Shown here: piece after piece, positions 1-64,000 of the stretch
How positions within the stretch are numbered: the stretch's first letter is position 1
Layout: every line of letters starts with the position of its first letter
Assembly (NCBI GenBank): GCA_014379625.1
Contig: JACMLJ010000035.1
Location: 1 to 64,000, forward strand
Source of the DNA: Ferruginibacter sp.
Lineage (GTDB): Bacteria > Bacteroidota > Bacteroidia > Chitinophagales > Chitinophagaceae
Reading direction: 5' to 3'
DNA length: 64,000 bases
Made by a program: the position numbers and the translations under genes
Notes under the pieces: generated by a model
Database searches by the model: none
Told to the model about the DNA's origin: nothing
The model's input: only the letters and a program-made list of their open reading frames with translations

Positions 1-650
1 AGCGGGTTTTGATTGTTTGCTTTTGTTGCGTCCAGCCCACTCCCAAAACCAGCCTGGTTGTCACCATTGGCAAAAGGAATTCCATCAACTACATAGAGCG
101 GATCGCCACTGCCTGAAATAGAACTGGTTCCTCTAACTCGTATTCTCACAGCCCCCCCTAGTGAACCATTAGCTTGTTGTACCTGTAAACCCGGGGCACG
201 GCCTTGTAAAGCTGCATCGAAACTGGGAGCCGGTGTACTTGTGAGGACTTTAGATTCTATTTTAGAAACAGAACCTGTCATATACTTTCTTACCTGTGTA
301 CCATAGCCCACCACAACTACTTCGCTTAATTGCTGATTACTTTGTTCCAGTTTCAATTCTAAGACGGATTGACCAGCAACTCCCACTTCCTTTCTCAGAT
401 AAGATGCAGATGTGAAAAGCAATATTGCACTTTGTGAGGGTACTGAAATTTTGAAAGTACCATCTGCCCCGGTCTGTGCAAAAGTTTTTGTGCCTTTAAC
501 AGTAACCGTTACCCCCGGTACCGGTGCCCCATCTTTTGAATCAGTCACTTTCCCGGAAATTACACTTTGCGCCATAGCTACTACCGATAATAGTAGAAAT
601 GCAATTGTTTGCATAAAAATTTTGTAGAGATTTTGCATTTTCTTTTTCAT
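1..650 (-). CDS. SusC/RagA-family TonB-linked outer membrane receptor, N-terminal part (cut by window edge)
   Basis: Outer-membrane receptor that, with a SusD lipoprotein, imports oligosaccharides using TonB energy. Only the first ~216 residues are here; the rest lies left of the window. Reading from 650 leftwards gives a signal peptide ending near VVAMAQS, then a carboxypeptidase-D-like domain (SGKVTDSKDGAPVPGVTV, about residues 30-105), then the SusC signature QLSEVVVVGYGTQ and the plug start with LQGRAPGLQV and IRVRGTSSI. The second in-frame Met (MQNLY) is an alternative start. It sits downstream of a tandem palindrome at 819-859 that probably controls it. The amylase and Nudix regulator upstream on the same strand suggest a starch or maltodextrin substrate; that is inference from context. 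Confidence 0.93.
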   Translation of the reverse strand, partial: MKKKMQNLYKIFMQTIAFLLLSVVAMAQSVISGKVTDSKDGAPVPGVTVTVKGTKTFAQTGADGTFKISVPSQSAILLFTSASYLRKEVGVAGQSVLELKLEQSNQQLSEVVVVGYGTQVRKYMTGSVSKIESKVLTSTPAPSFDAALQGRAPGLQVQQANGSLGGAVRIRVRGTSSISGSGDPLYVVDGIPFANGDNQAGFGSGLDATKANNQNP

Positions 651-818
651 TGTATATTTTTTTTAAAAAAAATGGCCGGGGAATTATTGGCAAAATAATA
701 AAGCCTAGGAAAGTATCTTTTTATTAATAATAAAAAGTAGTTCATCTCATAAGCAGGCATTTTCGTTTTATTCCATATAGCAACCATTATCGTTGTGTAA
801 AATAAAGGCTTTTTAATA

Positions 819-837
819 TTGTGTAATTATTACACAA
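819..837. promoter_or_regulatory. Palindromic operator 1 upstream of susC
   Basis: TTGTGTAATTATTACACAA: perfect 9-bp arms around one central base. It lies about 170 bp upstream of the susC start. A second copy follows 5 bp later and a half site TTGTGTAA sits at 793-800. It is likely the binding site of the Nudix-type regulator encoded next door, because a related palindrome precedes the amylase-regulator pair. Binding is inferred. Confidence 0.6.
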
Positions 838-842
838 TTAAA

Positions 843-859
843 TGTGTAATAATTACACA
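843..859. promoter_or_regulatory. Palindromic operator 2 upstream of susC
   Basis: TGTGTAATAATTACACA: perfect 8-bp arms around a central A. It is the same motif as the neighbouring palindrome at 819-837, centred 23 bp away, about two helical turns, which would place two dimers on the same face of the DNA. It probably regulates susC. Confidence 0.6.
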
Positions 860-1021
860 ATGTAGGACGTTTTTTTGTAATTCCAATTAATTGTTAAATT
901 ATTTTATTGGAAATTAAAATTATCCTGCAACGGGCAATCTTAACTAATCATTTCGGTACAATGACAGGAAATGGAGGGGCTTCGCTGCACTATAAATAAA
1001 TAATCAAGCCCCATTTTTTAG

Positions 1022-1762
1022 CTAAAAATCAATACCTACCCATTTTTTCTTACGCTTTTCATACTTTTCGTAATTAAACTTGTATAACTTTCCCGGCCGG
1101 TGCGGCACGTCCTGCTCCATTTCCTCCAGGTCTACAAGGAAATCCATAGAGAAGAATTTTTTTCTGAAATTCCGCCTGTCCATTTTTATATCCAATATTG
1201 CTTCATACAAATTCTGGAGGTCCCTTAAGGAGAATTTTTTGGGTAATAAATTAAAGCCCAGCGGATGCTCCTGCACCCGCTTTTGTAACTGCTTTAAACA
1301 ACTGTCAAATATTTGCTGGTGATCAAAAGCCAGGTCCGTTACATTTTTTATATCGTGCCAGTGTAGTTCATTGTCCAGGATATTGAGCTTGTGGTGCTGC
1401 ACGTTGATCAGCGAACAATAAGCTACGGTAACTACCCTTCCCGCCGGATGCCGGTTTACCGTTCCAAATGTGCTTACCTGCTCAAGATAAACATCACTCA
1501 GCCCTGTTCTTTGTTTTAAAATTCTGTAGGCTGCGGCATCCAGGTCTTCTTCCGGAAAAACAAGGTCGCCCAATAATGACCATTTTCCTGCAAACTTTTT
1601 CAGGTCACTTCTAATGAGTAATACTTCTAGTTTGGCTTCATCAAAACCAAATATTACACAATCCACTGATAAGGCAATGCGGTTGGTATTTTCAACTTCA
1701 GACTGTATTACCTGAAGTGTTTTAATGTTTTTTGCGGGTGATGTTTTTTCTCCTGTTATCAT
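1022..1762 (-). CDS. Nudix-domain transcriptional regulator (NrtR-like, winged-helix C-terminus)
   Basis: DNA-binding regulator of the NrtR-like group: an N-terminal Nudix fold used as ligand sensor (about residues 25-150) and a C-terminal winged helix (about 165-246, with FSLRDLQNLYEAILDIKMDRRNFRKKF). The Nudix box is degenerate: the usual REUxEE core reads RILKQR after GDLVFPEEDLDAAAY, so hydrolase activity should be lost. Members of this family in Bacteroidota control sugar-use genes (for example the arabinose regulator AraR). Its gene follows the amylase gene by 15 bp on the same strand, so the two are probably cotranscribed, and palindromes lie before both that operon and susC. A starch or maltose ligand is inference. 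Confidence 0.85.
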   Translation of the reverse strand: MITGEKTSPAKNIKTLQVIQSEVENTNRIALSVDCVIFGFDEAKLEVLLIRSDLKKFAGKWSLLGDLVFPEEDLDAAAYRILKQRTGLSDVYLEQVSTFGTVNRHPAGRVVTVAYCSLINVQHHKLNILDNELHWHDIKNVTDLAFDHQQIFDSCLKQLQKRVQEHPLGFNLLPKKFSLRDLQNLYEAILDIKMDRRNFRKKFFSMDFLVDLEEMEQDVPHRPGKLYKFNYEKYEKRKKKWVGIDF

Positions 1763-1777
1763 ATAGCATATTTTAAT

Positions 1778-4657
1778 TTAATGAACGGTAAGATTGAGCG
1801 GTATGTTAAAATTTTTACCGGCTGTAACGGTGAATTTTGCACCGGTTCCTATCGTTTGGGGGATATTTAAAATACATTCGCCACCCGACTGCGGACTTAC
1901 AATAATTTCAGATCCCGCAGGCAGGGGTGAGGGGGGAATTGAATTATAGATCCAGTTGTTGGCATTGTTCCAGTTACCACTGCCGATAAATGTATAAATA
2001 TTGGATGGTTGATAAATGTACAAATGGTATTCGCCGGGTTGCAGGTTGATGCTTTGCGTTGCAGAAGCGATAGTAAATGTACTGCCCGTTGGCCCGTTAA
2101 TTCCCGTGCCGCTGCCATTAGCCTGGTAATTATACCAGTTACCGGCTGTTTGAAAAGTGATGGCCCTGGTTTGTGGCACTATATCCAAATTTGCTATTAC
2201 GGTTACCCGCATTCCATCGGGTGCAGGGTCCGCTATCTGGAACCTTTTTACCAGGCCCGCGTTGTCGTAAAAATCATAGGTAAAAGCCGTATTATTAAAA
2301 ACAGCGGGGTTGGATAAACGCAGGTTGATGAGCCTGGAGTAGGCATTGAATAATTTTACCCGGTTAGGCATGGCCATATAATGCCAGTAAGCTGGTTTAT
2401 TAGCAACCCTGTCACCACCATAAAATATGGATACATCATATCCCCTTTCCCCGAATTGCCAGATCATTTTTGGTCCGGGTACTGTAAAGAAAAGCGCCGC
2501 CGCTGCGGCTTGCCTTTCAAGTGCAATATCCAGCGATTTCACGTTATAGCTGCCGTTGCTATTTCCATACTGCAAATTTTTGAACATCAGCCGTTCTTCA
2601 TCATGACTCTCCATATAGCCGATTTCAGACGGGGTGGTAAAAGATTGCTGGCCGCTGTTATACACTATTTTAGAAAAATCGGACCCGCTGGCATAGCCCA
2701 TGGTTGCTTCATTGTAACTGTCGGTATTTTTCCCCCATAATATCCACCCTTTGGCGGCATATTCCTGCTCCTCCTGCCGCTGCGTGCCTAAGAATTCCAA
2801 AATCATATAAGTGCCGGGATGGTTTGCAATTACATAGTCAAAATAGCGGTTTAAATTTGCTACCCTGCCTGCATCATAGTTTTCGACTGTAGTTTCATTG
2901 CCCGGGGTTTGGGTAAACCCCTTTGCAAGGTCAAAACGAAACCCATCTATTTTATATTCGCTCACCCAATAGTCGAGTGATCTTTTAACTAAGTATTGTG
3001 TGGCGGTGGATTCATGATTCATATCTTCGAATACGCTATACGGGTGAGGAGCAGTTCGGTTAAACCAGGGGCTGTTGATGGCGGGCTTACCTGCACCTGC
3101 GTCCCAGTATAATTTTCCCTGCGGTGTACTATAAGCATCCAGGTGGTTATACACCACATCCAATATAACCGCGATGCTGTTTTTATGACACAGGTCAATA
3201 AATTCTTTAAATTTATTTTTTGTTCCATATGCTTTATCAAGGGCCAGGTAAAAAGTAGGGTTATACCCCCAGCTTTCATTTCCGCTAAATTCATTCACCG
3301 GCATTAGTTCAATGGCATTGATACCGAGCCTTTTAAAGTAGTTGATGGTATCAATCAGCATTTGATAATTCCGGGCATCCCCAAAATCACGTACCAGTAA
3401 TTCATAGGTGATCAGGTTTCGTTTGTCTGGTTTTGCAAAATTGGTTACCTGCCAGTTATAAGTGGGGGCGCAGGGCTGCAATACACTCACCAGGCCATTT
3501 TGCGCTGGTGATACATTGGGGTTAACCGGGTAGGGTTTCGGTTCTGGATAAGTTGCAGTTGATATGTATTGGTCATTAACAGGGTCAAGTATCTTTTCCC
3601 CATAAGGATCTGCCACATAAATAGCATTGTCAACAAGGTATTCAAAAGCATACTCTGTGCCCGGTAAAAGCCCATTCACTGTTAACCAATAGTAATTGCC
3701 ATCAGGCGTTTTATACATACGGTATTGAGGCTGGTCAGTCCAGTTGCTTCCCGGAAAATCGCCGATCACTACAGCGTTGTTCTTATTGGGGGCATACAGC
3801 ACCAACGTTGCCGAAGCGCAATTCGCGGCATAATTAATTCCTTCCACCACCCCGGAGGGTAATGGCGCTATCACTGATTCCACCGGCACATAAAATTGAA
3901 TGGTATCATAATAACTTACACCGCCTGATACCAGCTCTGCTACAATTCGCTGATTGCCGGTAGTTGTAACAGTTGGATTGCCGGAAATTGCCGTGTTACC
4001 CGTTACCGGGCCGTTAATTAGCACCCCGTTGAAGTACAGGTTTATTGTTCCCCCGCTGGTAGACGCTACCGCTGTAACCGGTACAGGTTGACCCTGTGCG
4101 CCCGTAACCGCCTCGTTTGCCAAGTTAAAGGCCGGAATTATAAAAGGTTGTGTAAACTGAATACGAGGCTGGCCTGCAGGGTAGATCGGGATAAACATAT
4201 CCGAACCATCGGTATTGACCTGCTTTTTCACTAAGTTTGAATTTGCATTCGCATCCCTGAAAATGATATTGACCGTATTGATCGTTTCGCCGGGCTGAAC
4301 CCCAAAAAAACTTCGGATATTATTAATAGTATACTGGTATTTATTGTTACCAAGTGACAATGCTTTTAAAGCCGGGGTAGTGCCGCCATAAGCGCCGCCG
4401 CCAGTGCCATTTACATAGCGCCATTCCCGGCCACCATTATTACTCAGGTTGGTGGTAACCCCGCAGTGTACATAAATATTATTAGGATCAGTATAGTTGA
4501 ATAACCCCTGGTTGCCCTTAGTGGCGTCTACTGTAAGGGTTAGTGTTGAATTATCGTTGGGAAACTGTGGCGACCATGAAAGTAATTGGGCATCGGCAAA
4601 CCCGAACAAAAAAAGGACAGGGAGCAAAAAGAGACTTTTTCTCATACGGCAATTCAT
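1778..4657 (-). CDS. Secreted GH13 alpha-amylase family glycosidase
   Basis: Exported alpha-glucan hydrolase, 959 aa. Signal peptide MRKSLFLLPVLFLFGFADAQ; translation may begin at that inner Met (4645) rather than 4657. Then beta-rich N-terminal domains (about 24-270), a CBM48/E-set-like domain (about 280-360, LVLYAPNKNNAVVIGDF), and the GH13 barrel (about 412-780). Catalytic residues are visible: nucleophile Asp576 (DGFRFDLAKG), acid/base Glu621 (MILEFLG) and Asp686 (MESHDEER); the first GH13 signature is DVVYNH (500-505). After the C-terminal beta domain comes an extra ~80 aa module with GSGNWNNANNW, similar in style to other secreted proteins in this window; no clear type IX sorting domain was seen. 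A palindrome at 4670-4690 lies just upstream. Exact specificity (amylase, neopullulanase) is not resolved. Confidence 0.92.
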   Translation of the reverse strand: MNCRMRKSLFLLPVLFLFGFADAQLLSWSPQFPNDNSTLTLTVDATKGNQGLFNYTDPNNIYVHCGVTTNLSNNGGREWRYVNGTGGGAYGGTTPALKALSLGNNKYQYTINNIRSFFGVQPGETINTVNIIFRDANANSNLVKKQVNTDGSDMFIPIYPAGQPRIQFTQPFIIPAFNLANEAVTGAQGQPVPVTAVASTSGGTINLYFNGVLINGPVTGNTAISGNPTVTTTGNQRIVAELVSGGVSYYDTIQFYVPVESVIAPLPSGVVEGINYAANCASATLVLYAPNKNNAVVIGDFPGSNWTDQPQYRMYKTPDGNYYWLTVNGLLPGTEYAFEYLVDNAIYVADPYGEKILDPVNDQYISTATYPEPKPYPVNPNVSPAQNGLVSVLQPCAPTYNWQVTNFAKPDKRNLITYELLVRDFGDARNYQMLIDTINYFKRLGINAIELMPVNEFSGNESWGYNPTFYLALDKAYGTKNKFKEFIDLCHKNSIAVILDVVYNHLDAYSTPQGKLYWDAGAGKPAINSPWFNRTAPHPYSVFEDMNHESTATQYLVKRSLDYWVSEYKIDGFRFDLAKGFTQTPGNETTVENYDAGRVANLNRYFDYVIANHPGTYMILEFLGTQRQEEQEYAAKGWILWGKNTDSYNEATMGYASGSDFSKIVYNSGQQSFTTPSEIGYMESHDEERLMFKNLQYGNSNGSYNVKSLDIALERQAAAAALFFTVPGPKMIWQFGERGYDVSIFYGGDRVANKPAYWHYMAMPNRVKLFNAYSRLINLRLSNPAVFNNTAFTYDFYDNAGLVKRFQIADPAPDGMRVTVIANLDIVPQTRAITFQTAGNWYNYQANGSGTGINGPTGSTFTIASATQSINLQPGEYHLYIYQPSNIYTFIGSGNWNNANNWIYNSIPPSPLPAGSEIIVSPQSGGECILNIPQTIGTGAKFTVTAGKNFNIPLNLTVH

Positions 4658-4669
4658 TTAGCAACGTTT

Positions 4670-4690
4670 AATGTGTAAATTAAACACATT
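4670..4690. promoter_or_regulatory. Palindrome upstream of the amylase-regulator operon
   Basis: 7-bp arms AATGTGT and ACACATT separated by AAATTAA. The core TGTGTAA resembles the two palindromes before susC (TGTGTAAT-N-ATTACACA) but the spacing and inner bases differ slightly. It ends 12 bp before the upstream Met codon of the amylase. It probably lets the Nudix regulator control its own operon; inferred. Confidence 0.5.
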
Positions 4691-4802
4691 ATAGCATATT
4701 GCAAAGGATTATTTATTTTATTTTTTTAAATTGAATTTCCTTTTCGCATATTTGCTTTACCGGCGGTTCTAAAATTTTAAACTTTGAAGCAACAAATCAA
4801 TT

Positions 4803-6968
4803 ATGTACCAGCAAGAACAAACAATAGTGCTTCAGCAAAAAACCGCTGTTTGGTTGCTATCCGTAAACGGTGGGAATACAACAGAAATAGTTAGCGCCGA
4901 TATTGAAACCTTAAAAGACGTTCTCCGGTTTCACGAATACCGCTACTATGTACAAAATGACCCCCTCATCAGTGATGCTGAGTATGACAGCTTATTTAAA
5001 TTATTGCAACAATTTGAAAAAGAAAACCCTTCTTTAATTACACCCGACTCTCCCACACAAAGAGTGGGTGCGGGTTTGGTAAATGATTTTGTAAAAGTAG
5101 CACACCTGGTCCCGATGTTATCCCTTGAAAACTCTTACAATGCCACCGACCTGTTGGATTGGGATAGAAAAGCAAAGGAACTGGCCGGGCTTGACGAAAT
5201 TGAATATTGCGTGGAACCAAAATTTGACGGGGCCAGTATTTCATTGATTTATGATCATAACCTGCTGGCAAGGGCGGCTACCCGTGGAGATGGCGTAGTT
5301 GGTGATGATATCACACTTAATACTAAGCAAATAAAATCAGTGCCGCTTTCGGCCAAATTCAGCGGTTATGGTATTGAGCAGGTAGAAATAAGGGGCGAAG
5401 TGCTGATCAACAAAAATAATTTTAAAAAATACAATGATAAGCTGATCGAAGAAGGAATTCCCCCATTTGCCAATCCAAGAAACTCGGCGGCGGGCTCTTT
5501 ACGCATAAAAGACACTGCGGAAGTGGGAAGGAGAAACCTGGAAGTTTTTTTGTACCATGTAAGTTATGCTGCCAACATTGATAACCGCAAGCCGGTTATC
5601 AGTCAGCAAACAGAACTACACGAGGTAGCCGTACAGCTTAGCACAACTAACAACGGGCAACCGCTTACTCATTCCGGTATGCTTGAAATGCTTTGGCACC
5701 TTGGTTTTAGAAGCCCCAAAAAAGAAATGAAGGTAGTAAGGGGGATAAGCGGCGTGATTCAATATGTGGAAGAGTTTGAAGTCAAAAGGGATGGCCTGCC
5801 TTATGAGATAGATGGCATGGTAATAAAAGTGAATGATTTGGGCCTCCAGGAAAAGCTGGGAATGACCTCCCACCATCCCCGTTGGGCAATTGCCTTCAAA
5901 TTTAAAGCAAGACAGGGGACCAGCGAATTACGATCGGTAGAATTCCAGGTGGGAAGAACGGGCGCGGTAACGCCGGTTGCCAAGATAGCTCCTGTACTGG
6001 TTGGCGGCGTTACCGTAACCAGCATTTCCATTCACAATGAAGAGTATATGAAAGAAAAGGACCTGATGCTGGGAGATACCATTTTAATAGAACGCAGTGG
6101 TGATGTGATACCGCAGATAGTAAAATCATTTCCTGAATTGAGAACGGCCACCGGAAGCAGTATTCAATTCCCAACAGAATGCCCGGTTTGTGCCCATCCC
6201 TTATTTAAGCCTGCAGGAGAGGCGGTTTGGCGTTGTATCAATATCAATTGTGAGGCACAGGTTGTAGAAAGGATCATTCATTTTGTAAGTAAGGATGCGA
6301 TGGACATCAAAAACTTCGGGGACGCCAATGTCCGGAAGTTTTACGAGATGGGTTTATTAAAAGATGTTCCGGGCATTTACCGGCTCAGCTTTGAAGCCAT
6401 TGGCAAATTAGAAGGATTTGGCAAAAAATCAATTGACAACCTGCAGACCGCCATTGAAAATTCCAAATCACAACCGTTGCACCGGTTGATCTATGGATTA
6501 GGAATCCGGTATTGCGGGGAAAATACCGCCAAAACACTTGCCAACGCAGTTACCCACTTACTGGATTTCAGGGATTTGAGTGAAGAGCAGTTGCAAAACC
6601 TGGAGGATGTTGGCGTAAAAGTAGCCGGAAGCGTTTATCGCTTTTTTCATGATGCCGATAATTTGCGGATGCTGGAAGACCTGGAGCAGTTAGGTATTTC
6701 ACTGAAGAATCAAAAAAAGCAAGCCAATATAAGTAATTCGCTGTCGGGCCAGGCATTCTTGTTTACCGGGAGCCTTGTTCAATTAAAAAGAAGCGATGCG
6801 GAAGAAATGGTGGAAAAAAACGGGGGCAAAATACTGAGTGGCGTAAGCAGCAAATTAAATTACCTTGTTGTAGGAGAAGACGCCGGAAGCAAACTGGAAA
6901 AAGCAAAGAAGATCCAGTCTATAAAAATAATTACTGAAGAAGAATTTATAAAAATGCTACCTACTTAG
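4803..6968 (+). CDS. ligA: NAD-dependent DNA ligase
   Basis: Seals nicks during replication and repair, using NAD+ to form an enzyme-AMP intermediate. Domain Ia is at about 33-90 (YYVQNDPLISDAEYD); the adenylation motif EPKFDGA puts the catalytic lysine at Lys140; OB fold (VEFQVGRTGAVTPVA); a four-cysteine zinc finger (CPVC ... CININC, about 460-482); helix-hairpin-helix repeats; C-terminal BRCT (about 640-720). At 721 aa it is longer than the ~670 typical of the family: about 30 extra residues precede domain Ia, so a later non-ATG start is possible, and about 30 residues are inserted near 260-295 (before LTHSGMLEML). Monocistronic. Confidence 0.97.
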   Translation: MYQQEQTIVLQQKTAVWLLSVNGGNTTEIVSADIETLKDVLRFHEYRYYVQNDPLISDAEYDSLFKLLQQFEKENPSLITPDSPTQRVGAGLVNDFVKVAHLVPMLSLENSYNATDLLDWDRKAKELAGLDEIEYCVEPKFDGASISLIYDHNLLARAATRGDGVVGDDITLNTKQIKSVPLSAKFSGYGIEQVEIRGEVLINKNNFKKYNDKLIEEGIPPFANPRNSAAGSLRIKDTAEVGRRNLEVFLYHVSYAANIDNRKPVISQQTELHEVAVQLSTTNNGQPLTHSGMLEMLWHLGFRSPKKEMKVVRGISGVIQYVEEFEVKRDGLPYEIDGMVIKVNDLGLQEKLGMTSHHPRWAIAFKFKARQGTSELRSVEFQVGRTGAVTPVAKIAPVLVGGVTVTSISIHNEEYMKEKDLMLGDTILIERSGDVIPQIVKSFPELRTATGSSIQFPTECPVCAHPLFKPAGEAVWRCININCEAQVVERIIHFVSKDAMDIKNFGDANVRKFYEMGLLKDVPGIYRLSFEAIGKLEGFGKKSIDNLQTAIENSKSQPLHRLIYGLGIRYCGENTAKTLANAVTHLLDFRDLSEEQLQNLEDVGVKVAGSVYRFFHDADNLRMLEDLEQLGISLKNQKKQANISNSLSGQAFLFTGSLVQLKRSDAEEMVEKNGGKILSGVSSKLNYLVVGEDAGSKLEKAKKIQSIKIITEEEFIKMLPT

Positions 6969-7067
6969 TGGATTTTTTTTATATATTTATAGTGTAGCCA
7001 TTCTATTGAAACAAATTTCGTGCAGTGGATCATTCGCCTGCACAGCACCAGTTAAAATCATAAGTAT

Positions 7068-7631
7068 ATGATTAAAAAAATTCCGGGCGAAACGTGGAAA
7101 CAGCTTCAGTTTATTGGTCATAAGCAACTTCGGAAAAAGTACGCGGTTTCTTCAATGGGCCGGGCTTGCAGTTACTCCAACGACCTGACTGAAGACGGAA
7201 AAATTTTAAATGGTTCCCTTACTTCCGGTTACAGAACGTTAAACCTTCACCTCGAAAATGGCAATGGAACCATCTACCTCCACAGAGAAATCGCAAAACT
7301 TTTTTGCAAAAAATCTTCTCCAAAGTATAAATTTGTAATTCATCTCAATCACAAAAAAGAAGATAACAATTTTGTCAATCTTAAGTGGGCAACCATGGAA
7401 GAAGTAGGAAGGCATCAGCAAGACAGTCCGCAAAAAATAGCCTACAAAAAACGACAGGCAAATAAAACAGAAGGGTTGAAATTGAATGTAACAAAAGTGA
7501 AGTCAATTAAAGAAGCGATCAATAATCCCAAACGCAAACTAACCTACAAACAAATGGCAATGAAATACAACGTTAGTGAAATGACGCTGTATAGGATTAA
7601 AAGTGGAGAGAACTGGGGGAAAGTGAAATAA
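7068..7631 (+). CDS. NUMOD4/HNH endonuclease-like protein
   Basis: 187-aa protein related to free-standing homing/HNH nucleases. Residues 5-45 resemble a NUMOD4 DNA-binding motif (PGETWKQL ... YAVSSMGRACSY); 85-130 resemble the HNH_3 core (YLHREIAKLF ... HLNHKKEDNNFVNLKWAT), where the expected NHxxxxxxxN pattern is present as LNHKKEDNNFVNLKW; the C-terminus (157-185, LTYKQMAMKYNVSEMTLYRIKSGENW) is a helix-turn-helix. Such single genes occur scattered in Bacteroidota chromosomes and in phages. It lies between ligA and a strong terminator, not inside a recognisable phage. Activity and target are unknown. Confidence 0.8.
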   Translation: MIKKIPGETWKQLQFIGHKQLRKKYAVSSMGRACSYSNDLTEDGKILNGSLTSGYRTLNLHLENGNGTIYLHREIAKLFCKKSSPKYKFVIHLNHKKEDNNFVNLKWATMEEVGRHQQDSPQKIAYKKRQANKTEGLKLNVTKVKSIKEAINNPKRKLTYKQMAMKYNVSEMTLYRIKSGENWGKVK

Positions 7632-7645
7632 TAAAGAAAAGAATA

Positions 7646-7682
7646 AAAAAGGAATTGGTTAACTGAACCAATTCCTTTTTTA
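7646..7682 (+). terminator. Rho-independent terminator after the HNH gene
   Basis: Stem AGGAATTGGTT / AACCAATTCCT (11 bp, perfect) with loop AACTG, preceded by an A-run and followed by TTTTTT. The A- and T-runs make it usable from both strands; on the plus strand it ends the HNH gene 15 bp after its stop codon. Confidence 0.88.
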
Positions 7683-7709
7683 TTGGTTTACTGCAGGTAA
7701 TATAAAATT

Positions 7710-8372
7710 ATGCTATCAGCAACAGCTATACAATTCTTAAAAGACCTTCAAACAAATAACAACAAAGCCTGGTTTGAGCAGAACCGTCCTGTTTACGAAG
7801 CATCCAAGGCAGCTCTGCAGGATCTGGTGGCTGAATTGATCCCCGCCATTGCAAAATTTGATGCACCAATTGGAAGCTTATTAGTAAGGGATTGTACTTT
7901 TAGAATAAACAGGGATGTACGTTTTAGCAAAAACAAAAGCCCTTACAAAACTAATATGGCCGCTTATTTTAGCCGGGGCGGAAAAAAAGCAAGTGTAGCG
8001 GGTTATTATTTTCACTTTGAGCCGGGCAAAAGTTATGCTGCTGGTGGTTTTTATAGTCCTATGCCACAGGAACTCGCCAAAATACGGCAGGAAATTGATT
8101 ATGGTTTTGACGAATGGAAAAAGATCCTCCATAATAAAACATTCAAAAAATATTTTCCGGAAGGGGTGGATGGAATAGAACTATTGGTGAGGCCGCCTAA
8201 GGGATATGATGAAAATAACCCGGCCATCCATTACCTTAAAATGAAACACTTTATAGTAAGCAAACCATTTACGGATACCGGACTGCAAAGTAAAACACTC
8301 GTGAAAGATGTGGCCAAAGTATTTGAAACAATGAAGCCGATGATTGATTTTTTAAACAGGGCGGTTGGGTAA
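7710..8372 (+). CDS. DUF2461 family protein
   Basis: 220-aa protein matching the DUF2461 (TIGR02453) pattern: FLKDLQTNNNKAWFEQNRPVYEASK at the start, then RDCTFRINRDVRFSKNKSPYKTNMAAYFSRGGK (about 60-92) and the YYFHFEPGKSYAAGGFYSP block. The family is widespread in Bacteroidota and other bacteria and has no established biochemical role. It stands alone behind the terminator of the HNH gene, with no partner that would suggest a pathway. Confidence 0.9.
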   Translation: MLSATAIQFLKDLQTNNNKAWFEQNRPVYEASKAALQDLVAELIPAIAKFDAPIGSLLVRDCTFRINRDVRFSKNKSPYKTNMAAYFSRGGKKASVAGYYFHFEPGKSYAAGGFYSPMPQELAKIRQEIDYGFDEWKKILHNKTFKKYFPEGVDGIELLVRPPKGYDENNPAIHYLKMKHFIVSKPFTDTGLQSKTLVKDVAKVFETMKPMIDFLNRAVG

Positions 8373-8871
8373 ATTTCATTGCTTTTTCATTACAGGGCTT
8401 TTTCAATATACAACTTTACAACCGCCTGATGGGTTACCATCGGCATACCAGCCGGTGCTTTTTTCAAACCTGTATAATGAACCAAATGTATGCGAATGGC
8501 AGGAATCTTTTTAGTCGGGGGTGGTGTGTGCGTGCATCCTGAACCGATTTCCTGGCTCAAAGATAATTTGTTGCCTGTTGAAATTACTGCTTCCGTTCAT
8601 CAAAAAAAAGCCTGGAATGTTTTGTTCAATTACAGATTTTACCTCATAAAAGAGTGGCCAGAGATAAAAATCTCCGGCCTTGCTTACCTCTGAAACCACA
8701 AGAAAAAAAGTTATGATATTTTTATAAGGATATATTACAGTAAAAAGTACAACACACAGATAGATAAACTATTGGGAAGGGCTTTCATTAAGATTGGAGA
8801 AAACTACGTAACTGAGCAGAATGTAAAAATAGTATTTTTCTTTAATAAATATGATTTTTTTATAGGAAATT
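8373..8871. other. Intergenic stretch without a convincing gene
   Basis: About 500 bp between convergent genes. It holds the hairpin at 8656-8679. The minus strand from about 8500 down to 8396 reads as a protein-like run (...VHYTGLKKAPAGMPMVTHQAVVKLYIEKAL, then stop) without a start codon and without a family I recognise, possibly a gene relic. Short open frames on both strands at 8490-8700 look spurious. Confidence 0.4.
8656..8679. repeat. Strong hairpin GGCCAGAGAT-AAAA-ATCTCCGGCC
   Basis: 10-bp arms with one A-C mismatch and an AAAA loop. There is no T-run directly behind it, so it is not a standard intrinsic terminator. The right-arm sequence ATCTCCGGC recurs at 9811-9819 on the far side of the cupin gene. 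Confidence 0.45.
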
Positions 8872-9744
8872 TTACAACTGTTCAATTTCTTTTGAAGCCT
8901 GGGCATATAGCTTTTCCTTTTTCAGGTTGTACCACCAATGAGGTGCAGTCTTTTTCATAAGGGAATCTATACCCCGCATACCGAAAAGCTTCCAGGCGCC
9001 ATTTAATTTACCTCCCAAATCGTTTTGTAAAGCACGGAGGCTCATGGCAAATCCACTTTCGATATATTCCATATGGTGCCAAAACCCGGCGGGCATAAAT
9101 AAAGTATCCCCATGTTCTAAAATTACTTCATATCCTTTTGCCAGCCGGGTTGCCGGGAAACTGTTATAGTCGAAATTTTCATAATACCTGGTGTAATTGG
9201 CCATACTTAGTACCTCCCAGGGCTTCCGGTATAATTTATACTGCTCCTCGTGCGGAAATAATAACACCCTTTTTTTTCCTATAAACTGTGTATGCAGTAT
9301 ATGACTCATATCTATATCAAAGTGCATGTGCGTTATGGATCCCTCTCCACCAACAAAGAGCATGGGGTACTTTTTTACATAACCTGTCATCAGGTGTACC
9401 GGCCAGGTAAAATCATTTACGAGGCCGGGTGCATGCTGAAATATATTAAATAAAAAAATTCTTAGTTCCAGTGGACCGGCTTTCACCAATTGCAGGTAAT
9501 CGCCAAACTTCATGTAATCATCAGCCTTATTAATGGTAGTAAAAGCATCACTTTTATTATTATTATACACCCCCACCCTGGTTTCACCCACTATAGCTAT
9601 AAAATAATCCCAGTTCCATTTGTGAAAACCCGGCCATTGTTTTGCCAACCCGGTTATAACCAAGGGTATTTTAGTATTGTAATATTTATTTTTGAAATCG
9701 GCGGATGAAATATCTTCTACTTTATCAACAAGACGTATCTGCAT
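8872..9744 (-). CDS. JmjC/cupin_8-type Fe(II)/2-oxoglutarate oxygenase-like protein
   Basis: 290 aa, similar in layout to FIH/JmjC hydroxylases of the cupin_8 family. The N-terminal segment PLVITGLAKQWPGFHKWNWDYF is typical. The metal triad is visible as His141-x-Asp143 (THMHFDID) and a distal His at 223/224 (MPAGFWHHMEY), and a positively charged stretch (GKKRVLLFP) follows the first strand as in 2-oxoglutarate-binding members. Substrate unknown; family members hydroxylate protein or RNA-associated substrates. The gene stands alone, read from its own promoter (TAAATTTG at 9771-9778). Confidence 0.85.
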   Translation of the reverse strand: MQIRLVDKVEDISSADFKNKYYNTKIPLVITGLAKQWPGFHKWNWDYFIAIVGETRVGVYNNNKSDAFTTINKADDYMKFGDYLQLVKAGPLELRIFLFNIFQHAPGLVNDFTWPVHLMTGYVKKYPMLFVGGEGSITHMHFDIDMSHILHTQFIGKKRVLLFPHEEQYKLYRKPWEVLSMANYTRYYENFDYNSFPATRLAKGYEVILEHGDTLFMPAGFWHHMEYIESGFAMSLRALQNDLGGKLNGAWKLFGMRGIDSLMKKTAPHWWYNLKKEKLYAQASKEIEQL

Positions 9745-9770
9745 ATTAATTCTTTAAAGCGGCTAAATTA

Positions 9771-9778
9771 CAAATTTA
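9771..9778 (-). promoter_or_regulatory. Bacteroidota -7 promoter element (cupin_8 gene)
   Basis: TAAATTTG on the minus strand matches the TAnnTTTG consensus and lies 27 bp before the start codon at 9744. No convincing -33 TTTG was seen. Confidence 0.4.
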
Positions 9779-9810
9779 AAGCCCATATGCTATATCATTT
9801 AGCTACATAA

Positions 9811-9862
9811 ATCTCCGGCACACGAAAGTCAAAATTCTGTCCTTTAGATATCTGCCGGAGAT
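9811..9862. repeat. Long-loop inverted repeat ATCTCCGGCA ... TGCCGGAGAT
   Basis: Perfect 10-bp arms (9811-9820 and 9853-9862) with a 32-nt loop, upstream of the cupin_8 promoter. The arm is nearly the same as that of the hairpin at 8656-8679 past the other end of that gene. It could be a regulator site or a REP-like element. The rest of 9745-10314 shows nothing else convincing; an open frame at 10048-10332 on the minus strand is not protein-like. Confidence 0.45.
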
Positions 9863-10314
9863 ACTTGTTTGAGGTACTTAACTTTACTAAAAAAACCCGT
9901 TTACTAACTGCCCCCTGGTGCTGATATTTTTAACAATGTAATTTATCGATGTAAATATACCTTAATGATGCTCAAAGGAAAATTTAAGTTTTATGGCAGT
10001 ATCCAAATTAATCGGAGCAATTTAAACTAAAGGAAAGCCCCTGAATTTCAAATGTGAAAATGAGAAAATGACTCAATTCCAGAGCGTGATACTGCATTAG
10101 GAAAGTGAGAACTTGTTGTCAATTTTTTGGCCCCAGCGCCTACGCAAGCTGCATTTGGAAAATTCCGGTAACATAAAAAATCACAAGTGTTGCTTTTACA
10201 AAAAAAAACTGATGATTCAAATAGGCTATCTTGCTTTTTAAATAAAAATGTACCCCGAAGCACCGGAAGACGATATCGTAAATCACTTGCTAAATGGTAT
10301 GGTAAACTAATTTT

Positions 10315-11391
10315 ATGGCAGTACATTTTCACCCGCTTACAGTAAAAAAGCTATTTAAAGAGACCGCGGATTGTGTTACTATTACTTTCGATATCCCTGC
10401 CGCGCTGAAAGATTTGTTTACTTATGAACACGGACAAAACATTACCCTGAAAAAAAATATTGACGGGGAAGAAGTTCGTCGTTCCTATTCAATATGTTCC
10501 GCGCCTTTTGAAAACGATTTAAGCATTGCGGTTAAAAAAATAGCAAAAGGCAAATTTTCAACTTATGCAAACGATCACCTGCAAAAAGGAGATGTGCTGG
10601 ATGTATTGCCGCCCACCGGCAGATTTAATACGCTTCTAAACAAGACGAGCAAAAAAAACTACCTGGCATTTGCTGCAGGCAGTGGTATCACACCAATTAT
10701 TTCTATTATTAAAACTACCCTCGCAACCGAGCCCGCAGCTTCTTTTACGATGGTGTATGGTAACCGCAGCAGGAACTCCATTATTTTTTTTGAAGAATTA
10801 GCAGGATTAAAAAACAGGTATATTGACCGGTTTAATTTTATCAATATACTTAGCAGGGAAAAAACGGAAACCGCTTTAAACTTCGGAAGAATCGATTCCG
10901 CAAAATTAACAGCATTACAAAAACTGATTGATTATAAAAGTATGGATGAAGCATTTATCTGTGGCCCCGGGGAAATGATTTTTACAGTAAGGGAATTTTT
11001 GGAAAAGCAGGGTGTAGATCAAAAGAAAATACATTTTGAATTATTTACCAGCCCGGATAACAGGGCGGGCGGTGGCGAGCAATCACCACTTGCCGAAAAT
11101 ACCGGGCCAAATAGCAGGATCACCATTCAGTTAGATGGCCGGAGTTTTGATTTTGACCTGGCATTTAACAGTGAAAGTGTTTTAGATGCCGCGTTAAAAC
11201 AGGGAGCAGATTTACCCTATGCGTGCAAAGGCGGAGTATGCTGCACCTGCAGGGCAAGACTTATTGAAGGGCAGGTGAAGATGGATGCAAATTATGCACT
11301 GGAAGCTGAAGAACTGGCAAAAGGATTTATCCTTACCTGTCAGAGTCACCCGCTAACCGGAAAAGTAGTGATAGATTTTGATTCAAGATAA
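10315..11391 (+). CDS. paaE: Phenylacetyl-CoA epoxidase subunit E (flavin/ferredoxin reductase)
   Basis: Electron-transfer subunit that passes NADPH electrons through FAD and a 2Fe-2S centre to the di-iron PaaA. 358 aa with an FAD-binding barrel (RRSYSICS, 55-62), a NAD(P)-binding domain (FAAGSGITP, 119-127; CGPGEM, 216-221) and a C-terminal plant-type ferredoxin domain whose ligands follow CX4CX2CX29C (Cys304, 309, 312, 342). It is about 7.7 kb away from paaABCD, same strand, with unrelated genes in between. The domain order and the paa genes nearby make PaaE much likelier than another oxygenase reductase. Confidence 0.9.
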   Translation: MAVHFHPLTVKKLFKETADCVTITFDIPAALKDLFTYEHGQNITLKKNIDGEEVRRSYSICSAPFENDLSIAVKKIAKGKFSTYANDHLQKGDVLDVLPPTGRFNTLLNKTSKKNYLAFAAGSGITPIISIIKTTLATEPAASFTMVYGNRSRNSIIFFEELAGLKNRYIDRFNFINILSREKTETALNFGRIDSAKLTALQKLIDYKSMDEAFICGPGEMIFTVREFLEKQGVDQKKIHFELFTSPDNRAGGGEQSPLAENTGPNSRITIQLDGRSFDFDLAFNSESVLDAALKQGADLPYACKGGVCCTCRARLIEGQVKMDANYALEAEELAKGFILTCQSHPLTGKVVIDFDSR

Positions 11392-11468
11392 AGCAGGCTG
11401 TGTACGGAACCAGGTTTGGCATTAGTAAGATAATTTCTTTGTTATCCCACTTATTATTTCTTTTCCTT

Positions 11469-11837
11469 TTAAAAATAGGGATTGCGATCACCAACCATAC
11501 GTGTTGGTTTTATGGGAACGGCCAACTGGATTGTAAACTTACAAAATCTTTTTTTTCTCCTGCTTATTTGTACAATATCACCATTGCTTAATGCCAGTGA
11601 ACTCCTGTTAAATACTTCGCTTACATACATCCTGTTAACCAGGTGGGTTCTGTGAATGCGGCAGAATAACTCCCCCGGTAACTGATCTTCGAACCATTGT
11701 AAAACCTTGGCCACCAGTAGTGGTTGTTCGTTACTAAAATAAATTTTGCTATAGCTGCTACTGGCCTCTACCCGGATAATATCCTTTACCAACACCAGTT
11801 TTCCGCCCTTATTGGTAGGTATTAACAAATGTTGCAT
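11469..11837 (-). CDS. Stand-alone LytTR DNA-binding protein
   Basis: 122 aa, consisting almost only of a LytTR domain: KLVLVKDIIRVEASSSYSKIYF, then CRIHRTHLVNRMYVSEV and GDIVQISRRKKRF. No receiver domain is attached, unlike AlgR/AgrA-type regulators. It lies 35 bp upstream of the 1352-aa secreted protein's stop codon side (same strand, downstream of it), so the two may be cotranscribed. Targets unknown. Confidence 0.85.
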   Translation of the reverse strand: MQHLLIPTNKGGKLVLVKDIIRVEASSSYSKIYFSNEQPLLVAKVLQWFEDQLPGELFCRIHRTHLVNRMYVSEVFNRSSLALSNGDIVQISRRKKRFCKFTIQLAVPIKPTRMVGDRNPYF

Positions 11838-11872
11838 TTTTAATGGATTAGTTGATTTTTGACAAATCAGGT

Positions 11873-14800
11873 TTATTGCACCACATTTATTGGAGCCTTT
11901 AAAACCAATCCGCTACCTGCTTTTACTTCACAGGAACCCTGAACGGTTAAAGCTTTTTTATTTACAAATTGCCTGTTTCCTGTTTTGATTGTACCGTTTA
12001 TTATCAGTTTACCTATTGTGGAAGGAAAAAGACTGCCGCCAAATCCATCGGGATTATTACTGGGCGTTGTTGAGATACCATTGCCTAAACTAAGGGTACT
12101 ATTGATGCCAAAGTTATAGGGGCAACTTATTGCCTGGCTGGTTGTACCTAAAGGCGGATCAACTATTTCTAATATCCCCCCGGTAAAATTAAATGATTGC
12201 ATGCCTGGTGCAGCTTCAAAAAGAAACAAACCTTCAGGCATTGCTGTTTCATTAATGCCGGTATTACCATCTACCATTAACTTACCCCCGGTCATGTTAA
12301 AAGTACCTGATGGGTAGAATTTTATTCGCCCCTGAACAGCAATGGTGCCATTTAAAATATTAAGCGTGCCATAGTTGTCCAAAAAATTCGCCCCGTCATC
12401 TGGTTGTCCAATATTAAGTGTAGCCCCCGCATTGTTGATGGTAAGTGTTCCCCCGTTGTTTATTCTTACGGCGCGGCAGGTAATTGAAGTATCTATCGTA
12501 ACGGTATGGCCTGCACTGACTATTAATGAATCGCATATACCAGGCACTACACCTTTGCTCCAGATAGCCGGATTTTTAAAACTACCACCCGAAATGGTTG
12601 TGTTGACACAATTGTAATAGACAGGCAGGGTGCAATTAATTGAAATAGTGTCTCTAAAACCATTATACTGAATAAACGCCTGGGCAAAACCTTCCGCCTG
12701 TGGAGTAAATGTATTAAGTAATGCATCATAAGTAACCATTGTTGGTGGGTCAATTGTAACCTGGATATTATTATCATTTGCAGGTAATCCTACCCAGGCA
12801 TTACTATATTTAACTTCATAATGAGGATAAAAAGGAGTTCCTGCTATCTGTTCAGAAACCTCAGGGGTTACCCGTAAACCCTGTAATGTTGCAAGGTTGC
12901 TCACAGATAAGCTAAGGGTATCAATATAAGCAGTAGTTCCCGCGGGTTTATCATAAATCGCCATAGCCCAAAGCTGCTGGCTACCTCCAAAAGCCGGATC
13001 TGCTTTCATTGTGACCTGTTGTATTGATGACCGCTGAAATACAAGAGAATCAGTATTTTGGAAATGAATTTTTATATAAGCCAAGTTAACGGTATCCTTT
13101 AAACGGAATTGTACCTGTAAAGTGCTGTCGGCAAAAATACCGGCAGCTCTTAACGGACTTGTGATAACTATTTTGCTTGTATCGTAGAGTGTAGGCCCAA
13201 GGCTTACGGGTGTCATAGGCATCGATGGTCGGGAAACTACGCCTGGCTCATCATCTCCATTTGCCGGAATAATATCCGCAAAAGCGATATTACTTAAATT
13301 GGTATTTAACAGATCCAATACTCTTTCCCCTACATCAGGACGTGATAACATACCACTATGCCATGCATTTATACCAGATGTGTTATAAAATTTGGTAATA
13401 TGGGGCAGGGTTTCAGACTGTCTTGCCAACTGGCTTGCCAATGGAACTACCAGGTCACCATCTCCTAAAAAGTTAGGAAAAGTCTTTTGAGCGCTATACC
13501 ATTCTAAAAAAGCCGGGCCTCTTGCCAGCGTGGTTAAATTTAAAATACCCGTGAGTGTATTTTTTGTTGGGGGTGGCAGGATGGCCCTTGCTGCTTCAAG
13601 CACCTTAATCAAAAGGTCAAAATATTTATCAAGATCCGCCAGTGTAGAAGCCGTTTGGCCGCTTATTAAATCCACATCCCCTGCAATCATATGATATTTT
13701 ACAGGGGTTGCGATCATTTTTATTCCCCCGGCACTTTTAGCTACAGATAAATTACTTACCGCGGGGGAAGCATCAAATTTTGTTACAGCGCTGGAATTAT
13801 CAGGTAAAACAAAATCAAAAGGCATTGGTAAATCCGGGTATCGGATATAGAATTGATATAAAGGCTCCTGGATCCAGGCCGGCGCCTCAGGTAAAAACTG
13901 GTGAACCGCATCTCCAACCGGTGAGCCATGATGTGGTGTATTTATGGTAATGAGCTTGTGTACAAAGCCCTTTCCATAATTATTGTATTTATATTTGGCA
14001 GCATCATCCGCATAGTATTTATCCGCCCTGTACCTTATGACCGATCTTAGCATAATTCCCCCCATACTATGGCAAACATAATCTGCCTGGTTAGCGGCAA
14101 AACCCTTTTTTCTTATTTCATCTATATTTCCCTGTAAAGAGCTTAACGGGGGTGTATTGGGCAAATCTCCACCAATCATAGTTATGGCATTTTGGATAAA
14201 AGCAGCTCTTCCATCCATCTTCATGGCGTGTATATGTTTAAAAAGGTTACTGGAAACAAAAGGAATATTGGTAGTATGCGAAAAGGCATCCCATGCCTCC
14301 GGGTAACTTGCCAGCCCATGTACGAGTACGGTAGGGGGCCTTACCACCCGTACTAAAAAATTAACAGAATCTTTTGTGTTATTCATATAAGTTACCTTCA
14401 CTTTTACGGTATCCTTTCTTTCCGGTGCATGGGAATATATACTTGTACTGGTTAAGCTAAAGTCTTCAGGAGCAACATACCAAAACCAATATTCGCCCTT
14501 GCTGGTAGAATCTGTTCGGTTGACTTGTGTGCCTGTGCCGCTGTTTGCTTCGTTAGTGTATTTCGAAAGAAGTAAAGTATCCGCCTTCTTTAACCGCCCA
14601 AACAACGTACTCTTACTGCCGTCAAAACTTTTAATGCTTACTTCTACATCCTTGTAAACCGGTATAGTATCATTCGCACGCCTTATTTTCATATATAACC
14701 TGGATACGCCGTCGGCTACTACCCCTTTCGGTTTTGGGCCTGTTATAGGAAAGCTGTTATCCCAAACAAGGTTTACCGTTATCCGTTTGTTTTTTTTCCA

Positions 14801-15931
14801 GATTGCTACCCCATTAGTTGAAGCCAGCAAAATTCTGCTGTTTTTAATATCTGCGGCAATACCGGTGATATTATTGGATGGCAGGCCATCGCTGTTTGTG
14901 AGCAACTCGTACGAACCGCTGGAAGAAACAGTGCCACCGCTGTATATCACAAGGCCATTGGTAGTACCTATATAAATATTCCCCTCATCATCCCCCGTAA
15001 TTGCATTAAAATTAACCGTGGTACCCGGGGGGAAAATTGAAATCATATTTACACTTGTCCATACGGCTCCTTCTTTTACCACTACCCCGCCGGAAGCCAA
15101 TCCAATCCACTGCCTGCCTTCAGAATCGAAATAAATTGCATTTGCCCTGAAACCTGCAGGAAGTTCAGGAACATTTGTGTTATCGTACACTCCTAAAAAT
15201 GTTCCGTAACTGCTAAGAGGATGGTATCTGAGTATTTGGCTTTTGTTGAAATTCTGGCGCACACCCACCCAACATTCATCTTTATTGCCGCCAATGGAAA
15301 TGCATATAGGTAAACCGGCAAGGTTTGAATTTACGTAAGGGAAAACCTGTAACCCATTTGTTACTTTGGTAAAATAATCCGTAGTTGCATTCAACCCCAC
15401 CGATATGCCGCCGGCTCTAGCACTGCCAGCTGATACATATGTACCCTGTGCCGCCCAAATTTTTGGGAGTGTCGGCAACACATTTACACGATTGGTATCT
15501 ACCCATAATGACTGTACGTTGCGTGAGGTAAGCCCTCCTCCCGGAGTATTACTATAAAAGCTTGAATCTCCATAAGGGGACGGAAAATAATTAATGCCCC
15601 CGGCAAGATTTGAAGCGGGAACTGTGTTGGGCTGGCCAGATTGTGCAATCCATATACCCCCGTTTTTATCAGGTTTAATATCATTTATAAATAGATTGTG
15701 AAACAGAGGTAATTCTTCCCAGGCAAAAACGAGTGGACTAAACCTATATAAGCCCATTCGTTGTGTGCCTGCGTATATAAAACCATCTTTCCCAATACCA
15801 ATTGTTGTAAACGCATTAGTCCTGAAAGTGGAAGTATTAGACATATTAAAAAGCTGAAAATCAGGATTTTGAGCATTTGTATGGGCAAAGGAAAGCAGCA
15901 ATGTAATAATTCCGGTAATTTTTATCTTCAT
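11873..15931 (-). CDS. Secreted protein with two-component-type propeller, lipase-like alpha/beta hydrolase and G8-like C-terminal domain
   Basis: 1352 aa. Signal peptide MKIKITGIITLLLSFAHTNAQ; residues 40-385 are beta-propeller repeats like those before hybrid sensor kinases (DDEGNIYIGTTNGLVIY, NNITGIAADIKNSRILLASTNGVAIW); about 530-770 is an alpha/beta hydrolase with the oxyanion segment TVLVHGLA (about 535-541) and nucleophile elbow CHSMGG (Ser622); Ig-like region; from about 1135 a G8-like, parallel-beta stretch (SGGSFKNPAIWSKGVVPGICDSLIVSAG). It resembles PGAP1-type esterases with added sensor-like repeats. No standard type IX sorting domain is seen at the end. Divergent from the histidine kinase gene to its right. 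Substrate unknown. Confidence 0.8.
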   Translation of the reverse strand: MKIKITGIITLLLSFAHTNAQNPDFQLFNMSNTSTFRTNAFTTIGIGKDGFIYAGTQRMGLYRFSPLVFAWEELPLFHNLFINDIKPDKNGGIWIAQSGQPNTVPASNLAGGINYFPSPYGDSSFYSNTPGGGLTSRNVQSLWVDTNRVNVLPTLPKIWAAQGTYVSAGSARAGGISVGLNATTDYFTKVTNGLQVFPYVNSNLAGLPICISIGGNKDECWVGVRQNFNKSQILRYHPLSSYGTFLGVYDNTNVPELPAGFRANAIYFDSEGRQWIGLASGGVVVKEGAVWTSVNMISIFPPGTTVNFNAITGDDEGNIYIGTTNGLVIYSGGTVSSSGSYELLTNSDGLPSNNITGIAADIKNSRILLASTNGVAIWKKNKRITVNLVWDNSFPITGPKPKGVVADGVSRLYMKIRRANDTIPVYKDVEVSIKSFDGSKSTLFGRLKKADTLLLSKYTNEANSGTGTQVNRTDSTSKGEYWFWYVAPEDFSLTSTSIYSHAPERKDTVKVKVTYMNNTKDSVNFLVRVVRPPTVLVHGLASYPEAWDAFSHTTNIPFVSSNLFKHIHAMKMDGRAAFIQNAITMIGGDLPNTPPLSSLQGNIDEIRKKGFAANQADYVCHSMGGIMLRSVIRYRADKYYADDAAKYKYNNYGKGFVHKLITINTPHHGSPVGDAVHQFLPEAPAWIQEPLYQFYIRYPDLPMPFDFVLPDNSSAVTKFDASPAVSNLSVAKSAGGIKMIATPVKYHMIAGDVDLISGQTASTLADLDKYFDLLIKVLEAARAILPPPTKNTLTGILNLTTLARGPAFLEWYSAQKTFPNFLGDGDLVVPLASQLARQSETLPHITKFYNTSGINAWHSGMLSRPDVGERVLDLLNTNLSNIAFADIIPANGDDEPGVVSRPSMPMTPVSLGPTLYDTSKIVITSPLRAAGIFADSTLQVQFRLKDTVNLAYIKIHFQNTDSLVFQRSSIQQVTMKADPAFGGSQQLWAMAIYDKPAGTTAYIDTLSLSVSNLATLQGLRVTPEVSEQIAGTPFYPHYEVKYSNAWVGLPANDNNIQVTIDPPTMVTYDALLNTFTPQAEGFAQAFIQYNGFRDTISINCTLPVYYNCVNTTISGGSFKNPAIWSKGVVPGICDSLIVSAGHTVTIDTSITCRAVRINNGGTLTINNAGATLNIGQPDDGANFLDNYGTLNILNGTIAVQGRIKFYPSGTFNMTGGKLMVDGNTGINETAMPEGLFLFEAAPGMQSFNFTGGILEIVDPPLGTTSQAISCPYNFGINSTLSLGNGISTTPSNNPDGFGGSLFPSTIGKLIINGTIKTGNRQFVNKKALTVQGSCEVKAGSGLVLKAPINVVQ

Positions 15932-16235
15932 CTTAAAATAATTGAGTTAGCTGGTAAGTAATCCGTATCCGGGTGAAATAATGGGTAAAGTAATCTTTTT
16001 TAGTATATGATTTAAAATGGGCATGCCTAACCGTTAGGAGCGCATTGTGTGATTGATGATATTAATACGAATGTCGGCTTTTAAATCATTCAGCGATAGG
16101 ATAATAAATAAATATCATGTTTATCAAATATTCAATTAAAAACATCTAATCATCAATACTTAATTTGTAGTACATTGTAGGATTGCGCAATAATGGGGTT
16201 GTATACCAGTAAAAGGAAATAGTCGTTATACCAAG
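15932..16235. other. Divergent intergenic region
   Basis: 304 bp between the divergent propeller/lipase gene and the sensor kinase gene. AT-rich; it must hold both promoters, but I found no clear TAnnTTTG element, palindrome or RNA. Confidence 0.5.
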
Positions 16236-18164
16236 ATGAAGCCATATCACTGCCTGTTTTTCATTTTAATACTTGCCGGCTTTTCATGCCTGTCGCAGAC
16301 AAAAACCATCGACAGCTTGAAAAAGAATATTCAGCAGGCTGCAGGTGCCGGCGAAAAACAACAAGCGATATTATCACTATGTGAACTGGGGTATATTCTT
16401 CATCCCGATACTTTAATGGCCTATGCAGACAAGGCCCTGAAGACAGCCCGGGAACAAAAGAATTTACAGGATGCCGTAAAAGCGATGTATTATAAATCCT
16501 GTGCCCTTACAACAAAAGGATTGATCGATTCTTCTCTTTCTATGGCCAATCAATGTCTCGAAATATTATCGGACCGGGTGACCGACCCTTTGCTGCAGCT
16601 GCATCTTTTCAATCAAAAAGGGCGTTGCTTTATGCGAAAGAACCAATATAAAGAAGCAATTGAAATGGGCTACCGCACAATAAGCGGCGCCGAAACCATG
16701 AAGGATACTTTATTGCAGGTAAAAGGTAAAACTTTGATTGGATGGGCTTATCTTGAAATGGGGCAAACCAGCGAGGCATTAGCCTGGCATTTAAAAGCGC
16801 TTCAAACTACTTCAGATACACTGCTGCTGGAAAAATACGGAATACTTTTCGCAAACCTGGCATTGAATTATAACAGCCTTGGCAAACAAGATTCGGGGTC
16901 TTTTTATATTGCCAAAGCCATCGCTTACTCCAGGAAACATGAAAATCTTTTTGCCTTATCCAATTCACTTGCCATACAGGCCCAATTATTTGTAAGATCG
17001 GGAAAAGGCGGCCTGGCTGAAGCGCCCTTAAAAGAAGCCGTGGAAATAAGAAAACTTATTGGTGATCCGTTTTATATCGTATCAGATATAGGACAGCTTG
17101 GATTGTATTATGCACAAAACGGCCAGCCCGAAAAGGGCATCGCCATTTGCCAGGAAGGTATCGCAATCGCAAGGGAATATAAAATTGAGTCAAAGCTTTT
17201 TTTCCTCTACAGTTCATTGGGGCAAAATTACAGGGCAATCGGAAATTTTGCAAAATATGCGTCCGTGCTCGAAGATATTATTGCAATTAAAGATTCAGTA
17301 TACCGAAAGAATTCTGCTTCATCATTAGCCGAAATGCAAACTAAATATGAAGTGCAGAAAAAAGAATTTACGATTGTTCAACAGAAATTAGACCTGGTAA
17401 CCAAAAATTACTGGCTATATGGTTCGGTAATACTTTCTTTACTGGGCATTGCATTGTTCTTTTTACTTTTTCAAAATTACCGTAAACAGCAAAAAACAAA
17501 AATGAACCGGATGCTGCGGGAAGAAAAACTGTCAACCGGCAAATCAGTTAAGGAAGCGGAAGAGAAAGAACGGAAACGCATTGCGGCGGATTTGCATGAT
17601 AACCTGGGGGCCTATGCCGCATCCATTGTGGCCAACCTTGATAATATTACGGTGGCACATACTGATATCGAAAATGTGACCGCATTGAGGGAGTTACGCA
17701 GTAATTCACTGTCCATTGTTTCACAATTGGGAGATACCATCTGGGCCCTAAAAAAAGAGGCGCTTTCGCTAACTGCCATCAGCGACCGGTTAAAGGTACT
17801 GATTCAAAACATTGAGGCAAGTTACCCCTACATAAGAATGGATGTGCACGAAAAAATTACCAATGATACTTTGTTGCCACCCTCACAGGCATTTCATCTT
17901 TATCAAACCATACAGGAGGCTTTAATCAACGCTTTGAGGCATAGTGATTGCGGGCAAATAACCGTACTATTTGAAAGTGAAGAGAACTGGAAAATAAGCA
18001 TCTGCGATAATGGGAAAGGAATTTTAAGTAAGAACGGAAATCACCGGGAAGGAAATGGAATGCTTAATATGAAGAACCGCTGCAAAGAAGTGGGCTGGTC
18101 CCTTGAATGGCGTACCAATGAAAGCAAAGGCACCCGGGTTGTTATTTCATCCGCTACAAAATAA
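16236..18164 (+). CDS. TPR-containing sensor histidine kinase (NarL/HPK7 type)
   Basis: 642 aa. Signal peptide with possible lipobox (AGFSCLSQ), then TPR repeats to about 380 that should lie outside the membrane, one transmembrane helix (about 392-412, YWLYGSVILSLLGIALFFLLF), a short coiled coil, a HisKA_3 dimerisation domain with the phospho-accepting His454 (ERKRIAADLHDN), and an ATPase domain (EALINALRHSD, ICDNGKGI, GNGMLNMKNR). The response regulator gene starts 77 bp downstream; the two form one system. The signal is unknown; the neighbouring secreted protein read in the other direction is a possible target. Confidence 0.93.
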   Translation: MKPYHCLFFILILAGFSCLSQTKTIDSLKKNIQQAAGAGEKQQAILSLCELGYILHPDTLMAYADKALKTAREQKNLQDAVKAMYYKSCALTTKGLIDSSLSMANQCLEILSDRVTDPLLQLHLFNQKGRCFMRKNQYKEAIEMGYRTISGAETMKDTLLQVKGKTLIGWAYLEMGQTSEALAWHLKALQTTSDTLLLEKYGILFANLALNYNSLGKQDSGSFYIAKAIAYSRKHENLFALSNSLAIQAQLFVRSGKGGLAEAPLKEAVEIRKLIGDPFYIVSDIGQLGLYYAQNGQPEKGIAICQEGIAIAREYKIESKLFFLYSSLGQNYRAIGNFAKYASVLEDIIAIKDSVYRKNSASSLAEMQTKYEVQKKEFTIVQQKLDLVTKNYWLYGSVILSLLGIALFFLLFQNYRKQQKTKMNRMLREEKLSTGKSVKEAEEKERKRIAADLHDNLGAYAASIVANLDNITVAHTDIENVTALRELRSNSLSIVSQLGDTIWALKKEALSLTAISDRLKVLIQNIEASYPYIRMDVHEKITNDTLLPPSQAFHLYQTIQEALINALRHSDCGQITVLFESEENWKISICDNGKGILSKNGNHREGNGMLNMKNRCKEVGWSLEWRTNESKGTRVVISSATK

Positions 18165-18241
18165 CCCCGGCTTTTAAACAAAGGCCGACTACTACAAATT
18201 GATTATTTTATCTCACTTGCGCATACCTTAATTTTATTTTT

Positions 18242-18910
18242 ATGAATGTCAGGATAGCCCTTACAGAAGATAACAATGTGAACCGGAATACTTTTATGCA
18301 AAAGATAAAGGGATACCCGGAACTACACCTTGTTTTTTCAGCCGAAAACGGGCATGAATGCCTGGAAGAATTAAAGGGCCTTCCGTTGCAACTGTTACCG
18401 GAAGTGATTTTTATGGACCTGGAAATGCCTGAAATGGATGGTATTGAAGCCATTCAAATAGCAAAATCATTGTATACCCGGATACATTTTATCGTGCTCA
18501 CTGTTTTTGATGATGATGAAAAAATTTTTGAAGCCATAAGGGCGGGCGCTTCGGGTTATTTGCTAAAACATGAACCCGCAGGCGTTATTAAAGATGCCAT
18601 TGTAAATGTGCTGGAATTTGGCGGCGCCCCAATGAGTCCCGCCATAGCCCGCAAAACCATGCGCCTGCTCAGTAAGTCTTCCCCCGAAAAAGAAACCTAT
18701 ACTGATTCCACCCTGCCAAAAATAATTACTGAGAGAGAGCAGGAAATATTGCAGCACCTGGTAAATGGCTGGGATGCCAAACGCACTGCTACGGAACTTA
18801 ATTTAAGTGTATTGACTGTTCGTAAGCATATTGCCAATATATACACCAAATTGCACGTAACTTCCAGGGCCCAGGTGATTTCATTGGCCCATAAAAATAA
18901 ATGGGTGTAA
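18242..18910 (+). CDS. LuxR/NarL-family response regulator
   Basis: 222 aa. Receiver domain 1-125 with acidic pair Glu9/Asp10, phosphorylation site Asp59 (VIFMDLEMPEMDG), Thr87 and Lys109; C-terminal LuxR helix-turn-helix about 158-215 (ITEREQEILQHLVNGWDAKRTATELNLSVLTVRKHI). It is the partner of the kinase directly upstream. DNA targets are not shown by the sequence. Confidence 0.95.
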   Translation: MNVRIALTEDNNVNRNTFMQKIKGYPELHLVFSAENGHECLEELKGLPLQLLPEVIFMDLEMPEMDGIEAIQIAKSLYTRIHFIVLTVFDDDEKIFEAIRAGASGYLLKHEPAGVIKDAIVNVLEFGGAPMSPAIARKTMRLLSKSSPEKETYTDSTLPKIITEREQEILQHLVNGWDAKRTATELNLSVLTVRKHIANIYTKLHVTSRAQVISLAHKNKWV

Positions 18911-19006
18911 ATTTTTTATAGTTACCAGTACCCCTTCTACTACAGATTTTGTATAAACTCTCCCACGGCCAAAAAGCAGGCATTCCCTTTATTTCAAACC
19001 TTTATT

Positions 19007-19024
19007 AACTAACAGTTGTTAGTT
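19007..19024. promoter_or_regulatory. Palindromic operator before paaA
   Basis: AACTAACA-GT-TGTTAGTT: perfect 8-bp arms with a 2-bp spacer, ending 30 bp before the paaA start. Its shape suits a TetR-type repressor such as PaaR, which senses phenylacetyl-CoA in other bacteria; no such gene lies in this window. Confidence 0.55.
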
Positions 19025-19054
19025 TTTTTTATTTTTACAAGATAAACCCACAGT

Positions 19055-20020
19055 ATGCCAACGCAATATCCCGATATTTTATTTCAACAAAAGATAAACA
19101 AAGAAATTAAAATAGAACCTAAAGACTGGATGCCCGAAGCCTATCGCAAAACCAATATTCGCCAGATCAGTCAGCATGCACACAGTGAAATTGTAGGTAT
19201 GCTTCCCGAAGGGAACTGGATATCCAGGGCCCCCACTTTAAAAAGAAAAGCTATCCTGATTGCCAAAGTGCAGGATGAAGCCGGGCATGGTTTGTATTTA
19301 TATTCAGCGGCAGAAACATTGGGTATTACCCGGGATGAAATGATTGATGACCTCCATTGCGGAAAGGCAAAATATTCTTCCATCTTTAATTATCCTTCCC
19401 TAACATGGGCGGATATGGGCGCCATCGGCTGGCTGGTAGATGGGGCTGCTATTTTAAACCAGGTAGCTTTGTGCCGCACTTCGTATGGCCCCTATGCAAG
19501 GGCCCTGGTGCGAATATGCAAGGAGGAAAGTTTTCACCAGCGCCAGGGCTTTGAAACCCTGCTGGTTTTGAGCCAGGGAACGGTTGACCAAAAAGCAATG
19601 TGCCAGGATGCCATCAACAGGTGGTGGTGGCCGAGCCTGATGATGTTTGGCCCAAAAGATAGCGAAAGTACGAACAACGACATGGGCATAAAATGGAAGA
19701 TCAAAAGAAAAACCAACGATGAATTGCGGCAGAATTTTGTAGATATGGCTGCAGAACAGGTGAAGGTATTGGGTATGTCTTTGCCTGACCCTGCACTTCA
19801 ATGGAATGAAGCAAATAAAAAATACGATTTTGGAGAATTAAACTGGGATGAATTTTGGAAAGTGGTAAAGGGTAATGGGCCCTGTAATAAACAACGCCTG
19901 GCGGCAAGGGTTAAGGCACACGAGGATGGTGCCTGGGTCAGGGAGGCGGCAGTTGCTTATCAGCGAAAAAGAAAGGCCGCCGTAAGATCATCCTTCGGAG
20001 AGGCTAAAGAAGCAGTTTAA
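19055..20020 (+). CDS. paaA: 1,2-phenylacetyl-CoA epoxidase, catalytic subunit A
   Basis: Di-iron oxygenase subunit that turns phenylacetyl-CoA into the ring 1,2-epoxide. 321 aa. Carboxylate/histidine motifs of the iron site are visible: Glu45 (HAHSEIVGM), Glu75-x-x-His78 (QDEAGHG), and the second pair in [11 protein letters not shown]. First gene of a tight paa cluster: paaB starts 21 bp after its stop. A palindrome at 19007-19024 probably controls it. Confidence 0.97.
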
Positions 20021-20041
20021 AAATTCACCTATTTTTTCAGT

Positions 20042-20422
20042 ATGGACTATATAAAAAAAATCTACTACGGCGATATCCCCGGGGAAAATTCAGGTGGCGG
20101 CGAATTAAAGGGTTTTTCGGATCCTTCTTTGGAAAGTGGGGATGAAGCATGGCCACTCTGGGAAGTTTTTATCCGGAGCAAACAGGGTCTTGACCATAAA
20201 CATGCAGGCAGCCTGCATGCCGCAGATGCGGCAATGGCCATAGAAAATGCCAGGGATGTGTATACCCGCAGGCAGGAAGGTGTAAGTATCTGGGTAGTGG
20301 AAAGCAAAGATATACACGCCAGCAACCCGGATGATTCAGGAAGTTTTTATGAGCCCGCCGAGGACAAGATCTACCGGTATCCTGGTTTTTACGATTTACC
20401 GGATGAGGTGAAACAAATGTAA
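20042..20422 (+). CDS. paaB: 1,2-phenylacetyl-CoA epoxidase subunit B
   Basis: Small structural subunit of the PaaABCE epoxidase, 126 aa. Recognised by WPLWEVFIRSKQGLDHKHAGSLHA (about 38-61), DVYTRRQEGVSIWVVES and the end motif YRYPGFYDLPDEVK. The N-terminus carries about 25 residues more than the E. coli protein. Between paaA and paaC in one operon. Confidence 0.95.
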   Translation: MDYIKKIYYGDIPGENSGGGELKGFSDPSLESGDEAWPLWEVFIRSKQGLDHKHAGSLHAADAAMAIENARDVYTRRQEGVSIWVVESKDIHASNPDDSGSFYEPAEDKIYRYPGFYDLPDEVKQM

Positions 20423-20487
20423 GCAGGTTGATTAACCGGCATTACTATTAAATGGCTACATCGCTCTCCCCAGAAAAATACCGAACA

Positions 20488-21294
20488 ATGAAAACCGTCA
20501 ATTTATCAACTTATCAACTTACCAACTATCTTCTCTACCTTGCCGACACCAACCTGGTTCTTTCCCAACGAAACGCCGAATGGTGTGGCCATGGCCCCAT
20601 CCTGGAACAGGATATTGCCATCACCAATATTTCATTGGACCTGCTCGGGCAGGCAAGAAATTTTTATCAATACGCAGCAGTACTGATCAACCAGTCAACC
20701 AATCAACGAGCCGGGAGTGAGGCTACGGAAGACAGCCTCGCCTATTTAAGGACTGAAAGAGAATTTAAAAACCTGTTAATAACTGAATTACCAAGAGGCG
20801 ACTGGGCGCAAACCATTTTGAGGCAATTCTTTTGCAGCGTTTACCTGTACCTGTTATATGAGCAGTTGCAAAAAAGCAAGGATGATCAACTAGCTGCGAT
20901 TGCCGGAAAATCAATTAAAGAACTAACTTATCATATAAAGTGGAGCGGCGAATGGGTGATACGCCTGGGGGATGGTACGGATGAAAGTCGCCAAAGAATG
21001 TTGAAAGCCATAGAAAACTTATGGCCCTATACCGGTGAATTTTTTATACCCGCAGAATTTGAAAATGAAGCGGTAACCGGTGTTGATTTAAGTTCATTAA
21101 AACAACCATGGCTTCAAAAAATCAACACTGTTTTAGAAGAAGCAGTAGTTTGGTCCCCCGCTTTCGGAGATGGGTGGGGGGAAGCTGTTTTTATGCAAAC
21201 CGGCGGTAAACAAGGAATCCACACCGAACACATGGGCTTTATTTTAGCGGAAATGCAATACCTGCAAAGGACTTATCCTGGTGCGGAATGGTAA
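20488..21294 (+). CDS. paaC: 1,2-phenylacetyl-CoA epoxidase subunit C
   Basis: Structural partner of PaaA, a ferritin-like helical protein without a full iron site. About 268 aa from the ATG at 20488, which aligns with the usual PaaC start; an ATG at 20452 would add 12 residues. Family blocks: LVLSQRNAEWCGHGPILEQDIAITNISLDLLGQARN, KELTYHIKWSGEWVIRLGDGT and the end HTEHMGFILAEMQYLQRTYPGAEW. Residues after VLINQ (about 80-95) look like a small repetitive insertion (TCAACCAATCAACGAG in DNA). Confidence 0.95.
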   Translation: MKTVNLSTYQLTNYLLYLADTNLVLSQRNAEWCGHGPILEQDIAITNISLDLLGQARNFYQYAAVLINQSTNQRAGSEATEDSLAYLRTEREFKNLLITELPRGDWAQTILRQFFCSVYLYLLYEQLQKSKDDQLAAIAGKSIKELTYHIKWSGEWVIRLGDGTDESRQRMLKAIENLWPYTGEFFIPAEFENEAVTGVDLSSLKQPWLQKINTVLEEAVVWSPAFGDGWGEAVFMQTGGKQGIHTEHMGFILAEMQYLQRTYPGAEW

Positions 21295-21352
21295 CTTCTA
21301 AATAGTGCAGTGTACTTCACAGGAGTTTAATAATTTGAATATCTTTAGTAAA

Positions 21353-21910
21353 ATGATAGCCGCACAGAATAATAAAAATACAGAGAACAATTCCATAATT
21401 GCTTCTGAAGTTGCAATAATATGGAAGTTATTGGAAGAAGTGTACGATCCGGAGCTGCCGGTATTGTCTGTTTTAGATTTGGGTATTGTAAGGGATGTAC
21501 AGATAACTTCACCATCCCCGGGTGGTAGAAGTTGGGAAGGTGTTGTAATGATTACCCCTACTTACTCCGGTTGCCCTGCTATGGATACTATCAGCATGGG
21601 TATACGCCTGAAACTGATTGAACACGGTTATAATAATATAAAAGTCATTTCGGTACTTTCACCTGCATGGACAACGGGCTGGATGAGCCAGGCAGGAAAA
21701 GATAAATTAAAGGCGTACGGAATAGCACCACCCAATTCAAATCAAACGGAAGAGGATACCAGGTTATTTGCCGAACCCGCCGCCATTCAGTGCCCCTTAT
21801 GTGATTCATTTCATACAAAACTCATTAGCCGGTTTGGTTCCACAGCCTGCAAATCATTATACCAATGCCATGATTGCAAAGAACCATTTGATTATTTTAA
21901 ATGTCATTAA
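21353..21910 (+). CDS. paaD: Phenylacetate pathway Fe-S maturation protein PaaD (MIP18 family)
   Basis: Needed for assembly of the epoxidase/its Fe-S reductase; 185 aa from the ATG at 21353 (an in-frame GTG at 21305 would give 201). MIP18 domain with DPELPVLSVLDLGIVRDV and TPTYSGCPAM, DPAW-type segment SPAWTTGWMS, and a C-terminal zinc-ribbon-like part (CPLCDSFHTKLISRFGSTACKSLYQCHDCKEPFDYFKC). Unusual: about 12 extra residues (SPSPGGRSWEG) between the two strands of the MIP18 domain, coded by GC-rich DNA at 21508-21543. Confidence 0.95.
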   Translation: MIAAQNNKNTENNSIIASEVAIIWKLLEEVYDPELPVLSVLDLGIVRDVQITSPSPGGRSWEGVVMITPTYSGCPAMDTISMGIRLKLIEHGYNNIKVISVLSPAWTTGWMSQAGKDKLKAYGIAPPNSNQTEEDTRLFAEPAAIQCPLCDSFHTKLISRFGSTACKSLYQCHDCKEPFDYFKCH

Positions 21911-21975
21911 TTTTACTCACCGGAACAGTGTAACATGTACCTGCTGCGGTAGAACTATCATCAACAAACTCATCT

Positions 21976-22752
21976 ATGTCTTCCGTTCTGATCGAAATAA
22001 AAGATTCAGTTGCCATCATTACCCTTAACCGGCCGGATAAATTCAACGCCATCAACCGTGAGATGGCATTGTTACTGCAAAAATTATTGGATGATTGTGC
22101 CGATGATAAAAAAATCCGTGCTATTTATCTAACAGGCAACGGTAAAGCATTTTGCGCCGGTCAGGACCTTGGCGAATTAATGGGGGAAAATCCTCCCGGT
22201 TTTAAAGTGATCTTATCGGAGCATTACAACCCCATCGTAACAAGGATACGTAATATTGAAAAACCGGTAGTATGTGCGGTAAATGGTGTTGCAGCCGGTG
22301 CGGGCGCCAATATCGCATTATGCTGTGATGTGGTGGTTGCCACCCATTCGGCTTCTTTTATACAGGCATTCAGTAAAATTGGATTGATACCCGACAGTGG
22401 CGGCACATTTACTTTACCCCGTTTAACCGGCTTTCAAAAAGCAAGTGCACTGATGATGCTGGGTGAAAAAGTTGCCGCCACGGAGGCCGAACGGATTGGA
22501 ATGGTCTATAAAGTTTTTTCGGATGAAAGTTTTGCGGAGGAGAGTTTAAGGATTGCGCTGACACTTTCCCAAATGCCCACTAAAGGCCTCGCATACACGA
22601 AGATGGCGCTGAATGCTTCCTTCAATAATTCACTGGAAGATCAGTTAAGAAAAGAAGACGAATTGCAATACAAAGCAGCTAACACGTACGATTACAAGGA
22701 AGGCGTTGCTGCTTTCATTGAAAAAAGAACACCCCTGTTTAAAGGGGAGTAA
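21976..22752 (+). CDS. paaG: Enoyl-CoA hydratase/isomerase, probable epoxyphenylacetyl-CoA isomerase
   Basis: Crotonase-fold enzyme, 258 aa; in the paa pathway PaaG turns the ring epoxide into the oxepin-CoA. Motifs: RPDKFNAIN, GNGKAFCAGQDL (oxyanion hole), VNGVAAGAGANIALCCD, and FSKIGLIPDSGGTFTLPR, which carries the catalytic Asp typical of the isomerase group rather than the Glu of hydratases. It follows paaD by 65 bp in the same direction. PaaF or another crotonase is the alternative; only one copy is in this cluster. Confidence 0.87.
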   Translation: MSSVLIEIKDSVAIITLNRPDKFNAINREMALLLQKLLDDCADDKKIRAIYLTGNGKAFCAGQDLGELMGENPPGFKVILSEHYNPIVTRIRNIEKPVVCAVNGVAAGAGANIALCCDVVVATHSASFIQAFSKIGLIPDSGGTFTLPRLTGFQKASALMMLGEKVAATEAERIGMVYKVFSDESFAEESLRIALTLSQMPTKGLAYTKMALNASFNNSLEDQLRKEDELQYKAANTYDYKEGVAAFIEKRTPLFKGE

Positions 22753-22782
22753 AATTGGTATCTAAAGTAAATTAAGGTAATT

Positions 22783-23214
22783 ATGAATAGCCACAAGGAT
22801 TTACTTGCCGGAAAAGTTGTTGATCATATTATTTCGCATGATCTCTTCAGTCAATGGCTGGGTATTGAAGTGTTGGAAATAAAAGAAGGGTACAGTAAAA
22901 TTAAAATGACCGTTCGCCCTGAAATGATCAATGGCTTAGGCATTGTACACGGCGGTATTGCATTTTCTTTGGCCGACAGCGCTTTTGCATTTGCCTGTAA
23001 CAACCGTAATAACCTGTCGGTAGCCCTTGACACGTCCATCAACTTTATAAAACCTGTTCATGTGGGCGATATATTGACTGCTGAAGCAAAGGAATTACAT
23101 AATGGTAAATCAACAGGTCTCTATCATATTACCATCAGCAACCAAAAAGTTCATGCAGTGGCATTATTTAAAGGCACTTGTTTCAGAACGAATAAAGCCC
23201 TGATGAGTATATGA
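22783..23214 (+). CDS. paaI: Hotdog-fold thioesterase PaaI
   Basis: 143 aa, hydrolyses (hydroxy)phenylacetyl-CoA and related CoA esters, keeping CoA available when the pathway stalls. Typical core NGLGIVHGGIAFSLADSAFAFACN (about 47-70), with the HGG turn and the catalytic Asp in the following helix, then ALDTSINFIKPVHVGD. It starts 30 bp after paaG and is the last pathway gene before obgE. Confidence 0.92.
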   Translation: MNSHKDLLAGKVVDHIISHDLFSQWLGIEVLEIKEGYSKIKMTVRPEMINGLGIVHGGIAFSLADSAFAFACNNRNNLSVALDTSINFIKPVHVGDILTAEAKELHNGKSTGLYHITISNQKVHAVALFKGTCFRTNKALMSI

Positions 23215-23275
23215 AGTTTTCCTTTGCCTGCCTTTTTACCACACTTACTTTATGAACCTGAGAAACTAAAAAAAC

Positions 23276-23283
23276 CGACCTTT
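23276..23283 (+). promoter_or_regulatory. Possible -7 element of obgE
   Basis: GACCTTTG differs from TAnnTTTG only at the first base and sits 9 bp before the ATG at 23293, so transcription would begin at or near the start codon. If real, obgE is not dependent on the paa operon. Confidence 0.3.
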
Positions 23284-23292
23284 GCACCTGCA

Positions 23293-24300
23293 ATGGAAAA
23301 ATCAAATTTTATAGATTATATCAGAATTTTTTGCCGCAGTGGCCATGGAGGCCCGGGAAGCAGGCATTTTATGCGTACAAAATACAATGCCATGGCGGGT
23401 CCTGATGGTGGAGACGGAGGTCGGGGGGCTCATATCATTTTAAAGGGCAGTTCGCAATTGTGGACACTGTTGCACCTCCGTTATTACAAAAATGTACTGG
23501 CGGAAGACGGTGAAAGCGGAAGTAAAAATAACAGTACCGGCAAATTCGGCAAGGATATTATTATTGAAGTGCCCCTGGGTACCATTGCAAGGGATGAAAC
23601 AACCGGCGAGAAAGAGGCCGAAATTTTAGAAGACGGCCAGGAAGTGATTTTGGTAAAAGGCGGCCGTGGTGGCCTGGGTAACAGCAATTTTAAAACCGCT
23701 ACCAACCAGGCACCTGAATACGCACAGCCGGGTGAAGAAGGTATGGAAGGCTGGAAATTGCTGGAATTAAAAGTACTGGCGGATGTTGGCCTGGTAGGAT
23801 TTCCCAATGCCGGTAAGTCAACCCTGTTATCTGTAATTACAGCAGCCAAACCAAAAATTGCGGATTATGCATTTACAACCCTGGTTCCGCAACTGGGCAT
23901 GGTAGATTACAGGGATGGCAAAAGTTTTTGTATTGCCGATCTTCCGGGAATTATTGAAGGTGCAGCGGAAGGCAAAGGTTTGGGGCATCGTTTTTTAAGG
24001 CATATTGAACGCAATTCTATTTTATTATTTTTGGTTCCGGCCGATTGCACCGACCATAAAAAAGAATTTGAGATATTAGTGAATGAGTTAAAGGAATACA
24101 ATGCGGAAATGCTGCAAAAAGACTTCGTGATCGCCATCAGCAAAAACGATATGCTGGATGATGAATTAAGGGCTGCCATTTCAAAGGAATTACCTCAAAA
24201 AATTCCCCATATTTTTATTTCATCCATCACCGGACAGGGGCTTCCGGAACTGAAAGACCTGCTTTGGAAAACACTGAATGCGCCGCTTAAGGAGGTATAA
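23293..24300 (+). CDS. obgE: Obg-family GTPase
   Basis: Ribosome-associated essential GTPase that acts in 50S assembly and stress response. Start chosen at ATG 23293 ([20 protein letters not shown]), giving 335 aa, the family's usual length; an upstream TTG at 23224 would add 23 unrelated residues. Glycine-rich Obg domain 1-160 ([25 protein letters not shown]), then G domain with GFPNAGKST (G1), DLPGI (G3) and SKND (G4). No C-terminal OCT domain. Confidence 0.96.
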
Positions 24301-24504
24301 AAATAACCGGGTCATTTTTTAGTATGCACCTGAAGTTTTCACCAATAATTATTTTTTGTTCATGAGTTTTTGTACCGGGGATAGCAGAAGTATCCCAGGC
24401 ATCTTTCCCGTCGCTTGCCTCCCTGCCGGTGCAGAACTTTTACTGTAGCGGTATAAGAAATTTAACCACCGCAAACATATCTTTATGCGATAAAAATTTA
24501 TTTA

Positions 24505-25446
24505 TTGAACCAGGTTTTTAAATACATTAAAGCGTTTTACACCAGGGAGTTTAATTTTTTCTACCTGCTGCTCATCATAACGATGCTGGGAATATTGATT
24601 TATTTAAACTACTGGCATGGCCTCGAAAAGGACTACGCTGCAGGTGGCAAAACAAGATGGGCCGATTTTGCAGGTTACTATTTGCTATACTTTGTTCCTT
24701 TTGCCATGGCATTCCTGTTGCAATTGCTGTTCTTCAAAAATTGCCGGTATTTTAAAAATACCTGGTTTTGGGTGATCCTTTTCCTGGCGCCTGCCTTTTT
24801 TTCTTTCCGCGTAAACTTTGATTTTCATAAGGCCTGGGTTATTAAAAGCTTCACAGGCGCCGACCAGGTTTTTTACCTGCACTGCATTAACTGGATCGTG
24901 AGGGTTTTTGTAGTACTGATCCCCGTATTTATTACCTGGTTTATTAAAGACAGGCCCGGTCAACCTTTTTACGGCACCAGGGCTTTAGGAAACAAAAGAC
25001 CCTACATTATTATGTTGCTGGTAATGGTTCCCCTCATTGCATTGGCAAGTACGCAAAAAGATTTTTTACAGGTGTACCCAAAGGCAAAATTATTAAGTGA
25101 TATCCCGATGAATGATTGGACGGATAAATGGCGTTACCTCGCATTTGAACTAAGCTATGGATTCGATTTTGTAAGCATCGAATTCTTCTTCCGCGGATTT
25201 TTAATATTGTCTTTGATGCATATTTGCGGACAACATTGCATTATCCCGGTTGCCTGTTTTTATTGTTCAATACATTTTGGAAAACCGATGGGTGAAGCCA
25301 TCAGTAGTTTTTTTGGAGGGATATTATTAGGCATTGTTTCTTATAATACCGGCAGCATATGGGGCGGATTGCTGGTGCACCTGGGCATTGCCTGGATGAT
25401 GGAAATTGGTGGCTTGCTGGGCGGTTTCCTTAGCAAACTAAGGTAA
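24505..25446 (+). CDS. CPBP-family intramembrane metalloprotease
   Basis: 313 aa, about eight hydrophobic segments, inner membrane. C-terminal CPBP/Rce1-like motifs: IEFFFRGFL (here only one Glu where many members have EE), FYCSIHFGKP and LLVHLGIAW. Translation probably starts at TTG 24505 (LNQVFKYIK); the next in-frame ATG is inside the first membrane segment. Single gene; in this phylum such proteins have no known substrate. Bacteriocin-immunity-type CPBP is a looser alternative. Confidence 0.8.
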   Translation: MNQVFKYIKAFYTREFNFFYLLLIITMLGILIYLNYWHGLEKDYAAGGKTRWADFAGYYLLYFVPFAMAFLLQLLFFKNCRYFKNTWFWVILFLAPAFFSFRVNFDFHKAWVIKSFTGADQVFYLHCINWIVRVFVVLIPVFITWFIKDRPGQPFYGTRALGNKRPYIIMLLVMVPLIALASTQKDFLQVYPKAKLLSDIPMNDWTDKWRYLAFELSYGFDFVSIEFFFRGFLILSLMHICGQHCIIPVACFYCSIHFGKPMGEAISSFFGGILLGIVSYNTGSIWGGLLVHLGIAWMMEIGGLLGGFLSKLR

Positions 25447-25513
25447 TAGAAAAATGAATTGATATTGTCTGGAAGATCCTGCCTGTGAATTAATTTAGTG
25501 ATGAAGCAACCTG

Positions 25514-26254
25514 CTATACTCTTTCAATAATAATACGTGAAGTACCGAGGTAGGTGATCACTACTTTTATCAGATCTCCTACCGTCAGATCTGTTGCCGG
25601 GGATAAAGGTTCGCCTTTTGTTGAAAGCGGGATCTTTGCCTGGATTTTATCACTTAATACATTTACAAAAATTCCGTGAGGTGTAATTTTATACACAAGT
25701 GCATCAACAGGCGTTTTGTTTTTAAAATATCGCATAGCTGCAACATATTCAGGAATGTACATGCTTTTAAAAGGCGCTGCAGTGGTTTTGTCCGGTTTAT
25801 CTGTATTTTCCAGTTTAAAGAAAAACGGTTCATTCAGGTTATTGTCCTGTGGTTTTCTTTCCCAGGGTGATAATTTAAGTGGAAAGAAAATATAGCTACC
25901 CGTTTCCTTTACAAAATAATGCTCGTCTACCTTTTTTAAATACCCTACAAACCTGTTTTCTGTTGCTGATTTATTGATAAGGTTATCCAGTGCGTTATTG
26001 TACCGAAACTCCATACAATCAGCGATCATCTTATCACCTCTTGCAGAAAGATTGATGATAAAACTCACTTCATCGCCTACATGAAACTGGTGCACTTTTT
26101 TTATGATTTTTTCCGCCTTTAATTTTAATTGCTCCTTTTCACTGATATTTCCATTGATCGTTTTTTTCTTCCCGTTTACCGTGTACTCAATCGTTGCATA
26201 ATCTTTATCGTGGTTGATAAATGTAATGGTTCCCATTATTGTTTCTGTAGCCAT
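25514..26254 (-). CDS. Hypothetical protein with OB/S1-like ends
   Basis: 246 aa, soluble, no signal peptide. Residues 5-75 look cold-shock/OB-like (GTITFINHDKDYATIEYTVNGKK ... VGDEVSFIIN), and 185-246 look S1-like (VDALVYKITPHGIFVNVLSDKIQAKIPLS ... VGDLIKVVITYLGTSRIIIERV). The middle is not recognised. The two ends suggest RNA or nucleotide binding; that is inference. Own promoter at 26288-26295. Confidence 0.7.
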   Translation of the reverse strand: MATETIMGTITFINHDKDYATIEYTVNGKKKTINGNISEKEQLKLKAEKIIKKVHQFHVGDEVSFIINLSARGDKMIADCMEFRYNNALDNLINKSATENRFVGYLKKVDEHYFVKETGSYIFFPLKLSPWERKPQDNNLNEPFFFKLENTDKPDKTTAAPFKSMYIPEYVAAMRYFKNKTPVDALVYKITPHGIFVNVLSDKIQAKIPLSTKGEPLSPATDLTVGDLIKVVITYLGTSRIIIERV

Positions 26255-26287
26255 AATATTTTATTAGCAGAAAATTATTCCACTTTG

Positions 26288-26295
26288 CAAAAGTA
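26288..26295 (-). promoter_or_regulatory. -7 promoter element of the OB/S1-like gene
   Basis: TACTTTTG on the minus strand fits TAnnTTTG, 34 bp before the start codon at 26254. Confidence 0.45.
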
Positions 26296-26384
26296 AGTGC
26301 AAAAATGGTTTTTAAAATTTGGATCTGCTGACGATGGGGCCGGTGGATGGTTTAAGGCTTCCCGCATTATGCGATTTATGCTGC

Positions 26385-27275
26385 CTATTTTTTTCTAACC
26401 AAGTATAAAACGAATTTATCATCTTCTTTTTGGTGGTAATACAAAGTTCTTTGATCCGGGGCAATCGTTGGGGCCTCGGCAAAGCCTGCTATACTTTTAA
26501 TTTTTGACGGGATGCCAAAAGCCGCATCTGTATGTTGTCTTGTTGACACAAAAATCTCCGGCGATGTAGTAACGGTGAACGGCAATTGTATCCTGGTAAA
26601 ATACAATACAAGTTCGTTTGCAGAAATACAGGCGGCATATTCAAGTGCGTCTTCTGTATTGATGTTTTTCAGCAGGGCGCTGCTTTTTGAAGATCGCTGA
26701 AAACCTGCTCCGTTTTTTCCGGCAATAACAAGGTCAGCCGTTGCAGGGTTAGCATTTTTGTCAAATTGCGCATCTACAAAATACAGTGATTGCCCGGAAG
26801 CGCTTACTTCAATATCAAAATTGACCCAACCCGCCTTTAATTTAGATACACCATCAATTAATTGAACACCTGTTGCAGACCCGTTGGAAAAACTGCATTG
26901 GTACAGCGTGGAAACTGTGGCTGCATAATTCCGGTCAGAAACAAAATATAAATTACCCGAGTTGTCTAAAGTTGGAACAGCTTCCAAAGACATGGTATTT
27001 ACCCCGGCTATTTCACCTTTATATTGAAAAGTGGTATCATTAATTTTGGTTGCCCAATGCAGGTTTGTGTTTTCCGGTGTACTATTGAGGTTATTAAAAA
27101 GTAACACATTTCCGTCTCTCGACAGGAAGGGCTCCATAATATTACCGCTAAATCCATTTATTTCAACTTTACAGGGTTGATCAAAATCGGATGCGTTATT
27201 TATATCAACTGTCCGGCTTTGGCGACTACAGCCAGGTAGCAAAAATACTAACAATGATAGCAATAAAATTTGCAT
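26385..27275 (-). CDS. PD40/WD40-like beta-propeller lipoprotein
   Basis: 296 aa. Signal peptide with lipobox (LLPGCSRQS, Cys about 16), so an exported lipoprotein. The body is TolB/PD40-type repeats: FLSRDGNVLLFNNLN, TLDNSGNLYFVSDRN, VSASGQSLYFVDAQ, ISANELVLYFTRI, APDQRTLYYHQKEDD. The family often binds peptides or polysaccharide at the cell surface; the exact role is unknown. It lies 59 bp downstream of the alkyltransferase-like gene on the same strand. Confidence 0.8.
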   Translation of the reverse strand: MQILLLSLLVFLLPGCSRQSRTVDINNASDFDQPCKVEINGFSGNIMEPFLSRDGNVLLFNNLNSTPENTNLHWATKINDTTFQYKGEIAGVNTMSLEAVPTLDNSGNLYFVSDRNYAATVSTLYQCSFSNGSATGVQLIDGVSKLKAGWVNFDIEVSASGQSLYFVDAQFDKNANPATADLVIAGKNGAGFQRSSKSSALLKNINTEDALEYAACISANELVLYFTRIQLPFTVTTSPEIFVSTRQHTDAAFGIPSKIKSIAGFAEAPTIAPDQRTLYYHQKEDDKFVLYLVRKK

Positions 27276-27334
27276 AATATTTTATATGGTCAATTGTAAA
27301 GAACTGGCGCTATTTTTTCGATATGCGTCACATT

Positions 27335-27712
27335 CTAAAATGTCAATTCTTTCACAGGATCCCAAAACAGGTTTTTAAATTCAACTATTTTGTCGTCTTT
27401 CACGATCACTTTTTCTTTTTTTAATAAGTCTTCCATTAAAGTTGGAGTAGCAAAATGCGCTTTTCCTGACAGCATTCCATTCCTGTTGACCACCCGGTGG
27501 GCGGGAACTTTAGGACGGGCAGACTGTGCGGCGTTCATTGCCCAGCCCACCATACGCGCCGAAAGCTTTGTACCCAGGTAATTGGCGATTGCCCCATAAG
27601 AGGTTACTCTTCCTTTGGGCACTTTCCTCACTACATCGTATACATCTTCAAAGAAGGAATACTCCTTTTTTAATCCTGATTTATCCGCATCGGCAGGCGC
27701 TTTCTTATGCAT
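27335..27712 (-). CDS. Alkyltransferase-like protein (MGMT/Ogt fold without catalytic cysteine)
   Basis: 125 aa, the DNA-binding half of the O6-alkylguanine transferase fold: VPKGRVTSYGAIANYLG, helix-turn-helix with SARMVGWAMN, and PAHRVVNRNGMLSG where methyltransferases have PCHRV. With Ala in place of the reactive Cys it cannot take up alkyl groups; ATL proteins bind alkylated guanine and flag it for nucleotide excision repair. It is 12 bp behind the DUF5522 gene and follows trmB in one likely operon. Confidence 0.9.
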   Translation of the reverse strand: MHKKAPADADKSGLKKEYSFFEDVYDVVRKVPKGRVTSYGAIANYLGTKLSARMVGWAMNAAQSARPKVPAHRVVNRNGMLSGKAHFATPTLMEDLLKKEKVIVKDDKIVEFKNLFWDPVKELTF

Positions 27713-27724
27713 AATATAAAGTTC

Positions 27725-27907
27725 CTATATTGGTTGGACTTTTAATAATTCACTTCTTTTCGGTTCAGGCACATTCACAAAATCGTAAGGACAATGTTTG
27801 CAGCCGTTGCCACAGCAAGATCCCTTTTGAAGATGGTACTTTTCTGTAAGTACGATATAACCGTCTTCACTGTAATAGAAATCTTCTCCTTCTGTTAATT
27901 GATTCAT
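27725..27907 (-). CDS. DUF5522 small cysteine-rich protein
   Basis: About 60 aa (67 if ATG 27928 is used; MNQLTEG at 27907 fits the family better). Pattern EGEDFYYSEDGYIVLTEKYHLQKGSCCGNGCKHCPYDF: a CCxxxCxxC cluster that may bind a metal. Conserved in Bacteroidota, function unknown. It sits between trmB and the alkyltransferase-like gene. Confidence 0.8.
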   Translation of the reverse strand: MNQLTEGEDFYYSEDGYIVLTEKYHLQKGSCCGNGCKHCPYDFVNVPEPKRSELLKVQPI

Positions 27908-27934
27908 ATTTTGGGGTAGCATTAACATGGTTAT

Positions 27935-28633
27935 TTAAATATTTTCGGTTTCCTTAAGAAGGGAATATAATTCATCATCCGTATTGGGAATGCCCCCCGG
28001 TAACCGGAATTTAAGGTAATAAATTTTATTGCTTCGGGCAATATCCAACGCTTCGTAATGTGTTTTTATCGTAAGCAGTTCACTGCTGCTTTTGGTATAC
28101 ACATCATCACAATCTTCAACAAGTGCCAGTTTATAAAGTTCGATCACCTTTTTGGTGAATTGGTATAATTCAGGTGAATCGGTCTTCAAATGCAGGCATC
28201 CACCGTTTTTTAGTACTTGCTGGTAAAGCCTTAAAAACCTTGGGTGAGTGAGCCTTTTTTTTGCTTTGGATGTTCTAAGGTGCGGATCAGGGAAAGTGAT
28301 CCATATTTCACTTACTTCTGCTTCTTTAAAATAATCGGGCAAAAGGGTTATCTGTGTACGAAGAAAAGCGGCATTGGAAATATTCGCTTCCAGGCATTTT
28401 TTAGCGCCGATATAAATCCGGTTACCCTTCACATCCACTCCAATAAAATTACTTTCCGGGAATAATTTTGACAACCCTACCGTGTATTCCCCCCTGCCGC
28501 AGGCAAGTTCCAATATTACCGGGTTATTATTTTTAAAGAAAGTATTCCATTTCCCCTTCATATCGCCAGGATATTCCAATACGTTGGGAAAGTTTTTAAT
28601 ATCCGCAAATCGTTGTAATTTTTTTTGTGCCAT
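27935..28633 (-). CDS. trmB: tRNA (guanine-N7)-methyltransferase
   Basis: Methylates G46 in the variable loop of tRNAs using SAM. Start taken at ATG 28633 (MAQKKLQRFADIKNF), 232 aa; an upstream ATG at 28684 adds 17 residues but lies beyond the promoter. SAM site VILELACGRGEYTVGL, acidic VDVKG, then TrmB signature FPDPHLRTSKAKKRLTHPRFL (usually PDPWxKxxHxKRR). First gene of a likely operon with DUF5522 and the alkyltransferase-like gene. Confidence 0.95.
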   Translation of the reverse strand: MAQKKLQRFADIKNFPNVLEYPGDMKGKWNTFFKNNNPVILELACGRGEYTVGLSKLFPESNFIGVDVKGNRIYIGAKKCLEANISNAAFLRTQITLLPDYFKEAEVSEIWITFPDPHLRTSKAKKRLTHPRFLRLYQQVLKNGGCLHLKTDSPELYQFTKKVIELYKLALVEDCDDVYTKSSSELLTIKTHYEALDIARSNKIYYLKFRLPGGIPNTDDELYSLLKETENI

Positions 28634-28640
28634 CGGGGCG

Positions 28641-28648
28641 CAAATATA
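28641..28648 (-). promoter_or_regulatory. -7 promoter element of trmB
   Basis: TATATTTG on the minus strand (fits TAnnTTTG) lies 7 bp before the ATG at 28633, so the transcript would be leaderless or nearly so. It supports that start codon. Confidence 0.5.
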
Positions 28649-28861
28649 ATTATAGAAAACAGATTTGCGGAATGTTTGTAACAATATAGAGCAGCGATGA
28701 GTTATGGAGTATGAGTTGGAACTGAGTTTACTGCCCCACCCGCTTATTTGCTGAAGAAAAACTCATAACACAGAAAATTAAAATCACCTGGAAGATACCC
28801 AACTACAATTTATCTATGTGGATGTCAGGCAGATCTTTGAAAGATTGAAAATTTTCTGCCA

Positions 28862-30472
28862 TTAATTCTTCAATATGGTAAACTCCACCCTCCTGTTGAG
28901 TTGCCTGTTTTCATCAGTGTCATTTGGTACAACAGGTTTTATTTCGCCATAACCTTTTGATATAATCCTGTTTATGGCAATACCCTTCAAAAGAATATAT
29001 TCCACTACAGATTTGGCCCTGTTATCACTTAAATTAAAATTGTATTCGTCTGAACCCCTGCTGTCAGTATGTGCGCTCATTTCAATTTCAATAGCAGGGT
29101 TCTCTTCCAGCATTTTTACCACCCGGTCAAGCTCCACAAAAGATTCAGGGCGCAGGTTCCACTTGTCAAAATCGAAATACACATTATTTAACCTTACCAC
29201 CTGTCCTACTTCAATGGGCACCAGGTACAGGTCTTTATGTATTTCTTTATAACCGGCTTTTATGAGTGAATCAAGGTTAAGGTTTTCTGATATGGCAAAA
29301 AAATGATCGGCCTGTGCCCTGATCAAATAATTTTTATCATAAGGCAACACCATTTTAAATGAACCATCTGATGGATTTGACAAGCCATTACCGGCTACAT
29401 TACCATCGGGCAGGGTTTCATAGATCAGTGAAGCGCTAAGTGGCCGGTTTGTTTTTTTGTTATACACATTGCCACTTACCAAAATTACCGGATCCGGTCT
29501 TTCTCTTTCCAGCAACTTGATCCTTACAATATCACTTTCACCATAAGAATCCAGGCCGGTGCTCATATAAGCATACTCACCCCCCGCATCCAGCGTAAAA
29601 AATGTGTCCATATCTTCTGTATTGATAGGACTGCCAAGGTTTTCAGGTTCGCTCCATTTCTGCCAGTCTTTATCAAGGCGCCTTGTCTTCCAGATATCCA
29701 TGTAACCTAAACCACCAGGCCGGTTGCTGCTGAAATATAGGGTTACCCCATCTGGTGCCAGGTAGGGAGTGGTTTCATTATACGTTTTCAAATTTATTTT
29801 CTTACCCAAACTTTTTGGTTCTGTCCAGGTGCCATCATTTTCCAAAAAGCTTACAAAGAGGTCATTATTTATACCACCCGATTCAGCAGACATATAGAAT
29901 AATAAGGTTTGCCCGTCATTTGCCATGCTTGCACCGTTTTGACGCCCCCTGTCGTATTTTGCATAATTCTTTATGCGCAACATATCCGGTTTGCTCCAAT
30001 AGCCATTTTTTTTAAGGTAACACATGCTCACCCCATTACCTGAATAATCTCCGTCTATAAACGCGTTTCTTATCAGAATACGGTTATTGTCGGGCGAAAT
30101 CCAATATACAGCATTAAAATAGTAAGTATTTAAAGGATACCCCAGGTGAACCCCTTCAGTCCATTTACCCGAACTGTCCCTTTCTGAGAACCAGATATCC
30201 TGAGAGTTACGGATCTCCTGGTGTTTTGTATTTTCAGGATTATTTTGACAGATATAGAATAACAGGTTGCCATCTGCGGATATGGTCGGTCGCAATTCCG
30301 GCAATTCGGAATTTATTTTGGTGCCCAGGTTCTCAATTTTAAGAATGGTTTCCAGGGTAATGATATTATCCTTTTGAGGTTTTAGTACCCCTAAAGAATC
30401 GCTGTACATCGGCTGGGCAGGCAGAGATTGTAAACAGGGAAATACCATTAAAAAGATAAGCGCTTTTTTCAC
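28862..30472 (-). CDS. PD40-repeat protein with C-terminal OmpA domain
   Basis: 536 aa, exported (signal MKKALIFLMVFPCLQSLPAQP). PD40 propeller repeats at about 40-320 (ISPDNNRILIRNAF, MANDGQTLLFYMSAESG, LAPDGVTLYFSSNRPGG), a carboxypeptidase-D-like beta sandwich (VSGNVYNKKTNRPLSASL), and a peptidoglycan-binding OmpA domain (about 420-535: NVYFDFDKWNLRPES, EIEMSAHTDSRGSDEYN, VPNDTDENRQLNRRVEF). Should link the outer membrane to the cell wall. Common in this phylum, often near type IX secretion cargo. Confidence 0.92.
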   Translation of the reverse strand: MKKALIFLMVFPCLQSLPAQPMYSDSLGVLKPQKDNIITLETILKIENLGTKINSELPELRPTISADGNLLFYICQNNPENTKHQEIRNSQDIWFSERDSSGKWTEGVHLGYPLNTYYFNAVYWISPDNNRILIRNAFIDGDYSGNGVSMCYLKKNGYWSKPDMLRIKNYAKYDRGRQNGASMANDGQTLLFYMSAESGGINNDLFVSFLENDGTWTEPKSLGKKINLKTYNETTPYLAPDGVTLYFSSNRPGGLGYMDIWKTRRLDKDWQKWSEPENLGSPINTEDMDTFFTLDAGGEYAYMSTGLDSYGESDIVRIKLLERERPDPVILVSGNVYNKKTNRPLSASLIYETLPDGNVAGNGLSNPSDGSFKMVLPYDKNYLIRAQADHFFAISENLNLDSLIKAGYKEIHKDLYLVPIEVGQVVRLNNVYFDFDKWNLRPESFVELDRVVKMLEENPAIEIEMSAHTDSRGSDEYNFNLSDNRAKSVVEYILLKGIAINRIISKGYGEIKPVVPNDTDENRQLNRRVEFTILKN

Positions 30473-30635
30473 AAGGTTGGATTTTCTTACCTGGAGAACG
30501 AAAATTATGAGCTGTTAATATATTTTAAACCCAATTTATTTAATTTACGCAGAAAATGAAAGGAAGTTTCAGCAAGCTAAAACACCATTAGCGTTTAATA
30601 CCATTAAGGATTAAACGGATTGGCAAAGTATTTTT

Positions 30636-30842
30636 TTACAAACGGGCGGTTAATTTATTAATTGCTTCTAATGCATTTGAGTCAAAAAAAGCATCAATTT
30701 TACCGTCTTTGGACCACAACACCACATTTGGCAGACCATTGGGCATTATATATCTGATATGGTAGATATCCTCCCTCGGAGGATCGATAAATACATCAGT
30801 TCCATCATCCAATAGAAAAGTGATCTCACGGGATTTACGCAT
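30636..30842 (-). CDS. Small hypothetical protein
   Basis: 68 aa, not recognised. Balanced charge, no signal or membrane segment (MRKSREITFLLDDGTDVFIDPP at the start). Composition is protein-like and it is followed by no partner gene. A pair of 30-bp AT-rich stretches flank it. Moderate confidence that it is expressed. Confidence 0.5.
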   Translation of the reverse strand: MRKSREITFLLDDGTDVFIDPPREDIYHIRYIMPNGLPNVVLWSKDGKIDAFFDSNALEAINKLTARL

Positions 30843-31085
30843 ATAAATGAAAGTTTATACAATATAGCAAAGTATTATCAATATTGCTATTGTGTAATAG
30901 TATAAAGCTGACAGGTTAAAGAAAGTAAAAACCAGGCAAATGGGTTAGTTGAATACGTGTTTTCCATAATATAACCAGCATGTTAATATATATACATATT
31001 GTGCAATAAGGGAAAGGGGGGCCCATTACCAAACATTTAAGGGCGGTGGTATAGAACTTATTAAAAATGAGTCAGGGTCTTTAAG

Positions 31086-31100
31086 GTGCAATAATTGCAC
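31086..31100. promoter_or_regulatory. Palindrome GTGCAATAATTGCAC
   Basis: Perfect 7-bp arms around one base, 110 bp before the ORF6N start. It may be an operator for that gene. Confidence 0.4.
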
Positions 31101-31123
31101 TTCAGAAGGGAGTAGGAAATTAT

Positions 31124-31144
31124 CCGGTCACAAATTGTGACCGG
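31124..31144. promoter_or_regulatory. Perfect 21-bp palindrome before the ORF6N gene
   Basis: Arms CCGGTCACAA and TTGTGACCGG around a central A, 66 bp before the start codon. The core TCACAAATTGTGAC recurs inside the coding region (31400-31413, 31474-31487, and diverged at 31434-31448). Confidence 0.5.
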
Positions 31145-31210
31145 TTCACAAAATAAAAATTTTTCATCATCACAATTTGGTATGAGTTCAATTAATCTTA
31201 AATACCCGAA

Positions 31211-31831
31211 ATGAGTTTACAGGTAATCCATAACAAAATACATGAAATAAGAGGGCAAAAAGTAATGTTGGATTTTGATTTAGCTGAATTGTATGAAGTG
31301 GAAACAAGGGTATTAAACCAGGCGGTAAAACGCAATAACTATCGTTTCCCGGAAGATTTTATATTTCAATTGACAAAGAAGGAATGGGAGGTTTTGAAAT
31401 CACAGATTGTGACTTCAACAAAGAATGCAACCCGTCACAATTTGCGACCGGTTTAAATACGGATAGTTTGACATCACAAATTGTGACATCAAAAAAAGAA
31501 ACAAGGGGTGGCACACAAAAAATGCCTTTTGCCTTTACCGAACATGGGGTAACAATGCTGGCAAATGCATTAAGGAGCAAAAGAGCTGTAGATATGAATA
31601 TTGCCAAAGTACGTGCATTTATAACCATCCGGCATTTTGCCAACAGCCACAAAGATTTATTTGAACAAATAAACGAATTTGCGCAAAGAAATGCAAACCC
31701 GTATTGGTGAGCATGATACCCAGCTATCTTCCATTTACGATGCCCTGGAAAATTTACTGGATAAAAAGGAGGAGGAGAAAGAACAAAAAGAAAAGTGGTT
31801 GAAAAGGGAAAGGATAGGGTTTAAAAAATAA
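31211..31831 (+). pseudogene. ORF6N-domain protein gene with two frameshifts
   Basis: KilA-N/ORF6N-type protein of phage and mobile-element origin. Frame one gives [42 protein letters not shown] (ORF6N domain), then breaks near 31413-31430; frame two carries SQFATG, SQIVTSKKETRGGTQKMPFAFTEHGVTMLANALRS to about 31681; frame one returns with MQTRIGEHDTQLSSIYDALENLLDKK and ends at 31831. Dropping one T at about 31681 restores ELRKEMQTRIG, so that change is a single-base insertion; the first is one base the other way. True decay or sequencing errors would look the same. It lies just outside the left direct repeat of the decayed element. Confidence 0.8.
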
Positions 31832-31940
31832 AGTTTACAAATATGCAATTTCAGCAATTATGCGAACTGTCTTTTAGACAGGAAAGAAACAGCATTCGTA
31901 CTAATCCGACATTATTTTGTACGGTTACATTAAATTAAAT

Positions 31941-31978
31941 AATAAACCCTTACAAGCGAATACCTGTAAGGGTTTATT
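31941..31978. terminator. Hairpin terminator between ORF6N and the left repeat
   Basis: 14-bp perfect stem (AATAAACCCTTACA / TGTAAGGGTTTATT) with a 10-nt loop. It matches in position the terminator at 35603-35648 next to the right repeat copy, and probably derives from the terminator of the tRNA-like gene. Confidence 0.55.
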
Positions 31979-31983
31979 GATTC

Positions 31984-32000
31984 AAAAAGCTGTAGGGGGA
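31984..32000. repeat. Left direct repeat (attL-like)
   Basis: AAAAAGCTGTAGGGGGA, identical to 35651-35667, where it overlaps the 3' end of the tRNA-like gene. This is the classic arrangement left by a tRNA-targeting integrase. Confidence 0.5.
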
Positions 32001-32530
32001 CGGGCCAATCCTTTGAACAATCATGAACATCCCTGAACATTCGACGCGTATTTTGGACGCGGAAAATGCCCAAAAATTAGGGTTGATGTTCACCTCTGTT
32101 CATGTTTGAGGACAACCACGGGGACAACCAGATTAATCAGGGAGAGTCATTGCCGTTCCCTAATCTTATTTCCTGGAATATTTGTATGCCGGTATTGGAT
32201 GGTTAGGACTTTCCTGAATTAAATGTAAAGAGTAATCTATTCTTACCACCCTAATATCAGTTATTGCTTAAACAAATAAATTACATTTTCATTATTGGTA
32301 AAGACAACAGAATGATTTTTTTGGGATAAAGTGGTTAGGTAAAAATTAAAGCCCTGAACGTAAGGCTCAACTAACATCAGTCTATAATTCAATTAAATTA
32401 ATGTTAGGCTTTGCTTCATATTTTGACTGTGAAAAACAACGGAAATTTCGTAGTTAACTCCTTTGGCTTGAAACAACTCTTTGCAGATCTTATTTCCAAT
32501 TATATAAGTTAATGAAAATTAGTACTTTAT
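32001..32530. other. Gene-free stretch inside the decayed element
   Basis: About 530 bp, AT-rich, no supported reading frame, RNA or repeat. A few near-repeats of TGAACAT/GTTCA occur at 32020-32110. Confidence 0.5.
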
Positions 32531-32767
32531 TTATACGTAAGGGTGTTTTGGTGATTTGCTTAAATGCTCTCTGTTCCAAATATTATTCTCCCATTCCAAC
32601 ACTTTATTTTCTTGCTTTACAACTTGTATAGTTGATTCAGCAATAATAAGTTTATTAATCAATTGTTCTCTGGACAATTGGCTGATTTCAGGCTCTTCGG
32701 TAGACTGGAATTTATTAGAAATATTTTTTATAACTTCTTCAATTAGTTCCTTATTTTCGGTATACAT
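32531..32767 (-). CDS. Small hypothetical protein, coiled-coil-like
   Basis: 78 aa, rich in Glu, Lys, Asn and Ile (LSREQLINKLIIAESTIQVVKQENKVLEWENN is heptad-like, about 33-64). Not recognised. Lies inside the decayed element; may be a remnant. Confidence 0.4.
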   Translation of the reverse strand: MYTENKELIEEVIKNISNKFQSTEEPEISQLSREQLINKLIIAESTIQVVKQENKVLEWENNIWNREHLSKSPKHPYV

Positions 32768-33367
32768 CGATTTATGTTTTAAGTAAACACGTAAATGAAT
32801 TAACCTGAATGTCTAAATATTATATAAATTTAATTCGTAAATTTACTATACAAAATGTGGAAAACACTATGTAGTTATTACAAATCTACATTATTTTCCA
32901 TCAATAGATTACTTTAATTATGCACATTTGACCGATAAAGAATATATGTTCTTTTTCTCGAAATCGCCAAGGTTCATATTTGTCCATTTATCTATATTAC
33001 CTATTTGCCAGAAGCAGAACAAATTCTAATGATAAAAATTTTTTTATGAAATTTTGAGTACGGGTAATAAGAATTCCCTTATTGGTGCAGACTCTCCTGT
33101 ATAGGCTCATGTTAATTAACCTTATATTTATAATATAACCAAAGTCAAAACCAGTTTTTGAGTAATCTATTTAAATTAACTCTTCTGCCTAACTTTATTA
33201 TTCTTAACTCACCTCATTCCGGGATAAAATAACTGCCGGTTTTAGTATGGTTTGCGCCATTTTGTGCTAACGCATTAATGGATCAAGGGTTTTGACTGAT
33301 TAGCCAGTTAATTCTTTTAACAGCTCATTTATGCTTGCTCCTGTTCATTCGAGCTTTTCGCTAATCC
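32768..33367. other. Gene-free stretch inside the decayed element
   Basis: 600 bp of about three-quarters A+T. I see no gene, RNA or clear repeat in it. Confidence 0.5.
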
Positions 33368-33586
33368 CTACTGACACTGAAAGACGCGCCTGGTTAGTTT
33401 AGGATGTTTAATTTCCTTGGTGAGTCGAACAAATTTGTATCCTAAAATGTTTTCTTTTATAATTTTTTCCATTTTTTGCGCAATTTGTTTTATTTGCTCC
33501 GGCCGGGGATTATTGAATTCCGCAAGATCATAAAGTGCACCGCAGATCATCAATAACCGGCCTGTATTTTTAGCGTTCAATTCCAT
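33368..33586 (-). CDS. Small hypothetical protein
   Basis: 72 aa, helical composition (LMICGALYDLAEFNNPRPEQIKQIAQKMEKIIKENI). Not recognised; lies in the decayed element. The protein-like composition is the only support. Confidence 0.4.
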   Translation of the reverse strand: MELNAKNTGRLLMICGALYDLAEFNNPRPEQIKQIAQKMEKIIKENILGYKFVRLTKEIKHPKLTRRVFQCQ

Positions 33587-34373
33587 AATTTTAATTGGGT
33601 TATTTGATTACCGATTTTATTTTTGTTTTATTCCAACAATTATTAAATCCGGTATGGTACTTTAATTCCTACAGGATCCCATCTACTAAAGCCGCCTGGA
33701 AATAAACACTATTGTTATGTCAAACGTGAATGTCAATGATGAAGGCCAACAATTCACAGATTATCTATTGATAATTCACGTCTGAAAGCGCTGCTTTGTT
33801 TTTGACATAATAATAGAGATGGGACAATAGATGATTTAAATGTCAGAGAACTTTTGTTAGAATATTTAAAGGACATCAATTAAGATTGAATATGAAGATA
33901 TTCTCGAAACGAAAAATAGTTTTACTCATAATTTAAAATTTTTTACCCGCTTTATGATATAATGCTCAGTGTTAAGCACATACAGCATTGAGCGTATACT
34001 ATCTATATAAGTTTGAGAGTAACCCGGCATTAGCGTTGAGCTATATAAAGTTACTATTTATCCGGCCTGATTGATATATTTACTGGTGAAATAAAAAGCA
34101 TTTTGGGTCCGGCCTGCACAAATTGTCAATTGTCATTCCCTTAATTGCATTTTCCATTTTATTATCGAACTTTAATTCGCCGCATCCGACAATTCAAAAA
34201 TGCATATACTAACAAATTAATTTTTAACAGATAAAAATCGTAATTGCAGATAAGTACGCAAATTGTCGAGTTGACTGCTATACATTCGCCGGGTCAATAA
34301 CCGGACACATTGTAAGACTTTAAATTACAATTTAATGTGAGACAATTACCTGTTACTTTTTCCACGGCTTTAC
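33587..34373. other. Gene-free stretch inside the decayed element
   Basis: About 790 bp with no supported gene. AT-rich, with many stop codons in all frames. Confidence 0.5.
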
Positions 34374-34681
34374 TTAGCAGCAGCAATGTTGATACCCGGC
34401 ATTATCAAGTACAATGGCAATAGGTTTGTCGGGAAATTTCTCCTTTAATAATTTTAAAAAATCAATAAAGGTGCCTGATGTAATATAAGTGGTATTGGCA
34501 ATGGTAATCACCTCTTAGGTAATTGCATTTACAGCACCTAATACATTGATGCGATTCCTACCAGCTGAAGCTTTGACAAAAACACGAAAGGCACACGACA
34601 GTGAACAAAGAAATGGTTGTAATACAAAATGTGCTGCATCGCAAAAAAACAAATGCACTTGTTCTTTCTGTACTGTAAACT
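34374..34681 (-). pseudogene. IS630-family transposase relic
   Basis: Minus-strand reading from about 34681 gives QKEQVHLFFCDAAHFVLQP, then KASAGRNRINVLGAVNAIT, an in-frame TAA, then EVITIANTTYITSGTF and KPIAIVLDNAGYQH before a second stop. This is the DDE core of an IS630-type transposase: first Asp in the DAAH segment, second in VLDNA. The N-terminal helix-turn-helix and the last third (with the Glu) are gone, and no terminal repeats were found. Confidence 0.75.
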
Positions 34682-34744
34682 AATACTGATTGCTACCGGG
34701 ATTTTGCAGCTACACGGCTACCGAGAAACGTAGTTGAAAGTACT

Positions 34745-35170
34745 ATGCAAACATTCCAATATAACAACCCGAACAAAGTAAAAAACCTTTTAGTTAGGCT
34801 ACGTTTGAAGCCAGGAATACCCCTTATGACTATACTCCCCGCGCAACTAATAGAACTTAAACAGGCTAACCTTTCATTGCTCCCGACTATCCGGCACCAA
34901 GTAACCCAACTGGCACCCGTACAAGATTTAAAGCCCGGCAAGCTGTTAAAACCTAAAAACAAAGTTGAACAGGAAAATTACGAATTTGAATTGTTACAAC
35001 GGAAGTTAGCAAAGCGATTTAAGGCCAAAGGTTTGGATACGCCTATCATTGTCAGCCCCGCCTCGACAAAGCCAAAGGGCGGCATCATGGATAACATAAG
35101 GAAGATATTTGACTGTAATCAGTCAGTAATAACTAAATCCCGTGGAAATAGCGTAATTGAAACTATTTAA
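34745..35170 (+). CDS. Hypothetical protein upstream of the sigma-factor fragment
   Basis: 141 aa, basic, no signal peptide (PNKVKNLLVRLRLKPGIPLMTI at the start; KVEQENYEFELLQRKLAKRFKAKG at about 78-102). Not recognised. It ends 24 bp before the sigma-like fragment in the same direction, so both may come from one phage or integrative-element module. Confidence 0.45.
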   Translation: MQTFQYNNPNKVKNLLVRLRLKPGIPLMTILPAQLIELKQANLSLLPTIRHQVTQLAPVQDLKPGKLLKPKNKVEQENYEFELLQRKLAKRFKAKGLDTPIIVSPASTKPKGGIMDNIRKIFDCNQSVITKSRGNSVIETI

Positions 35171-35194
35171 TTACTAACGTAAACCAATATCCAT

Positions 35195-35458
35195 ATGACA
35201 AGAGAAACTATTTTGAACGAATTCACGGCTAACATTAACTCATTCGAACAGTATGCCCGAAATATTGCTAACGAACAGGACGCGGACGATCTATTTCAAG
35301 CATGCGCTCTAATGTTTTGGGAGTTTCCCGAAGAACGCCTTATCGCTGCTTACAACCCGGCACAAGGGTTAAAGCCTTTCTTCCTAAGAATGTTAACGCT
35401 ACAATACAAAAGCAAGACGTCCTATTTTCACAAGGCGCGTTCTTTTATACCCGGTTAA
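35195..35458 (+). pseudogene. Phage-like sigma-70 region 2 fragment, truncated
   Basis: 87 aa resembling the start of the small sigma factors carried by Bacteroidota phages: YARNIANEQDADDLFQACALMFWEFPEERLIAAYN (region 2), then FFLRMLTLQYKSKTSYFHKAR. Members are roughly twice this length and have a region 4 helix-turn-helix; here the frame ends SFIPG. The end overlaps an antisense excisionase-like fragment, which suggests a deletion junction around 35440. Confidence 0.5.
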
Positions 35459-35506
35459 TTCCTGTGCTTCTTTTTCTGTTAAGTAGTCTTCTAATTTCTT
35501 CAGCAT
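35399..35506 (-). pseudogene. Excisionase-like small gene, truncated
   Basis: 35 codons: MLKKLEDYLTEKEAQELTGY followed by KRTRLVKIGR. The pattern (YLTEKEAQELTGYKRT) is the first helix-turn-helix of a MerR/excisionase-type protein; the remainder is missing. It is 150 bp from the right direct repeat, where excisionases normally lie. The match is to a short motif only. Confidence 0.35.
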
Positions 35507-35602
35507 ACATTAATAGTTTTTACTAAATGTAATGACTGTAAACCACACCAAAATAAATTAATTTTTTGCGGCAGGTAGTGAAACCAGTAGTGAAACCAAA
35601 TT

Positions 35603-35648
35603 AAAAGAAAAAGCCCTTAACCGATTGAATAACAATAAGTTAAGGGCT
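35603..35648 (-). terminator. Rho-independent terminator of the tRNA-like gene
   Basis: Minus strand: AGCCCTTAAC ... GTTAAGGGCT, 10-bp perfect stem with a 17-nt loop, followed by TTTTTC. It lies 10 bp past the 3' end of the tRNA-like gene. Confidence 0.7.
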
Positions 35649-35650
35649 GT

Positions 35651-35667
35651 AAAAAGCTGTAGGGGGA
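35651..35667. repeat. Right direct repeat (attR-like), overlaps tRNA-like 3' end
   Basis: AAAAAGCTGTAGGGGGA, identical to 31984-32000. It covers the 3' acceptor strand and two bases of the T-stem of the tRNA-like gene, as expected for a tRNA-borne attachment site. Confidence 0.5.
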
Positions 35668-35828
35668 GGGATCGAACCTCCACGGAGCAGTTAGTTGTAG
35701 CACAAAGTTGAGTGGTCGACCCTGGTCGAACTGGTATTGCTACCAGCCCGGCTCTATGCTATATTTATCCTGTTACCTCCACCCCCGAGACAAGAGGGCA
35801 TGTCTGCCAAAAATTTCATCACCCCACA
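35658..35828 (-). tRNA. tRNA-like gene (Leu-type class II scaffold) with a ~100-nt variable region, anticodon GTC if folded as drawn
   Basis: Minus strand, 171 nt. Acceptor TGTGGGG/CCCTACA pairs in all 7 positions (one G-U). TG at 8-9; D-arm stem ATG/CAT with GG in the loop, very like Bacteroidota tRNA-Leu (AAATT...GGCAGAC). Anticodon arm CCCTC-TTGTCTC-GGGGG; T-arm GGAGG-TTCGATC-CCTCC directly joined to the acceptor. Between 35781 and 35682 lie ~100 nt instead of a 15-20 nt variable arm; they hold CTGGTA-GCAA-TACCAG (GNRA-capped hairpin) and pairings TAGCA/TGCTA and GGAG/CTCC. No CCA is encoded. It may be a degenerate tRNA, or an unusual functional one. T at position 37 is abnormal. Confidence 0.5.
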
Positions 35829-35941
35829 ATTTTGACTAATTTTTTAAGAACTTATAATGCAAATCTATACAAAATGGCAATACATTGAAAATATTTTATA
35901 AAATATTTTATAAATATAGATAATTTTTAAATATTTGTATA

Positions 35942-35949
35942 TATATTTG
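35942..35949 (+). promoter_or_regulatory. -7 promoter element of the Lrp-type gene
   Basis: TATATTTG fits TAnnTTTG, 26 bp before the ATG at 35976. An AT-rich imperfect palindrome (AAATATTTTATAAAATATTT region, 35890-35912) upstream may be an Lrp-type autoregulatory site. Confidence 0.45.
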
Positions 35950-35975
35950 AAAAAGTACTAAAATAGATTCTAAAT

Positions 35976-36449
35976 ATGGCAACAAAATTAAATCTAGATA
36001 AATTAGACCTTCAAATCATCCATGAAATGATGGAAACCGCAGAAATCTCTTACGCCGAACTGGGTAAAAAATTGTTTGTAAGTGGCGGCACCATTCATGT
36101 CCGTATCAAAAAGCTCCAGGAGTTCAATATCGTTAAAGGTACAAGATTGAACGTAGATTTAAGGCAATTAGGCTACGATATTACCGCTTTTGTTGGAATT
36201 TATTTAGAAAAAAGTTCCTTGTATGATGCCGTTGCCAAAGAATTAATGGCAATACCTGAAATTGTACGGTTGAATTATATAACCGGTAATTACAGCATGT
36301 TTATAGAAATTGTATGTAAGGACATTACCCAACTCCGGTTTGTATTACATGATGAACTGCAGAAAATTAAGGGTATTGAACGTACAGAAACCTTTATTTC
36401 ACTCGAAGAGGGATTTACCCGTAATGTACAGGTAGCCCCGGTTGATTAA
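35976..36449 (+). CDS. Lrp/AsnC-family transcriptional regulator
   Basis: 157 aa. N-terminal winged helix-turn-helix (LDLQIIHEMMETAEISYAELGKKLFVSGGTIHVRIKKLQE, about 9-48) and C-terminal RAM ligand-binding domain (ITAFVGIYLEKSSLYDAVAKELMAIPEIVRLNYITGNYS). Such proteins sense amino acids and form octamers on DNA. It is the first intact core gene beyond the decayed element. Ligand unknown. Confidence 0.94.
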   Translation: MATKLNLDKLDLQIIHEMMETAEISYAELGKKLFVSGGTIHVRIKKLQEFNIVKGTRLNVDLRQLGYDITAFVGIYLEKSSLYDAVAKELMAIPEIVRLNYITGNYSMFIEIVCKDITQLRFVLHDELQKIKGIERTETFISLEEGFTRNVQVAPVD

Positions 36450-36622
36450 AATGCCCTCACCCACCAAACCGCAATATTGACACAGAATCAATTGTACGCA
36501 GTGCAAAAAGCCGGATTTACCCACACTTCGGGTTATATTTTATCAGGCAGTTAGTACAAATCTGAATTGGTATTGATGAACGGTTAATATTTTGGCCACT
36601 AAAAAGGTACTAAAGTCTGTCC

Positions 36623-37732
36623 TTAGTCATAACTCCTTACATCCACCGCATCCCTTAAACCATTCCCCAGCATATTAAAAGCCAATACCAGTAACATAAT
36701 CGCAAAACCAGGTATCATTGCCAGCATTGGATTGTGGGTGATGATAAAATTGTAATTTTCTTTGATCATCAATCCCCAGCTTGGCTGAGGGGGCTGTACA
36801 CCGATCCCTAAAAAACTTAAGCCGGCTTCAATTATAATAGCGGTAGCAAAGTTGCTGGCCGCAATCACCAGTACCGGGCCCAGTATATTGGGCAGGATAT
36901 GGCGGAGTATGATCCTGCCATCGCTTAACCCAAGCGCCCTGGCCGCCTGCACATATTCCAGTTCTTTTAAAGCCATTACCTGCCCCCTTATCAAACGGGC
37001 CACACTTACCCACATCGTTAAACCAACGGCAATGAATATCTGCCAGAAGCCTTTCCCCAGCGCCATGGTAATAGCAAATACCAATAGTAATGTAGGGATG
37101 CTCCAGGTAACATTTACCAGCCACATAATAATTTCGTCTATCCGTCCACGGTAATAACCCGCCAATGCGCCCAATATGATGCCGAGCGTAAGTGAAATGA
37201 TTACCGCAATTAATCCCACTGCCAGGCTGACCCGGGTACCAATCATCAGCCTGCTTAAAATATCCCGTCCAAATTTGTCGGTACCGAACAGGTAAGTTTT
37301 CGTGATGATATGTTGAGAGATGGACCGGCCAGGCTGGCGGTTGGTGAGTTGTTCAATAGAATAATACTGGATGACGGAAGTATCTTCATCCACATATTTA
37401 TTTACCTGCAATGTATCATTCCTGATGGCATAACTGCTAATCGGCAGGTATCGATAATCGTCCGGTTTGCCGCTGATTAGCTGCGAAAACCAGTTGACCC
37501 TGGTATTTTTTATATCGGGAATTTTCAAAAAAAGTTGTGAATAGCCTGGCTTTTTAGCCTGTATTTCCACTGTTTGCAGATCGGCATTGGGTGAACCGTC
37601 CGGCGCAACAAAGTATCCGAAAATAGTAACAAAAACTGCAACTGCTATAACCACCAATCCAAATAAAGCGCCCTTGTTTTTTTTAAGTCGTTTCCAGGTC
37701 TGCCGGGAAAAAGAAAAGGCTTGTTGTGACAT
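36623..37732 (-). CDS. ABC transporter permease, oligopeptide/dipeptide type (DppC/OppC-like)
   Basis: 369 aa inner-membrane permease. N-terminal OppC_N segment (TWKRLKKNKGALFGLVVIAVAVFVTIFGYFV), a ~100-aa periplasmic insert, then the BPD_transp_1 domain with the EAA loop ARALGLSDGRIILRHILPN and five more helices. The insert between helix 1 and 2 is longer than in E. coli DppC. Its partners (second permease, ATPases, binding protein) are not in the window. The glycosyltransferase gene starts upstream, 24 bp away. Confidence 0.9.
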   Translation of the reverse strand: MSQQAFSFSRQTWKRLKKNKGALFGLVVIAVAVFVTIFGYFVAPDGSPNADLQTVEIQAKKPGYSQLFLKIPDIKNTRVNWFSQLISGKPDDYRYLPISSYAIRNDTLQVNKYVDEDTSVIQYYSIEQLTNRQPGRSISQHIITKTYLFGTDKFGRDILSRLMIGTRVSLAVGLIAVIISLTLGIILGALAGYYRGRIDEIIMWLVNVTWSIPTLLLVFAITMALGKGFWQIFIAVGLTMWVSVARLIRGQVMALKELEYVQAARALGLSDGRIILRHILPNILGPVLVIAASNFATAIIIEAGLSFLGIGVQPPQPSWGLMIKENYNFIITHNPMLAMIPGFAIMLLVLAFNMLGNGLRDAVDVRSYD

Positions 37733-37756
37733 GCTGTAAATTACAATTTCATTGAA

Positions 37757-38896
37757 TTATTTCACTGTTCTTTCTTTCCAGGTGTATTTGCCAAATTTAC
37801 CCATCCAACCTGCAACCATTGTATATAAAATATGAAACGGCTGAGCCAGCGGAAACCACCAAAGTATAATTCGTTTATTAAAAAACCCGGCCACCGGGTA
37901 TAAAAAATATAGTTCCGTAATGGTCTTAGCCACTATCAATGCGATGAAATAACAGGCAAAGGGGTAAAATACAGCCGCCATTCCTAAAAGAAAGATCCAG
38001 ACATTAAAGAAATACACCAATACCAGCACCACGAAAATACTTTTATCTTCATACTTATCCGCTTTACTTGCCCAGCGTATGCGCTGGTTTAAGAATTGGG
38101 CAATCGTTTGTACAGGTTCTGTTTGTACGATTACTTCCTTTGTTTTTAAATAAGCGATACCATTGGGATACCTGTTAAAAATTTTATGTAACAGGAGCAT
38201 GTCATCCCCGCTCGCAATATTGTCGATGCCTTTAAAACCTCCCACTTCATTGAACGCTTTTTTTGTGTAGGCCAGGTTGGCGCCATTGCACATGCTGTGA
38301 AATTTTTTATGTACTGATGCGCCTGTTATCCCCTGCAAGGTCATAAAATCCAAAGCCTGGAAAAGCTCAATAAATTTATTGCTGCAATTAATGGAGACAG
38401 GCATTACTATAAACTCCGGCTTTTTTTCTTCATAAAAGGCAGCCATGGTTTGCAGCCAGTTTGCAGGAACAATACAGTCCGCATCGGTAGTTACAATGAG
38501 TTCACCCGTGGATTGCCGGATACCAATTTCAATGGCTTTTTTTTTATAAGAATTTATTTGGGTTGTTGCGATAAAATCCTTCAGAGAAATGAGGCGCACG
38601 TTATGTTCCGCATAGCCAGTTATAATTTCAGCGGTATTGTCTGTTGAATGATCATCTACCACCAGCACTTCAAACAGATGTTTGGGATAAGACTGATTAG
38701 TGATTGAATGGAGGCAATGGCCTATATTTTTTTCCTCGTTTCGTGCAGGAATGATAATGGATATTTTAGTGCCGGGCACCGGGTTTCCGGTGGGTTTAAA
38801 AATTGGGATACTCAACCAGCTTTGCCGGTAATAAATAATAAGTACAGCATAGATAATAAATAAAAACAGGGAAACAAGAAGTATAAGGAGCTCCAT
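37757..38896 (-). CDS. Membrane-bound family 2 glycosyltransferase
   Basis: Start taken at ATG 38896 (MELLILLVSLFLFIIYAV), 379 aa; an upstream ATG at 38926 adds ten polar residues before the membrane anchor. One N-terminal helix, GT2/GT-A domain (KISIIIPARNEEKNIGHCLHSI, VVDDHSTDNT, VTTDADCIV, GGFKGIDNIASGDDMLL and QRIRWASK), then three C-terminal helices. Processive-type GT2 (QxxRW-like QRIRW). Acceptor unknown. Followed at 24 bp by the OppC-like permease gene. Confidence 0.9.
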   Translation of the reverse strand: MELLILLVSLFLFIIYAVLIIYYRQSWLSIPIFKPTGNPVPGTKISIIIPARNEEKNIGHCLHSITNQSYPKHLFEVLVVDDHSTDNTAEIITGYAEHNVRLISLKDFIATTQINSYKKKAIEIGIRQSTGELIVTTDADCIVPANWLQTMAAFYEEKKPEFIVMPVSINCSNKFIELFQALDFMTLQGITGASVHKKFHSMCNGANLAYTKKAFNEVGGFKGIDNIASGDDMLLLHKIFNRYPNGIAYLKTKEVIVQTEPVQTIAQFLNQRIRWASKADKYEDKSIFVVLVLVYFFNVWIFLLGMAAVFYPFACYFIALIVAKTITELYFLYPVAGFFNKRIILWWFPLAQPFHILYTMVAGWMGKFGKYTWKERTVK

Positions 38897-39037
38897 ATTG
38901 GTATGTCGTACAAGTGAGTGACACAACTATGCCGCTACAAGTGCAATAGCTGGTAAAATAATAACGGCCTGGCAACCATAAGGGCATGCCAACAGGCAAA
39001 AATAATTTTTTAAAAATCAAATCAATCATATATCTTT

Positions 39038-39061
39038 ATATAGTTGTTTAAACAACTATAT
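39038..39061. promoter_or_regulatory. Perfect 24-bp palindrome overlapping the marR start codon
   Basis: ATATAGTTGTTT followed by its exact complement; the last two bases are the A and T of the start codon at 39060. It fits an autoregulatory MarR operator. Confidence 0.65.
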
Positions 39062-39539
39062 GCCTAACAACCAATTTAAGCGGGGAGAATTATACAGTTT
39101 TATCACTGGCAAAGCGAGCACGGCTATTGCAAGGCGGCTGCAAAAGAATTTTAAACAGGCAAACGTTGATATTACTATTGAACAATGGAGTGTATTGTAT
39201 CATTTGTGGAAACAGGATGGTTTGAGCCAGCAACAATTATGCGATGCCACTTTTAGGGATAAACCCAGTATTACGAGGCTGGTGGATAACCTGGAAAAAT
39301 TGCAGTTAGTAAAACGGGTGGCCAGTAAAGATGACAGGAGGATCAATATGATCTACCTCACCAAAGACGCTGTTCAACTACAGGAGCAAACAATGGAACT
39401 GGCCAATCAAACACTGAACGAGGCTTTGGCGGGTGTAACGAACGGGCAGATTGAAATCGCAAAAGAAGTTTTACAGATGGTGTATGATAACCTTACCCCC
39501 TCCAATTCCCCGGAAGCCGTGAGCAAAGCAGGGGGCTAA
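39060..39539 (+). CDS. MarR-family transcriptional regulator
   Basis: 159 aa. Helix bundle and winged helix: ARRLQKNFKQANVDITIEQWSVLYHLWKQDGLSQQQLCDATFRDKPSITRLVDNLEKLQLVKR and DDRRINMIYLTKDA. It is 131 bp upstream of an acyl-CoA dehydrogenase gene in the same direction, so it may control fatty-acid or aromatic-acid beta-oxidation, as MarR/FabR-like regulators do. Its own start codon is inside a perfect palindrome. Confidence 0.93.
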   Translation: MPNNQFKRGELYSFITGKASTAIARRLQKNFKQANVDITIEQWSVLYHLWKQDGLSQQQLCDATFRDKPSITRLVDNLEKLQLVKRVASKDDRRINMIYLTKDAVQLQEQTMELANQTLNEALAGVTNGQIEIAKEVLQMVYDNLTPSNSPEAVSKAGG

Positions 39540-39633
39540 GAAGCTAAGCTGCCTTTTCAGTTGGAGGTGGGATATTCATCAATTAAACCATGCCGTTATT
39601 AATAACAATTTAAACAACCATTCTCTTCTTAAA

Positions 39634-39663
39634 CCACTCCTCTGGAGGGGCTCGGGGGAGGCC
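39634..39663. repeat. GC-rich interspersed-repeat-like segment before the acyl-CoA dehydrogenase
   Basis: CCACTCCTCTGGAGGGGCTC followed by GGGGGAGGCC: resembles short GC-rich repeats often seen between and inside Bacteroidota genes (CTCCCC...GGGG type). It ends 7 bp before the ATG at 39671. Confidence 0.4.
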
Positions 39664-39670
39664 TTCAATT

Positions 39671-41464
39671 ATGAGCACATCCACATCAACAACCACATCA
39701 CTTAAAGGTGGTGAATGGTTAATCAAAGAAAGTAATGCGTTTGAAACCTTTACTCCGGAGGATTTTAACGAGGAGCAACTGATGGTGAAGGAAATGTGTT
39801 TGCAGTTCCTGAAAGCGGAAGTTCACCCGGTTGCGGACCGTATTGATAAATTAGAACCGGGACTGATGCCATCGCTGATGGTAAAAGCAGGTGAACAGGG
39901 TTTGCTGGGCGCTTCCATCCCCGAGGAATATGGCGGGTTGGGAAAAGATTTTATTACCTCTACGCTGGTAAATGAAGGTCTGGGTGGGGGCTATTCTTTT
40001 AGTGTAGCCATTGCGGCGCATACCGGAATTGGAACTTTGCCAATTTTATATTTTGGCACCGCTGAGCAAAAACAAAAATATATTCCCAAACTCGCCAGTG
40101 GGGAATGGAAAGGCGCTTATGGACTAACGGAACCGAACAGTGGCAGTGATGCCCTGGGGGCAAAAACATCCGCCGTTCTTTCTGCGGATGGCAAAAATTA
40201 TATTTTAAACGGCCAGAAATGCTGGATCACAAATGGCGGCTTCGCGGATGTTTTTACCGTGTTTGCGAAAATTGACGGGGACAAGTTTTCGACATTTATA
40301 GTGGAACGTGGGTTTGAAGGATTTACCCAGGGCCCGGAAGAGCATAAAATGGGTATCAAGGGTTCATCAACTGTTCAGCTTTATTTCCAGGATTGCAAAG
40401 TGCCGGTGGAAAATTTATTGGGCGAAATTGGTAAAGGGCATATCATCGCTTTTAATATTCTCAATATTGGTCGTTTAAAACTTTGTGCGGCCGCGTTGGG
40501 CGGGTCCAAAATGGCATTGGATACCACTATTGAGTATGCCAAAACAAGGGAGCAGTTTAAAACCCCAATTGCCAATTTTGGTGCAATTAAATTCAAACTG
40601 GCAGAAGCCGCTACCAGGATATTTGCGTGTGAAAGCGCCTTGTACCGTACCGGAAAATGGGTGGATGACAAGGAAATAGAACTTGCCAATGCCGGTAAAC
40701 CATTTAATGAAGCTTTATTAGGCGCGGCGGAAGAATTTGCCGTAGAGTGCGCCATTCTGAAAGTGCATGGCAGCGAAGTATTGGATTATGTGGTGGATGA
40801 AGGCGTACAGGTTTTTGGCGGCAACGGTTTCAGCGATGAATATGTGATCAGCAGGGCTTACCGTGACAGTCGTATCAACCGGATTTATGAAGGTACCAAC
40901 GAGATCAACCGATTGCTTACGGTGGACATGATCTTAAAAAGAGCCATGAAAGGCAAGCTCGATCTGATGGGCCCGGCCATGGCGGTTTCCAAAGAGTTAA
41001 TGAGTATCCCTGAATTTGGCAACGGGGATGACACCGCATTTGCAGCCGAAATAAAATCGGTGCTCAATATGAAAAAAAGTATTTTGATGGTGGCCGGCGC
41101 CGCCGTGCAAAAATTAATGATGAAGCTATCGGATGAACAGGAGATCCTGATGAATATCGCCGATATGGCCATTGAAACATTTGTAGCGGAAAGCACTTTA
41201 TTGCGGATCATTAAGATGGCGGATAAAAAGGGTGAGGCCATCAGCAGTATTCATATTGATATGATGCGTGTTTACCTGAATGATGCCATCGATAAAGTAA
41301 ACAAAGCCGGGAAAGAAGCCATCAATGGTTTTGCGGATGGAGACGAACAAAGAATGATGTTGCTGGGTTTGAAACGTTTTACCAAATCAGCGCCATTCAA
41401 TAGTAAAGATGCCCGCAGAAGGATCGCTGATGCCCTGATCTTAGCCAATAAATATCCCTGGTAA
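39671..41464 (+). CDS. Acyl-CoA dehydrogenase family protein (long, VLCAD-like)
   Basis: 597 aa, FAD enzyme that makes the alpha-beta double bond in acyl-CoA. N-terminal domain (EYGGLGKDFITSTLV), flavin motif AYGLTEPNSGSDALGAKTSA, WITNGGFADVF, C-terminal EYAKTREQFKTPIANFGAIKFKLAE and QVFGGNGFSDEY, YEGTNEINR. About 190 residues beyond the normal ACAD body form a second helical domain as in very-long-chain types. It lies downstream of a MarR gene. Chain length unknown. Confidence 0.94.
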   Translation: MSTSTSTTTSLKGGEWLIKESNAFETFTPEDFNEEQLMVKEMCLQFLKAEVHPVADRIDKLEPGLMPSLMVKAGEQGLLGASIPEEYGGLGKDFITSTLVNEGLGGGYSFSVAIAAHTGIGTLPILYFGTAEQKQKYIPKLASGEWKGAYGLTEPNSGSDALGAKTSAVLSADGKNYILNGQKCWITNGGFADVFTVFAKIDGDKFSTFIVERGFEGFTQGPEEHKMGIKGSSTVQLYFQDCKVPVENLLGEIGKGHIIAFNILNIGRLKLCAAALGGSKMALDTTIEYAKTREQFKTPIANFGAIKFKLAEAATRIFACESALYRTGKWVDDKEIELANAGKPFNEALLGAAEEFAVECAILKVHGSEVLDYVVDEGVQVFGGNGFSDEYVISRAYRDSRINRIYEGTNEINRLLTVDMILKRAMKGKLDLMGPAMAVSKELMSIPEFGNGDDTAFAAEIKSVLNMKKSILMVAGAAVQKLMMKLSDEQEILMNIADMAIETFVAESTLLRIIKMADKKGEAISSIHIDMMRVYLNDAIDKVNKAGKEAINGFADGDEQRMMLLGLKRFTKSAPFNSKDARRRIADALILANKYPW

Positions 41465-41670
41465 ATTATTCCGGGTGAGTACCCATTTGGTTATGATTTA
41501 CCCGGAATAATTGCTTTTCTGAAACATAAATCAGACCATTTCCAATCCCGGAAATGGTCTTTTGTTTGAGTTCATTTTTTTCTGTCCCTTACAATATATG
41601 TATCAGGAGGCTGCAAAGCAGGCGGAAATTCTCTAACAACGTATTTGACTTCAATACAACACCTCGTTAT

Positions 41671-41678
41671 TATATTTG
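41671..41678 (+). promoter_or_regulatory. -7 promoter element of the amidase gene
   Basis: TATATTTG fits TAnnTTTG; a TTTG at 41644-41647 could be the -33 element (23-bp gap, slightly long). ATG at 41718. Confidence 0.45.
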
Positions 41679-41717
41679 CGCATTCAGTTCCAGGCATAAA
41701 AAATTTACCTTGCACCG

Positions 41718-43460
41718 ATGAAATTCTTTTATACGCTTATTTTGATATTTAATGCGGGTATTATATCTGGCCAGGCGGATAATACTCCCTTTATCCGTTT
41801 AACCAATCCTTATAAAACAATCAATGCAGTAAAATCTTCAAGACAGTTTATAATTGGGTCTACCTGTAAAAACTGTGCGCTCACCATCAATGGTAAAAGG
41901 ATAAAGGTATATCCAACCGGTGCATTCGTACATGAATTAATATTGACGCCGGGAGACTCCCTTTTTACGATGCTGGCTGAAGCAGGCACCAAATCACTAA
42001 CAAAGAAAATCAATTATACTTACACGTTACCAATACCGGCTGAACCTCTACATACCCTGGAAATAGAAAGTATTAAAACCCTGCCAGCGGGCGACCTGGT
42101 ATTGATGCCGGGAGATAAGATTCAATTCAGGGTAAAGGCCTTGACGAATTGTGTAGTAAAAGCGATGCAAAATACCATTTTGTATGAATTACCTGTATCG
42201 CAAACCAGTGGGATGCCCGGCATTTACCAGGGTGAATATATGATTAGGGAATCTGATAGTTTTATGGTGAAGAAAATACCTGTTACTGTCACCGATTCTA
42301 CGGGTACAACTATTACCCGTGAAACTTCCAATCGTTTTTCCATACTTTCTTCATTGGCTTCGGAAATAGCCATTACCAAAGGAAGGCTGGCGCACCTGGA
42401 ATATGGCCTGGGCGATGACCGGCTGGGTGGAGCGAAGATCGGTTACCTCGATAGCAATATTGTATTAAAAATTGCAGGGAAAGTTGGTAGCCATTATAAA
42501 GTGCAATTAGCAAAAACACGTACGGCCTATATCCCGGATGAACTGGTGGAACTGATGCCTAAGGGAACTTTCACACCCGAATCGTTGACCAGCAACTGGA
42601 CTGTTTATGGTGACGATAAATATGATTATGTAAAATGTGGTTTATTTGCCAGGCTGCCTTACCAGTCATTTCAACTGGTGGATCCTTCAAGGATAGTGGT
42701 GGATATTTTTGGCGCTACCAACAACACCAACTGGATAACGCAATTAGAAACCGCTAAGGAAATAAAGCATGTGTATTACGAACAAAAAGAAGATGATGTA
42801 TTCCGGATCATCATTGAATTAAAACATGCGCAGCATTGGGGCCACCAATTGTATTATGCCGGAAATTCCCTCGTTATTAAAATAAAACACCAGCCCGAAA
42901 ATTTATCACTTAAAAATTTAACCATCGCCGTGGATGCCGGGCACGGGGGAACTAATACTGGAGCCGTAGGTCCAACCGGTGTATTGGAAAAAGAATTAAC
43001 GCTGGCAGTTTCCTTAAAACTACAAAAAGCCCTCGAAAAAGAAGGGGCAAGTGTTATCATGACCCGTACGAAAGAACAGTTTTTTGATAATAAGGAACGC
43101 ATTCTATTTTACCGGGATAGTTTGCCGGATTTACTGCTCAGTATTCACTTAAACTCTTCGGAAGACCCAATACGGGTAGGTGGTACAGGCACGTTCTATC
43201 GTTATGTAGGGTTTAAAAATCTTAGTTTGAATATTTACAGGCGGATCCTGGAATTAGGTTTAAGGGAATACGGCAATACCGGTTCTTTTAATTTTATGCT
43301 CAACAGTCCTACTGAATATCCAAATGCACTGGTAGAAACATTGTTCCTCAGCAATCCCGAAGAGGAGATGAAAATTCTTGACCCGGAATTTCAGCAACAG
43401 ATGGTTGAAAAAATTGTGAGTGGCATAAAAGATTTTTTGGAGGGATGTAAAACTGAATAA
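41718..43460 (+). CDS. N-acetylmuramoyl-L-alanine amidase (Amidase_3)
   Basis: 580 aa exported cell-wall hydrolase that cuts the stem peptide from N-acetylmuramic acid. Signal peptide, ~380 residues of beta-rich N-terminal domains (an SH3-like part around DRLGGAKIGYLDSNIVLKIAGKVG and an AMIN-like part with VDIFGATNN...), then the zinc amidase domain (about 395-578): AVDAGHGG (His), GVLEKELT (Glu), LLSIHLNSS (His) and catalytic Glu in VETLFLSN. Single gene; an ordinary size for Bacteroidota. Confidence 0.92.
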   Translation: MKFFYTLILIFNAGIISGQADNTPFIRLTNPYKTINAVKSSRQFIIGSTCKNCALTINGKRIKVYPTGAFVHELILTPGDSLFTMLAEAGTKSLTKKINYTYTLPIPAEPLHTLEIESIKTLPAGDLVLMPGDKIQFRVKALTNCVVKAMQNTILYELPVSQTSGMPGIYQGEYMIRESDSFMVKKIPVTVTDSTGTTITRETSNRFSILSSLASEIAITKGRLAHLEYGLGDDRLGGAKIGYLDSNIVLKIAGKVGSHYKVQLAKTRTAYIPDELVELMPKGTFTPESLTSNWTVYGDDKYDYVKCGLFARLPYQSFQLVDPSRIVVDIFGATNNTNWITQLETAKEIKHVYYEQKEDDVFRIIIELKHAQHWGHQLYYAGNSLVIKIKHQPENLSLKNLTIAVDAGHGGTNTGAVGPTGVLEKELTLAVSLKLQKALEKEGASVIMTRTKEQFFDNKERILFYRDSLPDLLLSIHLNSSEDPIRVGGTGTFYRYVGFKNLSLNIYRRILELGLREYGNTGSFNFMLNSPTEYPNALVETLFLSNPEEEMKILDPEFQQQMVEKIVSGIKDFLEGCKTE

Positions 43461-43666
43461 GGGGTAAATAAGGTGACCATTGATGTCGAACCAACAATAA
43501 CGGGATATTTATCAATCTTCATACCGGCAAATATAATAGTTTCATACATTATGCAGCCGATGAAGCATTTCCGCCAACGTCATTATTTTAAGTACTGTAC
43601 TTACCTTATTTACCATTTATCCCTCTTTTACCATAAACACCTAAACCGGGGAATATTATTTTTCTT

Positions 43667-43674
43667 TACCTTTG
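43667..43674 (+). promoter_or_regulatory. -7 promoter element of the oxidoreductase beta-subunit gene
   Basis: TACCTTTG fits TAnnTTTG, 22 bp before the ATG at 43697. It shows that the gene is read from its own promoter, not as part of an operon. Confidence 0.5.
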
Positions 43675-43696
43675 TTTTTTATTTAATATTTGTCAT

Positions 43697-44743
43697 ATGA
43701 GCGTAACCGCGACAGCTATCCCTACCCAACAGGTTTTAACCGCAAAAGATTTTACTACCGACCAGGAAGTTCGTTGGTGCCCCGGATGCGGGGATTATTC
43801 AATTTTGGCACAGGTGCAAAAGATTATGCCTACCCTGGGGATACCGAGGGAAAATATCGTAATTGTATCCGGAATTGGTTGCAGCAGCCGTTTTCCGTAT
43901 TACATGAATACCTACGGTATGCACAGCATCCATGGCAGGGCTACAGCGGTAGCGAGCGGGTTAAAAGCCGCACGCCCTGAGTTAAGTGTATGGATCGTGA
44001 CCGGTGACGGAGACGGTTTGAGCATTGGCGGTAACCATACCATTCATTTATTGCGCAGGAATTTTGATGTAAATGTTTTATTGTTCAATAACCAGATCTA
44101 CGGGTTAACCAAGGGACAGTATTCGCCTACCTCCGAAGAAAGTAAGATTACCAAATCCACACCGTTTGGAAGTATTGATCATCCTTTTAATCCTTTGGCG
44201 CTGGCAATGGGGGCCGATGCAAGTTTTATAGCCCGCACGATGGACAGGGATCCAAAGCATTTACAGGCAATGTTGTTGCGCTCGCAGGCACATAGGGGGG
44301 CATCATTTTTAGAGATCTATCAAAACTGTAATATTTTTAATGACGGCGCTTTTGAAATGTTTACTGAAAAGACTACCAAGCCCGAAGAAGTATTGTTTGC
44401 AGAGCAGGGTAAACCATTGGTATTTGGCGCAACCCAAAACAAGGGCATTAAGCTGGATGGATTTAAACCCGTGATTGTGGAGATTGGGGAAGCTGGTGTA
44501 AGCATGGATGACCTTTGGATCCACGATGACAGGGATTTTTACAAGGCACAGGTATTGATCCGCATGTTTGATGACCCTAAATTAGCAGGTCATTTACCAA
44601 GGCCATTCGGGGTATTTTACGAAACAGACAGGGCCTGCTACGAAGATAGTATGGCCATGCAAATAGAAGAAGTAATTGCCAAAAGAGGCAAGGGCGACCT
44701 TGATAAATTACTGAGAGGTAATGAAATATGGACGATTAGTTAA
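43697..44743 (+). CDS. korB: 2-oxoacid:ferredoxin oxidoreductase, beta subunit
   Basis: 348 aa thiamine-diphosphate subunit that oxidatively decarboxylates 2-oxoacids (2-oxoglutarate type by pattern) and reduces ferredoxin. Motifs: WCPGCGDYSILAQ, GIGCSSRFPYYMNTYGMHSIHGRA, TPP site GDGDGLSIGGNH...NNQIYGLTKGQYSPTS. The alpha subunit gene normally directly precedes it but is absent here: the upstream neighbour is the amidase and the gene has its own promoter. The symbol follows the family, not a complete operon. Confidence 0.9.
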   Translation: MSVTATAIPTQQVLTAKDFTTDQEVRWCPGCGDYSILAQVQKIMPTLGIPRENIVIVSGIGCSSRFPYYMNTYGMHSIHGRATAVASGLKAARPELSVWIVTGDGDGLSIGGNHTIHLLRRNFDVNVLLFNNQIYGLTKGQYSPTSEESKITKSTPFGSIDHPFNPLALAMGADASFIARTMDRDPKHLQAMLLRSQAHRGASFLEIYQNCNIFNDGAFEMFTEKTTKPEEVLFAEQGKPLVFGATQNKGIKLDGFKPVIVEIGEAGVSMDDLWIHDDRDFYKAQVLIRMFDDPKLAGHLPRPFGVFYETDRACYEDSMAMQIEEVIAKRGKGDLDKLLRGNEIWTIS

Positions 44744-45132
44744 GCGACTCCAAAAATATATTTGTTTTTTAATCAATTAAATTAATTGGATTAGGTGGAT
44801 GATTCGCATAGGCTTTTCTACATCGGGTATTTCTTTTAGAATGCTAACTTTCGCCTCCCCAGCCGGCGGGGCTGCGTAACTGCAACGCAGCTGCTTTTGC
44901 ATCTTTCAAAAAATTTGCTTCGCATTTTTTGAATCCCGGCTTCGCCGTGACCGATCCAAAAGAGGCTGCTTATGCAGTTACTAGTTTAAAATCGACCATG
45001 GCGCATTCACCAAAATCATCCAGCACTGCTTTTGCGAATTATCTACTTAATCCTATAAATTAACATGCAGGTTCAGGATTTTTGCCTGCATATTAATTTA
45101 ATCACTACAAGAAATAGAAACAATATTGTGGG
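44744..45132. other. Intergenic region with a branched hairpin element
   Basis: 389 bp after korB and at the 3' side of convergent asd. It holds the imperfect inverted-repeat element at 44876-44981. A GC-rich stretch GCCTCCCCAGCCGGCGGGGC precedes it (44853-44872), itself a hairpin. I saw no reading frame. Confidence 0.5.
44876..44981. repeat. 106-bp nested inverted-repeat element (three-way-junction-like)
   Basis: Outer arms GTAACTGCAACGCAGCTGC... and ...GCTGCTTATGCAGTTAC pair over about 24 bp with a few mismatches; they enclose a hairpin with stem TTCAAAAAAT/ATTTTTTGAA (44905-44933) and one CGGC-TTC-GCCG (44937-44947). Such shapes occur in REP/MITE-like repeats and in structured RNAs. Confidence 0.55.
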
Positions 45133-46122
45133 TTACAACAAACCCTTTTCCAACAAATACTCAGCAATCTGCACGGCATTGGTAGCGGCGCCCTTACGCA
45201 GGTTATCACTTACAATCCAGCAGTTGAGTGTATTGGCCTGGGTTTCATCCCTCCGTATCCTTCCTACAAATGTTTCATCTTTTTCATGGGCTGTTAACGG
45301 CATGGGGTAAACGAAATTGGCGATATCATCCTGCACCACAATGCCAGGCGATTTACTTAACAGGTCCCTCACTTCGTCCAGGTCGAAATCATTTTCAAAC
45401 TCAATGTTCACACTTTCACTATGGCCGCCCATTACCGGTATGCGGACCGTGGTAGCAGTTACTTTTATATTTTCATCCCCAATGATCTTTACCGTTTCAT
45501 TCGACATTTTCATTTCTTCCTTGGTATAGCCGTTTGCTAAAAACACATCTATCTGTGGGATCGCATTCAGGTCGATCGGGTATTTATAAGCCATCTCCCC
45601 CCTGATACCTTTCCGTTCGTTCATCAACTGTTCCACAGCTTTAACACCCGTACCCGTTACACTTTGATAGGTAGATACCACTACCCTTTTGATTTTATAT
45701 TTATCGTGCAATGGCTTTAATACCACCACCATTTGTATAGTGGAGCAATTGGGATTGGCAATGATTTTATCCGCTGCTGTCAATACATCCGCATTTACTT
45801 CAGGTACCACCAGTTTCTTGGTGGGGTCCATCCGCCATGCGCTTGAATTGTCGATTACAGTAATGCCTGCTTCCGCAAATTGAGGCGCCAGTTCCAATGA
45901 GGTTCCGCCTCCAGCTGAAAAAATGGCCACCGCCGGTTTCGCGGCAATAGCATCCGCATAACCCACTACCTTATATTTTATACCCTTAAATTCAACTTCC
46001 TTACCGATGGATCTTTCAGATGCTACGGGTATTAATTCGGTTACCGGGAAATTCCTTTCGGCTAATACCTGCAACATTTTGCTACCTACCAATCCTGTTG
46101 CACCAACTACAGCTACTTTCAT
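45133..46122 (-). CDS. asd: Aspartate-semialdehyde dehydrogenase
   Basis: 329 aa; reduces aspartyl phosphate to the semialdehyde, the branch point to lysine/DAP, threonine, methionine and isoleucine. NADP site GATGLVGSKML, catalytic Cys126 (NPNCSTIQ), His234 (GGHSESVN). Upstream on the minus strand is a leader with a 20-codon peptide rich in Thr and Lys (46269-46331) and an intrinsic terminator (46212-46241), suggesting attenuation by the level of aspartate-family amino acids. No partner gene adjacent. Confidence 0.97.
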   Translation of the reverse strand: MKVAVVGATGLVGSKMLQVLAERNFPVTELIPVASERSIGKEVEFKGIKYKVVGYADAIAAKPAVAIFSAGGGTSLELAPQFAEAGITVIDNSSAWRMDPTKKLVVPEVNADVLTAADKIIANPNCSTIQMVVVLKPLHDKYKIKRVVVSTYQSVTGTGVKAVEQLMNERKGIRGEMAYKYPIDLNAIPQIDVFLANGYTKEEMKMSNETVKIIGDENIKVTATTVRIPVMGGHSESVNIEFENDFDLDEVRDLLSKSPGIVVQDDIANFVYPMPLTAHEKDETFVGRIRRDETQANTLNCWIVSDNLRKGAATNAVQIAEYLLEKGLL

Positions 46123-46211
46123 TTTTCGTTATTTTGTTTTAGTTATAAAATAAATCCATTATTGCTTGTTGCCTATTGCCTATTCATCATCCACCATCCA
46201 CCCTTTCCGCC

Positions 46212-46241
46212 AAAAAAAATGCCCCCCGTTTTGCGGAAGGC
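46212..46241 (-). terminator. Intrinsic terminator in the asd leader (attenuator)
   Basis: Minus strand: stem GCCTTCCG/CGGGGGGC (8 bp with two G-U), loop CAAAA, followed by A and eight T. It lies 90 nt upstream of the asd start codon with no gene between; the CCTTCC of its 5' arm can instead pair with GGAAGG in the leader-peptide region, an antiterminator option. Confidence 0.7.
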
Positions 46242-46268
46242 TTTGCATATTGTACAACAAACAAAATA

Positions 46269-46331
46269 CTAACTAACCTTCCCGTTCGTGGAATGTTTCT
46301 TCGTACCAGTTGTATGTTTTATGATCATCAT
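46269..46331 (-). CDS. Putative asd leader peptide
   Basis: 20 codons, MMIIKHTTGTKKHSTNG and three more, then TAG. Four Thr, four Lys and two Ile, all end products of the pathway that Asd feeds. It ends 27 nt before the attenuator hairpin. The spacing, composition and alternative pairing match leader peptides such as thrL; translation is not shown by sequence alone, and no clear ribosome site is seen. Confidence 0.55.
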   Translation of the reverse strand: MMIIKHTTGTKKHSTNGKVS

Positions 46332-46482
46332 TACTGAACAAAAATAAGGACAAAGGATTAATTGACCAAACCTAAAAAATAAGTCTATAAATGATATGTT
46401 CAGTCCGGCTTAAATTAAATTATTCTGTAATGGGTGTAGGAATGATTAAAGTCAGTATCTTTAAAGTCACGTACCACTTATT

Positions 46483-49107
46483 ATGAAAACAAAGGCGCAG
46501 TTATATCTCTCCTTATTGTTATTGGTATCCGGTATGGGCAAGGCTCAGCTCACGGAAAATTTTTCGGATGGTAATTTTTCATCAAATCCTTCCTGGATAG
46601 GTAGTACGGCAGACTGGACAGTAAATCCGTCTTTTCAGCTTCAAAGTAATAATACGGTTGCAAACAGCAGCTATTACCTGGCTACGGCAAGCACATTGGC
46701 TATTTCGGCACAGTGGGAAATGTATATCAGTCTAAGTTTTAATACTTCCTCAGCAAATTATGCGGATATTTTTTTAACCGCATCGGCCAGTGATCTTTCG
46801 GCCACGGCTACCAGTGGTTATTTTGTGCGCATTGGTAATACCGATGATGAAATAAGTTTATACCGTAAATCATCCACCGGGGCGATTACAAAAATAATAG
46901 ACGGTGCAAACGGGGTAACCGCCACCAGCAACAATACTTTAAAGATAAAACTGACCAGGGATGCTGCCAGTAACTGGACTTTGTACCGGGATATAACAGC
47001 CACCGGTAATACTTATTTTGCGGAAGGTTCGGTTACGGATGCCACTTTCAACAGTTCTTCTTTTTTTGGAATATTGGTTAAGCAAAGTACCGCCAGTTTC
47101 TTTCAACGACATTTTTTTGATGATATTGAAGTAAGACCTTACACGCCTGATATAACACCGCCCGCTATACAATCAGCAACTGCTTTATCAGCCACTACGG
47201 TGGATGTTTTATTTAATGAGCCTTTAGACAATAACAGCAGCCAGGTAGCGCTAAATTATGTTGCCAGTAATTCTTTGGGCGTTCCTGCTAACGCTGTTTT
47301 AGATGCCGGCAATGCCGCGCTGGTGCACTTAACTTTTGCAGGTAATTTTACGAGCGGGCTAAGCTACCAGCTTTCGGTGAATGGTGTTAAAGACCTTGCT
47401 GGAAATGGCATTGTAAATGGTACGGCCACTTTCGTTTATATCGCACCCTATACGGCCCGGCAATATGATGTGGTGATCGATGAAATAATGGCGGATCCTT
47501 TCCCACAGGTGGGTTTGCCAAATAATGAATGGATCGAATTGAAAAATACCGCTGCGTCCCCGATTAATTTACTTGGCTGGAGGATTGGAGATGCGACCGG
47601 GCAAACCGGGGCCTTACCGGCATTTACATTATTGCCTGATAGTTTTGTGATTGTATGCAGCGGCGCGGCAGTAACAGCAATGGCTGCATTCGGTGCAACT
47701 ATTGCGGTTACGGGATTCCCATCCCTGGATAATACGGCAGATCAGCTCTATTTAAAATCGCCACAAAATAATATTATTCATTCGGTGAGCTATACAGACA
47801 ACTGGTACCAGAATCCCTTAAAAAAGGAGGGCGGCTGGACATTAGAAATGGTTGATACCAGAAACCCCTGCTCCGGTTTCAGTAACTGGAAGGCCAGTAC
47901 CGACACAAGGGGCGGTTCGCCCGGGAAGAAAAACGCCGCGGATGCTGTGAATGCAGATGCAAACGCACCCCGTTTGTTAAGGGCCTATACCACAGACAGT
48001 TTAACCATTATCCTTATTTTTGACGAGCCGCTAGATAGTTTGAAAGCCGCTACTGTAAATAATTTTAGTATCAGTGATGGTATCGGGATGCCTGTTAGTA
48101 CTGTGGCGGTTTCGCCTTCTTTCGATAAAGTAGCTTTAAAATTGAACAGCCCATTATTACGCAACAAAGTGTACACGGTAACTGTAGCTTCCGTTCCAGA
48201 TTGTGCCGGTAATGTTATCGGCAATAAAAATACCGCACGGGTAGGTTTACCTGAAGTAGCTGCGGTAGCTGATATTGTTATCAATGAAGTTTTATTTAAT
48301 CCGCCGCCTGCGGGAACAGATTATGTAGAAATCTATAACCGCAGCAATAAGATAATTGATCTGAAGCAAACCTATATTGCCAACCGGAACAGCAGCGGGG
48401 CGATCAGCAGTATTGCCCAGCTAAGTGCAGACAGTTATTTTTTATTTCCGCAGGATTTTATATTGGTAACAGAAAACGTTGCATTGGTTAAAGCGGCTTA
48501 TATTGCTCAAAACCCGGAAGCATTTATGGAAATCAGTTCCATGCCTGTTTTTAATGATGACAAAAGTACGGTCGTCATTTTAAATGCGCAGGGTGATGTA
48601 ACGGATGAATTGTCCTATACTGAAAAATGGCATTTTAAATTAATTGATAACCCGGAAGGAGTGGCCTTGGAAAGAATTGATTACCATGGGCCCACCCAGT
48701 CTGAAAACAACTGGCATTCTGCCGCTACTGCCGCGGGTTACGGAACACCCACTTATAAAAACTCACAGTACAGGATAAACGATGGCCTGCAGGGTGAGTT
48801 GAAATTATCGCCTGAAATCATTTCTCCGGATAATGATGGCCAGGATGATTTTGCTACATTGGACTACAGTTTTAAGGAGCCCGGCTATGTGGCCAATATC
48901 ACCATTTTTGATGCTTCGGGCAGGCCGGTGCGTTACCTGCAAAGAAATGCTTTGTGTGGAACGAAAGGCAGTTTCCTTTGGGATGGTTTGGGCGAAAAAA
49001 AACAGCAGCTCGCAACAGGGGTGTATATCGTATTTACAGAAGTTTTTAATTTAAAAGGAAAAAAGAAGCAGTTTAAAACTCCCGTCGTAGTGGCAAGAAG
49101 AAATTGA
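46483..49107 (+). CDS. Secreted lamin-tail-domain protein with Ig-like repeats and type IX-type C-terminus
   Basis: 874 aa. Signal peptide (MKTKAQLYLSLLLLVSGMGKAQ), a laminin-G/concanavalin-like beta sandwich (about 25-220), Big_5-type Ig repeats (TPPAIQSATALSATTVDVLFNEPLDNNS; a second near RAYTTDSLTIILIFDEPLD), two lamin-tail domains (VVIDEIMADPFPQVGLPNNEWIELKN; IVINEVLFNPPPAGTDYVEIYN), and a C-terminal FlgD/gliding-type domain (ISPDNDGQDDFATLDYSF ... GVYIVFTEVFNLKGKKKQFK). Presumably cell-surface or nuclease-associated; type IX export is inferred from the C-terminus. Confidence 0.88.
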   Translation: MKTKAQLYLSLLLLVSGMGKAQLTENFSDGNFSSNPSWIGSTADWTVNPSFQLQSNNTVANSSYYLATASTLAISAQWEMYISLSFNTSSANYADIFLTASASDLSATATSGYFVRIGNTDDEISLYRKSSTGAITKIIDGANGVTATSNNTLKIKLTRDAASNWTLYRDITATGNTYFAEGSVTDATFNSSSFFGILVKQSTASFFQRHFFDDIEVRPYTPDITPPAIQSATALSATTVDVLFNEPLDNNSSQVALNYVASNSLGVPANAVLDAGNAALVHLTFAGNFTSGLSYQLSVNGVKDLAGNGIVNGTATFVYIAPYTARQYDVVIDEIMADPFPQVGLPNNEWIELKNTAASPINLLGWRIGDATGQTGALPAFTLLPDSFVIVCSGAAVTAMAAFGATIAVTGFPSLDNTADQLYLKSPQNNIIHSVSYTDNWYQNPLKKEGGWTLEMVDTRNPCSGFSNWKASTDTRGGSPGKKNAADAVNADANAPRLLRAYTTDSLTIILIFDEPLDSLKAATVNNFSISDGIGMPVSTVAVSPSFDKVALKLNSPLLRNKVYTVTVASVPDCAGNVIGNKNTARVGLPEVAAVADIVINEVLFNPPPAGTDYVEIYNRSNKIIDLKQTYIANRNSSGAISSIAQLSADSYFLFPQDFILVTENVALVKAAYIAQNPEAFMEISSMPVFNDDKSTVVILNAQGDVTDELSYTEKWHFKLIDNPEGVALERIDYHGPTQSENNWHSAATAAGYGTPTYKNSQYRINDGLQGELKLSPEIISPDNDGQDDFATLDYSFKEPGYVANITIFDASGRPVRYLQRNALCGTKGSFLWDGLGEKKQQLATGVYIVFTEVFNLKGKKKQFKTPVVVARRN

Positions 49108-49116
49108 CCATCTAAA

Positions 49117-49161
49117 AGCCCTGAAAGGGCGAAATAGAATAGCGATGGGTGAAGCCCATCG
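49117..49161. repeat. Double-hairpin interspersed-repeat-like unit
   Basis: AGCCCTGAAAGGGC followed at 49143-49161 by CGATGGGTGAAGCCCATCG, with GAAATAGAATAG between. This two-hairpin unit (CCCTGAAAGGG ... GGGTGAAGCCC) is a short repeat seen scattered in Bacteroidota genomes; from memory, not checked. It lies between two plus-strand genes and may act in termination or mRNA stability. Confidence 0.5.
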
Positions 49162-49244
49162 AAGAAGATAAACACCATTCATAATTTATGCACCCCACCT
49201 TTAATAAAAAGAAATATTTTTATACCAAATAAATATCAACCAAC

Positions 49245-51407
49245 ATGCGAATAAAAACCCCCTCCGCAATAGTTCTTTTAACTTTGCTGATCCTATCATG
49301 TAACAATCAATCTGAAGTGAAAAAAACTGCTTATAACTGGCCCCAAAATGTTCAGCCACCTGTAGCTGAAATTAAACCAAAGGAGCTATCTGCCCATGGT
49401 GATGCAAGGATCGACAACTACTACTGGATGAACGATTATTTTAAAAAGGGAGCCGATAGTAGTAAGGTAGTAGCCTACCTGGCTGCAGAAAATAAATACT
49501 ATGATACGATGATGTCTGCTACGCGGCCGCTGCAGGAAAAATTATACACTGAGATGAAGGCCCGCATCAAAGAAAAAGATGAATCCGTACCGGTATTTAA
49601 AAGCGGTTATTATTATTATAGCAGGCTGGTAGAAGGCAAGGATTATTTTGTGTACTGCCGCAAAAAAGAAAAACTGGATGCACCGGAAGAAGTACTGTTG
49701 GATGTAAACGCCATGGCGGAAGGTCATAATTATTATTCAGCCATTGGTTTTTCAGTAAGTCCGGATAATAAATTAATGGCTTATGGAATAGATACTCTCT
49801 CACGCAGGGAATATAAGATTTACATTAAAAACCTGGAGACCGGGGAGATATACAAAGATGAAATTCCGGGTACGGAAGGTGGCCCAATTTGGGCGAATGA
49901 TAATAAAACGATCTTCTATACCGCTAAAAACCCGGTCACGCTTTTATCGGAAAAAATAAAAAAACACCTGCTGGGTTCCTCTTCGGCGGCAGATAAAGTA
50001 GTGTATGAAGAAAAAGACCCATCCAACTATATCGGTGTAGGGAAATCGAAATCCGAAAAATATATCCTGATCACATCGGAAGCTACCCTCTCTTCTGAAC
50101 TAAGGTGGATCAATGCCGATAAGCCGGATGATGCATTTGAAGTTTTTCAACCTCGTATCAAAGAAGTATTGTATGAAGTGGACCACGCGAAAGACCGGTT
50201 TTATATACGCACCAACCTGCACGCAAAAAACTTTAAAATAGTAACCTGTACAGAAGATAAGAAAGATACCGCTAACTGGAAAGACCTTGTTCCCCACAAT
50301 GATTCGGTGCTCGTATCCGGCTTCGACCTGTTTAAAAATTTCATTGCGATTAATGAAAGAAAAGGAGGACTTACCCAGGTTCATATTCTGAATACACAAA
50401 ACAATAACAGCCACTACCTGGCGTTTGAAGAGCCATCCTATACTGCAGGCATTGTATCTAATCCTGATTATAATACGGATGTAGCGCGTTTTAATTATAC
50501 CTCATTAACTACGCCCAGTTCGGTATATGATTATAATATGGTGACCAAAGAAAAAAAACTAATGAAACAGCAGGAAGTGGTGGGAGGGTACGATCCGAAA
50601 GAATATGTAACAGAACGGGTGTTTGCAACGGCAAAGGATGGTACAAAACTGCCCGTTTCGATCGTTTATAAAAAGGGATATAAAAAAGATGGCAATGGTG
50701 CTTTATTATTGTATGGGTATGGCTCGTATGGGGCCAGTATGGATGCCTATTTCAGCAGTATCAGGCTTAGCCTGCTAAACAGGGGTTTTGCATTTGCCAT
50801 TGCGCATATCCGTGGCGGACAGGAACTGGGCAGGTATTGGTATGAGGATGGCAAGATGATGAAAAAGAAAAACAGTTTTACGGATTTCATTGATTGTGCC
50901 GAATTTCTGATCGCAGGTAAATATACTTCCCCTCAACACCTGTATGCCAATGGGGGCAGCGCAGGCGGTTTGCTGATGGGCGCCATTATAAACATGCGCC
51001 CCGATCTCTGGAATGGTGTAATAGCTGCGGTACCCTTTGTAGATGTACTTACTACCATGAGTGATCCGTCTATCCCGCTTACCACCAATGAATACGATGA
51101 GTGGGGCAACCCGGCCAGCAAGGTAAGTTATGAGTATATGAAATCTTATTCGCCCTATGATAATGTAGAAAAAAAATCCTATCCAAATATGCTGGTAACA
51201 ACGGGACTGCATGACAGCCAGGTGCAATATTTTGAACCGGCCAAATGGGTTGCAAAACTAAGGGCAATGAAAACCGATAGCAACCACCTGTTCCTGTTTA
51301 CCAATATGGAGGCCGGTCATGGCGGTGCTTCCGGCAGGTATAAACCTTTAAAAGACAAGGCGAGGGAATATGCTTTTTTACTGGCGCTGGAGGGGATAAG
51401 CGAGTAA
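49245..51407 (+). CDS. Prolyl-oligopeptidase family peptidase (S9A, lipoprotein)
   Basis: 720 aa serine peptidase of the oligopeptidase B/prolyl oligopeptidase kind. Lipobox LILSCNNQ (Cys about 19), so exported and lipid-anchored. N-terminal S9_N propeller (GDARIDNYYWMND ... about 40-440), C-terminal alpha/beta hydrolase with nucleophile Ser572 (GGSAGG), Asp in TTGLHDSQVQYFEP and His in EAGHGG. Digests short peptides outside the inner membrane. Single gene. Confidence 0.95.
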   Translation: MRIKTPSAIVLLTLLILSCNNQSEVKKTAYNWPQNVQPPVAEIKPKELSAHGDARIDNYYWMNDYFKKGADSSKVVAYLAAENKYYDTMMSATRPLQEKLYTEMKARIKEKDESVPVFKSGYYYYSRLVEGKDYFVYCRKKEKLDAPEEVLLDVNAMAEGHNYYSAIGFSVSPDNKLMAYGIDTLSRREYKIYIKNLETGEIYKDEIPGTEGGPIWANDNKTIFYTAKNPVTLLSEKIKKHLLGSSSAADKVVYEEKDPSNYIGVGKSKSEKYILITSEATLSSELRWINADKPDDAFEVFQPRIKEVLYEVDHAKDRFYIRTNLHAKNFKIVTCTEDKKDTANWKDLVPHNDSVLVSGFDLFKNFIAINERKGGLTQVHILNTQNNNSHYLAFEEPSYTAGIVSNPDYNTDVARFNYTSLTTPSSVYDYNMVTKEKKLMKQQEVVGGYDPKEYVTERVFATAKDGTKLPVSIVYKKGYKKDGNGALLLYGYGSYGASMDAYFSSIRLSLLNRGFAFAIAHIRGGQELGRYWYEDGKMMKKKNSFTDFIDCAEFLIAGKYTSPQHLYANGGSAGGLLMGAIINMRPDLWNGVIAAVPFVDVLTTMSDPSIPLTTNEYDEWGNPASKVSYEYMKSYSPYDNVEKKSYPNMLVTTGLHDSQVQYFEPAKWVAKLRAMKTDSNHLFLFTNMEAGHGGASGRYKPLKDKAREYAFLLALEGISE

Positions 51408-51639
51408 GAGGTATCTTGTAAAGCAAAAACGATAGGGACAACGAAAATAAACTTATCATTATTTATGGTTATTTAATCATAGTTATTCAGCTTATGCACT
51501 TATTATTTGATAATAATTCATTTTAACGCTTCTAACTAGCATTATATCTAAAAACTATTTAGTATTTTTATTTTTACAATACAAGATTTATCAATCGATA
51601 AGTCTTTATTTTACCATTTAACTGTTAGTACCGATACGC

Positions 51640-54600
51640 ATGAAATATTTCTGCTACCCTCCCTTAATACTTATTTTACTTCAGTTTTTTTCTATTGAAT
51701 CTTCAGCTCAATTGTTCCCAGGCATGAGGATTAATGGACGTATTGTAAGCCAGGGGGATACAATTAATGTTTGCCGGGGAAGTTCTTTAATTTATCAAAG
51801 TACTGCATCAGGATTTACCACTATTAATTGGAAATTTAATCTGGGTACTCCGGCAACATCTGTTGCTATCAATCCTCCGGCAATAGTTTATAATACGAAT
51901 GGCATTGATAGTTCAGTGCAATTCATAGCTAATGGCGCAAATAAAGATTCATTGTACGTGTTCATACGGGTTTCTGATGTAAAACCAATCGTTAGCTATT
52001 TCTTTAGTCCAAACAATGAATGTGGAAATATTCCTGTGTCATTTACCAACAGTTCAACGGGTAATCAAAATACTTACTTCTGGACTTTTGGCGATGGAAC
52101 TACTTCTGTGGCCCTTAACCCAATACACCAGTTTTTGAGTGCAATAGCGCCTCCTGCAGGTTCGCAGGTTTTTAATGTAAAATTAGTTGCCACAAATTCT
52201 TTTGGATGTAAGGATTCTGTTATTAATCCGGTAAGTATTAAAAGAACTCCTGATCCTTCAATAGGCAATGCCGACAATTCAATTGGAGGAGTAATCTATA
52301 TTCCACAGACTTCAACCTTTAAAGTGTGCACAAATATCCCCTCCTATATTTTCAAATTTAGTAATCAATCTGCCACAATTGCAAGTAACGTAAGCTATAC
52401 CATAATTTGGGGAGATGGCTCCCAAGACAGTACTTTTACAAGTTGGCCCACATCAAGTATTATTCAACATAAATATACCATCGGTTCAAATAACCTCACA
52501 ATAAAAATTACAGGCCCGGATGGTTGTATAGGTATAAAAAATTATATAGTTTTCTTAGGAACAAATCCAGCCGGTGGCTTCGTTAGTCTTGGTAATACAA
52601 ATATTTGTGCACCAGATTCCCTCCGCTTTGTAATAACCGGTTTTGCCAATAACTCACCGGGAACTATTTATACGGTCAAAATAAATGATGGTAGTCCTGC
52701 TCAGGTCTTTACGCATCCTCCCCCTGATACCATTACTCATTTTTTTACTTTTACTTCATGCGGTACTGTCAGTAGCAACGGTACAATCACATTTAATAAT
52801 TCTTTCAATGCTACATTAAATATTGAAAATCCATGTGATTTGACCAGCGCAAGTGTAGTTCCTATCTATGTTTCCGGCAAACCAAGAGCTTCCATATTTG
52901 TTAGCCCAAGTAATACGGTTTGTACAAATAGTTTGGTTAATATAAGAAGTACATCTAATTATGGAGGCGTGGTTACTTCTACCGGTGGCGGCAATTCTTC
53001 CTGTTCTAATACAGGGAAACAGGTATGGACTATTTCGCCTGCTACAGGATTTACACTCAACTTCGGATCATCCCTTGGAACATTCAATGGCAATCCAGGC
53101 AATGGTTTATTGTGGATTTCAGGCAATGCTATTCTTAATGCAAATTTCAGTACCCCGGGTATTTATACATTAAAGTTGTATATATTTAACGATCGTTGCG
53201 GTTTAGATAGTACTACCCAAACAATTTGCGTCCGTAATCCGCCTTTGGCAACATTTACCATGAGTGCTAAGTCAGCCTGTTTAACTGGTAGTACGGTTAT
53301 TACCAATACTTCACCACTCGGTTTATGTCTTGGGGATACTTACAATTGGACTGTTACTTATTTAGATCCTCTTGGTTGTGGAACTCCTGGAAATAATTAT
53401 AGTTTTATTAATGGAACCAGTGCCGCATCTGTAAACCCGCAGCTACAATTTACGGCAGCAGGCAAGTATATTATCCGATTAACAACAACAGCAAATGGCT
53501 CCAATTTTTCGTGCCCGACGTCGACGAAAGCAGATACTTTCACGGTAAAAGGGAAACCAAAACTTGCCATCAATGCTATAGCCAGTATTTGTGCTAATAA
53601 CACGATTGCCCCTACCGCAGTTATTTCAGGGTGTTATGCCGACAGTGTACTACAATATAACTGGGCATTTACCAATGGTACTCCATCCTCATCTACATCA
53701 GCAATACCCGGCGCAATTGATTATACTTTATTAGGCAGCCACCCCATACAACTGACTGTTGCCAATGAATGCGGCACTACAATGGGAAATGCATCAGTGA
53801 ACATAATTGCACCACCAACCGCCAATGCAGGGCCAGATAAGGATTTTTGTAGCAGGTCCGGAGTTACTGTAGGAACTAGCGGAGTTACCGGAATTACTTA
53901 CCAATGGACCCCGGTAACAGGTTTAAATAATCCTGGTATTGCAACTCCATTTTTAAACTTAACCTATACCGGCAGCAACCCAGATACTGTTTACACTTAT
54001 ATCGTTACGGCTGCCGCGGGTTCCAATTGTTCATCAAAGGATACGATATTAATCAGGGTTAAAAAAAGGCCTGTTGTTCTTTTAGACCCCATTACTGCTA
54101 ATATTTGCGCAGGGCTTAATGTGCAGCTAACAGCAAGCGGAGCGGCATCCTACGCATGGTCGCCGTCAATAGGTTTGAATAATAATAATACAGATACGGT
54201 GATAGCAACACCACCTGCAACTACGGTTTACCGGGTAGCAGGAATTGGAATAAACGGGTGTGCAGATACAGCTTCGATTACTGTTACTATTCAACCGTAC
54301 CCTGTTGTTAACGCCGGTAACGATAGTGTGGTTTGTAATAATACCACAGCGATACAATTTAAGGGAACACCTGCAGGGGGAACCTGGTCCGGAACAAATA
54401 CTACAGTAACCGGTTTATTCAGTCCTCAGCTATCGGGGAACGGCGTATATGTTTTAAAATACACCGCTGCCTTAAACCAATGCAGTAAAGCAGATAGTAT
54501 CTTAGTAACGGTGATCGATCCACCAGTGGCAAATGCCGGGACAGACACGACCGTTTGTCAAAACAATAATAGCATCCGCTTTGCCGGGAGCCCGGCAGGA

Positions 54601-57600
54601 GGTACCTGGGCGGGTACCCCGTTGGTAACAGCTTCCGGCGATTTTACACCTTTTACTGCGGGAATATATACGCTTATTTATACTATTGGTTCGGGGTCAT
54701 GTATAGATAAGGATTCCGTTTTAATAAATGTGAATGGCAACATTACCAATAATATTATTAGTGCCAGCCAGTCTGTTTGTATTAACACAAAACCAGTAGG
54801 GCTAATTGGGCTGGTTGCCACCGGTGGAAATGGAACACCTGGCTACCAATGGCAAATGAGCACGGATAGTATAAACTGGACAAATATTGCGGGAGAAACA
54901 GGATTAAATTTTGCACCTCCTATACTCATCCTTACTACTTTTTATCGAAGGATCGCCACTACTGTTTTATGTAACGGACCCCAGGGAAATAGCAGTATCC
55001 CTGTAAAAATTACCATTCGAAATGATGCACAGGCCTTGTTTACTGCTAACCCTGCAACTTCCTGTTCACCATTTAATCTTGGTACAGCTATTAACGTCAG
55101 CTCTTTCAATGATAGAAATGGTTTATACCAATGGTATGCTAACGGAACCCCAATCGGCAGCAATACCACCGGCATTTTTCCCGGCCATACCATATTCAAC
55201 CCTGCCGATACCGTCATCATCAAACTAAAAACCAGCAGCCAGTTCGGTTGTAAGCCTGATAGTATGGAACGGCAATTCGTTACGGTGATTACGGCCCGGG
55301 CTAAGTTTACAAAGGATACGAGCTTTGGGTGCGGACCATTACCCGTAACATTTAACAACAGTTCGAGCCTGCTGAACGGGATACAGTTTTTCTGGGATTT
55401 TGGCAATGGCATAAAAAATAACCTGGTACAACCGGGCACAGTGATTTTTAAAAGCAGCCCTTTCTTTAATGACACCACTTACAAGGTTACATTAAAGGCT
55501 TACAATGGTTGTGATACCACTACCTGGCTGGATAGTGTAAAGGTATGGGCCAATCCCAAAGCCAGGTTTGGAGTGGACACCACTTTTGGATGCTCCCCTT
55601 TTACCATCAAGGTCAGCAATACATCACCGGGCCTGCTCAATACCTATTACTGGGATTTTGGTAATGGGGTAAGAGATACCAGTTTTACCAACGGGGTGTT
55701 TAATTATACCTACAATATTGGTAACGCAGTGGATACATTTACCATCCGCCTGATCGCGGAAAACCGGTGTGGCAGGGATACCCAGTCCATCAATGTACGG
55801 GTAGCACCTAATATTATCCGGCCATTGATCAATGTAAACAGTTCGCAGTTATATGGATGTACACCACACGATGTGTCATTCAGTAATAATACATCGGGCG
55901 CCACCAGCTTTACCTGGAATTTCGGGGATAATACCCCGCCGCTGATCACCAATAATAATCAAAGCAGCATTGTTCATCGGTATACTACTGCCGGTGTATT
56001 TACGGTGACTATTGCCATTACCAATGGTTGCAGTGATACTACCGTGTTGCGGCAAGTAACTGTATTTGCAAAACCGGCAGCAGTCTTTACCACCAGTGCG
56101 GCTGTTTATTGCGCCGGTGACACCATCAGGGTTACCAACAATTCTACCGGTGCCAATAATTACAGTTGGTTTTGGGGAGATGGCACTTCAGACGGCGGTG
56201 CAAACCCGGTACATGTGTACCCGGTTGCTGGTAATTACAATATCTTGTTGTATGCCGAAAGAAACATTAACAGCGGAACCGTTTGTTTTGATACCATTTC
56301 GAAGGCCATTGCCGTTTTAGCCAAACCGGTGGTAACTTTTCAGTCGAATATCAATGTGATTAATTGCGCACCATTTAAATTGAATGTTTCGGCAACGGGG
56401 ATAATCAGTGGCCAGGCCCTTACCTGGTATTTTTATGATAGCACAGTTACACCTTCAATAGATAGCTCCGATAAAATTTCTGCTCAGTACACTTTTAACA
56501 AACCGGGTAGTTTTTATGTGAAACTGGTTGCTGTAAATGCACAGGGATGCAAAGACAGCACAATCCTTCGCTTTACGGTAAGGGGCAAGCCCGTAGCGTC
56601 TTTTACACCCGCCAGCCTGGCGGTATGTACAAGGGATACAACCGTAACTTATCTTAATACTACTACTTACAATGGCATAGATCGCGTCAATTACCTTTGG
56701 TTGGTGGACAATGTGGTGATTTCAAATAACGCCGGTTTAACCCACCGGTATAACGTACTTCCAAATGCTGTTTTGCCAAAGGTTTTTACTACCAAACTGG
56801 TGGCTTCCAATACTGTGGGATGTAGCGACACGGCGGTTGCAACGCTTCAAATGAACCCGGTGGCAAAAGCTCAATTCAGTATCAGCAATCCTAACGACTG
56901 TGTACCCTTTAAACCCGTCATTCTTAACGCATCTGCCTACACCACCAGTTACCGCTGGCTATTGAATGGAATTACCGTAAGCAATGTTGCCAATCCGGAT
57001 ATGGTGATCACAAAACCTTCCACGGTATACACCATCACGCTGATCGCGGATAATATTTATGGATGTAAGCCGGACACTTTATCCGTAACTTTTACCTCCA
57101 GGGTAAAACCAGCGGCGGCATTCCGGTTGAGCGATACGTTGGGATGTACCGGTGTATTAAATATAGCCACTACTAACCTAACCACCGGCGCCAGCAGCTA
57201 TAGTTGGAACTGGGGTGATGGAACAGCTAACAATCCGTTTAGGAGCCCTACCTATTTGTACACCACACCCGGACAATACTTGATTACCCTTGTTGCAGGA
57301 GATGGGGTTTGTACAGATACCATCAGCCAACTGGTAAAGGTATCCATAAAACCGGTTGTTGATTTTTCGGCCGATCAGCCGGTTACCTGTGATACAGCAA
57401 GGGTAAAGTTTACCAACCTTACCACTAATGGAGCAAATTATACCTGGAGTTTTGGAGATGGCAGCTTTAGTACAGTTAATGAACCAATACATTCGTTTGC
57501 GCCGGGTATTGTACCCTACACCGTTAAATTAGTAGCTACCGGAAATTTCGGATGCAAAGATTCGGCGGTAAAAGCCAACCTGGTTTTGGCCAAAATACCA

Positions 57601-58188
57601 CCGGCATCAGGTTTCTTTATTAGCCCTTCACCCGTGATCACCGTGCCTAACTATACTTTCAGCTTTAATAACCTTACGCTCAACAGCGTTAATTATAAAT
57701 ACCTGTGGTCACTGGGTGATGGTACTTCTGCCAGTACCCGCGACATCACCTTTAAAAAATATGCCGATACCGGGAATTATACAATCCGGTTAATTGTACT
57801 GGATACCGCAACTAACTGTGCTGATACCACGATAAAAATCGCAAGGATAGATGGGTTTCCGGGATACTTATATGTGCCGAATGCCATTTGCCCGGCATGC
57901 ATACAATCTAACCTGCGGGAATTTTTGCCTAAGGGAACAGGATTAAAGGAATATCGTTTACAAATCTATACCACCTGGAATGAATTGATCTTTGAAACAA
58001 GGGTATTGGATAGTAAAGGCGCTCCCACGCAGGCATGGGACGGAAAGTTCAAGGGAACAATCGTGCAACAGGACGTATATGTGTGGCGTATTGATGCAAA
58101 ATTTTTAAATGGTTCAGAATGGCTGGGTATGATCTATCCCGGGGACAGCAAATATAAAAAAGCCGGGACAATAACGGTGGTTAAATAG
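51640..58188 (+). CDS. Giant PKD-repeat adhesin with type IX (type B) C-terminal sorting domain
   Basis: 2182 aa secreted protein. Signal peptide MKYFCYPPLILILLQFFSIESSAQ; then repeated PKD/Ig-like domains across the whole length, seen by FGDG-type cores: YFWTFGDGTTS, FFWDFGNGI, YYWDFGNGV, FTWNFGDN, YSWFWGDGTS, YSWNWGDGT, YTWSFGDGS, YLWSLGDGTS; cysteines recur in most units. The end (FPGYLYVPNAICPACIQSN ... AWDGKFKGTIVQQDVYVWRIDA) is the CHU_C/gliding-motility C-terminal domain (type B signal) that directs type IX export. Directly followed by a PorP/SprF gene, the usual partner of SprB-like adhesins. Confidence 0.93.
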   Translation: MKYFCYPPLILILLQFFSIESSAQLFPGMRINGRIVSQGDTINVCRGSSLIYQSTASGFTTINWKFNLGTPATSVAINPPAIVYNTNGIDSSVQFIANGANKDSLYVFIRVSDVKPIVSYFFSPNNECGNIPVSFTNSSTGNQNTYFWTFGDGTTSVALNPIHQFLSAIAPPAGSQVFNVKLVATNSFGCKDSVINPVSIKRTPDPSIGNADNSIGGVIYIPQTSTFKVCTNIPSYIFKFSNQSATIASNVSYTIIWGDGSQDSTFTSWPTSSIIQHKYTIGSNNLTIKITGPDGCIGIKNYIVFLGTNPAGGFVSLGNTNICAPDSLRFVITGFANNSPGTIYTVKINDGSPAQVFTHPPPDTITHFFTFTSCGTVSSNGTITFNNSFNATLNIENPCDLTSASVVPIYVSGKPRASIFVSPSNTVCTNSLVNIRSTSNYGGVVTSTGGGNSSCSNTGKQVWTISPATGFTLNFGSSLGTFNGNPGNGLLWISGNAILNANFSTPGIYTLKLYIFNDRCGLDSTTQTICVRNPPLATFTMSAKSACLTGSTVITNTSPLGLCLGDTYNWTVTYLDPLGCGTPGNNYSFINGTSAASVNPQLQFTAAGKYIIRLTTTANGSNFSCPTSTKADTFTVKGKPKLAINAIASICANNTIAPTAVISGCYADSVLQYNWAFTNGTPSSSTSAIPGAIDYTLLGSHPIQLTVANECGTTMGNASVNIIAPPTANAGPDKDFCSRSGVTVGTSGVTGITYQWTPVTGLNNPGIATPFLNLTYTGSNPDTVYTYIVTAAAGSNCSSKDTILIRVKKRPVVLLDPITANICAGLNVQLTASGAASYAWSPSIGLNNNNTDTVIATPPATTVYRVAGIGINGCADTASITVTIQPYPVVNAGNDSVVCNNTTAIQFKGTPAGGTWSGTNTTVTGLFSPQLSGNGVYVLKYTAALNQCSKADSILVTVIDPPVANAGTDTTVCQNNNSIRFAGSPAGGTWAGTPLVTASGDFTPFTAGIYTLIYTIGSGSCIDKDSVLINVNGNITNNIISASQSVCINTKPVGLIGLVATGGNGTPGYQWQMSTDSINWTNIAGETGLNFAPPILILTTFYRRIATTVLCNGPQGNSSIPVKITIRNDAQALFTANPATSCSPFNLGTAINVSSFNDRNGLYQWYANGTPIGSNTTGIFPGHTIFNPADTVIIKLKTSSQFGCKPDSMERQFVTVITARAKFTKDTSFGCGPLPVTFNNSSSLLNGIQFFWDFGNGIKNNLVQPGTVIFKSSPFFNDTTYKVTLKAYNGCDTTTWLDSVKVWANPKARFGVDTTFGCSPFTIKVSNTSPGLLNTYYWDFGNGVRDTSFTNGVFNYTYNIGNAVDTFTIRLIAENRCGRDTQSINVRVAPNIIRPLINVNSSQLYGCTPHDVSFSNNTSGATSFTWNFGDNTPPLITNNNQSSIVHRYTTAGVFTVTIAITNGCSDTTVLRQVTVFAKPAAVFTTSAAVYCAGDTIRVTNNSTGANNYSWFWGDGTSDGGANPVHVYPVAGNYNILLYAERNINSGTVCFDTISKAIAVLAKPVVTFQSNINVINCAPFKLNVSATGIISGQALTWYFYDSTVTPSIDSSDKISAQYTFNKPGSFYVKLVAVNAQGCKDSTILRFTVRGKPVASFTPASLAVCTRDTTVTYLNTTTYNGIDRVNYLWLVDNVVISNNAGLTHRYNVLPNAVLPKVFTTKLVASNTVGCSDTAVATLQMNPVAKAQFSISNPNDCVPFKPVILNASAYTTSYRWLLNGITVSNVANPDMVITKPSTVYTITLIADNIYGCKPDTLSVTFTSRVKPAAAFRLSDTLGCTGVLNIATTNLTTGASSYSWNWGDGTANNPFRSPTYLYTTPGQYLITLVAGDGVCTDTISQLVKVSIKPVVDFSADQPVTCDTARVKFTNLTTNGANYTWSFGDGSFSTVNEPIHSFAPGIVPYTVKLVATGNFGCKDSAVKANLVLAKIPPASGFFISPSPVITVPNYTFSFNNLTLNSVNYKYLWSLGDGTSASTRDITFKKYADTGNYTIRLIVLDTATNCADTTIKIARIDGFPGYLYVPNAICPACIQSNLREFLPKGTGLKEYRLQIYTTWNELIFETRVLDSKGAPTQAWDGKFKGTIVQQDVYVWRIDAKFLNGSEWLGMIYPGDSKYKKAGTITVVK

Positions 58189-58262
58189 GTGAATGGGTAA
58201 TGGAAAATAGGCGGTCTTTCACTATTGATTATTCACCGTGAAACAATACTAAAAATAATAGA

Positions 58263-59285
58263 ATGAAAAAATATTTACTTATTTGGATTGGGTTGTTGGG
58301 ATTAAAATCATTCGCCCAGGATCCTTTTTTTTCACAGGCGTTTAATGCACCGCTTACACTTAACCCGGCTTCCGCGGGCAACGGCGAAATGGACCTGCGC
58401 TTTACGGCTACTTATAAACGCCATTTTATAAATGTGCCTTCAACTATGCAATATGCCGCTGTTGGGGTAGACAGGTATATTAAGAATTTACATGGCGGGG
58501 TTGGTTTGTTATTAACGGGTTCCAGAGAAGGGTATCTTGCAAAAAACAGCCTGCATGCCATGTATTCCTATGCGCTTTGCTTACCATCATCTAGGCTGCA
58601 CCTTGGTTTGCAGGCGGGCGTCGCCAATCGAAGTGTTAATTATAACAAGCTGTATTTTTCTGACCAGATAGATAACACAGGTATCATCCCCGGTTCAGTT
58701 TCGGGTGTAGACCTGGCTTTGAATAACAATAAATATTTTGCGGATTTTGCCGCCGGTTTTATTTATTACTATCGCGAAAACTGGATGTTTGGCGGAGGGG
58801 CGCAACATATCAACCAACCGGATGAATCGCTTACTTCTAATATCTACAGCAAATTGCCGCGCCGGTGGTTTGGTTACGCCCGGTATAAAATGGACCTGGA
58901 TGAAGCAGGGGATTCTTATTTTTTGCCTGGCATTATTTTTTATAAGCAGGGGCAAAATACCTCTTCGGGTTTTGGCTGTGAGTATAAAAATGCGCGGATG
59001 GCCATTGGCGCATGGTACAGGAATAATATGAACTTTAATAGCAGTGACGCTTTTGTCGTTACACTCAGCCTTGATCTTTTTGACAGGCGATACAATGAAA
59101 CAGACCGTTTAAGGGTGGGGATGGCTTATGATGCTACTACCGGTAAGCTGGGTTTTTCAAGGAGTGCGGGCAGCGGGGAAGGTGCTTTTATTTGGGAAAA
59201 ACTAACATCCAATGGAATTACATCAGATGAACGCTGCGATACGGATTACCGGATGAAAGGGACACCTTGCCCGCAGCGGTTCTAG
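58263..59285 (+). CDS. PorP/SprF-family type IX secretion membrane protein
   Basis: 340 aa outer-membrane protein. Signal MKKYLLIWIGLLGLKSFAQ, then the family opening DPFFSQAFNAPLTLNPASAGNGEMDLR, HGGVGLLLTGSREG, LGLQAGVANRSVNYNKLYFSDQ and end strands RLRVGMAYDATTGKLGF. SprF-type proteins anchor or export one particular type B cargo; the gene starts 74 bp after the giant PKD adhesin gene, so that is its likely client. Last ~25 residues include an unusual Cys-rich tail. Confidence 0.92.
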   Translation: MKKYLLIWIGLLGLKSFAQDPFFSQAFNAPLTLNPASAGNGEMDLRFTATYKRHFINVPSTMQYAAVGVDRYIKNLHGGVGLLLTGSREGYLAKNSLHAMYSYALCLPSSRLHLGLQAGVANRSVNYNKLYFSDQIDNTGIIPGSVSGVDLALNNNKYFADFAAGFIYYYRENWMFGGGAQHINQPDESLTSNIYSKLPRRWFGYARYKMDLDEAGDSYFLPGIIFYKQGQNTSSGFGCEYKNARMAIGAWYRNNMNFNSSDAFVVTLSLDLFDRRYNETDRLRVGMAYDATTGKLGFSRSAGSGEGAFIWEKLTSNGITSDERCDTDYRMKGTPCPQRF

Positions 59286-59305
59286 GTGGTCAACTTCTTA
59301 AAAAA

Positions 59306-59725
59306 TTATTTGACCCTCATCTGGGCAAAGTAAGGATGATCCGGATTTACAATCAGTTCCTGCCGCTGCGGGTGAATAAGTACATCCAGGTCTTCTAATG
59401 GGATAGATCCTAATAAGGGCTCATTGTCGCCAGGTAATACCAACGCATTGCAGACCGTACGCCTGTTTTTAAATTTTAGTACTACTGGCCCTACTATGTC
59501 AAACTCTTCTATATTGCCGTTGGCCCTCTGGGCCTTACACTTTTCTATAAAGGAGAGGCTCAATTGCTCCTGGATGGTTTCATTGATACAAAAACTGTAA
59601 GCACCTGAATCTACAAGCATTGACAGCCGCATTCCTTTCACTTCGTCTTCAGCAATAATTTTTCGTTTTGCCAACGCAAGATCATCACTATTAATTAATT
59701 CAATTTCTGCATATACTGTACCCAT
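59306..59725 (-). CDS. Retropepsin-like clan AA aspartic protease
   Basis: About 139 aa from ATG 59725 (MGTVYAEIELIN); 143 aa if ATG 59737 is used. Single-domain retropepsin fold: RLSMLVDSGAYSFCINE carries the D-S-G motif with the catalytic Asp, followed by flap-like and LLGSIPLEDLDVLI segments. Dimers would be needed for activity. Bacterial members of this group are often of unknown substrate and commonly conserved in cyanobacteria and Bacteroidota. Confidence 0.75.
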   Translation of the reverse strand: MGTVYAEIELINSDDLALAKRKIIAEDEVKGMRLSMLVDSGAYSFCINETIQEQLSLSFIEKCKAQRANGNIEEFDIVGPVVLKFKNRRTVCNALVLPGDNEPLLGSIPLEDLDVLIHPQRQELIVNPDHPYFAQMRVK

Positions 59726-59833
59726 ATCATTAAACATTTACTATAAAAGTACAAAAAAGACGATTGCGAAATAGCGCTTTGCCGCTAATGCTAAAAAATA
59801 CTGGCCGCACAAAAAATGAAATTTGAAATACGC

Positions 59834-62242
59834 TTACTCGATGATCTTTTCCTCCCGGGTTAATTGCCCCGCTTCATTGATGCCCTCAATAGTTACCCGT
59901 ATTTTTTTACAGTTATCACTGTTAAAAAAAGGTAGGGTTACCCGCCTGGTATTTTTATCAAAATACAAACTGGGATTCCAGTAGAGGGTTGTCCGGTAAT
60001 CTTTGAGGCCCGGTTCAGGATTTTTTTCGTAGTCCGGTGAATAAAACTCTTTAATAACCGAATAGCCATTGATTAATGTAAACGGCAATCCTTTTACCTG
60101 CGAATTGTCACTTCCTCCCTTCTTGGTATAAATGGCGATGGCCCCTCCCGCACCTCCACCGCCCGCTCCAAAAAACGGGGGCCTGAATACCTTGATCATG
60201 GCTACATCATTCATGCTGATGGATTGCAGGTTTCCCACATCTGTAGTCATTTCATTTAGAAAAAAACTTGTGGCGCTTCCCCGCCAGGTAGCGCTTCCTT
60301 CACCGGTTGTAGAAATCTGCAATCCTGCTACCTTACCCTGTAAATAAGCCAGGATACTTATAGCTGATTTTGCAAAAGGGTCATCCTCCGTGGTAAAAGT
60401 ATAGCCATCACCGCCACTAAAAAAGCCGGATGTATATTCCTCGTCTAATTTTTCTTTCAATGATTTCTGTTTGGTCCTGACGAGTACCGTTTCCAGTGTT
60501 CTTACTTTATTACTTTCAAGTTGGTTCCGCTGCAAAACCGCCATGGTAGTACTTTTTTGTATAACTGCACTGTCTGTTTTTTCCGGTGCATACAATGCAG
60601 AAAGCATCGCCATTGATTGCAGTGGGGTTCTGATAAAATTATTCCGAAAAGAGAAACTGGCCGATGTGGTAAGGGTTTTATCCTTATCGTTGTTCAGTTG
60701 ATAATACAATTTGGCAGTATCAAAAAAATATAAACCATCCTGTACAAATTCTCCCTGGCCATTTACAGGCATCACGAAAATATTGCTTCCGCCATTTTTA
60801 GTTTTTATTATGCTTGTCAGTTGTTTGTTGTACAATAATGCTTTGGTTAATCCTACTATTTTGCCACTGATAGAAAGGTAATTTTCAGGCAGATTTTTTA
60901 TAACCGGCCAGTTGCCCGCCAATACATCCTCCCATTTAAACCGTCGCCAGCCATGGGTCATCATTACCAGGTCGAGATGTTGCTTAACTGAATCATTATT
61001 AACTGAAAAATAATAAGCGGGATTATATACGTATCCTTTTAAATCGCTGCTCAATAAAAGCTCCGAATAGATACTTTCTTCGTTTTTTGTAACCGGGTTA
61101 AGGCCTGCATCCGTAACTGAAATTGATAAGTTAGACAATAAAACATCGCCTACATCAATTTGCAAAGTATTGCGGCCCCGCTTATTCAGGTTCTTATCTG
61201 CTGAATGGAGGTCGGTAATAAAAAAATAATTATCGTGATTGATAAAAACGATGCGCTCTGCAACCGGCAGGCCTGCGGCATTAAAAACAGTTAACTGAAG
61301 CACTCCATTGGGCAGGCTGTCTGTTTCGATGGGTGCGGTAATGCTTGTTTTCCTGGTCATGTTGATCCTTGCACTGTATACCAGCCGCTGTTGCATTTGC
61401 GCTACTACATGGTAACTGGTATAAACCGCGTCTACACTATCGGGCCTCCTGAGCGTATAATTCAGTTGATTGTCGGAGAGATGGGTACTTAGCACCATCC
61501 CCTGTTTTTTAGCGGGTGGTAATACCGTTTCATACTGCAAGCCTTTTTTATCTTTCCAAACAGCCGTATATTTTTCTCCCGCTGCCGGTTGTATCATACA
61601 ATAGCCCATGCCGTCATGCATGGACGAAAAGGAGGTTATTTTTTTACCCCTACCATCCACGATATCTCCTTTAATAACAATGGGCTCTCCCCGGTTATCC
61701 ATAGCTTTAAATGCTACCCTTGAAGAAATATAATTTACAAGATCGCCTCCTTCGGGGAAAAATTGCACGCCGTAAGTTAAAAGAGGTAATATCTTTTTAG
61801 AAACGGTTTTAGACGGAATTATTTGTATGGCCTTTAGGTATAACAGGGATGAATCGAAATTCAACATCCAGGAAGTGTAAGCCCTTATAAATAACCGGGA
61901 AGCGGCCATTGAATCGGGCAGGTCAAAATTAGATGACGCACCGGATTGGAGTATGGGCATTATCTTTCTTTGCAATGTGTTGCCCTTATCGTCTAATAAT
62001 TCCGCATACATTGTTTTACTGATTGCACCCGGAAGATTATCGGCAGCCAGGTATGCTTTAAACCAGATCGTTTCACCCGCATTATAATAAGCTTTGTCAA
62101 AATGCACATGAATTTTTTCCTGCGGGTATTTTGTATCTAAAATATTTACCAGCGAGTCAATACGCTGGGCCTGGATGGAATTGAAGGTAACAGTAAATAA
62201 TAGCAGGGATACAATAATCAGGTAAAGCTTGTTTTTTGTCAT
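59834..62242 (-). CDS. Protein with MG2-like domain and TonB-receptor plug domain, no beta-barrel
   Basis: 802 aa, exported (signal ending QAQR, about 25). N-terminal part starts with the MG2-type segment EKIHVHFDKAYYNAGETIWFKAYLAADNLPG; middle is Ig-like; C-terminal part is a TonB-receptor plug: ISILAYLQGKVAGLQI, WRGSATSFFLNEM, SISMNDVAMIKVFRPPFFGAGGG and IAIYTKKGG. No 22-stranded barrel follows; only about 100 residues remain. A family known across Bacteroidota but with unclear role; perhaps a receptor-like sensor at the outer membrane. The glycine run after PPFFGA is notable. Confidence 0.8.
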   Translation of the reverse strand: MTKNKLYLIIVSLLLFTVTFNSIQAQRIDSLVNILDTKYPQEKIHVHFDKAYYNAGETIWFKAYLAADNLPGAISKTMYAELLDDKGNTLQRKIMPILQSGASSNFDLPDSMAASRLFIRAYTSWMLNFDSSLLYLKAIQIIPSKTVSKKILPLLTYGVQFFPEGGDLVNYISSRVAFKAMDNRGEPIVIKGDIVDGRGKKITSFSSMHDGMGYCMIQPAAGEKYTAVWKDKKGLQYETVLPPAKKQGMVLSTHLSDNQLNYTLRRPDSVDAVYTSYHVVAQMQQRLVYSARINMTRKTSITAPIETDSLPNGVLQLTVFNAAGLPVAERIVFINHDNYFFITDLHSADKNLNKRGRNTLQIDVGDVLLSNLSISVTDAGLNPVTKNEESIYSELLLSSDLKGYVYNPAYYFSVNNDSVKQHLDLVMMTHGWRRFKWEDVLAGNWPVIKNLPENYLSISGKIVGLTKALLYNKQLTSIIKTKNGGSNIFVMPVNGQGEFVQDGLYFFDTAKLYYQLNNDKDKTLTTSASFSFRNNFIRTPLQSMAMLSALYAPEKTDSAVIQKSTTMAVLQRNQLESNKVRTLETVLVRTKQKSLKEKLDEEYTSGFFSGGDGYTFTTEDDPFAKSAISILAYLQGKVAGLQISTTGEGSATWRGSATSFFLNEMTTDVGNLQSISMNDVAMIKVFRPPFFGAGGGGAGGAIAIYTKKGGSDNSQVKGLPFTLINGYSVIKEFYSPDYEKNPEPGLKDYRTTLYWNPSLYFDKNTRRVTLPFFNSDNCKKIRVTIEGINEAGQLTREEKIIE

Positions 62243-62412
62243 ACCAATAAATGCTGTTTTTTAAACGACAAATTAAGTGATTGAGCGCAAATAATTCGCT
62301 AACAGATGCTAAAAAGGTGATAAAAAAGCGGGTTCCGTTTAATATCCCAAAATATGAAACCGAAGATTTTAAATAGTAGTCAAAAAACATTTACCTTTTA
62401 CCCATAACATCC

Positions 62413-62721
62413 TTATTTCCGGGGTGGTTGCAGGTCATCTACTCCTATGCTGTTAATTTCTTCCTCAAAAGAGTCAGGTTTTTTATCCAGCACAGCTTTA
62501 ATAAACAGGTAACCACCAAAGGCGCTTACGAGTGCCAATAACATAATAGCAATTAAATTTTCCTGTCCACATAATATAATTCCCAGTATTACACCAATCA
62601 TTTCAGCAACTATCCAGGCCAGTACGGTATAGCCTTTCCATGTACCGGCTTTCAGCCCCTTTTGGGTGGCTAATTTTCCATTCATTTTACAAAGAAAAAT
62701 AAGGGCGATAATTTCTAACAT
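62413..62721 (-). CDS. Small membrane protein
   Basis: 102 aa with about three hydrophobic segments (EIIALIFLCKMNGKLA; TVLAWIVAEMIGVILGIILCG; NLIAIMLLALVSAFGGYLFIKAVLD) and a charged tail (KKPDSFEEEINSIGVDD). Not recognised. Stand-alone; downstream neighbour is the plug-domain protein gene, 171 bp away. Confidence 0.6.
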   Translation of the reverse strand: MLEIIALIFLCKMNGKLATQKGLKAGTWKGYTVLAWIVAEMIGVILGIILCGQENLIAIMLLALVSAFGGYLFIKAVLDKKPDSFEEEINSIGVDDLQPPRK

Positions 62722-62949
62722 GTATATTTTATTTAAGTTATTATAAAGGTCAGCGATTATATCCGATTATTTTTTCATCCTAAACTGGCCCTTCAACATT
62801 TCTACTATGAGCAAGGTTATGGTTTTTATTCAGGTCGCGATCTAACTGGTATAAATATAAAAACAACCCTGTCTTTTTGTATATAGTAATTTTCGCCAAT
62901 AAAAAACCGAAGGCGTTTTGCTTCGGTTGCTGCAATGTTCATTAACCAG

Positions 62950-63876
62950 TTATTGTACTAAATCAATGTCAAAATTTACGAGTTGTACAAACTCACTCAA
63001 TCTATCATCTATATCTTTTTTAGTTATTTCTTTCAGCCTGTTTGGGCCAAATTTTTCCACACAAAAACTGGCAAGGGCGCTGCCCACAATAATGGCGGTT
63101 TTCATATTTTCAAAACTGATATCCCCCGTTTTGGCAAGATAGCCGATAAAGCCCCCTGCAAAAGTATCTCCTGCCCCGGTTGGATCAAATACTTCTTCTA
63201 ACGGTAATGCGGGTGCGAAAAAAACATGCTTTTCATTAAATAACAACGCACCGTGCTCTCCTTTTTTAATTACTAAAAATTTCGGTCCCATCTCCAGTAT
63301 CACTTTGGCCGCCTTTACTAATGAGAACTCCCCGCTTAACTGCCTTGCTTCGGCATCATTGATCATCAGTACATCAATCTTTTTCAATACTGCTTTTAAA
63401 TCATCCAACGCGATGTCCATCCAAAAATTCATGGTGTCCATCGCAATTAGTTTTGGCCGTGTCTTCAATTGATTGATCACACTCAATTGTATATTGGGCG
63501 ATAAGTTTCCCAGCATCAAAAACTCCGCTCCCTGGTAGCTTTCCGGTACTACCGGGTTAAAATCTGCCAGTACATTGAGATCAGTAACCAGGGTATCCCG
63601 GTTATTCATATCCAGGTGATACTTGCCACTCCAGAAAAAAGATTTTTTATCCGGCACTACTTCAACGCCCTCTAATTGAACGCCCCTTTTTTTAAGTTCA
63701 TCTAATTCTTCGGGTGGAAAATCATAACCGATAATAGAAATTTGCTGAACCGGGGTAACAAAATTGCAGGCTGCATAGGCCACATATATTCCGGAACCAC
63801 CTACAATCTGATCCACTTTGCCAAATGGCGTTTCTATCGCATCAAATGCCATAGTACCAACTGAGATTAAAGACAT
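62950..63876 (-). CDS. PfkB-family carbohydrate/nucleoside kinase
   Basis: 308 aa sugar kinase fold. N-terminal GGSGIYVAYAACNFV, TPVQQISIIGYDF; C-terminal signature DPTGAGDTFAGGFIGYLA with the catalytic Asp and the phosphate-binding GAGD. It lacks clear fructokinase- or ribokinase-specific features; adenosine kinase or another ribokinase-like enzyme is possible. Own promoter at 63933-63940. Confidence 0.9.
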   Translation of the reverse strand: MSLISVGTMAFDAIETPFGKVDQIVGGSGIYVAYAACNFVTPVQQISIIGYDFPPEELDELKKRGVQLEGVEVVPDKKSFFWSGKYHLDMNNRDTLVTDLNVLADFNPVVPESYQGAEFLMLGNLSPNIQLSVINQLKTRPKLIAMDTMNFWMDIALDDLKAVLKKIDVLMINDAEARQLSGEFSLVKAAKVILEMGPKFLVIKKGEHGALLFNEKHVFFAPALPLEEVFDPTGAGDTFAGGFIGYLAKTGDISFENMKTAIIVGSALASFCVEKFGPNRLKEITKKDIDDRLSEFVQLVNFDIDLVQ

Positions 63877-63932
63877 GATATTTTGTTTAATTTTACCAAC
63901 CTGAAGGCGGGATTGAATATTTAAAATTGTTG

Positions 63933-63940
63933 CAAAAGTA
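63933..63940 (-). promoter_or_regulatory. -7 promoter element of the PfkB-type kinase
   Basis: TACTTTTG on the minus strand fits TAnnTTTG, 57 bp before the start codon at 63876. Confidence 0.4.
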
Positions 63941-64000
63941 GTGGTTTAGTAGTGTTTTAACTAAGTAGCTCAGTTTTTTTGTGGAATCAGTTAAGAATTG

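Follow-up and report, generated by a model that had tools for sequence, protein, structure and literature searches.

A lysine-rich leader peptide upstream of asd in Chitinophagaceae looks like a ribosome-mediated attenuator

Introduction

In the genome of Ferruginibacter sp. (Bacteroidia; Chitinophagaceae), a very short open reading frame (ORF) followed by an intrinsic terminator stands directly in front of asd, the gene for aspartate-semialdehyde dehydrogenase. Leader-peptide attenuation is textbook knowledge for Trp, His, Thr, Leu, Ile/Val and Phe, but control by lysine is as a rule ascribed to riboswitches (PMC1262725, in part). We asked whether asd is controlled by a leader peptide and, if so, which amino acid would be sensed. 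The locus lies in the stretch that we analysed (GCA_014379625.1, JACMLJ010000035.1, positions 1-64,000; hereafter the window, 64,000 nucleotides). An original prediction, made from the letters of this DNA, read the region as an attenuator in which ribosomes stalled at threonine codons raise asd expression. Our analysis supports the first part of this reading, an attenuator leader of asd, and finds a better fit than the second, stalling at threonine codons as the signal. In its build, the leader resembles the classical ribosome-mediated attenuators; it would act on asd, with lysine as its probable signal.

Results

Anatomy of the asd leader

The elements of the locus, in the direction of transcription, are as follows.

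46366..46370, minus strand: TTTGG, predicted -33 promoter element; from sequence, fits the Bacteroidota promoter
46339..46346, minus strand: TATTTTTG, predicted -7 promoter box (Bacteroidota TAnnTTTG); predicted transcription start near 46334
46269..46331, minus strand: leader ORF, MMIIKHTTGTKKHSTNGKVS; Lys-rich counterparts in 35 curated loci; predicted 5' UTR of ~3 nt
46275..46282, minus strand: X, GGAAGGTT, where the leader ORF ends; forms the 5' arm of the antiterminator; recurs in relatives
46245..46269, minus strand: central hairpin, enclosed by the antiterminator; sequence 3' of the leader stop can pair with leader codons instead
46235..46242, minus strand: Y, AGCCTTCC, arm common to antiterminator and terminator
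46212..46241, minus strand: intrinsic terminator, stem 46241-46221 plus U-run; from sequence, stem conserved in alignment
45133..46122, minus strand: asd, aspartate-semialdehyde dehydrogenase, 329 aa, the putative controlled gene; NF011456 and TIGR01296 above cut-off

The leader ORF (46331-46269, minus strand) encodes 20 residues, among them four threonines and four lysines, with the C-terminal end ...NGKVS, and has a single exact match within its own genome. The terminator reads GCCTTCCG-CAAAA-CGGGGGGC at 46241-46221, then ATTTTTTTT down to 46212. The arrangement that had been described is confirmed in the sequence: a 63-nt leader ORF, a terminator ~28 nt after its stop codon and a further 90 nt from 46212 to the asd start at 46122. 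The same holds for the claim that asd is the only gene there to terminate: the upstream neighbour (46483-49107, plus strand) is divergent from the leader and the gene on the far side of asd convergent, so that the terminator can act on asd alone, which, judged from these neighbours, apparently shares its transcript with no other gene.

The leader was without a match in Rfam (window at gathering scores; locus L001 at E<=0.5). No T-box was matched upstream of asd either: searched in full against Rfam at gathering scores, the window gave a sole match, to an unrelated family.

Conservation and reach of the leader

Of 59 genomes searched, 56 yielded asd; 30 loci were taken and read by eye. Leader and terminator precede asd in 14 of the 30; the 16 loci without a leader are L010, L011, L013, L015-L018 and L022-L030. 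The putative attenuator is, by this reading, absent in part of the group, by loss or otherwise. Among 80 asd loci of named records, in which detection relied on a CCTTCC-like terminator followed by reading, 22 bear a leader (21 after duplicate removal), in genera that include Limnovirga, Sediminibacterium, Niastella, Filimonas and Flavihumibacter; L036 and L069, with <200 nt upstream of asd, were left unjudged. After removal of L047, a duplicate of L019, the curated set comprised 35 distinct loci, including L061, which is probably of another family. Leader ORF and hairpins are conserved across these 35 loci, the comparison with relatives that the original prediction had proposed.

At E<=0.01, a covariance model built from the curated loci (R1), whose training set overlaps the genomes searched, had matches in 267 of the 394 genomes of the family. 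Since weak R1 matches can be hisG (best hisG match read, 2.3e-5), we cut this figure to about 226 of 394 at E<1e-6, a count by eye that is neither exact nor a ceiling; some weaker matches also lead into asd. The best 30 R1 loci all precede asd, and in 30 genomes chosen deliberately for their weaker matches the best match leads into asd (24), an aspartate-aminotransferase-like gene (3), dapA (1), hisG (1) or aspartokinase (1). At L299, a Lys-rich leader is followed by an asd start recognised by its letters. In a sample of Bacteroidia, 37 of 395 genomes matched R1 at E<=1e-3. The 24 loci read outside the family comprise 15 asd loci with Lys-rich leaders, three hisG, two ilvE and four with nothing fitting. 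These last (L271, L275, L276 and L278), having no fitting leader or gene, were treated as chance matches. L264, identical to L263, was dropped.

Mutually exclusive pairings recur in relatives

The original prediction held that GGAAGG at the end of the ORF and an earlier TTCC give rise to exclusive folds. In the Ferruginibacter leader, GGAAGG (46282-46277) can indeed pair with CCTTCC, and the earlier in-ORF TTCC with GGAA; X doubles as the 3' arm of this in-ORF hairpin, with AAACATTCC as its partner. Both kinds of pairing recur in relatives, where four arms recur in the 35 loci: X (GGAAGG type), situated where the leader ORF ends or immediately 3' of it, Y (CCTTCC), Z (GGGAGG) and an upstream in-ORF stretch (TTCC type) that pairs with X. 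Three exclusive pairings recur among these arms, namely the in-ORF hairpin, the antiterminator GGAAGG:CCTTCC (X:Y) and the terminator CCTTCC:GGGAGG (Y:Z).

The single-sequence fold of the leader is unremarkable in stability (z -1.09 and -0.92), so the case rests on conservation. Since RNAalifold on a MAFFT alignment recovered the terminator and no other pairing, we tested the pairings arm by arm. The terminator is present in 35/35 loci by construction, because the curated loci were selected for a CCTTCC-like terminator. X:Y pairing is found in 35/35 (weakest in L021, -8.7 kcal/mol); own partners average -13.9 kcal/mol versus -12.4 kcal/mol for permuted ones, and 0 of 20000 permutations were as good, relatedness being ignored. 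The in-ORF hairpin reaches <= -2 kcal/mol in 35/35 and binds at least four bases of X in 32/35; its partner specificity is weaker, with 294 of 20000 permutations as good (relatedness ignored). Pairing between leader codons and the stretch after the stop is also partner-specific (0 of 20000 permutations, relatedness ignored). As a universal protector, this pairing with the central stretch was dropped, being the minimum-energy fold in only 8/35 ribosome-free leaders despite its partner specificity.

The letters of X and Y differ between groups: GGAAGG:CCTTCC in asd leaders of the family, GGAAAGG:CCTTTCC in asd leaders of other families and GTAAGC:GCTTAC in hisG leaders. Cross-pairing between asd and hisG arms yields ~-6 kcal/mol versus ~-11.5 kcal/mol for own pairs. 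By their letters, X and Y are exchanged as a pair between groups. X:Y is poor in two of 13 other-family leaders (L259, -6.4 kcal/mol; L261, -6.6 kcal/mol). The parts of the putative switch, their conservation and their partner-specific pairing are thus present at the level of sequence.

The predicted promoter leaves almost no 5' UTR

No promoter was called at the leader by a generic sigma-70 scan, as is expected for this phylum. The two promoter elements listed above fit the -33/-7 motif of Bacteroidota (PMC7366714, in part). Applying the box position of Flavobacterium psychrophilum, -12 to -5 (PMC9723704, in part), places the predicted transcription start near 46334, ~3 nt before the leader start codon. 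In 31/35 curated leaders, a gap of 4-10 nt separates such a -7 box from the start codon of the leader ORF, with exactly 7 nt in 17; by this rule a box is absent in L008, L043, L048 and L058 (4/35); TTG stands at the -33 spacing in 30 of the 31 boxed leaders. Predicted 5' UTRs of the boxed leaders are 0-6 nt, and, given the 4-10 nt between box and start codon, the leader ORF is probably almost leaderless. Mapped 5' UTRs of such shortness are reported to be rare in the phylum, with leaderless transcripts amounting to 5.5% in F. psychrophilum (PMC9723704, in part) and 5' UTRs of <10 nt to about 3.7% in Bacteroides thetaiotaomicron (PMC7366714, in part).

The hairpin might instead simply be the constitutive terminator of a short RNA, with asd transcribed from a promoter of its own further downstream. 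Of the loci without a leader, 10/16 do carry a promoter-like box close to asd, at a distance of 22-65 nt; leader-bearing loci have none within the final 90 nt upstream of asd (0/14), and the antiterminator pairing, kept in 35/35, is at odds with a constitutive terminator. We consider this explanation very improbable. The original prediction had itself pointed to asd transcripts beginning downstream of the terminator, and the count of 0/14 is the answer that the sequence gives.

Ribosome position would select the fold

The footprint of a ribosome positioned on a stop codon extends up to 12 nt past that codon (PMC4833913, in part). In a fold model with this 12-nt front, X is masked by a ribosome standing on the stop codon of the leader, and the terminator folds in 35/35 leaders. 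Every leader (35/35) also has a Lys codon at which a stalled ribosome leaves X free, with the antiterminator then folding in 35/35. A first count had placed X within the footprint of the stopped ribosome in 35/35; this was forced by the search window, as X had been sought near the stop only, and we therefore repeated the search over the whole leader. Without that restriction, the best partner of Y ends between -27 and +12 nt of the leader stop in 32/35 and at +13 to +15 in the remaining three. Although the in-ORF hairpin is present as a possible protector, the antiterminator is the minimum-energy fold in 26/35 leaders, the Ferruginibacter leader included, when no ribosome is present and the last arm of the terminator is unmade.

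The start site, leader translation, termination and lysine response that we infer from this anatomy would be connected as follows. Transcription would begin ~3 nt ahead of the leader ORF, allowing a ribosome to load once the RNA emerges. With lysyl-tRNA plentiful, the ribosome would reach the stop codon and cover GGAAGG; CCTTCC:GGGAGG would then form, and RNA polymerase would terminate before asd. With lysyl-tRNA short, the ribosome would wait on the Lys codons and hold the in-ORF hairpin open, freeing GGAAGG to pair with CCTTCC, which would block the terminator and allow asd to be transcribed. The near-leaderless start raises the question of whether ribosome loading would be fast enough for coupling to RNA polymerase. 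The attenuator that had been predicted for asd is supported by the conservation of the leader ORF, by alternative helices whose arms favour their own partners and by the position of the promoter, and we consider it likely that the leader is a ribosome-mediated transcription attenuator coupling asd expression to charged tRNA-Lys.

Lysine is the most likely signal

Residue counts per leader point to lysine. The 35 curated asd leaders average 4.3 Lys and 2.5 Thr, the 13 asd leaders of other families 4.9 Lys and 0.5 Thr, and nine leaders upstream of dapA 4.6 Lys and 1.1 Thr; 14 hisG leaders have 4.7 His and 0.7 Lys. At least three Lys are present in 33/35 curated asd leaders and in 9/9 dapA leaders. 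As dapA is the committed step to lysine, its Lys-rich leader favours lysine as the signal.

Lysine and threonine are both made from aspartate semialdehyde, which makes it conceivable that the attenuator senses threonine, or lysine and threonine jointly, with a stall on either type of codon turning asd on. The Ferruginibacter leader, with as many Thr as Lys, the 2.5 Thr per curated asd leader and the motif KHT, which recurs in these leaders, would fit such a response. It is harder to reconcile with the drop in Thr to 0.5 in other-family asd leaders and 1.1 in dapA leaders, where Lys stays at 4.6-4.9, or with the family's thrA (aspartokinase-homoserine dehydrogenase), which has a long Thr/Ile-rich leader of its own in 19/20 loci (L232-L251) with a mean of 1.2 Lys. 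In these thrA leaders the low Lys count alone is informative, because the ORFs were picked for at least five Thr. We regard threonine or joint sensing as unlikely. Stalling at Thr codons, as originally proposed, is hence not the best fit to the leaders outside the family or to those of dapA, and Lys is what the asd leaders have in common. Judging by composition, the sensed residue is most likely lysine and not threonine, and threonine may be a second signal in asd leaders of Chitinophagaceae.

The thrA leader ORF ends at an inverted repeat of the AACCCGTTAAGGGTTG type, and no U-tailed terminator was seen by eye in L232-L251. In Ferruginibacter itself, thrA (L232) has no Thr/Ile-rich leader by the same rule.

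The peptide motif, recognisable across the family, could alternatively mean that the nascent leader peptide (KHT..KK) stalls the ribosome in response to a small molecule instead of an uncharged tRNA. All four AAA/AAG combinations occur at Lys-Lys pairs (15, 8, 7 and 4 times), suggesting selection on residues, as this mechanism would have it. Its chances are nevertheless slim: the C-terminal part of the leader varies or is missing, and sister leaders carry runs of His or Ile/Val matching the products of their genes, as codon sensing predicts.

Sister leaders precede other biosynthetic genes

Leaders of the asd build precede dapA in nine loci, plus L290. The nine come from 28 genomes preselected for >1 match (9/28); a separate check found dapA leaders in 3/28 loci, and dapA of the Ferruginibacter genome (L183) has no leader. 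Lys-rich leaders of the same build stand before an aspartokinase gene in L308 and, in one genus, before an aspartate-aminotransferase-like gene (L282, L293 and L303); these hint at a lysine regulon that may extend further.

In L163-L173, L265, L273, L277 and L306, hisG is preceded by leaders that carry His-codon runs and share the attenuator layout of asd; in L272 and L274, leaders with Ile/Val runs and a similar layout precede ilvE (branched-chain aminotransferase). A -7 box lies 4-11 nt before the start codon in 10 of 11 hisG leaders examined, and the one hisG leader searched against Rfam (L171) had no match at E<=0.5. The identity of the genes was checked with curated models at one locus each (dapA L145, hisG L163, ilvE L274) and otherwise by tblastn or likeness. 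The asd model picks up hisG leaders weakly; compared with asd, His or Ile/Val codons replace Lys in the hisG and ilvE leaders, and the X/Y letters of hisG differ.

Relation to known systems

Like the trp, his, thr, ilv and phe attenuators, the asd leader combines a short ORF rich in codons for a pathway product with exclusive helices and an intrinsic terminator before a biosynthetic gene. Unlike them, it would sense lysine and control asd, as well as dapA in some genomes, and its ORF is predicted to lie 0-6 nt from the 5' end of the transcript. The lysine riboswitch (L-box, RF00168) likewise acts on lysine pathway genes through an RNA leader; it is an aptamer and involves no leader peptide. 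RF00168 had no match in the window and none in 147 family genomes (0/147; Infernal with stricter filters, controls positive in 4/14 genomes). In other bacteria, the L-box controls lysine pathway genes via an RNA leader (PMC1262725 and PMC2258182, each in part), and attenuators are named for His, Thr and Phe in other species, the L-box for lysine (PMC1262725, in part). We found no account of a leader-peptide attenuator for lysine, or of one acting on asd, in a mostly open-access literature; the 2010 comparative attenuation survey by Lopatovskaya and co-workers could contain one.

On balance, we lean towards the broader reading that much of Bacteroidia runs a lysine regulon by leader-peptide attenuation in the stead of the lysine riboswitch, using a module near the 5' end that would be re-tuned to Lys, His or Ile/Val through its codons and switching letters. 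The regulon so understood would take in asd, dapA in some genomes, aspartokinase in one and the aspartate-aminotransferase-like gene in one genus. A widespread lysine attenuator, in bacteria whose promoters and translation starts are unusual, would provide a testable regulon and an annotation rule.

Other features near the leader

The divergent gene at 46483-49107 (plus strand) encodes an 874-aa product that has lamin-tail and Ig-like domains and weakly matches a type IX secretion signal. Adjoining the end of this gene, at 49117-49161 (minus strand), is a match to the Acido-Lenti-1 RNA family; at 37.7 bits, it lies just above the gathering score of 37.
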